DNA of 39,437 bases from a virus, in the IMG/VR virus record IMGVR_UViG_3300038716_000173, positions 1 through 39,437 of that record; one strand, written 5' to 3'. The translations under genes and the position numbers were made by a program. Shown here in pieces: positions 1 through 39,437 of this stretch. The notes beneath the pieces were generated by a model. The model was not told the origin of the DNA, ran no database searches, and saw only the letters and a list, made by a program, of their open reading frames with translations. Every line of letters begins with the position of its first letter. The first letter of the stretch is position 1.

Positions 1-243
1 CCTAAGAATAGCTTTCATCCCAGTCTTTCCCGTCATTTGCTTATGAATAGAGCGAGCTCTCTTATTTTTCTTTTCATGAAACCAATCATTCAATTGACGA
101 TTTGACTTGCCAACCGCAAAACCTACCTTCCAAAACCAACAACCTTTTCTGTATTCATGCTCAGGATGTAGAAAGACTTTGCAGATCTGATCATCAATAC
201 AAAATTTAGTACTCGTAAACTTGCGGCGTACTCGATAAGTCAT
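1..243 (-). CDS. Partial conserved hypothetical protein (runs off the left edge)
   Basis: The minus strand is open for 81 codons from an ATG at 243 to base 1 with no stop, so this is the N-terminal part of a longer protein. It starts MTYRVRRKFTSTKF and is strongly basic, with a Cys/Trp-rich centre (KGCWFWKVGFAVGKS) followed by QLNDWFHEKKNKRAR. The basic, aromatic character suggests nucleic-acid contact, but I do not recognise the family. Its ATG lies one base from the GTG of the divergent plus-strand gene, leaving no room for separate upstream signals; each gene's leader must lie inside the other. Confidence 0.6.
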   Translation of the reverse strand, partial: MTYRVRRKFTSTKFCIDDQICKVFLHPEHEYRKGCWFWKVGFAVGKSNRQLNDWFHEKKNKRARSIHKQMTGKTGMKAILR

Positions 244-244
244 T

Positions 245-529
245 GTGGAAGAATTACTAAGACTGATTCAATCAGACCCCCAACTTTGGGAAATAGTTGA
301 ACAACTAAAACACCAAGATGAAGAACCTGCTGACTTCTTTCTTAATGTAGCGAATATGTTGTCAGTTGAGCTAGAAGAACTACACCGAACAGACCTAAGC
401 GACAAGCTTGCAGCACTCTTTGGTGGACTACCAGAGCCTGCCTATAAAATGGTGCCATTACTATTGCATGTTGCATTAGATATATGGATGATGAAATCAA
501 TTCCCAACCATGAATCAATCAAGGATTGA
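245..529 (+). CDS. Hypothetical acidic helical protein
   Basis: A 94-aa acidic, Leu-rich protein that starts with GTG (VEELLRLIQSDPQLWEIV). An in-frame TAA lies just upstream at 236-238, so this is the first usable start; the next Met is at residue 37. The composition suggests an all-helical fold. The C-terminal third (VPLLLHVALDIWMMKS) is hydrophobic but is not a clear membrane helix. It is the first gene of a tight plus-strand run leading into the DNA polymerase (3 bases to the next ORF), so an early role is likely. No family recognised. Confidence 0.6.
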   Translation: MEELLRLIQSDPQLWEIVEQLKHQDEEPADFFLNVANMLSVELEELHRTDLSDKLAALFGGLPEPAYKMVPLLLHVALDIWMMKSIPNHESIKD

Positions 530-532
530 GCC

Positions 533-766
533 ATGCAAAGCGGATACGTCTTGTGGGATTCCGAAAATCTAAAAGTTCTATGTATCTCTGAGGATAAAAA
601 GAGAGTTGAGTTAGTTGAAGTAAAGAAAACAAATGGATTAAATAAAACTCTCTGTCTCCCAGATTTAACTTCAGCTAAGAACGTAGACGAGAGACTTCGA
701 AAGCTTGGCTTAATCGGAGAACTTGATATAGTGAATGTGGCGAAGCTTTATAAGCATTGTTTTTAA
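533..766 (+). CDS. Hypothetical protein upstream of DNA polymerase
   Basis: A 77-aa basic/acidic mixed protein starting MQSGYVLWDSENLKVL. It begins three bases after the previous stop and ends three bases before the DNA polymerase start, so the three genes are very probably translated from one message. The N-terminal half alternates hydrophobic and polar residues like a small beta sheet, and the C-terminal half looks helical. No catalytic motif is visible and I do not recognise the family. Confidence 0.6.
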   Translation: MQSGYVLWDSENLKVLCISEDKKRVELVEVKKTNGLNKTLCLPDLTSAKNVDERLRKLGLIGELDIVNVAKLYKHCF

Positions 767-769
767 TTC

Positions 770-2602
770 ATGTTGAGACTAGTACTGGACTGTGAGACTA
801 ATGGTCTAGTCCATCAATTAGACAAAGTACACAGCCTTGTACTCAGGGATGTTGATACAAACCACGTTTATAGCTGTTCAGATGAACCAGACTATGAACC
901 AATTCATAATGGCTTATACCTTATATCTCAAGCTGATCTAATCATCGGTCACAATATAATCAACTTCGACTTCAGAGCATTATCAAAAGTTTACCCCAAT
1001 ATTAAGAAGAAACCAGATTGTGTGCTCTGTGACACTCTCATCATGAGTCGTGTCTTATGGCCTGAATTAGAACCCGTAGATGAGAAAAAATTCTCTCATA
1101 TTGATCCTAAATATAAAGGTAAGCATTCTTTAGGAGCATGGGGTGACAGATTAAATGTTAATAAGTCTGACTTCCCAGTAGAAGATGGCGCTGATAAATG
1201 GGATAAGTGGACTCCAGAGATGCAGAAATACTGTGAGAATGACACCCTAGTCTCATTAGAGTTGTACAAATATCTCAATTCTCAGGAATTAGACCCTCGC
1301 TGCTACGAACTGGAGCATAATTTTGCAATCTTGATGACCCTTCAGGAGGACTATGGATTTCCTTTTAACGAAAAAGCAGCGTATGCTTTGGTTAACACTC
1401 TTAAAACACGACATACAGAAATTGATGAACAGCTACAGAAAGTTTTCCCGCCGATTACAGAAGAAAGGATTTCAGCCAAAACTGGGAAAAGGCTCAAAGA
1501 CAAAGTCACTACGTTTAACCCCGCTTCGCGTAAACAAACTGCGGATCGGTTACGAGAGCGTTATCCTGAGATTAGATTCAACACAACAGAAAAAGGGAAC
1601 GTTAAGGTTGATGATGATGTCCTTGAAATCTTGGGTAAAAAATATCCAGAGGCGTCTCTTCTAGCTGAATATCAATTACTTAATAAAAGACTCGGTCAAA
1701 TAATTGAAGGTAAAGAAGCTTGGCTAAAACATAGTCAAAAATATAAAGACAGCAGAATACATGGATCAGTTATTACAAACGCCTGTGTGTCGGGCAGATG
1801 TAGTCATCGAGGTCCCAACATGGCTCAAATCCCTAGAGTTGGTCACCAATACGGCGCAGAATGTAGAGCCTTGTTTTATGCAACTCCTGGATGGCTACTA
1901 ATAGGAGCTGATGCTAGTGGTTTAGAGCTACGTGCATTAGGTGCTCAACTAGCCTACTTCGACGATGGGGAGTATGCAAAACTAGTTAGTACTGATGACT
2001 TTGATATTCATACTCATAATGCAAAACTATTTGGCATATTTGATGGAGAAGGAAAAATAGATAAAAAGACCAGAGAGCTTGCAAAGACTCTAATTTATGC
2101 AGTACTTTATGGAGCTGGCGCTCAGAAGTTAGGTTCTATTTTAGATATCTCTTTAAGTGAACAAAAAAGAAAAGAATTAGGCTATGAAACTATCAATACT
2201 TTCTACAAAAATTTACCTGCTATTAAAGAATTAAAAGATAAAGTTGATGAACGTGTTTTACAACGAGGATATTTAACTGGAATAGATGGGAGACATTTAC
2301 AGATCAGATCTCGACATTCCGCTTTAAATCAGCTACTTCAATCAACAGGTGCAATAACAGTTAAAAAAGCTACATGTATCCTATACAAGGATTTGTACGA
2401 AGCAGGATTAAAATGGGCTTGTCACTTTGCATTCGTCGCACACATACACGATGAGATTCAGGCCCTTGTAAAACCTCAATTTGAGGATCTTTACAAAAGT
2501 TTAGCCATCGACTCTTTTCGTAAGTCGGGAGAATTTTTCAATTTAAAGTGTCCTCTAACTGGCGAAGCCAAATCAGGAAAAAACTGGATGGAGACCCACT
2601 AA
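770..2602 (+). CDS. T7 gp5-like family A DNA polymerase with 3'-5' exonuclease
   Basis: This is the replicative DNA polymerase. The N-terminal DEDD exonuclease shows motif I LDCETNGL (D7, E9), motif II HNIINFDF, and a late DTLIMSRVLW/HSLGAWGDRL segment like T7 gp5. The polymerase domain has motif A DASGLELR (D381), the O-helix RELAKTLIYAVLYGAG (R435, K439, Y443; a Tyr at the dideoxy-sensitive position) and motif C HIHDEIQ (D561, E562). At 610 residues it is shorter than T7 gp5 (704). In the thumb, FNPASRKQTADRL runs straight into the segment equivalent to T7 'VVDDEVLE', with no room for the roughly 76-residue thioredoxin-binding loop. Processivity must therefore come from elsewhere. The stop overlaps the next start (TAATG). 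Confidence 0.95.
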   Translation: MLRLVLDCETNGLVHQLDKVHSLVLRDVDTNHVYSCSDEPDYEPIHNGLYLISQADLIIGHNIINFDFRALSKVYPNIKKKPDCVLCDTLIMSRVLWPELEPVDEKKFSHIDPKYKGKHSLGAWGDRLNVNKSDFPVEDGADKWDKWTPEMQKYCENDTLVSLELYKYLNSQELDPRCYELEHNFAILMTLQEDYGFPFNEKAAYALVNTLKTRHTEIDEQLQKVFPPITEERISAKTGKRLKDKVTTFNPASRKQTADRLRERYPEIRFNTTEKGNVKVDDDVLEILGKKYPEASLLAEYQLLNKRLGQIIEGKEAWLKHSQKYKDSRIHGSVITNACVSGRCSHRGPNMAQIPRVGHQYGAECRALFYATPGWLLIGADASGLELRALGAQLAYFDDGEYAKLVSTDDFDIHTHNAKLFGIFDGEGKIDKKTRELAKTLIYAVLYGAGAQKLGSILDISLSEQKRKELGYETINTFYKNLPAIKELKDKVDERVLQRGYLTGIDGRHLQIRSRHSALNQLLQSTGAITVKKATCILYKDLYEAGLKWACHFAFVAHIHDEIQALVKPQFEDLYKSLAIDSFRKSGEFFNLKCPLTGEAKSGKNWMETH

Positions 2603-2781
2603 TGAAAAAGAAAAAACACCAAATTAAATCATCTTGGTATTACATCTTCTGGGGAATCATGTCAGCTTCAGTAGTAGCTGGACAAATTTATGTTGGTACC
2701 GGCTACAGAGAAATGTCGGAAAGCATAAAAAAGAGCATCATCTTATTTGATCCTCCTTCAACCTCTCCACACATACGTTGA
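2602..2781 (+). CDS. Small single-pass membrane protein
   Basis: A 59-aa protein beginning MKKKKHQIKSSWYYIFWG. Its ATG overlaps the polymerase stop codon in a TAATG junction, which favours this start over an in-frame GTG at 2548 inside the polymerase gene. A basic N-terminus precedes one predicted transmembrane helix (about residues 12-32), and the rest is a short polar tail. The positive-inside rule predicts a cytoplasmic N-terminus. Function unknown. Its last 44 bases overlap the antisense CX3C microprotein gene. Confidence 0.6.
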   Translation: MKKKKHQIKSSWYYIFWGIMSASVVAGQIYVGTGYREMSESIKKSIILFDPPSTSPHIR

Positions 2782-2860
2782 GACATGTTTCTTCCTCATC
2801 ATCTAAATAACAATGAGAGATACATTCAAAGTAGCGTTCAACCGGATCGTGTGTGTTCAT
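2738..2860 (-). CDS. Twin CX3C acidic microprotein
   Basis: A 40-aa reading frame from ATG at 2860 to TGA at 2738, beginning MNTHDPVERYFECISHC. It has four cysteines in two evenly placed CX3C motifs (C13/C17 and C26/C30) separated by an acidic turn (DDEEE). That is the layout of a helical hairpin that can be pinned by two disulfides or can bind a metal. From memory, similar DPVERYFEC microproteins occur in marine cyanobacteria and cyanophages, which supports it being real despite its size. It is antisense to the end of the preceding gene and otherwise fills an apparent intergenic gap. Function unknown. Confidence 0.6.
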   Translation of the reverse strand: MNTHDPVERYFECISHCYLDDEEETCLNVCVERLKEDQIR

Positions 2861-2923
2861 TTCAAAACTTTAGCCCATGTTGTACTAAAAACTTAGTGAG
2901 TACAAATCCTCAAAAAATTAAAT

Positions 2924-3244
2924 ATGGATAAACACGACATTCCTTTCTTAGGAGATTTTTATACTAAAAGTGAGGTAGACGCCATGGTTGCAGCTGCTGT
3001 TGAAGAAGCTAGAGCAATTGATGAAGCATCGATGGCAGAACATAACTTTAAGGCAACAATTATTAGTATGGTTTTAGGATTTATATGTCTAGCACTATTC
3101 GTAGATGGATTACTTCGCATACTTGGTATCATTCCACCATTCGCAGGTCTTGACGTTAATATTTTGGATGATATCGCAGAGAAAACTACAAAGATCGTAG
3201 AAAAGGATCTAGCTCCAGTACTAAATAAGATTCCTAGAATCTAA
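2924..3244 (+). CDS. Membrane-anchored hypothetical protein
   Basis: A 106-aa protein starting MDKHDIPFLGDFYTKSEVDAM. An Ala/Glu-rich amphipathic segment (about 20-45) is followed by one strong membrane helix (about 48-70, IISMVLGFICLALFVDGLL). A C-terminal amphipathic helix ends NKIPRI. It could be a small inner-membrane effector. No family recognised. It converges with the next gene and overlaps it by 11 bases tail to tail. Confidence 0.55.
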   Translation: MDKHDIPFLGDFYTKSEVDAMVAAAVEEARAIDEASMAEHNFKATIISMVLGFICLALFVDGLLRILGIIPPFAGLDVNILDDIAEKTTKIVEKDLAPVLNKIPRI

Positions 3245-3674
3245 TCAAACCTGTTATAAAGTCTCCTGCTCTTTTACCTATATCAGTTTCAGGATTATTA
3301 CTTATACCAAATTGACCAACTTGTAAATCAGGCATAGCTTCAGTTGCCTGATCCAAAGCTGAGCCTTCTTGACCTTGTCCCCAAAGCTGAGCTCCTATAG
3401 CAGTCGGACCTGCATAGTTCTTAAGAAAATCCAAACCTCTTAAAACAACTTGACGTCCTAATGGAGTTGGCCCTGACATGAAACCACCTTCATTAGCAGG
3501 AACACCTGGTCGAAATCCACGGGTCAGATCCCATCCTCCTTTCACACCTCCTTTACCAAACTTACCTCTCTGCTTCCAGTCATCTATAACAAGATCTTTC
3601 AAACTAGCAGCAGCTTCATTAGGAATACGAGTATTCTGTCCTTTAAAAAACCAATTTGTAATAGCGTTAGACAT
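3234..3674 (-). CDS. Hypothetical Gly/Pro-rich protein, possibly virion-associated
   Basis: A 146-aa protein rich in Gly, Pro, Gln and aromatic residues (GKFGKGGVKGGWDLTRGF). It has no signal peptide or catalytic motif. The composition resembles small structural or internal virion proteins of marine cyanophages, but that is an inference from composition only. It is the second gene of a two-gene minus-strand operon and starts four bases after the upstream stop. Confidence 0.55.
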   Translation of the reverse strand: MSNAITNWFFKGQNTRIPNEAAASLKDLVIDDWKQRGKFGKGGVKGGWDLTRGFRPGVPANEGGFMSGPTPLGRQVVLRGLDFLKNYAGPTAIGAQLWGQGQEGSALDQATEAMPDLQVGQFGISNNPETDIGKRAGDFITGLIRF

Positions 3675-3678
3675 CTTC

Positions 3679-3987
3679 TTATGCTTTTGGTAGTCCTCCT
3701 AAAAGACCTCTTTCTTTTAATCTTCTAATATTTTCCAAATACTTTCTAATATCATCTTGTTTATCCCAATAGGGAGTTGAAAGAGGTGATCTCCCTTTAG
3801 CAAGTAGTCTTTCGTCTAAAAAAGTATTTAAAAAATCTAAGGGAACTACTTTTGACTCATCTGTATTTGGATCATAAGTACCTATAGGTCCAAAGCCTTC
3901 CCATGGTTTTCCTGTATAAGGACCTACACTTATTTGAGGTATTTCCTGCTTACCAATAGGAAATGGCATATGAGGAGCAAAAGTCAT
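3679..3987 (-). CDS. Hypothetical protein, first gene of minus-strand pair
   Basis: A 102-aa protein that starts MTFAPHMPFPIGKQEIPQIS. The Pro/Gly-rich N-terminal half looks extended, and the C-terminal part (KQDDIRKYLENIRRLKERGL) should be a charged helix. This pattern of flexible arm plus helix is common in small virion-associated proteins, but no family is recognised. It is divergent from the gene at 4066 across a 78-base gap and forms an operon with the gene ending at 3234. Confidence 0.55.
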   Translation of the reverse strand: MTFAPHMPFPIGKQEIPQISVGPYTGKPWEGFGPIGTYDPNTDESKVVPLDFLNTFLDERLLAKGRSPLSTPYWDKQDDIRKYLENIRRLKERGLLGGLPKA

Positions 3988-4065
3988 ATCACAACACTAA
4001 ATAAATAGGTATATCTTGTCTATTTTAAATTATCCAAGTACAGTTCTAATGCACGGAAATATCTA
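3988..4065. promoter_or_regulatory. Divergent intergenic control region
   Basis: An AT-rich 78-base gap separates outward-facing genes, so it should carry promoters for both directions. It contains a TAGGTA hexamer at 4006-4011, a motif that recurs upstream of the hli cassette and in the large control region near 19.7 kb. AT-rich -10-like blocks are present, but no full -35/-10 pair stands out. Confidence 0.35.
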
Positions 4066-4230
4066 ATGCCACCACACGCCCCAAAAGAAAAGCCTTTTAC
4101 CGAGATGTCGAACGAAGAGCTTTTCCAACTACAAAGCGGTTACATAGTTCTACGTAACCACGCCGACTATCATCTCCAAGCAATCCTCAAAGAAATGCAG
4201 GTACGCTTAGAACAAAATCTTGTTAAGTAA
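4066..4230 (+). CDS. Hypothetical microprotein upstream of SSB
   Basis: A 54-aa reading frame starting MPPHAPKEKPFTEMSNEELF and ending NLVK. Its stop is two bases before the SSB start, so the two are probably cotranslated. An N-terminal Pro-rich arm leads into a helix (NEELFQLQSGYIVLR) and a second amphipathic helix. Its position suggests a replication accessory, but nothing in the sequence names a function. Confidence 0.55.
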   Translation: MPPHAPKEKPFTEMSNEELFQLQSGYIVLRNHADYHLQAILKEMQVRLEQNLVK

Positions 4231-4232
4231 CC

Positions 4233-4988
4233 ATGAACATTATCAACGCCTGCGCCAAGTACACAGGGTACGAAGAAAACATCAAAGCTTTACGTTTTGA
4301 AATACCTGGGAAAGGAAAAAATCCTGCTACCCCTCTATTTGTAATTTATAGTTTTGCTGCTCAAGAAACCAGTGCTAATCCTAATGCATTTGAAATAGGA
4401 TCAAATGTACTAATAACTGGTCGGCTATATCATAGGCTGGTCGAAGGTAAGAAAGACCAAAAAGAAATCGATCCCGAAGATGGTCGTATGTATGTCGTAC
4501 CTACTCAAGAATTACAGATCAGTCATCCTGACTGTGAACTAAACCAAGTTCAGCTCGCTGGTGGAGTGGGTTGGAGAGGAGATCTAAAAGTACTTCCCAG
4601 AGGTAATGGAGTAATCAACTTCCTTCTGCTATGCCAAGCTAGTAAACAGAGGCAAATTAATCACGAATGGGATGATAGTGTCCCCTTTAAAATTGAGGCA
4701 TGGGGAGAAGAAGCAAAACGATTTGATAAACATGTCTACGTAAGTAGATCACTTGCTCTAGGAGGAGCTTTGAAATTTGACTGCTGGACTGCGAAAGATG
4801 GTTCTAAGCAAGGAGGCTATAAAGTTTCAGCAAAGAATGCTCAACACGCATTATTTGGAAAAGGTCAAAAGACTGAAGAGAAAACTGAAACAAAAACTAC
4901 TCCACAGGTATTTGACTCACCTCATCACCAAGCAATGTCAACACCGCCTGTTAAACCACAAAAAGATGACGATGGCATCCCTTTTTAA
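4233..4988 (+). CDS. ssb: Single-stranded DNA-binding protein with acidic tip
   Basis: This protein coats single-stranded DNA during replication. The clearest sign is the C-terminal tip DDDGIPF (residues 245-251), which matches the conserved acidic-hydrophobic tail by which bacterial SSBs recruit partner enzymes. It follows a flexible Thr/Pro/Lys linker (about 210-244). The first 205 residues alternate beta strands. They may hold two OB-like units (about 1-100 and 105-205), since a typical SSB OB fold needs only about 110 residues; that duplication is an inference. At 251 aa it is longer than bacterial SSBs. It sits two bases downstream of a microprotein and upstream of the DUF5895-like gene. 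Confidence 0.75.
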   Translation: MNIINACAKYTGYEENIKALRFEIPGKGKNPATPLFVIYSFAAQETSANPNAFEIGSNVLITGRLYHRLVEGKKDQKEIDPEDGRMYVVPTQELQISHPDCELNQVQLAGGVGWRGDLKVLPRGNGVINFLLLCQASKQRQINHEWDDSVPFKIEAWGEEAKRFDKHVYVSRSLALGGALKFDCWTAKDGSKQGGYKVSAKNAQHALFGKGQKTEEKTETKTTPQVFDSPHHQAMSTPPVKPQKDDDGIPF

Positions 4989-5021
4989 AAGCGCTATCCT
5001 TTAAACAAACTCAAAAAAATT

Positions 5022-5960
5022 ATGGCTGTATTAGATCGTTTTAAAGATACTGATAAGTATCCTCGTCGTCTTAGAGAAAAATTTGCCACTTTAATTGGCT
5101 TACGAGATGAAAAAGCATTATTCCTGAAAAAGGAAGAAATGGATCGCTGCGGTTGGCATGGCGACGTTACTGACTTTCCAAATGCTTCTGAAGAAGAATA
5201 TGAATTTGGAGATACCACTGTAAAAGATGGAATCATGTTCAGAACTCCACGTCTAATTATGCTCCGAGGTGCTCATAACACTGACCCGACATTCTTAGAG
5301 AAGAGTGAAAAAGATCCATTAACCAAGAAAGATAAAGTCACAATCATGGGCTTCTATGAAGACGCTAAATATTTATGGGATAACTGGAAAGAAGAAAACA
5401 GAGAGTCTGGTAAGTCTTCACCTTTTAGGGTTAGAAGAATTATGCTTGTTTATCTAGTAAATAAAGATGGAAAACCAGCTCATAATAAACCTTTAGTTCT
5501 TTCATTAGGTGGTGGTGCTCAAAAGAATTTCGTAGAAAAATATTCTCAATTCTTAGAGCAACTTGAAAGTTGCTATGCAAAAGCTACCGGAGATACAAAC
5601 GCTGAAGGTTTTGGAGAAAAAATGTGTGCCTCTGTAATATGGACACCAACCTTTGGTATAACTAAATATGGCGGATTTGATGCAAAGGTTCTTTCGCCAA
5701 ACAAGTGGGTTGAACCTACTACCACTACAATTGCTAGTTTCTGGCCTAAGAAAGAAGAAGACATAGATAACTATGAAAATATCTACGAATGCTTCCCCGT
5801 AGAAGCATATGGCAAAAACTTCTTCAAACAAATGCAAGAAGAAGTAGGTATAAACGCACTCGCTCCAGGGGTCGATATTAGTTCCGCTCCAGTTTTACCA
5901 GCTGCTGACTCTTTGGGATCTCGCGATGAAACTGGTGCTCTTGTTGGTGGACTAAAGTAA
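5022..5960 (+). CDS. DUF5895-like cyanobacterial/cyanophage protein
   Basis: A 312-aa protein starting MAVLDRFKDTDKYPRRLREK. The features are a conserved-looking centre with GWHGDVTDF, PRLIMLRG and FRVRRIMLVYLVNKDGKP, a glycine-rich LSLGGGAQKNF segment, and an acidic low-complexity tail. The pattern reminds me of DUF5895 proteins found in cyanobacteria and cyanophages, but I could not test this. Its place right after ssb suggests a role in DNA replication or recombination, perhaps in binding single-stranded DNA. No nuclease or ATPase motif is visible. Confidence 0.5.
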   Translation: MAVLDRFKDTDKYPRRLREKFATLIGLRDEKALFLKKEEMDRCGWHGDVTDFPNASEEEYEFGDTTVKDGIMFRTPRLIMLRGAHNTDPTFLEKSEKDPLTKKDKVTIMGFYEDAKYLWDNWKEENRESGKSSPFRVRRIMLVYLVNKDGKPAHNKPLVLSLGGGAQKNFVEKYSQFLEQLESCYAKATGDTNAEGFGEKMCASVIWTPTFGITKYGGFDAKVLSPNKWVEPTTTTIASFWPKKEEDIDNYENIYECFPVEAYGKNFFKQMQEEVGINALAPGVDISSAPVLPAADSLGSRDETGALVGGLK

Positions 5961-5968
5961 AACTTGAT

Positions 5969-6100
5969 ATGGAGTATTCAACTCTTTATCTAGTCATAAC
6001 AAAATTGCTGTTCCTCTCCCTCGGAGCTGGGACAGCTTTTTTAATTGTTGGACTAATAGCAACTACTCTTCAAGACTCAGAAGAAGATAGTTTGGAATAA
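5969..6100 (+). CDS. Single-pass membrane microprotein
   Basis: A 43-aa frame starting MEYSTLYLVITKLLFLSLGA, eight bases after the preceding stop. Almost the whole protein is one hydrophobic helix (about 5-33), and the tail is very acidic (DSEEDSLE). Function unknown. The last 31 bases overlap the antisense Lys-rich gene. Confidence 0.45.
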   Translation: MEYSTLYLVITKLLFLSLGAGTAFLIVGLIATTLQDSEEDSLE

Positions 6101-6207
6101 GCTTTCTCAGCTTTCTTAATAATTTTTTGCGCCTTTTCCCTAGAGACACACTTCTCTGCTTTGGTCGCTAACTTGACCAATTTTTTATACTGTTTTGATG
6201 AATTCAA
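6070..6207 (-). CDS. Lysine-rich helical microprotein
   Basis: A 45-aa frame starting with TTG at 6207 that overlaps the upstream gene's TGA (a TTGA junction typical of translational coupling). The sequence (NSSKQYKKLVKLATKAEKC, then REKAQKIIKKAEKAYSK) is a strongly basic amphipathic helix with heptad-like spacing. It probably binds nucleic acid or an acidic partner. It is coupled to the NblA-like gene just upstream on the same strand. Confidence 0.5.
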   Translation of the reverse strand: MNSSKQYKKLVKLATKAEKCVSREKAQKIIKKAEKAYSKLSSSES

Positions 6208-6452
6208 CCGTCGTAACTTTTCTTAACTACACCTTGAGTTTCTAATTCTGCTAAACGTTTACAAAGACCACGAATAACTGCTTGACGCTGTATCGCTATA
6301 TGTAACAAATTCATAGCGCCATGCCGTAACTCCTCAATATCCTGTACTTTTTCAATCTGAGTTGAAACAGCTTTAAGAGTAAACTCATCTTCCAAACTAG
6401 GGGTTTGGTCAATGGGTTCAAAGGATAGTTCGACTACTTTAAAAGACGACAT
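6204..6452 (-). CDS. NblA-like phycobilisome degradation adaptor (tentative)
   Basis: An 82-aa protein. Residues 18-68 show the layout of NblA: an opening PSLEDEFTL, followed by TQIEKV and a second helix ending QRQAVIRGLCKRL. Cyanobacterial NblA1-type proteins begin SLEQQFSIR, then TQVQN, and end with a helix carrying VRE...LLK, which I am comparing from memory. NblA dimers attach to phycobilisomes and present them to the Clp protease. The match is in spacing and helix pattern more than identity, so another two-helix microprotein family is possible. The start overlaps the antisense gene at 6412, and the stop is coupled to a Lys-rich gene. Confidence 0.4.
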   Translation of the reverse strand: MSSFKVVELSFEPIDQTPSLEDEFTLKAVSTQIEKVQDIEELRHGAMNLLHIAIQRQAVIRGLCKRLAELETQGVVKKSYDG

Positions 6453-6606
6453 AGATGAAGAAACCTACCACCTAGTCTACCGAATGTTATTGACAGAGAC
6501 CGAACTAAGATTAAAATCGGATCAAAGACTAAAGTATGAATGGCAAAAGCTGCTTGGACAGATGGTAAAAAGCAAAGCGATGCAATACCAAAAAAGACTT
6601 CAATAG
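6412..6606 (+). CDS. Hypothetical small helical protein
   Basis: A 64-aa frame starting MGSKDSSTTLKDDIDEETYH. The segment ETYHLVYRMLLTETELRLKS looks like a genuine amphipathic helix. It overlaps the 5' end of the antisense NblA-like gene by 41 bases and the next plus-strand gene by 67 bases, so the true start may be downstream. No family recognised. Confidence 0.35.
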   Translation: MGSKDSSTTLKDDIDEETYHLVYRMLLTETELRLKSDQRLKYEWQKLLGQMVKSKAMQYQKRLQ

Positions 6607-6677
6607 GAGAAGGTAGACGTAAACGTGGATCATATTCATGGAAAGGTAAAAAGAAATATAGAGGTCAAGGAAAATAA
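6540..6677 (+). CDS. Basic cyanophage microprotein with RGQGK tail
   Basis: A 45-aa, strongly basic protein starting MAKAAWTDGKKQSD with an Arg/Lys/Gly-rich tail (GRRKRGSYSWKGKKKYRGQGK, written here from residue 25 in pieces: GRRKRG, SYSWKG, KKKYRGQGK). Short basic proteins ending in a YRGQG-type motif are, from memory, widespread in marine cyanophages. The tail resembles intrinsically disordered nucleic-acid-binding segments. Its stop overlaps the Gp157-like gene's start (TAATG), which supports this frame. Function unknown. Confidence 0.6.
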   Translation: MAKAAWTDGKKQSDAIPKKTSIGEGRRKRGSYSWKGKKKYRGQGK

Positions 6678-7279
6678 TGGCAGATCCTATCTCTTATCTT
6701 CGACTATTAGAAGAAGGTGAACAGATTGACTATCTATTAAAATCACCAGACGTAACTGACGAAGAAAAAGAGGAGCTGGAATACATATGGAACTCGCTTA
6801 AATCTAGAAAAGAATCAAAATTTGACGCCATTATTGGGGTTATTAAGGAGTGCGATAAATATATGGATCAACTAGAAACAGAGATAAAAGAGATAAAAAA
6901 TAACTATGAGCACTGGAAAAAGAAGAGGGCTAATGTTATTAACATCATTAAAATGGCATATGAAAAACAATTAATAAGTTCAAAACCAACTGGAACAAAA
7001 TATCAAGCAACTATTAGACCAACAAAAACAAAATTAATTGATAACTTTGATAAATGGACTCGTAACGAAAAAGAAAATTTCGGACTCTATAAAAGAACTG
7101 TAATCACCAGAGCAATTGATAATTCAATCATCAATCAAAAGCAAGAAGAACTCCCAGATAAAGAAAGAATCAGAAAGGTACTAACTGATCATCCAAAGGA
7201 AGCTCCTGCTACTGCACGACTAGTCCAGCGAGTCTCACTTGTTTATGGTCTAAGGAAGAGAATTAAAAAAGGAGTATAA
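6677..7279 (+). CDS. Siphovirus Gp157-like coiled-coil protein
   Basis: A 200-aa protein with the order seen in the Gp157 family of phages. It has an acidic N-terminal helix pair, a long coiled coil (about 50-100, QLETEIKEIKNNYEHWKKKR), a strand region (KYQATIRPTKTKLIDNF), and a C-terminal PDKERIRKVL then APATARLVQRVSL segment. Gp157 proteins are encoded next to phage SSB/recombination genes and are thought to assist recombination or phage resistance; their activity is not established. Here it lies between ssb and the PD-(D/E)XK nuclease, which fits. The basic tail (LRKRIKKG) could touch DNA. Confidence 0.6.
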   Translation: MADPISYLRLLEEGEQIDYLLKSPDVTDEEKEELEYIWNSLKSRKESKFDAIIGVIKECDKYMDQLETEIKEIKNNYEHWKKKRANVINIIKMAYEKQLISSKPTGTKYQATIRPTKTKLIDNFDKWTRNEKENFGLYKRTVITRAIDNSIINQKQEELPDKERIRKVLTDHPKEAPATARLVQRVSLVYGLRKRIKKGV

Positions 7280-7337
7280 AGATCTTGAAAGCAAGACCTC
7301 AAACTGTCATATTATTAATAAAGAGCCTATTTCCCAG

Positions 7338-7643
7338 ATGTATTCATTACTCTGTGTACCATTCTCAGCTCACCGTCTAATCGTTTCCATTGCACACTCG
7401 CAAGATTACATCTCCCCTAAATCTTGGTCAGTTTATATAACTGAAGAAGGTGCTTTCGACTTCCCAGAAACACTACTTCAGAAACTTAATTGGTCTGTAG
7501 GTGATGAAATTGAATGGATTGACAAGGACAACGGCACATTCACTCTTACTAAAATCAATGGAACCGCATCGAAAAAAAATGTATCACGATTTAATCGAAG
7601 AATCCGCCAAAAGAAAGGACGAAGGATCTCAGTGGACTCTTAA
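7338..7643 (+). CDS. AbrB/SpoVT-like swapped-hairpin protein
   Basis: A 101-aa protein. Its middle (about residues 30-75) has the AbrB/MazE swapped-hairpin signature: WSVYITEEGAFDFPETLLQKL, then WSVGDEIEWI and a final strand FTLTKI. Such proteins are dimeric DNA-binding regulators or antitoxins. The first 30 residues (MYSLLCVPFSAHRLIV) are unusual for the family, so a later start cannot be excluded. The basic tail (RFNRRIRQKKGRR) overlaps the next gene in another frame by 65 bases. A role in phage or host transcription is inferred only from the fold. Confidence 0.5.
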   Translation: MYSLLCVPFSAHRLIVSIAHSQDYISPKSWSVYITEEGAFDFPETLLQKLNWSVGDEIEWIDKDNGTFTLTKINGTASKKNVSRFNRRIRQKKGRRISVDS

Positions 7644-7731
7644 GCCACCTAAAAGGCCAAGTCAGAAAGACATCGAAGCGGCAAAGTTCAAAGGGAACGT
7701 TGACGAACAGTACAGACTGTTTGATCGCTAA
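7579..7731 (+). CDS. Hypothetical microprotein overlapping the AbrB-like gene
   Basis: A 50-aa frame from ATG at 7579, starting MYHDLIEESAKRKDEGSQWT and ending YRLFDR. The frame stays open further upstream to 7501, but residues before the ATG do not look like protein. The pattern (helix, WTLKPPKRP turn, helix) suggests a real small protein. Its first 65 bases overlap the end of the AbrB-like gene in a different frame. Confidence 0.5.
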   Translation: MYHDLIEESAKRKDEGSQWTLKPPKRPSQKDIEAAKFKGNVDEQYRLFDR

Positions 7732-7773
7732 AGATTAGGGCAGATAAGGTAGTCTTGTTGTTGCAATCCAGCA

Positions 7774-8013
7774 GTGAGACAATCAAAAAAACTTCGGTAT
7801 CGAGGAGGACCATCGGAAATCCTCGATTCAATAATATTTTCTGATTATGAAATAAAAAGTTTAAAACATGGGAACACAGGACACATCCTTTTTAAATTTC
7901 CAAGCAAAGCCTATAACTGGGAAGGATGTTGGACTATGGATCTTCAAACAGCAAAAAGTGGAATCCTGAAGTACCAAGAACATTTAAAGAATCCCGATAA
8001 AAAAGAAGAGTAA
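7774..8013 (+). CDS. Hypothetical small protein
   Basis: A 79-aa protein starting with GTG (VRQSKKLRYRGGPSEILDSI). The core (IKSLKHGNTGHILFKFPSKAYNWEG) looks like a small beta sheet and ends in a charged helix. No SD-like sequence is visible. No family recognised. Confidence 0.5.
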   Translation: MRQSKKLRYRGGPSEILDSIIFSDYEIKSLKHGNTGHILFKFPSKAYNWEGCWTMDLQTAKSGILKYQEHLKNPDKKEE

Positions 8014-8047
8014 GACAACCGTAGAATCAACAATACACAGAAAAAAA

Positions 8048-8290
8048 ATGAAGACAAACCTCATGGATGATCTAGCAAAAGACATCCATACCTACCTACT
8101 GGAAGTCTCAACTGATTTCGAAGGGAACCACTTAGTTCTTATACCTATCACAGAAGTGGTTAAAAAATTTGGGCGCAACCATAGGACTATTCAACGTCGT
8201 ATACACGCTCTTAAAGATGAAGGTCTTCTAACTCCTGTAATTAGAAGAAGTACCATCTCTCTATACCACATTCGCAATTTAGAGGATTAA
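8048..8290 (+). CDS. Winged helix-turn-helix DNA-binding protein
   Basis: An 80-aa protein with a helix-turn-helix at about residues 36-62 (VVKKFGRNHRTIQRRIHALKD) followed by a wing-like EGLLTPVIRRSTISLYHI. That order matches small winged-helix regulators. Since no other domain is present, it is probably a phage transcription regulator acting as a dimer. It lies between unknown small genes and ends two bases before the next start. Confidence 0.6.
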   Translation: MKTNLMDDLAKDIHTYLLEVSTDFEGNHLVLIPITEVVKKFGRNHRTIQRRIHALKDEGLLTPVIRRSTISLYHIRNLED

Positions 8291-8292
8291 TT

Positions 8293-8598
8293 ATGCCCGA
8301 ACAGTCCACACCTGATCCAAATCTAGAACACTTAGATTTCCTTGTTTCGTCCTTTACCGATAATGGAAAATCATTACGTGCTTTCACCATCAATCCTCAA
8401 GAATTAGCAATTACTATCTTGACTTCTGGTTTACTAGCCAATTCTAAATTAATGATAAGTCCTGACGATGCTATTAAGTCTGCATTCGATATTCATGCGA
8501 GAATTCAAGCACACGTAGGACAATTTCAAAACATGCAATTTGCTGCAAAAATTGAAAATTGCTTTACTGAAAGACCCCCAGAAGTAGAACACGACTAA
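8293..8598 (+). CDS. Hypothetical protein
   Basis: A 101-aa protein (MPEQSTPDPNLEHLDFLVSS). The middle is helical and hydrophobic (LAITILTSGLLANSKLM) but too polar for a clear membrane span. The C-terminus is acidic. The stop and next start overlap (TAATG), indicating cotranslation. No family recognised. Confidence 0.5.
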   Translation: MPEQSTPDPNLEHLDFLVSSFTDNGKSLRAFTINPQELAITILTSGLLANSKLMISPDDAIKSAFDIHARIQAHVGQFQNMQFAAKIENCFTERPPEVEHD

Positions 8599-8780
8599 TG
8601 AAAACTAAACCAGAACTCATTCTGACAACACCTCAAGGAGGTACTGTTCATACCTATCCTTTAACAGGAGGTAAAACAACATTTGAGAGATATTTAAGTT
8701 GTTATATAGGCAGCTGCAAGTTCTTCAACAACATAGAAGAAGCTAAAAAACATCTAATAGATATCGAACCGAAAGATTGA
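8598..8780 (+). CDS. Hypothetical microprotein
   Basis: A 60-aa protein starting MKTKPELILTTPQGGTVHTY with a beta-rich N-terminal half and a helix near the end (NNIEEAKKHLIDIEP). It has two cysteines (C35, C40). It is translationally coupled to the previous gene. No family recognised. Confidence 0.5.
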   Translation: MKTKPELILTTPQGGTVHTYPLTGGKTTFERYLSCYIGSCKFFNNIEEAKKHLIDIEPKD

Positions 8781-8828
8781 GCAAGATTTAGGAGGGTTAT
8801 TCTCCTTAAGACCTACATATCGAGCGAC

Positions 8829-9668
8829 GTGTCAAATAATGATTTGGATTATCGCTCTGAAGGAGATACTCGATTAACAATTGATGGATCGAGACATTAC
8901 AAAACACCTTATGGTGCTCTTCCATCAGTTACAACAATCTTATCGGCTACTTCAGGAAATAAAGCTGCTTTAGAAAGATGGGCAAAGAAAAATCCAGGTG
9001 GAAGAGAAGCTGCTGCAGCTAGAGGAACTAAAGTTCATTCTTTAATGGAAGAATATCTATTAGGTATTGATAAAGACCCACAAATAGAAGATCCAGAAAT
9101 TGCAGAATTTTGGGATGGGCTATCAGATAACTTAGATAAATTAGAAAACGTTGTCTGGGCAGAAAATCCTGCTAATCCTGACGATTATGGTTGGACAATG
9201 GGAGGGGATGGCATATCAAGAGTATGGCATCCTGGTGTTGATAAAAATCAAACACAAGGTTGGGCTGGAGCACCAGATATAGTTGCAGAGTACAAGGGAC
9301 AATTAGTACTTGGAGATTTAAAGACTAGTAACGGACCTTATTACTCAAGGTGGCCTGGATCTGATACGCCAAAAAATGAATATGGCAAGAGAAGAGCTGG
9401 ATTTATGAAATATTCAAAGTGTCAATTACAACTTGCAGCTTATGCATTAGCCCTAGAACACACCATCGGACTCAAACCTGAATTATGCATGACTTTCGTT
9501 GCAACACGAGAAAACAGTCAAGTATTTGTAATTCAAAACACAACAATTGAAAAATATAAACAGAAATGGCTAGATACAGTGGATAAGTATTACAACGAAA
9601 TTTTACCTGCCAAAGAAAAGGCACAAGTCGAGATGGAAGGTATAGACGGGGATAAAGAGAAAAGTTGA
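8829..9668 (+). CDS. PD-(D/E)XK (RecB-like/Cas4-like) exonuclease
   Basis: A 279-aa nuclease. The motifs appear in the usual order: PSVTTIL near residue 32, the RGTKVHSLMEEYL helix (66-77), GAPDIVAEYKGQLVLGDLKTS with the catalytic D150 and D163-L-K165, and QLQLAAYALA (Q199/Q201, Y205). This is the exonuclease/RecB-type fold that phages use to process recombination or replication ends. It starts with GTG just after an AGGAG-type hairpin region. It is followed by a perfect 12-base palindrome and the primase-helicase gene, so it belongs with the replication set. Confidence 0.8.
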   Translation: MSNNDLDYRSEGDTRLTIDGSRHYKTPYGALPSVTTILSATSGNKAALERWAKKNPGGREAAAARGTKVHSLMEEYLLGIDKDPQIEDPEIAEFWDGLSDNLDKLENVVWAENPANPDDYGWTMGGDGISRVWHPGVDKNQTQGWAGAPDIVAEYKGQLVLGDLKTSNGPYYSRWPGSDTPKNEYGKRRAGFMKYSKCQLQLAAYALALEHTIGLKPELCMTFVATRENSQVFVIQNTTIEKYKQKWLDTVDKYYNEILPAKEKAQVEMEGIDGDKEKS

Positions 9669-9714
9669 AGGATAAATAAATTTCCTATAAATTGGTTATA
9701 CAGCACACCTAGCG

Positions 9715-9726
9715 TTTTCGCGAAAA
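9715..9726. promoter_or_regulatory. Perfect palindrome upstream of primase-helicase
   Basis: TTTTCGCGAAAA is a perfect 12-base dyad, 53 bases before the GTG of the primase-helicase and inside the 110-base gap after the nuclease gene. With no loop it is more likely a dimer-binding operator than an RNA hairpin. Confidence 0.4.
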
Positions 9727-9778
9727 AGAGCTACGCTACTTCTGGTGTTATTACCGAAATATACGAAAAGACAAGAAC

Positions 9779-12364
9779 GTGCCTACTGCCTCACAAGAAC
9801 CAAAACGTCCCGATAATCATCTAGAACCAGGTGAAATTAATCTTGACCTAATACCTGCCCACTGGCCTCTAACTCCGCTAAGGGATAAAAGAGCATATAT
9901 TGCTGGTTGGACTTCTCAACCATATAGTATTGAGCGTATTCGCCAAGAATTAGAAGACGGTGTTGCAACTGGCGTAGGACTTATAAGTGGACAGTGGTCT
10001 AATGAAGGTGGACTTGTATGGATAGATATAGATGGTCCTGACGCAATACCAGAGCTTGAAAAATTAGCTGGTGGACCTTTAAATGAAATATTTCCTCGCA
10101 CATTAACTGTTTCCTCTGGTAAAGAAGGGCGTCAAAGAATGCTATTCAGCATTCCCTCTTCAAAACTTTCCTTATTACCGGATAAAGCAACTATTAAAAT
10201 TGGGATTCCCTCTTTTGAAATTCTTTTTCGCTCTCGTCAAGGAGCAATTATGGGAAGCCATCCCGATACAGATGGCTATTACACTACTCCTCATGGTGGC
10301 TTTGAATATGCAAAAAATCCTCCTGAGCTCCCTCAATGGATATATGATGCGATTGCTAAAAAATTCCCAACTAATAAATATCGTAAATCGCCATCCGTTG
10401 GTGTTGTTACTCAACAAGTAAATCTAAGTTATGAAGATGGTTCAGAGTATCAAAAAGAAGATCTATTAAATGAAGCCAAACTTTACTTAGATCACCTTAA
10501 CCCAGAACGTGCAATTGATTATGAAGAATGGATAATTATTGGCTGTGCGTTGCATCAAATTGATGAAACTCTTTTACAAGACTGGGTTGACTGGTCTTCA
10601 GAAGCTCCTAATTTTGAAGTTGGTGTTTGTGAAAAGAAATGGAATACATTTGAACGCATACCTGGAGGACCAGCTCCAGAAGGTGGGGCAGGTCTTCACA
10701 CACTTAGAGCAAAAGCAAAAGAGGATGGTTTTGTAGAATTTGGTGGCTTTGTAGTTGAGTCTTCTCCAGAAGTCTTAGCTCAAAGAGCAAAGGCTTTATT
10801 TAAAGGAGAAGGAGAAACAAAAAAAGGAGGTATAGCCAATTTGAATACGGCCTTAAAAGAGATAATTGGTATTCCTTCAAAAGAAGAAAAAGAAAAAGTC
10901 GAACAATCACTTAAAGGCAAAAGACCGAAAACTCCACCAGCATCAGAGCTCGCTGATTTCGTCACAGGGATGGTGATTGAATGTGGATGGAGATATGATC
11001 CTAAGTTTGATACCTTTATGTTTTATCAAAAAAATAAAGGAACTTGGAGACGAGAAGAATATCGCCATGAATACAAACACTTCGTACAAGATCTCTTTTT
11101 AAGGGAAAATATTCCTACACCAGGAGGTTTTACTTCACATCTACTTAGTGATGTCGTCAACTTAACTCAGGCTTATATTACCCACACGTACTGGGATGAT
11201 GACGATGATCGCCTAGCTTTTAAAAATGGAGTGCTTGAAATAAGTACTGGAGAATTTCTTGATCATAATCCCGAACATTATCTAACATGGGGTCTAGATT
11301 TTGACTATGAACCTAAAGCAAGTCCAGGTCCTATCATCGACTGGTTGAAGCGTACACAGTATGGAGATGAGGAAAGGGTACAAGTCCTACGAGCTTGGCT
11401 TAAAGCTTGCCTGATCGGTCAGGGACATGAACTACAACGATTTTTAGAAGTCATTGGACCAGGTGGTAGAGGTAAGTCAACTTTCGCAAATCTATGTTGT
11501 GCTTTAGTAGGACATGGTAACTACGCCAGTACAACCTTAAACCAACTAGAACAAAGTCGATTTGAAGTTGCCTCTATTAAAGGTAAGAGACTTACTTTAA
11601 TTAATGACTCAGAACGTTATGGTGGATCAGCCCAAATCTTTAAAGCACTAACTGGAGGAGATAACCTCAGATTTGAAGAGAAAAATAAAAATGTTGGGGA
11701 ACCTTTCGTCTATACAGGCATGGTCATGGTCTGTGCAAATGAACCAATTCAAACAACAGATAACACTTCTGGACTAACAAGAAGACGTTTAACCATTGAA
11801 TTTAATCGCTCATTATGGGATAAAAATTCTGAAGCAAAAGAAATGATAAAAGTCGAAGGCGGAGTAGTAAAGGGCTTATGGAAGAACTTTTTACCTGGCT
11901 TAGTTAACTGGGTATTAAGTATGAAAACCGAAGAAATGCGTGAATATCTACTAGATACCTATGAAAAAGTCCACTCATTAAAAAGAGTACGTAATGAAAT
12001 TCTACTTAATAGTAATAACCTAGTTGAATGGCTACAATCGGAAATAATTCATCAACCAAATATTGTTTCTTCTGTAGGTAAGAAAATTCCAGCTGCTAAA
12101 GATGCTAAAGAAAGATACTGCAATAGTAATTTTCACCTATATGCCAGCTACTGCTCCTATTGTGAGGATACAGGCTCAAAACCAGTAGGTCAGAAACGCT
12201 TTATTGCTCTCCTTCTTGATTGCTGTAAGAACCAATTAGATCTAAAAAATGTAAGTCACTTTACTAAGCAAGGACGACCATTTATCAAGGGTTTAGCCGT
12301 TAGAAAGTCTGATCAAAAACACGAAGCATCTCCAACCATACTGCCAGAAAATAAATTGGCATAG
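9779..12364 (+). CDS. Primase-polymerase (AEP) / PriCT-2 / SF3 helicase fusion
   Basis: An 861-aa replication protein that should prime and unwind DNA. The N-terminal Prim-Pol domain (about 20-195) has the GVGLISG strand, WIDIDG with metal ligands D83 and D85, and FEILFRSRQGAIMGSH. A PriCT-2-like domain follows (about 235-325: YEEWIIIGCALHQID, WVDWSSEA). The D5/P4-type SF3 helicase has Walker A GPGGRGKST (K566), Walker B around RLTLINDSE (D610) and the motif C/arginine region MVMVCANEP then GLTRRRLTIEF. The start is a GTG; no better start lies between the palindrome and this codon. Pairing this enzyme with a T7 gp5-like polymerase is unlike T7, which uses a TOPRIM/DnaB-type protein. Confidence 0.9.
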   Translation: MPTASQEPKRPDNHLEPGEINLDLIPAHWPLTPLRDKRAYIAGWTSQPYSIERIRQELEDGVATGVGLISGQWSNEGGLVWIDIDGPDAIPELEKLAGGPLNEIFPRTLTVSSGKEGRQRMLFSIPSSKLSLLPDKATIKIGIPSFEILFRSRQGAIMGSHPDTDGYYTTPHGGFEYAKNPPELPQWIYDAIAKKFPTNKYRKSPSVGVVTQQVNLSYEDGSEYQKEDLLNEAKLYLDHLNPERAIDYEEWIIIGCALHQIDETLLQDWVDWSSEAPNFEVGVCEKKWNTFERIPGGPAPEGGAGLHTLRAKAKEDGFVEFGGFVVESSPEVLAQRAKALFKGEGETKKGGIANLNTALKEIIGIPSKEEKEKVEQSLKGKRPKTPPASELADFVTGMVIECGWRYDPKFDTFMFYQKNKGTWRREEYRHEYKHFVQDLFLRENIPTPGGFTSHLLSDVVNLTQAYITHTYWDDDDDRLAFKNGVLEISTGEFLDHNPEHYLTWGLDFDYEPKASPGPIIDWLKRTQYGDEERVQVLRAWLKACLIGQGHELQRFLEVIGPGGRGKSTFANLCCALVGHGNYASTTLNQLEQSRFEVASIKGKRLTLINDSERYGGSAQIFKALTGGDNLRFEEKNKNVGEPFVYTGMVMVCANEPIQTTDNTSGLTRRRLTIEFNRSLWDKNSEAKEMIKVEGGVVKGLWKNFLPGLVNWVLSMKTEEMREYLLDTYEKVHSLKRVRNEILLNSNNLVEWLQSEIIHQPNIVSSVGKKIPAAKDAKERYCNSNFHLYASYCSYCEDTGSKPVGQKRFIALLLDCCKNQLDLKNVSHFTKQGRPFIKGLAVRKSDQKHEASPTILPENKLA

Positions 12365-12366
12365 TC

Positions 12367-12391
12367 AAAACCCTTACTACATCTGGGTTTT
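12367..12391 (+). terminator. Weak terminator-like hairpin after primase-helicase
   Basis: AAAACCC and GGGTTTT form a 7-bp stem around an 11-base loop, starting three bases after the primase-helicase stop. Only a short T run follows, so termination may be partial. Confidence 0.4.
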
Positions 12392-12438
12392 TAGATGTTA
12401 GTTTAGGAAGGTCTTAGATATTTTTGATCAAAAAAACA

Positions 12439-12813
12439 ATGATTAAACCTTTAATTTTTGCAGCTGCTACTGCTTCTCTAGCTGCTCCTTCTGCTTTCGC
12501 TGGTGGACTTTATGCCAACGTTGAAAGCAATCAGTCCTTCACTGGTACAAATTTTACTGAAGCTGTTACAGACGTACATATCGGCTACGAAGGTGGTGCA
12601 GATGCTTTTGGATATTATGTACAAGGTGGTCCAGCTATTGTTGCTGCTGATGGTGTTGATAGTGACTGGAGATTTTCTGGTAAAGCTGGAGCTTCTATAG
12701 CTGCTACTGAGAAGCTTGATTTCTATGGTGAGCTTTCAGTTTTAACTGCAGATGCAGACACCAACGATGATAAAACTTGGGGAACAAAACTTGGAGCTAA
12801 ATACAAGTTCTAA
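12439..12813 (+). CDS. Exported outer-membrane beta-barrel-like protein
   Basis: A 124-aa protein. From the ATG at 12439 it has a classic signal peptide (MIKPLIFAAATASLAAPSAFA) with an AFA cleavage site before GGLY; an upstream TTG at 12424 would only add five residues. The mature part alternates aromatic/hydrophobic and small polar residues in short strands (HIGYEG, GYYVQGGPAI, DFYGELSVL) and ends KLGAKYKF. A terminal Phe is the usual BAM recognition signature of outer-membrane barrels. Small porin-like proteins of this kind occur in cyanobacteria and some cyanophages. It may alter host surface or permeability. It is bracketed by two terminator-like hairpins, so it probably has its own transcript. 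Confidence 0.6.
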   Translation: MIKPLIFAAATASLAAPSAFAGGLYANVESNQSFTGTNFTEAVTDVHIGYEGGADAFGYYVQGGPAIVAADGVDSDWRFSGKAGASIAATEKLDFYGELSVLTADADTNDDKTWGTKLGAKYKF

Positions 12814-12835
12814 TTCCAACTTTTAAGAGTAAAAT

Positions 12836-12869
12836 AAAGCCTGCTAGTACTCCACTAGTGGGCTTTTTT
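12836..12869 (+). terminator. Strong rho-independent terminator
   Basis: AAAGCC-TG-CTAGT pairs with ACTAG-TG-GGCTTT (two G-U wobbles) around a five-base loop and is followed by a T run ending at 12869. It follows the barrel gene by 23 bases. The T run directly abuts the ATG of the SET-domain gene, so readthrough transcripts would carry a hairpin at that start. Confidence 0.75.
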
Positions 12870-13157
12870 ATGACCTATCAAGCACTACCTAACCAACTAC
12901 ATGTAAAAGATAGTCCTATAGCAGGACAAGGGATTTTCGCTAAAGAAAATGTACCAGCTGGACATGAATTAGGAATGTCTCACATCATTCACAATGATGA
13001 AATTTATAGGACACCTTTAGGAGGTTTTATTAACCATTCTGATGATCCTAATTGTCAAAAATATCCAAAAGATCAGTTTTATTTCATTAAAACTATTAAA
13101 GAAATAAAAGAAGGAGACGAATTATTCTTGAATTATACTTTTTACAAGATTAATTAG
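12870..13157 (+). CDS. Minimal SET-domain protein (putative lysine methyltransferase)
   Basis: A 95-aa protein consisting of little more than a SET core: SPIAGQGIFAKENVPAGHEL (SAM-side loop, G19-G21), GGFINHSDDPNC (N55-H56-S57, N61-C62) and EGDELFLNYTFY, which matches the catalytic ELxYxY strand (Y89). SET enzymes transfer methyl groups from S-adenosylmethionine to protein lysines. The length is close to the smallest viral SET proteins and lacks pre- and post-SET cysteines. The ATG at 12870 is chosen because the only upstream in-frame start (GTG 12858) lies within the terminator stem. It precedes the hli cassette. Target unknown. Confidence 0.7.
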   Translation: MTYQALPNQLHVKDSPIAGQGIFAKENVPAGHELGMSHIIHNDEIYRTPLGGFINHSDDPNCQKYPKDQFYFIKTIKEIKEGDELFLNYTFYKIN

Positions 13158-13177
13158 TAATAACCGTACTTGGTCTG

Positions 13178-13221
13178 TAGGTATTTATACCTATTTGTAA
13201 CAAAACTTAATGTAATATAAA
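13178..13221 (+). promoter_or_regulatory. hli cassette control region with inverted repeat
   Basis: TAGGTA-ttta-TACCTA (13178-13193) is a perfect 6-bp inverted repeat. It is followed by TTGTAA and TAATATAAAG (13213-13221), plausible promoter parts with non-ideal spacing. It lies about 30-70 bases before the first hli start. Confidence 0.4.
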
Positions 13222-13249
13222 GGGGTGAATATTTTACAAAAATTTAATC

Positions 13250-13357
13250 ATGACTCCTGAAGCAGAAAAGTTCAATGGCTGGGCAGCAATGCTCGGTGTC
13301 GTAGCAGCACTAGGTGCATATGCTACAACTGGTCAAATTATTCCTGGAATCTTTTAA
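13250..13357 (+). CDS. hli: High-light-inducible protein 1 (short form)
   Basis: A 35-aa HLIP, starting MTPEAEKFNGWAAMLG and ending TTGQIIPGIF. It carries the chlorophyll-binding helix pattern ExxNxxxAM; an Ala-Trp pair replaces the Arg of ExxNxR, as is usual for the short phage form. HLIPs are single-helix thylakoid proteins that protect photosystems and pigments during stress; cyanophages carry them to sustain photosynthesis during infection. It is first of three tandem hli genes and ends one base before the next start. Confidence 0.85.
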   Translation: MTPEAEKFNGWAAMLGVVAALGAYATTGQIIPGIF

Positions 13358-13358
13358 A

Positions 13359-13553
13359 ATGGATTCTCATATAACAACTGAATACGGTAAACAAAATATC
13401 TTCGCAAAAGAAGTTCAACCTAGAATCAGCGAAGAATACAAAGGATACATTGAAGAAGCTGAACTAGCTAACTCTCGGTGGGCCATGATTGGATTTGTTG
13501 CTTTACTAGGAGCATATCTAACAACTGGTCAAGTTATCCCTGGTATTTTCTAA
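13359..13553 (+). CDS. hli: High-light-inducible protein 2 (long form)
   Basis: A 64-aa HLIP, starting MDSHITTEYGKQNIFAKEVQ with a hydrophilic N-terminal extension. It continues into the canonical chlorophyll-binding motif EAELANSRWAMIGF (E35, N38, R40) and ends TTGQVIPGIF, the same ending as HLIP 1. The start at 13359 is one base after the previous stop and fits HLIP length; a further upstream frame lies inside HLIP 1. It should bind chlorophyll as a homo- or heterodimer in thylakoid membranes. Confidence 0.9.
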   Translation: MDSHITTEYGKQNIFAKEVQPRISEEYKGYIEEAELANSRWAMIGFVALLGAYLTTGQVIPGIF

Positions 13554-13554
13554 G

Positions 13555-13662
13555 ATGGATAACTCTAACGCAGCTATTTGGTCAAGAGCAAATGGCAGGT
13601 TTGCAATGATGGCATTTTGGGTACTCATCGCTGCTTACACTAAATTCACATACTTCACATAA
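13555..13662 (+). CDS. hli: High-light-inducible protein 3 (divergent)
   Basis: A 35-aa protein, starting MDNSNAAIWSRANGRFAMMA. It keeps the NGRxAM part of the HLIP chlorophyll motif, but the TGQ-PG-F ending is replaced by TKFTYFT. It starts one base after HLIP 2. The divergent tail suggests a different partner or membrane position. Confidence 0.8.
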   Translation: MDNSNAAIWSRANGRFAMMAFWVLIAAYTKFTYFT

Positions 13663-13686
13663 TCACCTATTCGTGATTAAACCTAA

Positions 13687-13848
13687 ATGTCAGACGTTCA
13701 GTTAGCATTATTTTTTCCTTATCTTCCTGTTGTCGTCTTACTCATCATCTACTTTGCCTCTGGTGCAGATATAGATGATGATGACGACGATTCTCAGGGA
13801 GGTAAAGGAATATTTCAACCTATCTATGCACCAAGTCCTACTTCATAA
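13687..13848 (+). CDS. Small membrane protein with poly-Asp stretch
   Basis: A 53-aa protein. Residues 5-24 form one membrane helix (LALFFPYLPVVVLLIIYFAS). A run of six Asp plus neighbouring acidic residues follows (IDDDDDDS), then a short Gly/Pro-rich tail. It is cotranscribed with the hli genes, so a thylakoid or inner-membrane role is plausible but unproven. No family recognised. Confidence 0.55.
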   Translation: MSDVQLALFFPYLPVVVLLIIYFASGADIDDDDDDSQGGKGIFQPIYAPSPTS

Positions 13849-13900
13849 TCACTATATTAAGTGACTATAAGGTAGGTAAATAATTCTTGGTATTTAGTAA

Positions 13901-14029
13901 ATGGAAAGTGCAGTTCATGCCTGGCAAAACCTAAGTTGGTTTGACGGCTTCATGTTCTCAGTTTGGCTTGGTATTTTGTACTACGGCAAACTGAGAATTG
14001 ATCTGCACTTTTATAGAAAACGTAAATAA
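13901..14029 (+). CDS. Small membrane protein with basic tail
   Basis: A 42-aa protein, starting MESAVHAWQNLSWFDGFMFS. It has one hydrophobic helix (about 14-28) and a basic C-terminus (FYRKRK). It ends exactly one base before the stop of the convergent gene on the minus strand. Function unknown. Confidence 0.5.
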   Translation: MESAVHAWQNLSWFDGFMFSVWLGILYYGKLRIDLHFYRKRK

Positions 14030-14317
14030 TTAAGGTGTTGAATCCTTATTAGCTACTAGAAATGCGGTAAAGTCAGCTTTGACTTGTGTAGTCCATGCAG
14101 CGTTGCAGATTGCCTGAACATCTGCATCTTCTCCACTGATATCTGTATCAACTAGGTTGTCACTTGCATCAAGTGTTCCTGGTGTCAATACTTTCCTACT
14201 AAAGGTACGAGAAACCTCTTTCCCATCATCTTTAATAATGGTTGCATTTCTGACTTGTATATTCCATTTTGCAACGATCTCTATTTTGTCGTTCTCTTGT
14301 GTTTTTGTTAATGCCAT
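14030..14317 (-). CDS. Conserved hypothetical protein beside tail fibres
   Basis: A 95-aa protein (MALTKTQENDKIEIVAKWNI). The N-terminal half is beta-rich (VRNATIIKDDGKEVSRTFSR) and includes the SRTF/SRKV motif seen in small genes next to marine phage tail fibres. The C-terminal half has SGEDADVQAICNAAW. The position immediately after the 639-aa fibre suggests a fibre accessory or assembly role, inferred from context only. Confidence 0.6.
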   Translation of the reverse strand: MALTKTQENDKIEIVAKWNIQVRNATIIKDDGKEVSRTFSRKVLTPGTLDASDNLVDTDISGEDADVQAICNAAWTTQVKADFTAFLVANKDSTP

Positions 14318-14360
14318 TTAGGGACGTTCTCCGAACGAAACAGGTTTACGGCGTAGTTTA

Positions 14361-14379
14361 GAGACTTGCTAACGGTCTA
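14361..14379 (-). repeat. 19-base intergenic motif, copy 1
   Basis: Read on the minus strand, TAGACCGTTAGCAAGTCTC lies between the 639-aa fibre and the 95-aa gene. A near copy (16 of 19 identical) occupies the equivalent gap at 16380-16398. It could be a phage promoter or processing site. Confidence 0.5.
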
Positions 14380-14384
14380 TAGGT

Positions 14385-16304
14385 TTAAGCAGCTTTATAC
14401 CAAATAAGTCCTCTGAGATTACTGTTATTATTAAAATTAGAGTTATTCACATAACTACTACTTGCAGCAGAACCATTGTCATACATTACTGCTGTAGTTA
14501 AATTATAAGAATTATATAGATATGGTCTTCCCTCAAGACTCGACATATTTCCATAGTAGATTACTTCTCCATTAATTCTTGTTCCACTATCATTTAAAGA
14601 TGTATAAGGTAAGTTAGTTATTCGACAAGTACCAGTACTACTACCTACATCACTTACATTTATAACAAATTCAGCAATAATTTCTCTACCTATTTTTGTA
14701 TAACGACCTTGAGCTGTACCTAAAACCAAACCTGTAGTACCACTACCAAACGATAGCCCAGGTGTCCACGTTCCCTCCTCATAATCGTCTAAGAGTTCCT
14801 GATTAGCTGTGCCTGAACCATCACCTGTAGCACTAAAGTCAATACCTTTACCATTTATAAATTTTAGGTTTCCAGTTGGTAATTCAACATCTCCGTCATC
14901 AAGACACTTTAAATTGTATCTACCATTAACTCTGTCATATACTCCAAAGTTTCCTGCCTGACCGTATAGATTCCATTTCTCAACTTCATCATCTGAAAAG
15001 GTGATTACTCCACCAGTAGTTCCACTAAGTTCTAAACCTATGTAAGTTGCTGCTCCTCTAGGGTTGTCAGTACCTATACCTACGCTTCCGTCATGTGTGA
15101 TCCTCATACGCTCATTTAGCGTAGTTGTATCATCATCAGTCGTATGGAAAGCTAACGCAGTTCCTTTTGCACTTGCTGTATGATTTTGATCTGCATAAGT
15201 TCTAATTGACGCAGTAGCAGCACCTGTTGAATCATTATTATCCTTAATCCAAAAATCTATACCTGATAAATAATCTCCATCAGAAGCAGCAGCATCAGTA
15301 TTACCAAGAGTTAAAGTTGTACCCTCTACATCTTGAACATGAAGTTGAGATTGTATCCCTGTAGTTAACCCTATACCAACTTTTCCATCAGCCAGAATTG
15401 TCAACCGATCATATAAAGTTCCACCTGTTCTAGTTTGAAATCGTAATTGACCATTATCAGCAGAAACAGAAAGACCTTTTATCGTGCCAAATGCTTTTGT
15501 TGCTTCATTACTATCTTTACCCTGAAAAGAAATTTGACAACCAGTATTAGCAGCATATGCAGAACTATCCCTCAAAGTAAGTCCAGCCGTATCAGCATTA
15601 CTTAAAAGGGTCGTTCCATCATAGGTAAGATTTGCCTCACCTTGAATAGCATGAGCACCAGTAACTGTAGTAATTGTGTTATTAGTCGATCCTGTTAATA
15701 CAGCTTTAGTATCTGCATACGCTTTAATTGACTGCTGACTAGCAGGCTGAGTAGCACTATTACTAGACATATTATCTTCGTCTAGTAAGTTTGACTGAGT
15801 ATCAGAAGCCCACCCTAAATTCCCTGAACCATCTGTTTTTAAGAGCTGGTTAGCTGAACCATCAGCTGCAGGAAGACTCCAAACTAAATTACTACTTACA
15901 GTCGATGGTGCTTGTAAACCTACATAATGTGAACCATCGGCATCTTTAAATCTAACGTCAGCTGGAAAAGCAAAATCTCCACTATTAGCAATCTTTGAAG
16001 GTGTAACTGAAGCGTCAGCTGGTGAGTTGATGTCAGAAGTATCACCTTGAATCATTCCCCAGAAACTTAAAGTAGAAGCAGGAGCAGTCGTAAAGGTAAT
16101 GACAGCATCGGCTACTGTAAAATCTGTACCTGGTTTCTGTAGAACACCACCGAGGATTATCCACAGTTGGTTAACACTTGCTGGAGGAGATGATGAACTC
16201 GATACCGTTAAATTGAAAGCAGTTGTACTTCCATTGAAACTACTTGAGATGTCATCAAGAATACGATTTTGTCCTCGTACAAGTTGTCTACCGATGTATG
16301 CCAT
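14385..16304 (-). CDS. Tail fibre A
   Basis: A 639-aa fibre protein. The N-terminal domain (about 1-105: MAYIGRQLVRGQNRILDDIS, FNGSTTAFNL, LWIILGGVLQKPG, FWGMIQGD) is probably the particle-binding part and is clearly related to that of the 1256-aa fibre. It is followed by beta-rich repeats (WSLPAADGSANQLLKTDGSG; VGIGLTTG/VGIGTDNPRG), a linker (DDYEEGTWTP) and a C-terminal domain rich in Asn/Ser/Tyr (NSNFNNNSNL) that should form the receptor-binding trimer tip. Host range is likely set by that tip. Confidence 0.85.
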   Translation of the reverse strand: MAYIGRQLVRGQNRILDDISSSFNGSTTAFNLTVSSSSSPPASVNQLWIILGGVLQKPGTDFTVADAVITFTTAPASTLSFWGMIQGDTSDINSPADASVTPSKIANSGDFAFPADVRFKDADGSHYVGLQAPSTVSSNLVWSLPAADGSANQLLKTDGSGNLGWASDTQSNLLDEDNMSSNSATQPASQQSIKAYADTKAVLTGSTNNTITTVTGAHAIQGEANLTYDGTTLLSNADTAGLTLRDSSAYAANTGCQISFQGKDSNEATKAFGTIKGLSVSADNGQLRFQTRTGGTLYDRLTILADGKVGIGLTTGIQSQLHVQDVEGTTLTLGNTDAAASDGDYLSGIDFWIKDNNDSTGAATASIRTYADQNHTASAKGTALAFHTTDDDTTTLNERMRITHDGSVGIGTDNPRGAATYIGLELSGTTGGVITFSDDEVEKWNLYGQAGNFGVYDRVNGRYNLKCLDDGDVELPTGNLKFINGKGIDFSATGDGSGTANQELLDDYEEGTWTPGLSFGSGTTGLVLGTAQGRYTKIGREIIAEFVINVSDVGSSTGTCRITNLPYTSLNDSGTRINGEVIYYGNMSSLEGRPYLYNSYNLTTAVMYDNGSAASSSYVNNSNFNNNSNLRGLIWYKAA

Positions 16305-16379
16305 TTAAATATCAAACAAGAAGATACTCACTCTTTGCAGAGCTTTCTCCTCATTGTAAGATCACTAACTCGTAACTCT

Positions 16380-16398
16380 GAGACGTACTAACGATCTA
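16380..16398 (-). repeat. 19-base intergenic motif, copy 2
   Basis: TAGATCGTTAGTACGTCTC on the minus strand, in the gap between the 822-aa and 639-aa fibre genes, differs from copy 1 at three positions. Both copies precede a minus-strand gene start (44 and 76 bases). Confidence 0.5.
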
Positions 16399-16403
16399 GT
16401 TAA

Positions 16404-18872
16404 TTAAGTATCAGTTTTATAAGTAATCGAGCCTATTATGCCTTGTTCATTACTACCAGAAGTGTCATCTACTTCTTGTCGTACCCACACAGCGTCATCT
16501 ACAGTACCATACATCGACAGTAAACTTGCACCAGAACCTATATATAAAACATTATTTTTAACAGTATCATTTATATTCATACGTTTTATGAAAACAGCAC
16601 CACACGCATAATTACCAACTCTAGATGCAAATGGAAGATCGTATATCTCCCAATAACCTCCAGCACCTGTAAGGGTATAAGATACATAAACAGTAAGTGT
16701 AACTACATCGCCTATTCTTGTGTACCGACCAACAGTATTAGATGCACTGTATGTACCAGCAGTTGTATGACCACGTGCTTTTGGAGTCCATGAGCCCTCT
16801 TCATAATGGTCCAAAACTTCCCCATCAGTTCCTACTGTTACACCTGTAGCAGAAGAAGCAGTCTGATCACTAAAGTCAATACCGTGACCAGCCGCTACAA
16901 CTAGGTTTCCATCATTAATTTCAACATTTCCACTTGGTTTAATTGTAAGATAGGTAGTCGAAGACGTACCGCCAGCATTCACACCAAATTCCAGTTTTGT
17001 AGGACAATTATTACTACTGAAATTGCCATCTGCTTTTGCTACTATCTCAGCACAACCATTTGCAGTATCTGTTCCATCAGATCCCACCCAAAAGATTTGT
17101 CCAAGACGTTCATTGCTAGTACAAGCAGTTTGATTACCTATCGTTCCATTTCTACTTTTACTAAAGGTTAAAAATGAACACCAATCATCAACACTAAATC
17201 TAGATAAAGTTAATGAGCTATTATCTGAAGTTGTACCTGTAACTTGTAAAGCTGCTTCAATTCCACCAACATCTGTTGTTGCAGTATGTCCTATTAATAA
17301 ACGACCACTCGAATCGATGCGCATTTTTTCTGCGTGTCCACCAGAAGAAATACATAAATCTCCAGCAGCTCTTATTCCAAAATCACCTGAGTCTGCACCT
17401 CCTGATAAAATTTCTGCACCAGAGCCAATCATTCCAAGTTCTGCTCCATTTGCACCTAATTTGAAATTTATATAAGATCCAGTAGCTTTAGTTGATTTAA
17501 ATAAAGCTAATTCCGAATTACTATCTTCTACATGAAGTTTTCTAAGAGGACTTGTTGTACCTATACCTACGTTGCCACCATTTAAATAAGAAACACCATT
17601 AGATCTCAATAGTATTCCTATAGTCCCACCATCTTGATGAACACCTATAACTCCATCACCAGTAGAAGTTTGAGATAATGAGCTAGAAATATTTCCATTA
17701 TCATTAAAAGCTTCAATCGTGTTTAAATTTGAATCATCACTGTTATGGACAGATAATTTTCCTGTTGGACTTGCTATACCTAAACCTACTCTGCCAGCCG
17801 CCGTTAGCCTCATCCTTTCTTTAAAACTTGTATTCCTAGTTGCAAAAACTAAATCAGCTTTATATTCACCTGTATAGAGTGCGGATATCCTTGCGGTACC
17901 TTGTCTTCCTCCCGCTGATCTTTCACCCGCATGGAAATGAATACCTGCAAAGCCATCGTCTGTACCAGTTGTATTGTTTCTTAGATTTAACTCATGAGCG
18001 TAAGGTGTATATGAATAGACACCACTATCTGCTGATGTAAAAGGATATGCAGTTGTTGATGTATCTCTAACATCTAATATTGTGGCTGGCCCCGTGGTCC
18101 CTATACCAACCTCCTGAGACGCATCAACAGTTAAAGCAGCAGTACCACCAGTAACTATTTGAAGCGTATCGGCAGCAGATCTTTGTAAGTAAGTATTTGT
18201 ATCATCACCAAACTGCAGACTTCCCGTTATGTTGACGCCGTCCGTAACCGTGTTTAGCTTCTCTCCATTGTCAAAGTATAATCTAACCTCTCCATTAGCT
18301 AATGCAGTGATAATATTTTCATCATTAGCATTATTATTGACTGTAAAACTATCAGTTGCTAATTGTAAGTAACCTGTACTGTTTTTAATTACTGAATTTG
18401 ATCCTGAATGATATACCTCTAAGTCTGACCCTGCACCAAAAACAGCTTTTGCATTATCTGCAAACTCAAGAGCGTTATCCGATTTATCCCAAACAACGTT
18501 ATAACTTGACCCAGTAAGCGTTAAATCTCCATCAAAAACTGAAGCTCCTGTCACAGATAGAGGATTACTTGGCGAGCTATCTCCTATCCCTACATTGCCT
18601 CCTGTGAAATAAATATTGCTACCACTAGTTGTCCATTGTCCAGCTGGATCAGCTATCCAACTTAAAGTTCCACTACCATCCGTAGCTAATACGTAATTTG
18701 CACTTCCATCTGCGGCAGGCAGAGTCCAAGTCACATTGCTCGAAACCGTAGCTGGTGCCTTGAAAGCTACATAATGACTTGAGTCAGTATCAGCAAAACG
18801 TAAAGAGTTTCGTGCGTCAAGTTGAACGTTATCCTTGATATTGTCAAGTAACTGGGCTTTTGTTTGTGACAT
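16404..18872 (-). CDS. Tail fibre B
   Basis: An 822-aa fibre protein. It begins MSQTKAQLLDNIKDNVQLDA without the head-binding domain of fibre A. It shares the FADTDSSHYVAFKAPATVSS and LPAADGSAN modules with that fibre, and the WDKSDNALEFADNAKAVFG then VYHSGSNS modules with the 1256-aa fibre. Repeated GNVGIGTTSP-like turns mark a long beta-helical shaft. A DHYEEGSWTP linker precedes a unique C-terminal tip. It may attach to another fibre rather than directly to the particle. Confidence 0.85.
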   Translation of the reverse strand: MSQTKAQLLDNIKDNVQLDARNSLRFADTDSSHYVAFKAPATVSSNVTWTLPAADGSANYVLATDGSGTLSWIADPAGQWTTSGSNIYFTGGNVGIGDSSPSNPLSVTGASVFDGDLTLTGSSYNVVWDKSDNALEFADNAKAVFGAGSDLEVYHSGSNSVIKNSTGYLQLATDSFTVNNNANDENIITALANGEVRLYFDNGEKLNTVTDGVNITGSLQFGDDTNTYLQRSAADTLQIVTGGTAALTVDASQEVGIGTTGPATILDVRDTSTTAYPFTSADSGVYSYTPYAHELNLRNNTTGTDDGFAGIHFHAGERSAGGRQGTARISALYTGEYKADLVFATRNTSFKERMRLTAAGRVGLGIASPTGKLSVHNSDDSNLNTIEAFNDNGNISSSLSQTSTGDGVIGVHQDGGTIGILLRSNGVSYLNGGNVGIGTTSPLRKLHVEDSNSELALFKSTKATGSYINFKLGANGAELGMIGSGAEILSGGADSGDFGIRAAGDLCISSGGHAEKMRIDSSGRLLIGHTATTDVGGIEAALQVTGTTSDNSSLTLSRFSVDDWCSFLTFSKSRNGTIGNQTACTSNERLGQIFWVGSDGTDTANGCAEIVAKADGNFSSNNCPTKLEFGVNAGGTSSTTYLTIKPSGNVEINDGNLVVAAGHGIDFSDQTASSATGVTVGTDGEVLDHYEEGSWTPKARGHTTAGTYSASNTVGRYTRIGDVVTLTVYVSYTLTGAGGYWEIYDLPFASRVGNYACGAVFIKRMNINDTVKNNVLYIGSGASLLSMYGTVDDAVWVRQEVDDTSGSNEQGIIGSITYKTDT

Positions 18873-18928
18873 CTACCAACTAATTTCTAATCTATATATT
18901 CAATTTTACGCTTACAAAATCTAGTCTT

Positions 18929-19156
18929 TTACCTTAATAAGCTTGGTGTTATGCCAAATTCCTCGTAGCCGTAAGGTGTAATATCAGATCCATCAGTAGC
19001 TTCACCATGACTATACATACTTCCAGTTGGAATATCTGTTCCTGATTGGCTATATGAAGATGATCCACTTCTATACGTCTTCCATTTAGACGCCTTATCT
19101 TTAGCTTCGTCCCAACCTCCGTTTGCCATTACTGCTGGAAAGTCATTGTCACCCAT
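18929..19156 (-). CDS. Hypothetical Ser/Gly-rich protein
   Basis: A 75-aa, low-complexity protein rich in Ser, Gly, Asp and Tyr (KTYRSGSSSYSQSGTDI). It probably lacks a compact fold. It starts two bases after the upstream gene's stop on the minus strand, and the pair precede fibre B, so they are perhaps minor virion proteins. No family recognised. Confidence 0.5.
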   Translation of the reverse strand: MGDNDFPAVMANGGWDEAKDKASKWKTYRSGSSSYSQSGTDIPTGSMYSHGEATDGSDITPYGYEEFGITPSLLR

Positions 19157-19158
19157 TA

Positions 19159-19392
19159 CTACGCACCTAGTCTATTAAGAAAATCGTCAACTCTTTCTCC
19201 CACACCTGGCTCCTGAGAAGCAGCATTCATGGGATTAATTTTCTGAGCCGCTTTCATATTAGCCTGAGCATAAGGAGCACTAACGGATTGACCTTGTGTT
19301 GCATATCCACCAGGTAACTTCGATTGTCTACGGGGATCACCGAGATCCTCAGGCATCCCTAATCCAGATGGATCAAATCCTGAATTTAACAC
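19159..19392 (-). CDS. Hypothetical protein, first gene of fibre-B operon
   Basis: A 77-aa protein starting with GTG (VLNSGFDPSGLGMPEDLGDP). It is Pro/Gly/Ala-rich and without predicted membrane segments. It heads the minus-strand run into fibre B and is divergent from the gene at 19444. No family recognised. Confidence 0.5.
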   Translation of the reverse strand: MLNSGFDPSGLGMPEDLGDPRRQSKLPGGYATQGQSVSAPYAQANMKAAQKINPMNAASQEPGVGERVDDFLNRLGA

Positions 19393-19443
19393 TTTCTATT
19401 AACAACGTTCTTATAATAATATCATCGGGAAATTGTAGATAAA

Positions 19444-19608
19444 ATGACGACTTTGCCCCACGGAACAACAATTGAAATCCTCGGAGATAAAGGTTTATAT
19501 CAACACCGCGTCTGCTGCCCCGGAGGTGGAATCTGTCGGATAGCAAGAGACTCATACGAAGCCGATGATTTTGCCCAACTTTATGAATCTATGTTCAATT
19601 ATCGTTAA
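19444..19608 (+). CDS. Cys-containing microprotein
   Basis: A 54-aa frame starting MTTLPHGTTIEILGDKGLYQ. A beta-rich N-terminal half leads to HRVCCPGGGICRIARD, a CC-x5-C loop that could bind a metal or form a disulfide, and then an acidic helix (YEADDFAQLYESM). The mix of strands and helix argues that it is a real protein. It precedes the large control region. Confidence 0.5.
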   Translation: MTTLPHGTTIEILGDKGLYQHRVCCPGGGICRIARDSYEADDFAQLYESMFNYR

Positions 19609-19897
19609 ATTTAGGTAGGGTAAAGGCCATTTTTTAAGTTTTTACATCGTAAAAAGCTAGTTAAAATAAAGGATCTGCTATGAACACCCAAATTTTAAAA
19701 AATAAGGGCGGTTTTACTTAGGTACGTACATGTTGTGGTTAGGTAAGAGTATGTATATAGAAGTAGTAACAAGCAAGTACCTAACCTCATACTGACTAGA
19801 ATTAAATAAAATAGGGCAAAAAAGTTACAATTTGGCTGTCACTGGTTTTTCTTGCTATAACTAAGATCTCAAGCACAACGCAACTCTTACCCTACCA
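19609..19897 (+). promoter_or_regulatory. Gene-free control region with iterated TTAGGTA
   Basis: A 289-base gap with no convincing gene. It has direct copies of TTAGGTA at 19611-19617, 19718-19724 and 19739-19745 and an inverted copy (TACCTAA) at 19778-19784. TTAGGTAC/GTACCTAA and GGTTAGGTA/TACCTAACC are 8- and 9-bp inverted repeats. GGTAGGGTAA (19614-19623) is repeated in inverse as TTACCCTACC at 19887-19896, directly before the next ATG. It may be an operator cluster or an origin. Confidence 0.55.
19832..19861 (+). promoter_or_regulatory. Sigma70-like promoter
   Basis: TTGGCT (19832-19837), an 18-base spacer and TATAAC (19856-19861) with a TGC extended -10 make a good host-type promoter. 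It is 36 bases upstream of the double-HNH gene's ATG. Confidence 0.55.
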
Positions 19898-21037
19898 ATG
19901 GCTCCTGAAGAATCACCTTTTTTAGACACAGATCTGACTCCACAGGACCAAATAACCTTCGCAATTGCCTTTCAAGTCGCTATTAAAGAATTAGGAAAAG
20001 ACAAATGCTGGTGTCTCAAAGAAAATAATAGAATTGCTCTTCAAGGATTTAAAACTACAAAGATTGACGTCCCTTTCTATAAAAATAGAGATGCAAGACC
20101 TTTACTATTAGCAATGATCGATAGTTTTAAGGAAAATACAAAAAATATAATTGTGAGAAGGTCAATTTGTAATTCTAAATATTGCATTAATCCTACTCAT
20201 TATTATTGGGGAACAAGATCTGACGTTGCATATGAAGAATCAAAACGATGTTTTCCTATCAATAAAGCTATTAGTAAGGACTTAATAACTAAGTTAAGGC
20301 TTGAAAAGGAAGAAGGAATAAGTATGAAAGATTTAGCAAAAGCTTATCAACTTCCTTACCACACTGTTAGACGCATCTGCAATAAGATGACTTATGAAGA
20401 CGTTGCAGGTGATTTAAGACCTGATAGTTTTAATGAGGTTTGGGAAAAGCTATTATTAACTTGCAAAGCATTAACTAAAGCACATCCAACTGAAGTTAAG
20501 AACTTTCGGATTAACTATCTCATGAATGAAAATAAAACATGCCCTTGGCACCAAGGTTTAGAACCAACTCACAAAGGAAATTTTGGTTTAATGGGGGAAT
20601 GCTTGGACTGTATGAAAGAAATAAAAAAAGGAAGATGCACTGTAGATGTCACTAATTTCGATTTTCGTACTTTCTATTGGCAAGCTAAAACCTTCTGGGA
20701 TCAAGTTGACATACAAGGACCAGATGACTGTTGGGTATGGCAAGGAGCTACTAGAAAGCATGGCACTGAATCAACTGCCTATTTCCCATCACCTTTCCAT
20801 GCAGCTAAAACTCAGTCAGCTTCAAGGGTAGCCTTTTGGCTCTCTCGCGGATACACTGGAAAATACCGGATCTTCAGTAGGCCAACCTGCAAAGCGTTCT
20901 GCTGTAATCCGACGCATCTCACAATCAAAGAACTTAAAAACTGCAAGCATCCAAATGAAATTGAGAACATCAGACTCACCCACGGAAACATCTTCAAACA
21001 TCACAAAAAGGAAAAAGGTAGTATCAAAAAGAAGTGA
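19898..21037 (+). CDS. Double HNH-like protein with central HTH and zinc finger
   Basis: A 379-aa protein built as two similar HNH-like halves around DNA-binding parts. The N-terminal half has KCWCLKENNRIALQG and then C91-NSKY-C96-INPTH101. A helix-turn-helix follows (about 142-162, SMKDLAKAYQLPYHTVRRI). Next is a likely zinc finger (C215-PW-H218, C235-LD-C238). The C-terminal half repeats the pattern as DDCWVWQGATRKHG and C331-KAF-CCNPTH340. The C...CxNPxH pattern is typical of HNH_3-type homing nucleases, but the second catalytic His is not obvious, so it may be a nicking enzyme or a regulator. It follows the iterated control region and is the likely first gene of the plus-strand block. Confidence 0.6.
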   Translation: MAPEESPFLDTDLTPQDQITFAIAFQVAIKELGKDKCWCLKENNRIALQGFKTTKIDVPFYKNRDARPLLLAMIDSFKENTKNIIVRRSICNSKYCINPTHYYWGTRSDVAYEESKRCFPINKAISKDLITKLRLEKEEGISMKDLAKAYQLPYHTVRRICNKMTYEDVAGDLRPDSFNEVWEKLLLTCKALTKAHPTEVKNFRINYLMNENKTCPWHQGLEPTHKGNFGLMGECLDCMKEIKKGRCTVDVTNFDFRTFYWQAKTFWDQVDIQGPDDCWVWQGATRKHGTESTAYFPSPFHAAKTQSASRVAFWLSRGYTGKYRIFSRPTCKAFCCNPTHLTIKELKNCKHPNEIENIRLTHGNIFKHHKKEKGSIKKK

Positions 21038-21371
21038 GGTAGTACCTAGTAATTATCATTTAGACACGAAAGATTATGCACCAATGGTTGTTATTGGGGG
21101 TGCAACAACTTTTGGAGCGTGGTGTAATTCAAAAGAAGAGGCCGATGCTCGTTTAAATCATTTAGAGATTGCTCTTGATTATCATAACTATCCAACAATG
21201 GAAGAAGAGAGTACTGGTAAAGAAGGAGTTAAGGCTATGGCTGCACGAGTTAGAATAATGAATGAACTATATGAAAAGGACGGCAGAGATGATCTTAATC
21301 ATCCCATGCACGGACTATTTACTGGCTTAAAATCTAAAGATGAGCAGGTATCTAACAACAATTCCGAGTAA
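20955..21371 (+). CDS. Conserved hypothetical protein
   Basis: A 138-aa protein whose first 28 codons overlap the end of the double-HNH gene in another frame. No ATG, GTG or TTG appears between 20955 and the likely core (YHLDTKDYAPMVVIGGATTF). The core ends with NHPMHGLFTGLKSK. The basic N-terminal 25 residues look disordered. It overlaps the next gene by 32 bases. No family recognised. Confidence 0.5.
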   Translation: MKLRTSDSPTETSSNITKRKKVVSKRSEVVPSNYHLDTKDYAPMVVIGGATTFGAWCNSKEEADARLNHLEIALDYHNYPTMEEESTGKEGVKAMAARVRIMNELYEKDGRDDLNHPMHGLFTGLKSKDEQVSNNNSE

Positions 21372-22011
21372 TACAGGTTTCTATAATCTAGGGAAGGTTG
21401 AAGCGTATCCTACCGGTGGAGCAGGTCCAACTGCTTATGGACCTACTTCATACTATGGCTCAGATCCACGTCCTGCAGAAGATGGTGATAATTTAAATAA
21501 TCCTATTGACTTAGGGGATTTTTCCTCTGTTTTTCGTTCCTTCTCCATAAAAAATACTCATGGCGGATTATCACGTAAGCAAACAACTTTTTATAAAATA
21601 AGACTAGTTGAACCGAGATCTGTTCAATTTACTCAAGATCAGTCACAATTTTCTTACGAAAAACAAACTAATAAAAATACTCTTCTAGCTTTTTATAAAA
21701 TAACTGAAGATAAAAGAAGAGAAGAATTACCAATTAATGATGATGGATATGTACATAATGAAGGTGCGATTGACTATACAGATGAGAATACAGATCTAAG
21801 CACTGATGATTATCCAATTACTAAATTACCAAAAGGAGAGTATATATTTTTAATCACTAATGATATACGTTACTTAGAAACCTCTTATGCAATAAGTTTA
21901 AACGTTAATGTACTTGATTGGGGACTAGTTAAAGATAACTTTGACTTAGCCATCAACTGGGGTCTAGTAAACCAAACCTACGATGAAATGTTAGATTTTG
22001 GAGAAGTATAA
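21340..22011 (+). CDS. Virion-like protein with pre-peptidase C-terminal (PPC)-like domain
   Basis: A 223-aa protein without a signal peptide. Residues 68-185 follow the PPC beta-sandwich pattern: TTFYKIRLVEPRSVQF, NTLLAFYKITED, DYPITKLPKGEYIFLI and YAISLNVNV. PPC-type domains usually sit on exported or virion proteins and mediate binding. The N-terminal segment is Gly/Pro/Tyr-rich (YPTGGAGPTAYGPTSYYG). The last 30 residues repeat 'NWGLVxxxYD'-like stretches. It converges with the proline-rich gene, two bases apart. Confidence 0.5.
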   Translation: MSRYLTTIPSNTGFYNLGKVEAYPTGGAGPTAYGPTSYYGSDPRPAEDGDNLNNPIDLGDFSSVFRSFSIKNTHGGLSRKQTTFYKIRLVEPRSVQFTQDQSQFSYEKQTNKNTLLAFYKITEDKRREELPINDDGYVHNEGAIDYTDENTDLSTDDYPITKLPKGEYIFLITNDIRYLETSYAISLNVNVLDWGLVKDNFDLAINWGLVNQTYDEMLDFGEV

Positions 22012-22013
22012 AA

Positions 22014-22622
22014 TTACTTAATTATCTTTGGTGTAGCATCACCAACTACAACCTTATCACTTCTATCATCCCACTTTTTAATGGTGTCATACCAGTCTCT
22101 ATCTTTCCAAGATGGTTCTTGAAATTCAGGGAAATAGAACTCATCATTTTCTTTCCTAATTAGGGCCTTAGCATAAGCCTGTTGAGCAGCAGCAAGACGG
22201 TCATTAGGTGTAGAAGGTATCCTTGGATCAGCACTTGGAGGAGGAAAACCTGGTCTAATACGTGCATCTCGACTAGCACTACCCCCTTGAGTAGGTGCTA
22301 ATTGACCAAGAATTGCTGCTGTACCACCTAAATTAGATACTCCAGATTGAGAGCCAAAATCTGGATTATTTCTATTAGCCCACCTAGCTGCATGTTCAGC
22401 ATGCCTCAAATTAACATCCGCATGGCTAAGTGCGATGTTTGCATCAGTTTCCCCTCTATTCCACCTTCTTCGAGCTATTTCTTCTGTCTGATTGTGTATT
22501 CGATTTAAATAAGATGATGCATCTTGATAAGTCTCCTTAGGTGTCACATCCGTTATCACCTGTGGTGGTGGAGGAGGCGGCGGCATTATTATTGTTGGAG
22601 GTGGGGGAGACTTCCTGCCCAT
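22014..22622 (-). CDS. Proline-rich hypothetical virion-like protein
   Basis: A 202-aa protein that opens with two polyproline runs (MGRKSPPPPTIIMPPPPPPP). The middle is an Ala/Arg/His-rich helix (DVNLRHAEHAARWANRN), and the tail is acidic/aromatic. Polyproline-headed proteins of this kind are frequent among cyanophage virion proteins, but no specific family is recognised. It is divergent from the gene at 22679. Confidence 0.55.
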   Translation of the reverse strand: MGRKSPPPPTIIMPPPPPPPQVITDVTPKETYQDASSYLNRIHNQTEEIARRRWNRGETDANIALSHADVNLRHAEHAARWANRNNPDFGSQSGVSNLGGTAAILGQLAPTQGGSASRDARIRPGFPPPSADPRIPSTPNDRLAAAQQAYAKALIRKENDEFYFPEFQEPSWKDRDWYDTIKKWDDRSDKVVVGDATPKIIK

Positions 22623-22678
22623 ATCGTCTATTTAAGTTTTATCTCTATACTGATTCTATCTGTCACAAACCCATGTAA

Positions 22679-23080
22679 ATGCTGGACACCAATAACACCG
22701 ACGGGCAAAAGAGCGAGGATCAACAACAACTCAGCGTAAGTAATCGGGCGGCGCATGACGAACAATATCCTTTCCTCTCAGAGTTTAGCGAACTTGTAGC
22801 TAAATTGTCCATAGAAGATCTCCTAGAATTAACTACTCATCAGCAAAAACAATTTGCTAAAGCTCTCTGGGAAGCTTGCAATTATGGAGGATCACGTATT
22901 AAATGTGAAAAGAGACTTAAAGAAATTTATGGATCTAAATGGTATCAACTTACCTCAATAGATGAGCATATGGATGACATTAATGACTACTATCGGTGGG
23001 TTTTAAGAATTGATCATAAAAAACAATGGGACAATCATCGATTTTGGGCTAATATTTCAAAAGATAAAGTCCTCGAATGA
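22679..23080 (+). CDS. Hypothetical protein
   Basis: A 133-aa protein (MLDTNNTDGQKSEDQQQLSV) with a disordered N-terminal 30 residues and a helical, aromatic C-terminal domain (KWYQLTSIDEHMDDINDYYR). Its stop overlaps the next start (ATGA). It heads a four-gene coupled cluster reaching the methyltransferase-like gene. No family recognised. Confidence 0.55.
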   Translation: MLDTNNTDGQKSEDQQQLSVSNRAAHDEQYPFLSEFSELVAKLSIEDLLELTTHQQKQFAKALWEACNYGGSRIKCEKRLKEIYGSKWYQLTSIDEHMDDINDYYRWVLRIDHKKQWDNHRFWANISKDKVLE

Positions 23081-23688
23081 CAGTTATAAAAAATGAGGAC
23101 TGGATCGAAGCCTTAAATCAAACAGAATACGAGCCAATTGAAACAGACGAGAATCTGTATCAAAGCTATAGGTTTTCAGAACTTGACATAAATTCTGTTA
23201 CAACAAAAAATTATAAAGACCTCTTAGTTGATTCTTTAATTGAACAAGTAGAAATATTTATACCTCCATCGGGTAGCTTTGAAAATGCTGATTTACGACG
23301 ATATTTAGAATTAATCTGCAGTTATGAAACAAGTACAACTGATCTAATGCTAGGTCTCTCATTAGCGGATCAAATCAGACTTACCTTTAGCGATATGAGA
23401 ACTAGCACCATTTGTGATAGATATCCAGAAATCAATTTGACAGAAAAACGTAGATATCGCTGTGTTGCAGAATACTTAATAAGACAAGGTGAATTAACAA
23501 AATTAAGAGATGAAAATGGCAAATTAATCAAAAAAATAGGAAATATGCAAAAAGCCGTAGTCCTTTATCAACCATTGCCAAAATTATTAGAGACATTAAA
23601 AAAATCAGGCTTAGGCCATCTCATTAAATCTGTATTAAAGAAAAAACCAGAGGCTGAAGAAAAGACTGGTGCTAAAACAAAAACTTGA
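23077..23688 (+). CDS. Hypothetical protein
   Basis: A 203-aa, mostly helical protein (MTVIKNEDWIEALNQTEYEP). The segment EKRRYRCVAEYLIRQGELTKL could be a helix-turn-helix-like unit. The C-terminal 20 residues are Lys/Glu-rich and probably disordered. It is translationally coupled to the previous gene. No family recognised. Confidence 0.55.
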   Translation: MTVIKNEDWIEALNQTEYEPIETDENLYQSYRFSELDINSVTTKNYKDLLVDSLIEQVEIFIPPSGSFENADLRRYLELICSYETSTTDLMLGLSLADQIRLTFSDMRTSTICDRYPEINLTEKRRYRCVAEYLIRQGELTKLRDENGKLIKKIGNMQKAVVLYQPLPKLLETLKKSGLGHLIKSVLKKKPEAEEKTGAKTKT

Positions 23689-23713
23689 TAAACTTAATCA
23701 GATAGAGAATCCT

Positions 23714-24121
23714 ATGACAAGTAGACGAAACGAACTCCTCAAAAAACTTCTAAGAACTGTAACTAGTGAGGATGAAGCAAAACTTCTTCAACTAACAATC
23801 GAACGCATATGTGCAGATATGTGTGAATTTTATTCAGAGTTCTATAAAAAAGAAGGACCTGGAGCAATGGTCTATGTTCCAGATGCACCAGAAAAGAAAA
23901 GCATGTTCTACTTAACAGTAGATCACTTAATGAATGCACTTAACGACTTTAATAATCGAGATATGGAGGGAGTTTCAGAGGTCATGCAAAAAGCAATATC
24001 ACGGGCTGAACAGATTGATCCAAAGAAAGAGTCATTATTTATTATTCAGGATCAAAAGAAAATGCAATTAATCCATTACAAACATGATAGCGAAGGAGCT
24101 GATTTTGTAAAAATGATGTGA
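23714..24121 (+). CDS. Hypothetical helical protein
   Basis: A 135-aa protein from ATG 23714 (MTSRRNELLKKLLRTVTSED). A GTG at 23669 would add 15 residues and overlap the previous gene. The protein is helical and acidic, with MCEFYSEFYKKEGPGAMVYV in the middle and a C-terminal beta-like LFIIQDQKKMQLIHYK. Its stop overlaps the GTG of the next gene. No family recognised. Confidence 0.5.
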   Translation: MTSRRNELLKKLLRTVTSEDEAKLLQLTIERICADMCEFYSEFYKKEGPGAMVYVPDAPEKKSMFYLTVDHLMNALNDFNNRDMEGVSEVMQKAISRAEQIDPKKESLFIIQDQKKMQLIHYKHDSEGADFVKMM

Positions 24122-24747
24122 AGCATAAAAGAAAGCTACGTTGGGCTAATTACCATTTCGTATTAGGGCGTATAGCTCATCTCAACCATGACTGGATAAC
24201 GCCAGCTGAATATTTACCCTACATCCATGCCTTATTAGGTGATATTGATCTCGATCCTTGCTCCACTCACTCTGCAAACGTCGAATTCGTAAGAGCTAAA
24301 AAAATATATACATTAGAAGAAGATGGTTTAAATATTGAAGAACCATGGACAGGAAAAACATATCTATTCCCACCTACTTTTGGTCGTTGTTCTTTTAGTA
24401 AAGAAAGAGGAACATGGAGATGGAGTGTCAAAGCTGGAGCAGCAGCAAAAGCACCTTCAGTTATATGGTTTAGACGTCTAGTTAGAGAATGGAAACTGAG
24501 AAACATACCAGAAGCTTTGTTTTACACCATTTATCCAGAAATGATAAGAACATGTCCAGAAATGTGGGATTTTCCAGTCTGTATACCTCCTGACCGAGCT
24601 AATCTTATTCATGGAGATAAATTATTTACTTTGAAAGCACCTTTATTTTGGGGTTATTTTGTATATTTACCGAGTCTTGAGTTTGGATTTGATCAAACTG
24701 AGCGATTTAAAGAGATATTTTCTAATCTAGGAAAAATTATCTGCTAA
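24118..24747 (+). CDS. Phage Dam-like adenine methyltransferase relative with altered catalytic motif
   Basis: A 209-aa protein related to phage DNA N6-adenine methyltransferases. It has WITPAEYL, GDIDLDPCS (residues 41-49), the V-A stretch, EEDGLNIEEPWTG and TYLFPPTFGR. The N-terminal half matches the family, but the catalytic (N/D)PPY is replaced by FPPT (84-87), so base methylation is doubtful. The C-terminal half (TIYPEMIRTCPEMWDFPVCI) resembles a variant I associate, from memory, with marine cyanophages. It starts with GTG overlapping the previous stop. It may bind DNA or modify another base. Confidence 0.6.
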   Translation: MKHKRKLRWANYHFVLGRIAHLNHDWITPAEYLPYIHALLGDIDLDPCSTHSANVEFVRAKKIYTLEEDGLNIEEPWTGKTYLFPPTFGRCSFSKERGTWRWSVKAGAAAKAPSVIWFRRLVREWKLRNIPEALFYTIYPEMIRTCPEMWDFPVCIPPDRANLIHGDKLFTLKAPLFWGYFVYLPSLEFGFDQTERFKEIFSNLGKIIC

Positions 24748-24765
24748 ATTAAGATTTTAACGATC

Positions 24766-25074
24766 ATGATAGAGATGACAGATACTCAAATTGAAATAGC
24801 ATCTATTTGTGATGATGTAAAAGAACTTTTATTATATAAAAATCAAAAATATGGTAACTCTGCACTTGAACCAGCTCGAATTTTTAGTAAAGCTAGTGCA
24901 GTTGAACAACTATTAGTAAGAATTGACGATAAATTAAATAGAGTGCAAAAAGGTGCAGGCTTGATTAGTGAAGACGAAGATGTCATTATGGACTTAATTG
25001 GCTATTTAGTACTGCTTAAAATAGGATTAAAGCGCCAATCAAAAGCTTTACCGTCATGCAGTACGAAACCCTAA
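24766..25074 (+). CDS. DUF1599-like nucleotide modification-associated protein
   Basis: A 102-aa protein with the pattern of DUF1599/nucleotide modification-associated domain 1: LLLYKNQKYGNSALEP, RIFSK, LLVRIDDKLNRV and EDEDVIMDLIGYLVLLK. This is an all-alpha, MazG-like fold linked to nucleotide pyrophosphohydrolases. In phages it is thought to handle modified or host nucleotides. It directly follows the methyltransferase-like gene, which fits a nucleotide theme. The start at 24766 could alternatively be ATG 24775. Confidence 0.65.
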   Translation: MIEMTDTQIEIASICDDVKELLLYKNQKYGNSALEPARIFSKASAVEQLLVRIDDKLNRVQKGAGLISEDEDVIMDLIGYLVLLKIGLKRQSKALPSCSTKP

Positions 25075-25430
25075 TAGACAATTACACCCCAGAACTACAA
25101 CTAATAGACGCTCTAGACATGCTTAAACACTATGAGCCTAAGGCGGCGGAGATCCTAGACCAGTGGGCTTCTGAGTCCAATAACGAAAAAACTGACGAAG
25201 AACTTCTCCAGACGGGTCCCACTCCGCTAACTTTTTCTCAAGATATTCAATTGCTTTCAGCTGATTGGGAACCCCAGTATAAGTTTCAGGGAGATTCAAT
25301 AAACATCTCTTTACCCGACAACGATGAGGAACTAACGTGGGAATCTCTTTATCCGCAGCATAGTAAGTATCCAATTCAACACGACGTCTATCTCTCATTA
25401 GATCACCCCCAGACAACCAAATTTGATTGA
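25056..25430 (+). CDS. Hypothetical protein overlapping the endolysin antisense
   Basis: A 124-aa acidic protein (MQYETLIDNYTPELQLIDAL). The first 27 residues and start overlap with the DUF1599-like gene look natural. However, 293 of its 375 bases are antisense to the C-terminal part of the endolysin gene. It is open to the end, with acidic, Trp-containing stretches. Either both genes are real or the plus-strand one is shorter or spurious. Confidence 0.4.
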   Translation: MQYETLIDNYTPELQLIDALDMLKHYEPKAAEILDQWASESNNEKTDEELLQTGPTPLTFSQDIQLLSADWEPQYKFQGDSINISLPDNDEELTWESLYPQHSKYPIQHDVYLSLDHPQTTKFD

Positions 25431-25890
25431 TATAAGGACTCCATTCTCGAATAATTTTGGTTTTACCAGCAGAAGAGTTTATTAACTCTAATAAGCGACA
25501 TGTTTTAAATGAAGATATCCCAAGACTATGAGCAAAACTCAGTAGAGCTGCCTTTCTATTAGTATTTAAAGGAACTATTACATAACTAGCTACTAAATCC
25601 GAAAACTCTTTTAAATCCTCCTCTAATTGACTATCAATTTCCTCTTCAGTGGCCTTATCTGTAGACGCTAACCATCTCTTCCCTAATTTCTTACTGCCAT
25701 ACCCTATACGCCATATACTTTCATCATATTCTCTATAAGAAGCATAACGCCCCATACCAATATAGGTACGAGGCAATGAATGAGTCTTTATTAAATTTAT
25801 TCCTTTTCTAGTTAAAAAAGGATGTTCCTTCCACCTAGTTCGTAATTTCTGTTTCTTATGGGACGACAACGCTACCGCTGTAACTAACAC
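25138..25890 (-). CDS. GH24-like endolysin (phage lysozyme fold)
   Basis: A 250-aa protein that should cleave host peptidoglycan. The IWRIGYGS core (residues 59-66), the conserved helix block LNTNRKAALLSFAHSLG and the end DLMRDRRRVELDTY match phage GH24 lysozymes. The usual catalytic Glu-Asp-Thr triad is not obvious: the segment before IGYG reads YREYDESIWR where family members often read WTIGYG. C-terminal to the domain is a 65-residue extension (EYLEKKLAEWDPSGEVLRQF). The start is GTG 25890 or TTG 25869 and overlaps the upstream gene. Confidence 0.7.
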   Translation of the reverse strand: MLVTAVALSSHKKQKLRTRWKEHPFLTRKGINLIKTHSLPRTYIGMGRYASYREYDESIWRIGYGSKKLGKRWLASTDKATEEEIDSQLEEDLKEFSDLVASYVIVPLNTNRKAALLSFAHSLGISSFKTCRLLELINSSAGKTKIIREWSPYINQIWLSGGDLMRDRRRVELDTYYAADKEIPTLVPHRCRVKRCLLNLPETYTGVPNQLKAIEYLEKKLAEWDPSGEVLRQFFRYWTQKPTGLGSPPP

Positions 25891-26239
25891 TAGAGTAACC
25901 GTCTAACTTCAATAACACAATATAATTTTTAGCAGCATTGGTTACTGTTACACCAACAACCCCTTTACCTTTACCATCTCTAGCAATATTTGCAAATTTT
26001 GAATAACCATTTGGAGCAGAACCTGCTGTATAAGCATCTTCTTGAAAAATCTCCATAGTATTAATGGAGCTACTACGATCAAGTGTCACCTTGATGTCTC
26101 CTGTACTACCAGGGTTAACTCGAAAGCCTCTGACAGCTTCCCCAGGGTTAGCAGCAGCTGTAGAACCAAGATAAGTAATCTCAGAACCAGCATCAACGCT
26201 TTGTGTATCTAGAGTGCCTTCAATTGTGCGAGTAGCCAT
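25856..26239 (-). CDS. Hypothetical beta-rich virion-like protein
   Basis: A 127-aa protein (MATRTIEGTLDTQSVDAGSE) whose Gly/Thr/Ser/Val-rich sequence implies a beta sandwich. No signal peptide or catalytic motif is seen. It lies between the NblA-like gene and the endolysin, overlapping the latter's start by 35 bases, so it is cotranscribed. A virion decoration or tail role is possible. Confidence 0.5.
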   Translation of the reverse strand: MATRTIEGTLDTQSVDAGSEITYLGSTAAANPGEAVRGFRVNPGSTGDIKVTLDRSSSINTMEIFQEDAYTAGSAPNGYSKFANIARDGKGKGVVGVTVTNAAKNYIVLLKLDGYSSVSYSGSVVVP

Positions 26240-26244
26240 GGTAC

Positions 26245-26460
26245 TTAAGAGATCTGTCCTACAGTGGAGATGTTGAATTGAATATCGGCATCAATGCCGT
26301 GGTCCTTCATAATATTGAAAAACATTTGCTTATCCAAAGCTTTTTGATGAAGCATCTCAATAAAGGCATCTTCTAAATCCGAACGATCAAGATTTTGAAT
26401 CGCAAGGGAAGCTGCATGAATTGAAAATTCGACATCAACCGGAAGCTCTAATGCATCCAT
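26245..26460 (-). CDS. NblA-like phycobilisome degradation adaptor
   Basis: A 71-aa protein. The region EFSI (11-14), then DRSDLEDAFIEMLHQK (25-40) and FFNIMKDHG (47-55) closely follows the helix-turn-helix hairpin of cyanobacterial NblA. I recall SREDLEDLFIEVVRQK in the Synechococcus PCC 7942 protein, a striking residue-level match. NblA docks on phycobilisome rods and delivers them to ClpC/ClpP proteolysis, freeing amino acids. A phage copy would be an auxiliary metabolic gene. It sits between a small membrane protein and a virion-like gene, next to the endolysin. The tail IDADIQFNIST is extra. Confidence 0.6.
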   Translation of the reverse strand: MDALELPVDVEFSIHAASLAIQNLDRSDLEDAFIEMLHQKALDKQMFFNIMKDHGIDADIQFNISTVGQIS

Positions 26461-26485
26461 AAAAAGTTAGAACCTTATAAATATA

Positions 26486-26626
26486 TTACCAGCGCTGAAC
26501 TGACACTGCAATTCCTCGTCTAGAACGCCTACTTACAATCTTCTTTTCACTACGTTTAAGTAGTAGAGAGCTAATTCCATAGCTCCCACCAAATAATACT
26601 ATAAAATTTAGGGCAATCAGCTCCAA
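26486..26626 (-). CDS. Small membrane protein with Arg-rich tail
   Basis: A 46-aa frame from TTG at 26626 (MELIALNFIVLFGG). It has one membrane helix (about 3-24) and a very basic tail (KRSEKKIVSRRSRRG). It is the only start in the frame: a stop lies nine bases upstream. It precedes the NblA-like and endolysin genes on the same strand. A class III holin or spanin-like role is possible, but the sequence does not show one. Confidence 0.45.
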   Translation of the reverse strand: MELIALNFIVLFGGSYGISSLLLKRSEKKIVSRRSRRGIAVSVQRW

Positions 26627-26675
26627 ATGCCTCTATAGTTACACTTATATATTGTACGAGTACTAGAACTTACAA

Positions 26676-27482
26676 ATGCATATAGATGAATTAACTAAAA
26701 TAGCGGAAAACTTTACAAGAACTGCATTATGTGGAGTAACAAAAGAACAAATTTTAAGAACCTATAAAGAAGCTTATAACTTAAGTGATAATGAAATAAA
26801 AGCCTTACTTATACTCTGTAATTTTAAATCAGCACCAAAATCAATTAATTATGAATACTTCTACAACAATCCATTAATATATAAAACAGAAAAGATACCC
26901 TACCCTTTTACACAAATATACTTTCATAGAAATTTTTTAACAGATTATGAATGTAAAGAATTAATTGAATGTATAAATAAATCTACTAGAAAATCCACAC
27001 TAGCAAATGATAAAGATGAACTGTATACATCAGACTATAGAACCAGTGAAACTGCAGATCTACACTTCTTTCCAGCAGAATTAATTCTGGATATAGATAA
27101 TAAATTAGAAGATTTAACAGAATTAGATCCTTTTATTGGAGAGGCTATGCAGGCACAAAAATATAAACCTGGTGAATATTACAAGGAACATTGGGATTTT
27201 TTCCCACCAGGAGATAAAAAACAATATAAAGTCTATTGCGAATGGATGGGACAGCGCACATGGACCACTATGATGTACTTAAATCATGTAGAAGAAGGAG
27301 GAGAAACTTACTTTAAACATCTAAATTTAAAAGTTAAACCAGAACCTGGATTACTTTTAGCGTGGAATAATTTATATAAAAATGGAAAACCTAACTATAA
27401 AACAATGCACGAAGCCTTACCGCCAATAAAAGGAGAAAAGTATGTAATAACTAAATGGTGGAGGAGTTGGCCCTTAATTTAA
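26676..27482 (+). CDS. 2-oxoglutarate/Fe(II) oxygenase, prolyl 4-hydroxylase-like
   Basis: A 268-aa protein with a C-terminal dioxygenase domain (about 78-262). Iron ligands are visible as H172-x-D174 in KEHWDFF and H245 in TMHEALPP; K255 in GEKYVITKWW sits where a basic 2-oxoglutarate anchor is expected. WTTMMYLNHVEEGGETYF is the usual core strand. P4H-like enzymes hydroxylate prolines in proteins and occur in many marine cyanophages; the substrate here is unknown. The N-terminal 75 residues are helical and not recognised. It is a plus-strand gene within a minus-strand region and ends one base before the convergent gene. Confidence 0.8.
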   Translation: MHIDELTKIAENFTRTALCGVTKEQILRTYKEAYNLSDNEIKALLILCNFKSAPKSINYEYFYNNPLIYKTEKIPYPFTQIYFHRNFLTDYECKELIECINKSTRKSTLANDKDELYTSDYRTSETADLHFFPAELILDIDNKLEDLTELDPFIGEAMQAQKYKPGEYYKEHWDFFPPGDKKQYKVYCEWMGQRTWTTMMYLNHVEEGGETYFKHLNLKVKPEPGLLLAWNNLYKNGKPNYKTMHEALPPIKGEKYVITKWWRSWPLI

Positions 27483-27656
27483 CTACGTATTAAAAACCCT
27501 ATCATCCATTTTTTCCCTTACAGTAGCAGGCTTCTCACCAGCTATAGCACGTCTGCCTATATTTACATCACGTTCAGATCTATGATCCTCCATTTCACTA
27601 GCAACCTTAAGTGCTCTTTCACGTAAAAATTCATAAGGATCTCTTTTAGGTTCCAC
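27483..27656 (-). CDS. Hypothetical charged microprotein
   Basis: A 57-aa frame starting with GTG (VEPKRDPYEFLRERALKVAS). It is highly charged and helical and ends VREKMDDRVFNT. It fills the gap between the oxygenase and HNH genes and follows the HNH stop by 12 bases. No family recognised, but the composition is unlike random sequence. Confidence 0.55.
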   Translation of the reverse strand: MEPKRDPYEFLRERALKVASEMEDHRSERDVNIGRRAIAGEKPATVREKMDDRVFNT

Positions 27657-27668
27657 TTTACTAAATAA

Positions 27669-27989
27669 CTAACACCACTGTTTTAGTTTAACAAATCTCT
27701 CCTCGCAATAATGTTCATTCTCTTTTGTATACCAATCCTCAAGTCTTGATGTAGCTTTCGCTTTATTACAAGGACTACAGCAGCAACACATATTTACCCT
27801 CACATGTTGCCCACCTCTAAATTTTGGAATAATGTGGTCAATTGTTGCAGTTTCAGGTGTTAATTCTTCACCACAGTAAGCACATTTCCAATCCCAAGCA
27901 TCAAAAATATATTGTCGAAAGCGATGTCTAGCATTGTTTGGAGAAAGAACAATTAAGTTGGAGAGAAGATCTTGCTCGCAATGAAACAC
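27669..27989 (-). CDS. HNH endonuclease
   Basis: A 106-aa HNH nuclease. The zinc pair C36-AY-C39, the active-site D51-H52 in TIDHIIPKFRGG, N66 and C71...C74-N75 in CSPCNKAK are all present, making it a complete HNH domain with little else. Phage HNH enzymes may be homing nucleases or assist packaging. The start is GTG; no better start lies upstream before a stop. The lone gene lies between small conserved genes and the oxygenase, with no intron visible. Confidence 0.8.
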   Translation of the reverse strand: MFHCEQDLLSNLIVLSPNNARHRFRQYIFDAWDWKCAYCGEELTPETATIDHIIPKFRGGQHVRVNMCCCCSPCNKAKATSRLEDWYTKENEHYCEERFVKLKQWC

Positions 27990-28030
27990 AGACGTTTTTC
28001 GCGTATGAAAAAACTGTAAAATGCATTAAC

Positions 28031-28264
28031 TTAGCTTTTCACTTCCTCAATAATCGTTATATTTTCTTCATCTACTGGATCATAATCAGCATCCTCTAAT
28101 AACTTGAGTAAATAATAATGGATTCTGTCTGTAACCCAGCGAAGATCTTCATCACTAACGTCACAGACAATTGCATCTATAGAGAGTTCACGAGACGGAG
28201 CACGTACATGCTCTGCTAGTAACTCAAGGGCTCGATATCTACTTTTGTTCAACTCGCCCAACAT
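28031..28264 (-). CDS. Hypothetical helical protein
   Basis: A 77-aa protein (MLGELNKSRYRALELLAEHV) with helices rich in Leu and Glu and an acidic tail. It starts four bases after the coiled-coil gene's stop, so it is cotranslated. No family recognised. Confidence 0.55.
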   Translation of the reverse strand: MLGELNKSRYRALELLAEHVRAPSRELSIDAIVCDVSDEDLRWVTDRIHYYLLKLLEDADYDPVDEENITIIEEVKS

Positions 28265-28268
28265 GGTA

Positions 28269-28475
28269 TTAGGGGTCTACGACCTCGGTAGTGGTTTCAG
28301 TAGCTGCCTTTTCAGCTTGTTGCTTTTGAATTGCAGAGAACTCTAGAGCACCTAAAATCTTCAAATAACCTTCTTTAGAACGCATCAGCTGCGCTTCAAG
28401 CTCTTTAATTTGTGTTTCTAATTGCTCTTTCTGATCTTCTAACTGATCTTCTAATGATTTCGGGGCATCAGCCAT
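28269..28475 (-). CDS. Coiled-coil protein typical of cyanophages
   Basis: A 68-aa protein (MADAPKSLEDQLEDQKEQLE). The long stretch up to residue 45 is an uninterrupted coiled coil with heptad Leu/Ile (QIKELEAQLMRSKEGYLKIL). From memory, related coiled-coil proteins are common in cyanophages near tail or lysis genes. No function known. Confidence 0.6.
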   Translation of the reverse strand: MADAPKSLEDQLEDQKEQLETQIKELEAQLMRSKEGYLKILGALEFSAIQKQQAEKAATETTTEVVDP

Positions 28476-28499
28476 GGTTTTAAAAAGTAATTGCTCATC

Positions 28500-28520
28500 A
28501 AAGAGAGAATAGCTCTCCTT
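28500..28520. terminator. Hairpin between minus-strand genes
   Basis: AAAGAGAG and CTCTCCTT form an 8-bp stem with one G-U pair and a five-base loop, three bases after the peptidase-like gene's stop. No T run follows, so it may be a processing or partial termination site. Confidence 0.3.
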
Positions 28521-28523
28521 AAT

Positions 28524-29324
28524 CTAGATCTCTCTAAAATTTAGCCAACACCAGCCAGATGCGCCACCACTGGCGAATAATCTTGGGTTCATATCCTTAA
28601 AGCTATAACGCACATCCTTTCCCGCTAAAGGGTTTCTATCAGACCAAAGTCCATTAATTAAATCCATTTCTCCGAATGGATCTTGAACTAACCAGTAATC
28701 TTTTCCATATCCGGTAATCGCTACAAGATGAGTTTTACCCGTTGGATATTCCGGTGTTCCTCTACATAAAAGACTTGCAGCAACGGGTTGACCATTTTTT
28801 ATTTGCTTTTTTATGTCATAGGAATCAGCAGAGTAAGTAAACGTAGCCTTTATTCCAAATTCTTCTAAAGCTTTAGCATTTGAACTCTTAATTCGACTTA
28901 AACCATGCTTATTAACAGCCTCTACATAATCCATAACCCCGTTAATACCTGGTATTTTGAGGTATTTTAAGCACATGGCAAAAGTGAAAACATGACTATC
29001 GTCATACTTATCTGACTCTTGGTAGTAGTAAGGAAAATCTTTTAAAAAGATTAAATCTCCATCAACTTCATAAGGTCTATCTGCCGTATCGGTAGACAAT
29101 CCATTCCAATGGCTATCTAGAACCCACCAGTCGCCTAAACCGCGCATATCTAGCTTTGTATGCTCATCCTTCCGATCAAGCACCTTACAGCGCAATATAG
29201 AGCGCGATGGCATTACCTGAGCTTTCTCCTCAACAGTTAATTTATTTTCATCTACAGGATGGCTTTTTAACCATGTATGACATCTTGACGTAACGGAAAC
29301 CCATGCCCAATGAATAGATGACAC
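28524..29324 (-). CDS. Papain-like (C39-like) peptidase-fold protein, probably catalytically altered
   Basis: A 266-aa protein. The C-terminal two-thirds follow the cysteine-peptidase C39-like fold: AMCLKYLKIPG helix, ALEEFGIKATF, KKQIKNGQPVAASLL, KTHLVAITGYG with H199, and WLVQDPFGEMDL with D215. These fit the His and Asp/Asn of the triad. The expected nucleophile position near residue 112 reads DDSHVFTFAM, with no Cys; the nearest is C118. The enzyme may thus be inactive or use another nucleophile. The N-terminal 90 residues (RSILRCKVLDRKDEHTKL) look like an SH3-like domain. It is next to a holin candidate, so a lysis or tail role is likely. Confidence 0.5.
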   Translation of the reverse strand: MSSIHWAWVSVTSRCHTWLKSHPVDENKLTVEEKAQVMPSRSILRCKVLDRKDEHTKLDMRGLGDWWVLDSHWNGLSTDTADRPYEVDGDLIFLKDFPYYYQESDKYDDSHVFTFAMCLKYLKIPGINGVMDYVEAVNKHGLSRIKSSNAKALEEFGIKATFTYSADSYDIKKQIKNGQPVAASLLCRGTPEYPTGKTHLVAITGYGKDYWLVQDPFGEMDLINGLWSDRNPLAGKDVRYSFKDMNPRLFASGGASGWCWLNFREI

Positions 29325-29368
29325 ATTTTAGAGAAAAGCTGTCCGTATATTACCCAATCCTTATCTAG

Positions 29369-29833
29369 TTACAACTGATACTTTGTATCATCTTTAGAAT
29401 TAGGATTTTCAGCCTTAATTACTAATGGAGCCTGCTCAATTCTAATAGTTTGTACAGCAGAATTAGCAGCAGCTTTTGCAATCATTTCCTCCATATCTTT
29501 CTTACTAACTTGTCCATTATTTTCACCATTCATTTTCATCGTTCCATCACCTTTTTTAGACGCTGTAGCAATGCCAAAACTGGCGAGAACGCCTGTGAAT
29601 ACTGACGCGATGAAGGTTGGATCTATTTTCTGTTGAGGCACACCTGGGATCGCAACATAATTTAACGTCAAGATCGCACCGGACCACCCAAGTACTACAA
29701 TTCTGACCCCTGTAGATATAATTGCAGCCTGTTCTTCTTGATCAGGAATAAGTGCATCTTTTACTTTTCCAAACACACCTTTTTTCTTTTCAGTATCATT
29801 TTTTACCGAAGATTCTTTTACATTTTCAGGCAT
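29369..29833 (-). CDS. Putative holin (two membrane helices)
   Basis: A 154-aa protein. The basic/acidic N-terminus is followed by two membrane helices (about 37-62, IISTGVRIVVLGWSGAILTL; and 73-92, FIASVFTGVLASFGIATA). A long hydrophilic tail contains KKDMEEMIAKAAANSA. The arrangement fits a class II holin, and the next gene downstream is the peptidase-like protein. A non-lysis membrane protein is possible. Confidence 0.5.
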   Translation of the reverse strand: MPENVKESSVKNDTEKKKGVFGKVKDALIPDQEEQAAIISTGVRIVVLGWSGAILTLNYVAIPGVPQQKIDPTFIASVFTGVLASFGIATASKKGDGTMKMNGENNGQVSKKDMEEMIAKAAANSAVQTIRIEQAPLVIKAENPNSKDDTKYQL

Positions 29834-29854
29834 CGTAGAGTAGCAAGACGTATT

Positions 29855-29876
29855 AAGTTTAACCTCAGGTAAACTT
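29855..29876. promoter_or_regulatory. Dyad in divergent promoter region
   Basis: AAGTTT-a-ACCT-c-AGGT-AAACTT is a 10-bp inverted repeat with one bulged A. It is centred in the 71-base gap between the outward-facing genes at 29833 and 29905, where an operator is expected. Confidence 0.45.
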
Positions 29877-29904
29877 ATATTGCGAAAAAGAATTATTTAG
29901 CCCT

Positions 29905-30417
29905 ATGTGGAAACTAATCCCTTTATTAATGTTCTTTATTGCACCTTCTGCAAAGGCAGATCTGGTTCATAGGCTATCAACGTCAACTCAACTATCAGTC
30001 ACGGGAGCAGCAACGAGTGCAGAAAGAATTGGTAGTACGTATGCCGTCTCAGGATCAAACATTAAAGTAGGCACTGGTAATAGTGATGTGTTTGGAGGGT
30101 TGACGATTGGATCAGCAACGGCTGCGGCAACTATGAAAGCAGGTACCTATGACATAAATACTGTCGGATCAGCGTATTCGTTCTCGGAAAGTTACACTCA
30201 AGGGGACGGCATACCAGCAATAGGTAGTGGTGTTGATGTTACCTCTGGAGTAGTAGCTGATATGCCAGCTTTTGGTAATACTACAACGCAATCTGGCGGT
30301 GTTGCAGGTACCCTTGCAGGGACAATTACCAGTGCTGGGGTAGTTACGCTAACCGCTGGAGGCGCTGGTACCACTGCGACTGGGCAATTCGTAAGTGAGG
30401 TTGTTATAGGAGACTAA
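29905..30417 (+). CDS. Exported Gly/Thr-rich protein
   Basis: A 170-aa protein with a clear signal peptide (MWKLIPLLMFFIAPSAKA, cleavage before DLVH). The mature part is Gly/Thr/Ser/Val-rich with alternating strands (YAVSGSNIKVGTGNSDVFG). That is compatible with a beta-rich secreted or surface protein. It is the first of three exported proteins in a row, 10 bases before the next start. Function unknown. Confidence 0.6.
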   Translation: MWKLIPLLMFFIAPSAKADLVHRLSTSTQLSVTGAATSAERIGSTYAVSGSNIKVGTGNSDVFGGLTIGSATAAATMKAGTYDINTVGSAYSFSESYTQGDGIPAIGSGVDVTSGVVADMPAFGNTTTQSGGVAGTLAGTITSAGVVTLTAGGAGTTATGQFVSEVVIGD

Positions 30418-30427
30418 ATAGGCTACA

Positions 30428-30859
30428 ATGAAACGCTTATTAACCGTCTTATCACTACTGTTTATACCTGAAGCTGGAGCAGTTCCTGTGATTCCAAATT
30501 TCACTCAAGGAGGAATGACCAGCCATACAGAGACAACATCTAAGGTAACGGAGACGATAAATTCAATTGATTATCAAACAGGGTGGCAGTATACTGTGAC
30601 CGGCACCAATGTCGATCATTCGGGATCAAGCATCTCTCCAGATGCAGTTACTGGTAATTCAAATACGCTTCAAGGTGTGACTTCTACATGGACGGGTCTA
30701 GACGCTGCAAACAAACCAGATTGGACAATAGTGAATCCTGCTGGCAGCTTTCAATTTACAGAATCTTATCGCGCTCCAGGGATGGTCAACCAGACCATAA
30801 TACAAAGAGTCACCGAGATCCAAAGTGTGACCGACACAACGTCAACTTTCAGCAATTAA
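30428..30859 (+). CDS. Exported protein 2
   Basis: A 143-aa protein with a signal peptide (MKRLLTVLSLLFIPEAGA, cleavage before VPVI). The mature part is Thr/Ser-rich (TSHTETTSKVTETINSID). Its stop at 30857-30859 sits inside the region where the third exported protein's signal sequence begins in a -1 frame. From memory, similar pairs of exported proteins occur in cyanophages. Function unknown. Confidence 0.6.
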   Translation: MKRLLTVLSLLFIPEAGAVPVIPNFTQGGMTSHTETTSKVTETINSIDYQTGWQYTVTGTNVDHSGSSISPDAVTGNSNTLQGVTSTWTGLDAANKPDWTIVNPAGSFQFTESYRAPGMVNQTIIQRVTEIQSVTDTTSTFSN

Positions 30860-31575
30860 GCTCCTTTCTATTAGTATTTCTCAATGCGGTATCACTACTC
30901 CCCACAGCAGTACGCGCTTCGGACGTTGGCGGTGTTAGCGCCACTGCTAATCCTGTGGCTAATAGTAGTGGTAGTGTCACCAACCAGGCCATTCAGGTTT
31001 TGCAGGGACCATACGTCACCAACACCTACGGAGATGGAATCAGTTGCCAAGGACCTACCCTAAACATCACTCCATTTATTACTGATAGCCATAGCTTTCA
31101 AAAGCCTAGAGAATATTATTATGATGATCCTGTATATGATGTCTCTGACGCCAACGATGATGGAATCGTCGATAATCCCGGCTCCATTCTCTACTACGTG
31201 CCAACAAGAACAGGTCAGAAAGATCAGTTCAACTTGTCCTTGGGAATTTCCGCAACCATTTCCATACCCCTTGATGGAGGACTGCAAGCCAGATGTAAAA
31301 GGGCAGTGGATACACGACTTGCAATGCAAAATCAGCTTATAGCAAATAAAAGATTAGATTTTGAAATAGCACGTCTAAAAAATTGTGGTGAACTATTAAA
31401 AGCGGGAGTAGCCTTTCACCCTAAGTCGAAGTCAGCAGTCATCTGCTCGGACGTCATGTTGGTGAATCCTCCAGGGGTAGTTGGCCCTCATACACATTCT
31501 ATTTCTTCTTCGGCTCCTTTAAAGGAGGGAGACTCCTTTTCTCTCGGTACTGATTTGAACGAATCTCAGAAATAG
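30688..31575 (+). CDS. Exported protein 3, start unresolved (-1 frame to previous gene)
   Basis: The frame open from ATG 30688 (TTG 30721 is the other usable start) contains real protein only from about 30856, where a signal peptide appears (LSSFLLVFLNAVSLLPTAVRA, cleavage before SDVG). The mature part (NPVANSSGSVTNQAIQVLQG, FNLSLGISATISIPLDGGLQ, NKRLDFEIARLKNCGELL) looks like a conserved structured domain with a helical end. No ATG, GTG or TTG precedes the signal peptide closely. Translation may use a -1 frameshift, an unusual start, or the data may hold a one-base error. The end overlaps the convergent gene by 77 bases. Confidence 0.55.
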   Translation: MDGSRRCKQTRLDNSESCWQLSIYRILSRSRDGQPDHNTKSHRDPKCDRHNVNFQQLSSFLLVFLNAVSLLPTAVRASDVGGVSATANPVANSSGSVTNQAIQVLQGPYVTNTYGDGISCQGPTLNITPFITDSHSFQKPREYYYDDPVYDVSDANDDGIVDNPGSILYYVPTRTGQKDQFNLSLGISATISIPLDGGLQARCKRAVDTRLAMQNQLIANKRLDFEIARLKNCGELLKAGVAFHPKSKSAVICSDVMLVNPPGVVGPHTHSISSSAPLKEGDSFSLGTDLNESQK

Positions 31576-32260
31576 TTAATTTCCTTGGAGTTTTACCAAG
31601 TTTCTTCTGAACTGCTGTAATAACTTTTTTGACGATAGGCTTTACAGTTTTTAAAAGTAAATCAGCTAAAGGTTTTGCAAGGACACTAGAAACAACAGCA
31701 GTAGAAGCAATAATTGCAGTAGTAGAAGCAATTTGTGGCGAGGGTAAGTATTGTTCAGTAAATCCAATATCCTCGTATAACGTTATACAAATTGTCTTAT
31801 CTTCATTTAACTCAAAACCTACTACCTTTTCTTTTTGATTCTGAGCAACGTCTCCTATACGTGGAGCATTAGGACCAGGACATGGCACCTCTTTCTTAGG
31901 TACTTCAGGTACTTTTGTTTCTGGAGTTTCAGGAGCAGGTGGGGCTGCGTAGGCAGGAGGTTTTGCTGCAGTGGTATAAACTAAATCCTCAGGACTATAA
32001 TCCATAGCATTGAAACTAGGATATTGCCCATTAGGACATAACGTTTTTAAACCATTTGTATCCTCTATCGGTAAATTTTGTGCTCTCTTATCATCAGGAT
32101 GAAATTCAACACAACCTGGTATATCAACTACAGGAGTACCAATAAGTACAGTAACTGGTGGAGTCTCAGGAGCTGTAGGTTGTACAGGAAGACTCCATAT
32201 TTGAATGTGTGGTGTACTTATCTCAGTGACCTGAATATCAATATCAGGTATCTGTTCCAC
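31499..32260 (-). CDS. Pro-rich protein with membrane helix
   Basis: A 253-aa protein starting with GTG that overlaps the upstream TAG. The N-terminal two-thirds are Pro/Thr/Glu-rich and extended (PPAPETPETKVPEVPKK). A hydrophobic Ala/Thr/Ile segment (about 176-197) could span a membrane, and the tail is basic (KKVITAVQKKLGKTPRK). It may be an anchored spike or a lysis accessory. No family recognised. Confidence 0.5.
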   Translation of the reverse strand: MEQIPDIDIQVTEISTPHIQIWSLPVQPTAPETPPVTVLIGTPVVDIPGCVEFHPDDKRAQNLPIEDTNGLKTLCPNGQYPSFNAMDYSPEDLVYTTAAKPPAYAAPPAPETPETKVPEVPKKEVPCPGPNAPRIGDVAQNQKEKVVGFELNEDKTICITLYEDIGFTEQYLPSPQIASTTAIIASTAVVSSVLAKPLADLLLKTVKPIVKKVITAVQKKLGKTPRKLTISEIRSNQYREKRSLPPLKEPKKK

Positions 32261-32496
32261 TATTTAGGAAGCCCTATACCTAAACCAGCAGAAGGAATTG
32301 GACTAGCTGGTCCAGTCATACTTGGGAGTTTAGTATCTACTAATGAAGGTAGTGATCCAGTAACTGAGTCAAGGACTTGAGACTTAACCTTATTAATAAG
32401 TTGATCTCTTTGTAGGTATACAAATATACCACTCCCGACAATAGCGATAGATACAACGCCAGACGAAAGAGCGATGATATTAATAATTTTTTGCAT
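32260..32496 (-). CDS. Small N-terminally anchored protein
   Basis: A 78-aa protein from ATG 32496 (MQKIINIIALSSGVVSIAIV). It opens with a membrane helix (about 3-26) followed by a helical stretch and a Pro/Gly-rich tail (SAGLGIGLPK). A longer frame upstream lies inside the preceding gene and looks artefactual. The stop shares one base with the next gene's GTG. Confidence 0.5.
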   Translation of the reverse strand: MQKIINIIALSSGVVSIAIVGSGIFVYLQRDQLINKVKSQVLDSVTGSLPSLVDTKLPSMTGPASPIPSAGLGIGLPK

Positions 32497-32497
32497 A

Positions 32498-32746
32498 TCA
32501 GAGTAACCCTTTACCTTTAGTAATAGCTGCATCGATAGCAGTAAAATTCTCAGAGCCCCAGATAGATGTAGTTTCATCTAATTTTTTGTATGCCTTGATT
32601 ATTTCAAGATGGTCTACATTTCTTTTGATTCTTTCCTTAAATTCATCATTAGTTTCATCTGATCTTTTGGTAGTGTTAATAGAGGTAACACTATCACCAG
32701 CAGCAGAAAAGATTGCTGCTACTTCATCGGTTGTTCTTTCTTCCAT
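32498..32746 (-). CDS. Hypothetical helical protein after the fibre gene
   Basis: An 82-aa protein (MEERTTDEVAAIFSAAGDSV) with charged helices (NDEFKERIKRNVDHLEIIKA). It starts 25 bases after the 1256-aa fibre's stop and ends one base before the next start, so it is part of that operon. Perhaps a fibre assembly helper, by position only. Confidence 0.5.
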   Translation of the reverse strand: MEERTTDEVAAIFSAAGDSVTSINTTKRSDETNDEFKERIKRNVDHLEIIKAYKKLDETTSIWGSENFTAIDAAITKGKGLL

Positions 32747-32771
32747 GGAAATAAAAGTGAATAGGTAAATT

Positions 32772-35700
32772 CTACCCTGCTTCGAGGGCAGCGACTTTTG
32801 CAGATAGTTCTTTGACTGCGTTTATTAAATACCAAGTCAAATTATCAGAGTTAACTGTTTTAACTCCCGTTGATTGAGTTTTTACGCACTCTGGTAATAT
32901 TTTTTCTAATTCTTGTGCAATAACTCCTAATTGTTGACCTTCTTTTTCAACTACTGCTGATTTAGGATTATCAAAATCAATAATTTCATCTTCAGTTCTA
33001 TACTCAAAATTACGAATTTGTATTTGATTAAGAATATCTAAACCAGTATTATTATCTACAATATTCTTTTTAACTCTTTCATCAGAAGTAGTTGACCAAG
33101 TTGTAGTATTTCCTGAATGATAAACTCCATTACCAACATTACCAACCATTAAAGTACTATCACCTTTTCCACCAGCGTTATATCCTATAGCTATTGAATA
33201 TTGATCATCAGCAGCATTTGTATTAGCATAAGCACCAATCATGACATTCCTTATGCCAGTGGTTATAGGAGCGTTGTAATCACCTGCTCTATAACCAACA
33301 CAAGTATTGTATTCTCCTGTTGTGATAGCTTTTCCTGCAAGTTTACCAAGGCCAGAATTATAAATACCTGTTGTTAAATCATATAAAGCATCATGACCAA
33401 TACCAGTATTACCTACTCCACCAGTAGACAAAACCAGTGAATTTTGACCAACAGCAACGTTACCAGTACCTGTTACATGAGAATATAAAGCACCAGATCC
33501 ACAAGCAGTGTTTTCACTGGCAGTTGTATTTGCTTCTAAAGCTCTATGTCCGACAGCTGTATTATAGCTACCTTCTGTGTTTGCTTCTAACGCTTCATAG
33601 CCAACACCAACGTTGTACTGTCCAGTTGTAGTTGAATATGCAGACTGGAAACCAAGACTAGTATTACCAGTACCTGTTGAAGTACTAGTCTGGGAGAAAT
33701 ATCCAATAGCTGTATTACCATCAGCCTCAGTTTGAGCATCTAAGCAATAAGCACCCATAGCAACGTTATATTGTCCTGTCGTGTTATTCCCTAAAGCGTT
33801 ATAACCAACGGCTACATTCCTAATTCCTGTTGTGTTGTTGTTTAAGGCAAACGCACCAAAGGCAGTACCTCTATCACCTGTAGTGTTGTCCTGTAAAGCT
33901 CTATAGCCAGTAGCAGTATTATGTTCACCAGATGTATTTTGCTTTATTGCCTCCCAACCAATAGCAGTGTTGTAATTTGCAGTTGTAGGCTTTTCTAAAG
34001 CACTAACACCTATAGCGACGTTGTGCGAGCCTGTAGTGTTATCTGTTAAAGCCGACACACCGACAGCAACGTTTTGTGTGCCTGTAGTGTTATCCATTAA
34101 GGCGTTTACACCAATAGCCGTATTACTTCCACCTGTAGTGGTTGCATACAGGGTTTGAGCACCTAAACCAGTATTTAAGTCGCCTGTCGTAATTACTCGA
34201 CCAGCCGAAAAACCTAAAGCAGTATTGTAACTAGCAGTTGTATTTGCACCTAAAGTATTTTGTCCAATAGCGACGTTATAAGATCCTGTTGTGTTTGCAT
34301 CTAATGCATATGAACCTACAGCAGTATTTACAGCACCAGTTGTATTTGCTTTTAAAGATTGATAACCAACTGCCGTATTATTATCGGCTGTTGTATTTGC
34401 TTGTAAAGCATACATGCCTACAGCAGTATTATAATCTCCTGTAGTATTGTATTGCAGACCATGAGTACCTACAGCAGTATTAAAACCTCCAGTTGTATTT
34501 TCAGATAAAGCTGTGTTACCTACTGCAGTGTTGTAATGACCAGTAGTATTTGCATCTAAGGCATAAGTTCCAACAGCAGTAAGAGTATTACCTGTTGTGT
34601 TATTAGTTAATGCATCAGATCCAACTGCAAGGTTTCCTGCTGCTGTATTTGATTGTAGTGCGTTATTACCAATCGCAACACTTTGATTACTTGTTGTGTT
34701 TGTTTTTAATGCGTTGTATCCAATTCCAATATTGGAAGATCCAGTTGTATTTGCTGTTAAAGATCTAGAACCAAGAGAAGTATTATAGTTACCTGTTGTA
34801 GTTGCATCTAAAGCAGTATAACCAATACCAGTATTTTCAGCTCCTGTAGTATTCGCATATAAAGCATTCTGACCTACACCAGTAAGCTTTGCTCCTGTTG
34901 TATTGTTAGCACAAGCATAATCACCAAAAGCAGTGTTTGTCTCGGCTGTAGTATTTGCATTTAAAGCAAAATTACCAAAAGCACAGTTATAGTTACCTGT
35001 TGTATTTGAAGCTAAAGCTCTATCTCCTAATGCATTATTTCTTGTTCCTGTTGTATTTGTAGTTAACGATTGGAATCCAACAGCAGTGTTATTATCGGCT
35101 GTTGTATTAGCCTCTAACGCCTCTCCTCCAACAGCCGTGTTTTTCTCTCCTGTTGTATTAATGATTAAAGCACGATGACCTAATCCTGTATTTTTTGCTC
35201 CTGTTGTGTTATTAGCTAAAGCACTATATCCAACAGCAACATTCTCATTCGCTGTCGTATTATCTTCTAGAGAATTTTGTCCAACAGCAACGTTATAACT
35301 ACCTGTAGTAGTTAATCTTAAAGCATCAGCACCTACGCCAGTATTACCATCTCCTGTAGTTATTGTTGTTCCTGCTTCGTAACCAATAAGAGTATTATTT
35401 TCAGCATTGGTTCCATCAAAACTATCCCCTGCAGCTGCACCAACTCTGGTATTATTTTGAGCATCAGTGGCGTCAATACCTCCCTCTGCAACTAGTATTC
35501 CAGTAACAGTCGCTCCCGTATTAGATGTCTCAAACCTTGTTACATTATCATATTTAAGAAAACAACCACCATCAGGAACAAATACAGCCATTTCCTCACC
35601 ACCCGTCTTTCTTAGATAGGTGTTGTAAGTCGTATCTATAAATAAATGACCAACAGCATTAGTTATATAAGAATTGGAACCGTCATGATATATGGAACAA

Positions 35701-36542
35701 TCTGATGAAGTTCCAAATGCAGCCTTAGCATTATCCGCAAAAATCAAATCATCTACTGACTTATCCCAAGTAACACTTGCAGATGCACCAGTAAACGTTA
35801 CATCTCCGTCGTGTGTAGCACCATCGTCTACATGGATTCCAATGGTGTTTGTTCCTGTATTGGTTGTCGAAAATTTATGTGCTGAGTCATAATACAAATT
35901 AGTAGCACCATCTATGTTAAATACGGCTACATTATCCGAATCATCATGATTCCTTATACGGACAGAGCTACTAGCTGGCGCAATCATCTTTAATTGACCA
36001 TTAACACTTTTTATCAACGAGTTGGAAGTATCATGATATACCTCTAGGTCCGACGAAGATCCAACTAATAATTTTTTATTATCAGGTAATTTAAATCCAT
36101 TACCGTCAAGAGTGAAAATTTGAACTCCATCTGAAGTGAAACCCATCGTTCCACCAGTTACTGAGTACAATCCTGTATCGTTGTCATTTCCAAAGGTAAT
36201 ACTTGGGGCGGTAGCACTACCTGCAGGGAACTCAGTACCTACTGTGACGTAGTCTGCACCAGATAAAATAACGCCGAAGAAGGCATGTCCATTAGCTGGA
36301 GCTGAACTAAATACAATATTATTTCCTGATATTTTGAAACCTGCACTACCCGTCGGATCAGGTTCTTGAATGACTCCATTAACTGAGATATAAATCTGCT
36401 GAGTGTTAATTGGAAAAGGTACTGGAGCTGATCCTCCAACTAGTAATGCAAACGAAGTTGTGCTCCCATTAAAACTAGAACTTATATCGTCAATAATTTT
36501 GTTGCCTGACTCCGCAACTTGCAGATCATTCCCAATATACAT
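32772..36542 (-). CDS. Tail fibre C with 17-residue repeats and S74 chaperone
   Basis: A 1256-aa fibre. The N-terminal domain (about 1-120: MYIGNDLQVAESGNKIIDDI, FNGSTTSFAL, ISVNGVIQEP) is homologous to fibre A's and should bind the tail. A shaft follows with modules shared with fibre B (WDKSVDDLIFADNAKAAFG, YHDGSNSY). Then come about 44 repeats of 17 residues (NTAVGxxALxxNTTGxx), probably a trimeric left-handed solenoid like YadA heads. The C-terminal 105 residues are an S74 intramolecular chaperone: TSDERVKKNI with the self-cleavage Ser and Lys, LGVIAQELEKILPE and a final coiled coil. After folding it should cleave itself off. Confidence 0.92.
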   Translation of the reverse strand: MYIGNDLQVAESGNKIIDDISSSFNGSTTSFALLVGGSAPVPFPINTQQIYISVNGVIQEPDPTGSAGFKISGNNIVFSSAPANGHAFFGVILSGADYVTVGTEFPAGSATAPSITFGNDNDTGLYSVTGGTMGFTSDGVQIFTLDGNGFKLPDNKKLLVGSSSDLEVYHDTSNSLIKSVNGQLKMIAPASSSVRIRNHDDSDNVAVFNIDGATNLYYDSAHKFSTTNTGTNTIGIHVDDGATHDGDVTFTGASASVTWDKSVDDLIFADNAKAAFGTSSDCSIYHDGSNSYITNAVGHLFIDTTYNTYLRKTGGEEMAVFVPDGGCFLKYDNVTRFETSNTGATVTGILVAEGGIDATDAQNNTRVGAAAGDSFDGTNAENNTLIGYEAGTTITTGDGNTGVGADALRLTTTGSYNVAVGQNSLEDNTTANENVAVGYSALANNTTGAKNTGLGHRALIINTTGEKNTAVGGEALEANTTADNNTAVGFQSLTTNTTGTRNNALGDRALASNTTGNYNCAFGNFALNANTTAETNTAFGDYACANNTTGAKLTGVGQNALYANTTGAENTGIGYTALDATTTGNYNTSLGSRSLTANTTGSSNIGIGYNALKTNTTSNQSVAIGNNALQSNTAAGNLAVGSDALTNNTTGNTLTAVGTYALDANTTGHYNTAVGNTALSENTTGGFNTAVGTHGLQYNTTGDYNTAVGMYALQANTTADNNTAVGYQSLKANTTGAVNTAVGSYALDANTTGSYNVAIGQNTLGANTTASYNTALGFSAGRVITTGDLNTGLGAQTLYATTTGGSNTAIGVNALMDNTTGTQNVAVGVSALTDNTTGSHNVAIGVSALEKPTTANYNTAIGWEAIKQNTSGEHNTATGYRALQDNTTGDRGTAFGAFALNNNTTGIRNVAVGYNALGNNTTGQYNVAMGAYCLDAQTEADGNTAIGYFSQTSTSTGTGNTSLGFQSAYSTTTGQYNVGVGYEALEANTEGSYNTAVGHRALEANTTASENTACGSGALYSHVTGTGNVAVGQNSLVLSTGGVGNTGIGHDALYDLTTGIYNSGLGKLAGKAITTGEYNTCVGYRAGDYNAPITTGIRNVMIGAYANTNAADDQYSIAIGYNAGGKGDSTLMVGNVGNGVYHSGNTTTWSTTSDERVKKNIVDNNTGLDILNQIQIRNFEYRTEDEIIDFDNPKSAVVEKEGQQLGVIAQELEKILPECVKTQSTGVKTVNSDNLTWYLINAVKELSAKVAALEAG
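33165..35400 (-). repeat. About 44 tandem 51-base repeats in fibre C
   Basis: The protein unit is N(T/V)(A/G)(V/I/L)G-x-x-(A/S)L-x-x-NTTG-x-x, 17 residues, repeated without long interruption; only the unit near the end (NTCVGYRAG) is longer. DNA copies are diverged enough that no long identical repeats dominate. Confidence 0.85.
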
Positions 36543-36591
36543 TTGTATTAGATGACTTTGTTATCTTCTATTGTATTTCTACTCTATTTAT

Positions 36592-36918
36592 CTATTCCGC
36601 TTCGAATTTAGTATTTGGACCATCAGAAGAAGGTGCCTTAGGCCATACAACTGCTCCGTAGCCATCTTTAAAATATGTTTGTGGAATATCTCTCAATGCT
36701 TGTCTATAGGCAGACCAAGCTGCTTGATCTACAGTGCAACCTGGTGTCATTGTCCAATCTGTTGTCCAAAGTAAATAGTCTCTTTTCTTTCTAATAATTA
36801 CCCAACTAGTTTCTTCTAATGTAAGAATAGTCTTATCGAATCGTTTATCAATTTCATCCTTAATGGAAGCAAACTGTGCTTGTAATTTACTAATATCACC
36901 AACAGTAGATAATCCCAT
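36592..36918 (-). CDS. Tail assembly chaperone-like protein
   Basis: A 108-aa protein with the signature of Phage_tail_APC-type proteins: RKKRDYLLWTTDWTMTPGC, AAWSAYRQALRDIPQTY and a final VVWPKAPSS. These proteins help tail tip or fibre assembly. The N-terminal 45 residues form a helix (LQAQFASIKDEIDKRF). It lies between fibre C and two small tip genes, as expected. Confidence 0.7.
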   Translation of the reverse strand: MGLSTVGDISKLQAQFASIKDEIDKRFDKTILTLEETSWVIIRKKRDYLLWTTDWTMTPGCTVDQAAWSAYRQALRDIPQTYFKDGYGAVVWPKAPSSDGPNTKFEAE

Positions 36919-36922
36919 AATT

Positions 36923-37264
36923 CTAGGTCTGATCTAGATAACTGAGAGTGAGATCCATTGCAGTTGCTGTATCACAACGTGCTCGTATAACATCACTAGC
37001 TTCGAGAATAATTTTACTACCTGTAATCAGTTCTAAAGAAGATCCAGCAGGAACTGGAACACTTTTCAAGAGATAAACATTATCTCCACTATTAGGAACT
37101 AAGTACACGTCTACGTTTGCACTTGTACTTGTTTTATTTGCAACTAAAGCATTAAGGATAATAACAGTTGAAGAAGCTCCAGCTACGAGAATGTTCGTAT
37201 TTGTACTAGTCACAGCATCTGTAACTAAACTCGATTTAGTTGCTTGTTTGAAGGTATTTGCCAT
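36923..37264 (-). CDS. Conserved hypothetical tail protein
   Basis: A 113-aa beta-rich protein (MANTFKQATKSSLVTDAVTS) with SSTVIILNALVANKTSTSAN and a final MDLTLSYLDQT. I associate this type of small protein with cyanophage tail tips. It could be a connector of fibres. No specific family named. Confidence 0.55.
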   Translation of the reverse strand: MANTFKQATKSSLVTDAVTSTNTNILVAGASSTVIILNALVANKTSTSANVDVYLVPNSGDNVYLLKSVPVPAGSSLELITGSKIILEASDVIRARCDTATAMDLTLSYLDQT

Positions 37265-37265
37265 A

Positions 37266-37670
37266 TTAGCCTAAAGCGACGATGAGAGCGATGTTGTCAT
37301 TAGAATTAAATAAGCCATTCACCGATAGGTTTCCTGTAATAGAAACGTTACCTGGAATAGTTACTGATCCACTTCCATCTATTGTAAGCCTAGCAACGCC
37401 TCCAGTTACCATAGCCACTTGATCAGAACCTGGTGAGATAATTCCAGTGTTTGGATCACTCGCAAATTTTAACGCACAACTTGTTAATGAACCAAGTCCA
37501 AAAGATGAATTAGTTCCATCCTCTCTTAATAGTGCTATACCACCAGTAGTAGTATTATCGTGTACAACACAGACTTTTTTATCTGTGTCTACTGTTACTT
37601 CTCCTACCGCACCAATAAAAGTAGAAGTTTGATTTGTCGATCCTCGACGGAGTTGTACTTGGGTTGCCAT
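37266..37670 (-). CDS. Small fibre with Mtd N-terminal-like domain
   Basis: A 134-aa protein. MATQVQLRRGSTNQTSTF followed by GAVGEVTVDTDKKVCVVHD is the QLRRGxxxxxxxxxGxxGEVxxDT pattern of the major-tropism-determinant N-terminal domain and many tail fibres. The rest is a short beta-repeat (SVTIPGNVSITGNLSVNG) and the end is VALG, the same last four residues as the next fibre. It is probably a tip or connector of the fibre complex. Confidence 0.7.
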   Translation of the reverse strand: MATQVQLRRGSTNQTSTFIGAVGEVTVDTDKKVCVVHDNTTTGGIALLREDGTNSSFGLGSLTSCALKFASDPNTGIISPGSDQVAMVTGGVARLTIDGSGSVTIPGNVSITGNLSVNGLFNSNDNIALIVALG

Positions 37671-37674
37671 AAGA

Positions 37675-39437
37675 CTATCCTAATGCAACTGCTATTGCAG
37701 TAGCGAAACTTTCGGTAGCTACATTTCCAGTTTCATCTGGAAGTGTAAGAGTTCGATCCGCAGTTGGATCGGTAACTGTAAGAGTTGTCTCATAAGCATT
37801 AGAAGTAGCACCTTCAAACACAAGTGGACTTGCTCCTGCAAATACTGCACCAGTTGCATCTATTGTTCCTGTAATCGTAGGACTAGTAATACTTTTGTTT
37901 GTTAAAGTTTGTGTCCCTGCAAGAGTTGCTACTGTGCTATCAATAGCGTAAGTAACAGTCGATCCAGTAGCACTGGTATCAATTCCAGTACCACCTGTAA
38001 GAACTAAAGTTGCCGAATCTAAATCAATAGATATTGATCCAGAATCAGTTTGAATATCTAGATCTTCAGCAGTAACTTTAGTATCTACATAAGTCTTGAT
38101 ACTCTGTTGAGTAGCTAAATGACTAGCTGAGTTACTAGCCATATCATCTTCATCTTTTATAGATGTACCTGAAATAGTACTATTTAAAACAGCACTAGTT
38201 AGTGTTTTATTCGTTAAAGTATCTGAAGTATCACGACCTATAAGAGTATCAGTTGCATCAGGAAGTGTAAGAGTTCGATCTGCAGTTGGATCTGTAGCTG
38301 CTAAAACTGTTTCATATGCATCAGCAGTTGCCCCTTCAAATGTTAGAGATGCATCACTAAGATATAAACCAGAAGCAGTAGGAGACGTTAACGTCTTATT
38401 TGTTAAAGTTTGAGTTCCAGCTAATGTAGCGACAGTATTGTCAATGGCGTAAGTAACTGTAGTTCCAGTAGCACTTGTATCAATACCTGTCCCACCCGTT
38501 AAAACTAAAGCCTCAGAATCTAAATCAATATCTATATTTCCAGAATCAGTTTGAATATCTAAATCTTCAGCTGTAATTTGTGTGTCTACATAAGCCTTGA
38601 TACTCTGCTGTGTTGCTAGATGACTAGCAGAATCACTAGCCATATTGTCTTCATCTTTAATTGAAGTTCCTGAGATAGTACTATTTAAAACAGCACTGGT
38701 TAACGTTTTATTCGTTAATGTTTGAGAAGCATCTATCAGCGTAAGAGTTCCACTAACATCTGGTGCTGTAAGAGTCCTAGTAGTACTACCTGAAATACCG
38801 GAACATTCAAATGCTAATTGCTTTGTATTGTCTGAATTGTCTCTAATTCTGAATCCACTATCGTCAGTAACTACTGCTGTTGAGGTAATAGAAGACAAAC
38901 CTGTAATTGTTGTAGCAGTATTACCTAAAGCAATACCAGTACTTCCAACTGTTACTGAACTATTAGCAAGTTGAGAGTTAGGGATTGAACTTGTTCCTAT
39001 CTCTCCAGTACCAGAGTTATATGTAAGCCCTGAACCACTAGCAGCACTTAATGTGTTGAGCAATGCAATTGTACCAGTTGCATTGGGTAATGTAATAGTC
39101 CTATCAGCAGTAGCATCTGCAGCTGTTAATGCTATTTCATAAGCATCAGCAGTAGCCCCTTCAAATGTGACATTGCCACTTCCAATACTAATAGTATTTG
39201 CAGCAGCGTCTGTACCTGCATATAACGTCGTTGCAGTTAAAGATGTTAAACCTGCAAGAGTTGCTGAAGTTACCCCTAAACTTAAACTCGTACTTCCTAT
39301 AGTTATTGAACTATTTGCAAGATTACTATTAGCTATTGATGTACCAGTAGTTAAAACTGTTCCTGTATTATCTGGAAGAGTAATAGTTCTATCAGCAGTA
39401 GCGTCACTCGATGTTAATGTCGTCTCATATGCATCGG
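37675..39437 (-). CDS. Tail fibre D, partial (runs off the right edge)
   Basis: The minus strand is open from 39437 to the stop at 37675 (587 codons), so the N-terminus lies outside the window; a TTG at 39063 is only an internal codon. The protein is a chain of repeats of the type TLTNKTLTSAVLNSTISGTS, DEDNMASDSASHLATQQSIK, EGATADAYETVL and TADRTLTLPD. They are shared in part with fibre A (ATQPASQQSIKAY). Two consecutive units of 167 residues are nearly identical. The end is ATAIAVALG. It forms a long beta-helical shaft. Confidence 0.85.
   Translation of the reverse strand, partial: DAYETTLTSSDATADRTITLPDNTGTVLTTGTSIANSNLANSSITIGSTSLSLGVTSATLAGLTSLTATTLYAGTDAAANTISIGSGNVTFEGATADAYEIALTAADATADRTITLPNATGTIALLNTLSAASGSGLTYNSGTGEIGTSSIPNSQLANSSVTVGSTGIALGNTATTITGLSSITSTAVVTDDSGFRIRDNSDNTKQLAFECSGISGSTTRTLTAPDVSGTLTLIDASQTLTNKTLTSAVLNSTISGTSIKDEDNMASDSASHLATQQSIKAYVDTQITAEDLDIQTDSGNIDIDLDSEALVLTGGTGIDTSATGTTVTYAIDNTVATLAGTQTLTNKTLTSPTASGLYLSDASLTFEGATADAYETVLAATDPTADRTLTLPDATDTLIGRDTSDTLTNKTLTSAVLNSTISGTSIKDEDDMASNSASHLATQQSIKTYVDTKVTAEDLDIQTDSGSISIDLDSATLVLTGGTGIDTSATGSTVTYAIDSTVATLAGTQTLTNKSITSPTITGTIDATGAVFAGASPLVFEGATSNAYETTLTVTDPTADRTLTLPDETGNVATESFATAIAVALG
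37722..38723 (-). repeat. Two 501-base tandem repeats in fibre D
   Basis: The units start at equal points in LTNKTLTSAVLNS and are 501 bases (167 codons) apart. Protein identity is high (for example ISGTSIKDED(N/D)MAS). Further, more distant partial copies lie beyond 38880. Confidence 0.75.

Follow-up and report, generated by a model that had tools for sequence, protein, structure and literature searches.

A second, divergent NblA-like gene in cyanophages of the S-EIV1 lineage

The analysis of a viral DNA stretch of 39,437 nucleotides (IMG/VR record IMGVR_UViG_3300038716_000173; hereafter, the window) identifies two NblA-like genes, named here by their first positions, 6204 and 26245 (Table 1). 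By profile and alignment evidence, the 6204 protein is a remote member of the NblA superfamily, while the 26245 gene is of the better-known viral NblA type. Comparison of related contigs indicates that the pair is a fixed feature of the S-EIV1 phage lineage. The interpretation given in the preliminary description of this DNA, a second and divergent NblA in the same phage, holds and even understates the case, as both branches are conserved throughout the lineage, a cultured representative included; this co-conservation is new and goes beyond what had been claimed. On the same sequence evidence, we consider it rather probable that the product of the 6204 gene is a second proteolysis adaptor of the NblA type, which would direct the light-harvesting antenna to the Clp protease.

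Table 1. Features of the window discussed in the text
Feature	Position	Strand	Basis
Divergent NblA-like gene, 82 aa	6204..6452	-	ATG start; ORF, purifying selection, profile matches to NblA structures, hhalign, model
Lysine-rich ORF, 45 aa, with a 4-base overlap between its TTG start and the end of the 6204 gene	6070..6207	-	conserved in 11/16 loci
TAGACT, -10-like box, ~21 nt before the ATG of the 6204 gene	6474..6479	-	consensus resemblance only
Divergent sigma-70-like promoter, TTGACA-16-TAAAAT, 11/12 matches, predicted to serve the replication genes on its right	6490..6517	+	consensus
Hairpin resembling an intrinsic terminator, predicted to stop plus-strand transcription ahead of the 6204 unit	6023..6039	+	consensus match only
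Second terminator-like hairpin	6161..6180	+	consensus match only
High-light-inducible protein (hli), the window phage's third gene related to photosynthesis	13314..13553	+	phrog_178, E 4e-24
Endolysin, adjoining the 26245 gene	25138..25890	-	phrog_7, E 1.4e-13
First NblA-like gene, 71 aa, canonical/cyanopodovirus branch, adjoining the endolysin	26245..26460	-	profile matches

The motifs PSLEDEFTL, TQIEKV and QRQAVIRGLCKRL, on which the preliminary description had relied, are all present in the 6204 ORF at exactly the coordinates of Table 1. The core of the protein spans residues 18–67, with an extension of about 17 residues at the N-terminus. A protein with 96% identity is found in three IMG/VR phages; in the comparison with a near relative (L001), 12 codons differ synonymously and 3 nonsynonymously, and third codon positions hold 12 of the 16 DNA differences. 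Given these relatives and the mostly synonymous, third-position changes, the ORF is a real translated gene, and the pattern of substitutions indicates purifying selection. The 64-aa ORF at 6412–6606 (+), overlapping the start of the 6204 gene, was discarded, having no counterpart among the ORFs of L001.

The 6204 gene lies antisense within the replication module (DNA polymerase, 770–2602; primase, 9779–12364). The lysine-rich ORF overlapping its end is probably a translationally coupled partner; third positions account for 15/20 changes in this ORF, and no counterpart was found in S-EIV1. An equivalent of the -10-like box (TAGACT, TAGAAT, or TAAAAT) precedes the ATG in all loci compared, S-EIV1 included, and the divergent TTGACA promoter is conserved as well, its TGTCAA complement recurring upstream in most loci. 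Since the gene is antisense to the replication module and has its own conserved promoter-like box, its timing cannot be read from position alone.

BLAST of the single 6204 protein against phages gives only E values of 4 or worse; profiles are needed to see the signal. The A6 profile, comprising 15 sequences of the phage family of the 6204 type, was compared with 177,635 PDB sequences, and its best two matches are the NblA structures 2q8v (E 4.8e-4) and 2qdo (E 0.019). With the broader A5 profile, 1ojh, 2q8v, and 2qdo take ranks 1, 2, and 3 in the same set, while the less diverse A4 profile has one NblA in the top ten, along with a few unrelated chains at E 0.03–1. In the 229-kb genome of S-SCSM1, not used in building A6, the sole match of A6 is ORF237, annotated nblA (E 1e-5). 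The search of genome contigs with the A1 profile gave no match, and NCBIfam matches were dismissed as noise. The alignment of the pooled family with NblA by hhalign has probability 94, E 1.7e-7, and score 41.7, compared to a maximum of 16.5 for the column-shuffled controls and a score of 10.4 for the reversed one; the 6204 protein with two near copies alone gives probability 78 and E 1.7e-5. Even the single 6204 sequence aligns to NblA 2q8v with a score of 86, reached by none of 1000 shuffled sequences (mean 25.6, sd 7.0). Pfam NblA (PF04485) covers 46 of its 50 positions in the 6204 protein, at 12.9 bits (E 0.16), that is, below the gathering cut-off of 25 bits, and the protein should not be given this label automatically.

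The relatives collected comprise the MED4-117 family, a picocyanobacterial host family, reached via weak Pfam NblA matches, and S-SCSM1 ORF237. The MED4-117 siphophage protein family phrog_30071 matches the 6204 protein with E 0.0013 over a part of its length (residues 15–54). Iterated profile searches seeded with the picocyanobacterial, S-SCSM1, or 6204 sequences gather one overlapping set, in which the 6204 protein stands together with these families and canonical NblA; conversely, in the iterated search from canonical NblA, the 6204 protein is the first match beyond the included members (E 0.0067, 17,857 ORFs). The profile searches place the protein in the NblA superfamily and not in an unrelated family, which supports the proposal of a second, divergent NblA-like protein in one phage.

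The AlphaFold2 model of the 6204 protein (mean pLDDT 75) has a short helix (residues 20–35), a tight turn, and a long helix (39–74), and this predicted arrangement is the NblA layout, as had been proposed from the motifs. No NblA was found among the matches of the model in Foldseek (PDB) or VIA-align, such searches having low power for a two-helix protein; Foldseek likewise returned no NblA match for the model of the 26245 protein, the better NblA homologue. Towards the end of the long helix lies RQAVIRGLCKRL, one of the best-conserved stretches of the family in the A6 alignment, and AVIRGLCKRLA of the 6204 protein aligns with NVIRSLVKRAA of NblA 2q8v. Leu-51 and Lys-53 of Anabaena NblA, which we take to be the antenna-binding residues, are aligned with the invariant L63 and with K65, occupied by Lys or Arg in 15/15 sequences of A6; the S-EIV1 copy retains the Leu and has Gln at the position equivalent to K65.

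Profile searches confirm that the 26245 protein is NblA-like too: the A3 profile of this type matches NblA structures 3cs5 (E 6e-4) and 1ojh (E 0.04), jackhmmer started from canonical NblA recruits the protein at E 2e-27, and at least 80 relatives of this type are found in IMG/VR. The DUF3231 match of the protein (E 0.008) was considered to be a chance one, overruled by the matches of A3 to NblA structures, and so was the GvpK match of a relative, given the NblA evidence. The low identity between the two proteins, pointed out in the preliminary description, is confirmed by BLASTP, which gives no meaningful match (E 2.4), and by a forced alignment with 23% identity, equalled by 97 of 1000 shuffles. 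The tree, built from 77 columns only, separates two NblA branches with 95/93 support. The first branch contains canonical NblA, the 26245 and cyanopodovirus types, and 2q8v; the second one contains the 6204 type, the MED4-117 and picocyanobacterial families, and S-SCSM1. Since the tree splits the two copies with this support, they look like separate acquisitions. Recent duplication of the 26245 gene as the source of 6204 is ruled out by the missing similarity and the position in the tree.

The 6204-type profile was further run on 41 phage contigs bearing a 26245-type gene. All 18 contigs that continue for 15 kb or more downstream of the latter carry the 6204 type, on the same strand and 14.9–24.3 kb away; two further contigs carry it if read as circular (distances of 23.3 and 40.2 kb), and the remaining 21 of the 41, lacking the 6204 type, all end within 14 kb, too short to tell. 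The view in the preliminary description that two NblA-like genes 20 kb apart would be unusual needs some qualification, as two copies are the rule in the S-EIV1 lineage. No terminase was seen in the window, and its assignment to this lineage is made via relatives, in one of which (G366) the terminase has 65% identity to that of S-EIV1; the order of DNA polymerase, ssDNA-binding gene, and antisense NblA-like gene is common to the window phage and S-EIV1. In S-EIV1 itself, the 6204-type gene (AHV82171.1; A6 E 1.7e-11) lies next to the polymerase and ssDNA-binding genes in antisense orientation, and the 26245-type gene (AHV82245.1; E 3.7e-19) follows the lysozyme. Both are annotated as hypothetical; the 26245-type protein of S-EIV1 scores 16.3 bits with Pfam NblA, also below the 25-bit cut-off. 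S-EIV1 is a cultured Arctic lake phage with Synechococcus PCCC-A2c as the host, so that a culturable phage–host pair exists.

The photosynthetic genes listed for the S-EIV1 group in a survey of 2017 are hli and ptoX only (PMC5332604), although specialist lists of NblA may include the genes described here. In one ocean survey, the group accounts for 3.3% of the cyanophage content mapped (PMC5332604), and an S-EIV1-like prophage has been reported in S. elongatus UTEX 3055 (PMC9239245). Separately, a relative carrying both NblA types (G366) also has psbA, encoding the photosystem II D1 protein (L286, positions 2–1054). The window also encodes a 1256-aa protein (32772–36542) with dozens of NTAVGYxALxxNTTG repeats and a chaperone-like C-terminus, which is likely to be a tail fibre or an adhesin.

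As an adaptor of ClpC, NblA binds antenna proteins and hands them over to the protease (reviewed in PMC7966870, PMC7760959), the antenna being bound via the C-terminus (PMC7760959). The 6204 protein may, like NblA, dimerise into a helical bundle. A phycobiliprotein or another antenna subunit would be bound by the C-terminal part of the long helix (the R-Q-x-x-I-R-x-L-x-K/R-R-L stretch), a role proposed because RQAVIRGLCKRL aligns with the antenna-contacting C-terminal region of 2q8v, and would be delivered to the host ClpC–ClpP protease. The antenna would thereby be dismantled and amino acids freed during infection, with psbA or hli protecting the reaction centre. The labour is probably split between the two copies, each being an adaptor of its own that differs in target or timing, along the lines of the preliminary description, or both being partners in a heterodimer.

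The latter possibility, that the 6204 and 26245 proteins act not independently but as one heterodimeric adaptor, is suggested by analogy with Synechocystis, where the NblA1/NblA2 heterodimer is essential (Baier 2014, as cited in PMC7966870, PMC6722726), and is consistent with the co-conservation of both types wherever testable (the 18 contigs above) and in S-EIV1. However, the phage genes are 14.9–24.3 kb apart, in different modules, and belong to different tree branches, so that their equal co-expression is not obvious, and S-SCSM1 is reported with one nblA (PMC9602691); we regard such a pairing as doubtful.

The 6204 type might also be an NblA-fold adaptor that acts on something else than the phycobilisome, for instance on a photosystem or some other protein of the host, or an anti-adaptor blocking host NblA/ClpC. 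Phages MED4-117, MED4-184, and P-HS2 infect Prochlorococcus MED4, which has no phycobilisomes, and the membership of their proteins in the same branch is the main ground for considering another target for this branch. The multi-copy host branch, with up to 4 matches per genome, suggests diversified targets, and the N-terminal extension is conserved in the phage family. At the same time, VIRxLxKR, the stretch best matching NblA, is among the most conserved ones in the phage family, which favours NblA-like binding; we consider this explanation unlikely. Finally, it is highly improbable that the 6204 protein is a small two-helix protein unrelated to NblA, with convergent amphipathic helices: weak profile matches come easily to short helical proteins, the Pfam score is under the cut-off, and A4 attracts unrelated PDB chains, but the reversed and column-shuffled hhalign controls fail, solved NblA proteins come first in PDB with A5 and A6 and in the top ten with A4, and A6 picks the annotated nblA alone from a genome outside its build set.

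Compared to these explanations, a second NblA-type adaptor aimed at the antenna remains the preferred reading. Two unrelated-looking NblA proteins at fixed positions throughout the lineage suggest that one adaptor is not enough. More speculatively, the S-EIV1 lineage could possess a two-component antenna-dismantling device, consisting of two NblA adaptors of separate origin that act either as an obligate heterodimer or on two different complexes, the 6204 type having a non-phycobilisome target; we offer this as a tentative possibility. The harm done by phage NblA to ocean photosynthesis is the subject of a paper in Nature (Nadel 2025, as cited in PMC13386980). With the present results, a large unnamed picocyanobacterial family and the MED4-117-type siphophages of phycobilisome-less Prochlorococcus join the NblA superfamily, and in this widened superfamily the question of what else NblA degrades becomes directly testable.

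Among known systems, NblA itself (PF04485; 1ojh, 2q8v, 2qdo, 3cs5) has in common with the 6204 protein the two-helix layout, the SLE-x-x-F opening, and VIRxLxKR at the end of the long helix; the 6204 protein has about 27% identity to 2q8v and differs by a one-residue insertion between the helices and the N-terminal extension. Viral NblA of marine cyanophages (26245 and cyanopodovirus types; Nadel 2019, 2025, through citing papers) are auxiliary genes of cyanophages from the same superfamily, whereas the 6204 type belongs to the other tree branch, has another genome position, and shows no BLAST similarity to them. ORF237 of the T4-like cyanophage S-SCSM1, annotated as NblA, is of the same branch as the 6204 protein (38% identity over 50 aligned residues), but has 54 residues, lacks the C-terminal part, and comes from a different phage family. 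The phrog_30071 proteins (MED4-117, MED4-184, and P-HS2), also of this branch, share the PSLExEF and DI[DE]ELR motifs with the 6204 protein, but come from Prochlorococcus siphophages and have a long basic C-terminal tail; such tailed proteins of the NblA branch occur in these three phages and in many relatives from the environment (L010–L046), even though MED4 has no phycobilisomes.

The multi-copy picocyanobacterial NblA-like family (e.g., L232–L234, L238–L267) is of the same branch and has the same one-residue insertion, but is chromosomal in the host, has several paralogues, and lacks the N-terminal extension. Of the 201 genomes searched in the Prochlorococcus/Synechococcus group, 107 were found to contain it, and L238–L267 appear to be missing from many of the smallest genomes of the group listed; we know of no experimental characterisation of this family. 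A GTDB genome titled "Euryarchaeota archaeon isolate SP67" (G004) includes contigs that bear hli along with three genes of the NblA type (L127–L129, L197–L199); these look like mis-binned cyanophage contigs. Synechocystis, like the window phage, has two NblA proteins per genome, forming, according to the literature, a functional heterodimer; in the window phage, the two proteins belong to two distant branches, and their genes are carried by a phage, 20 kb apart.
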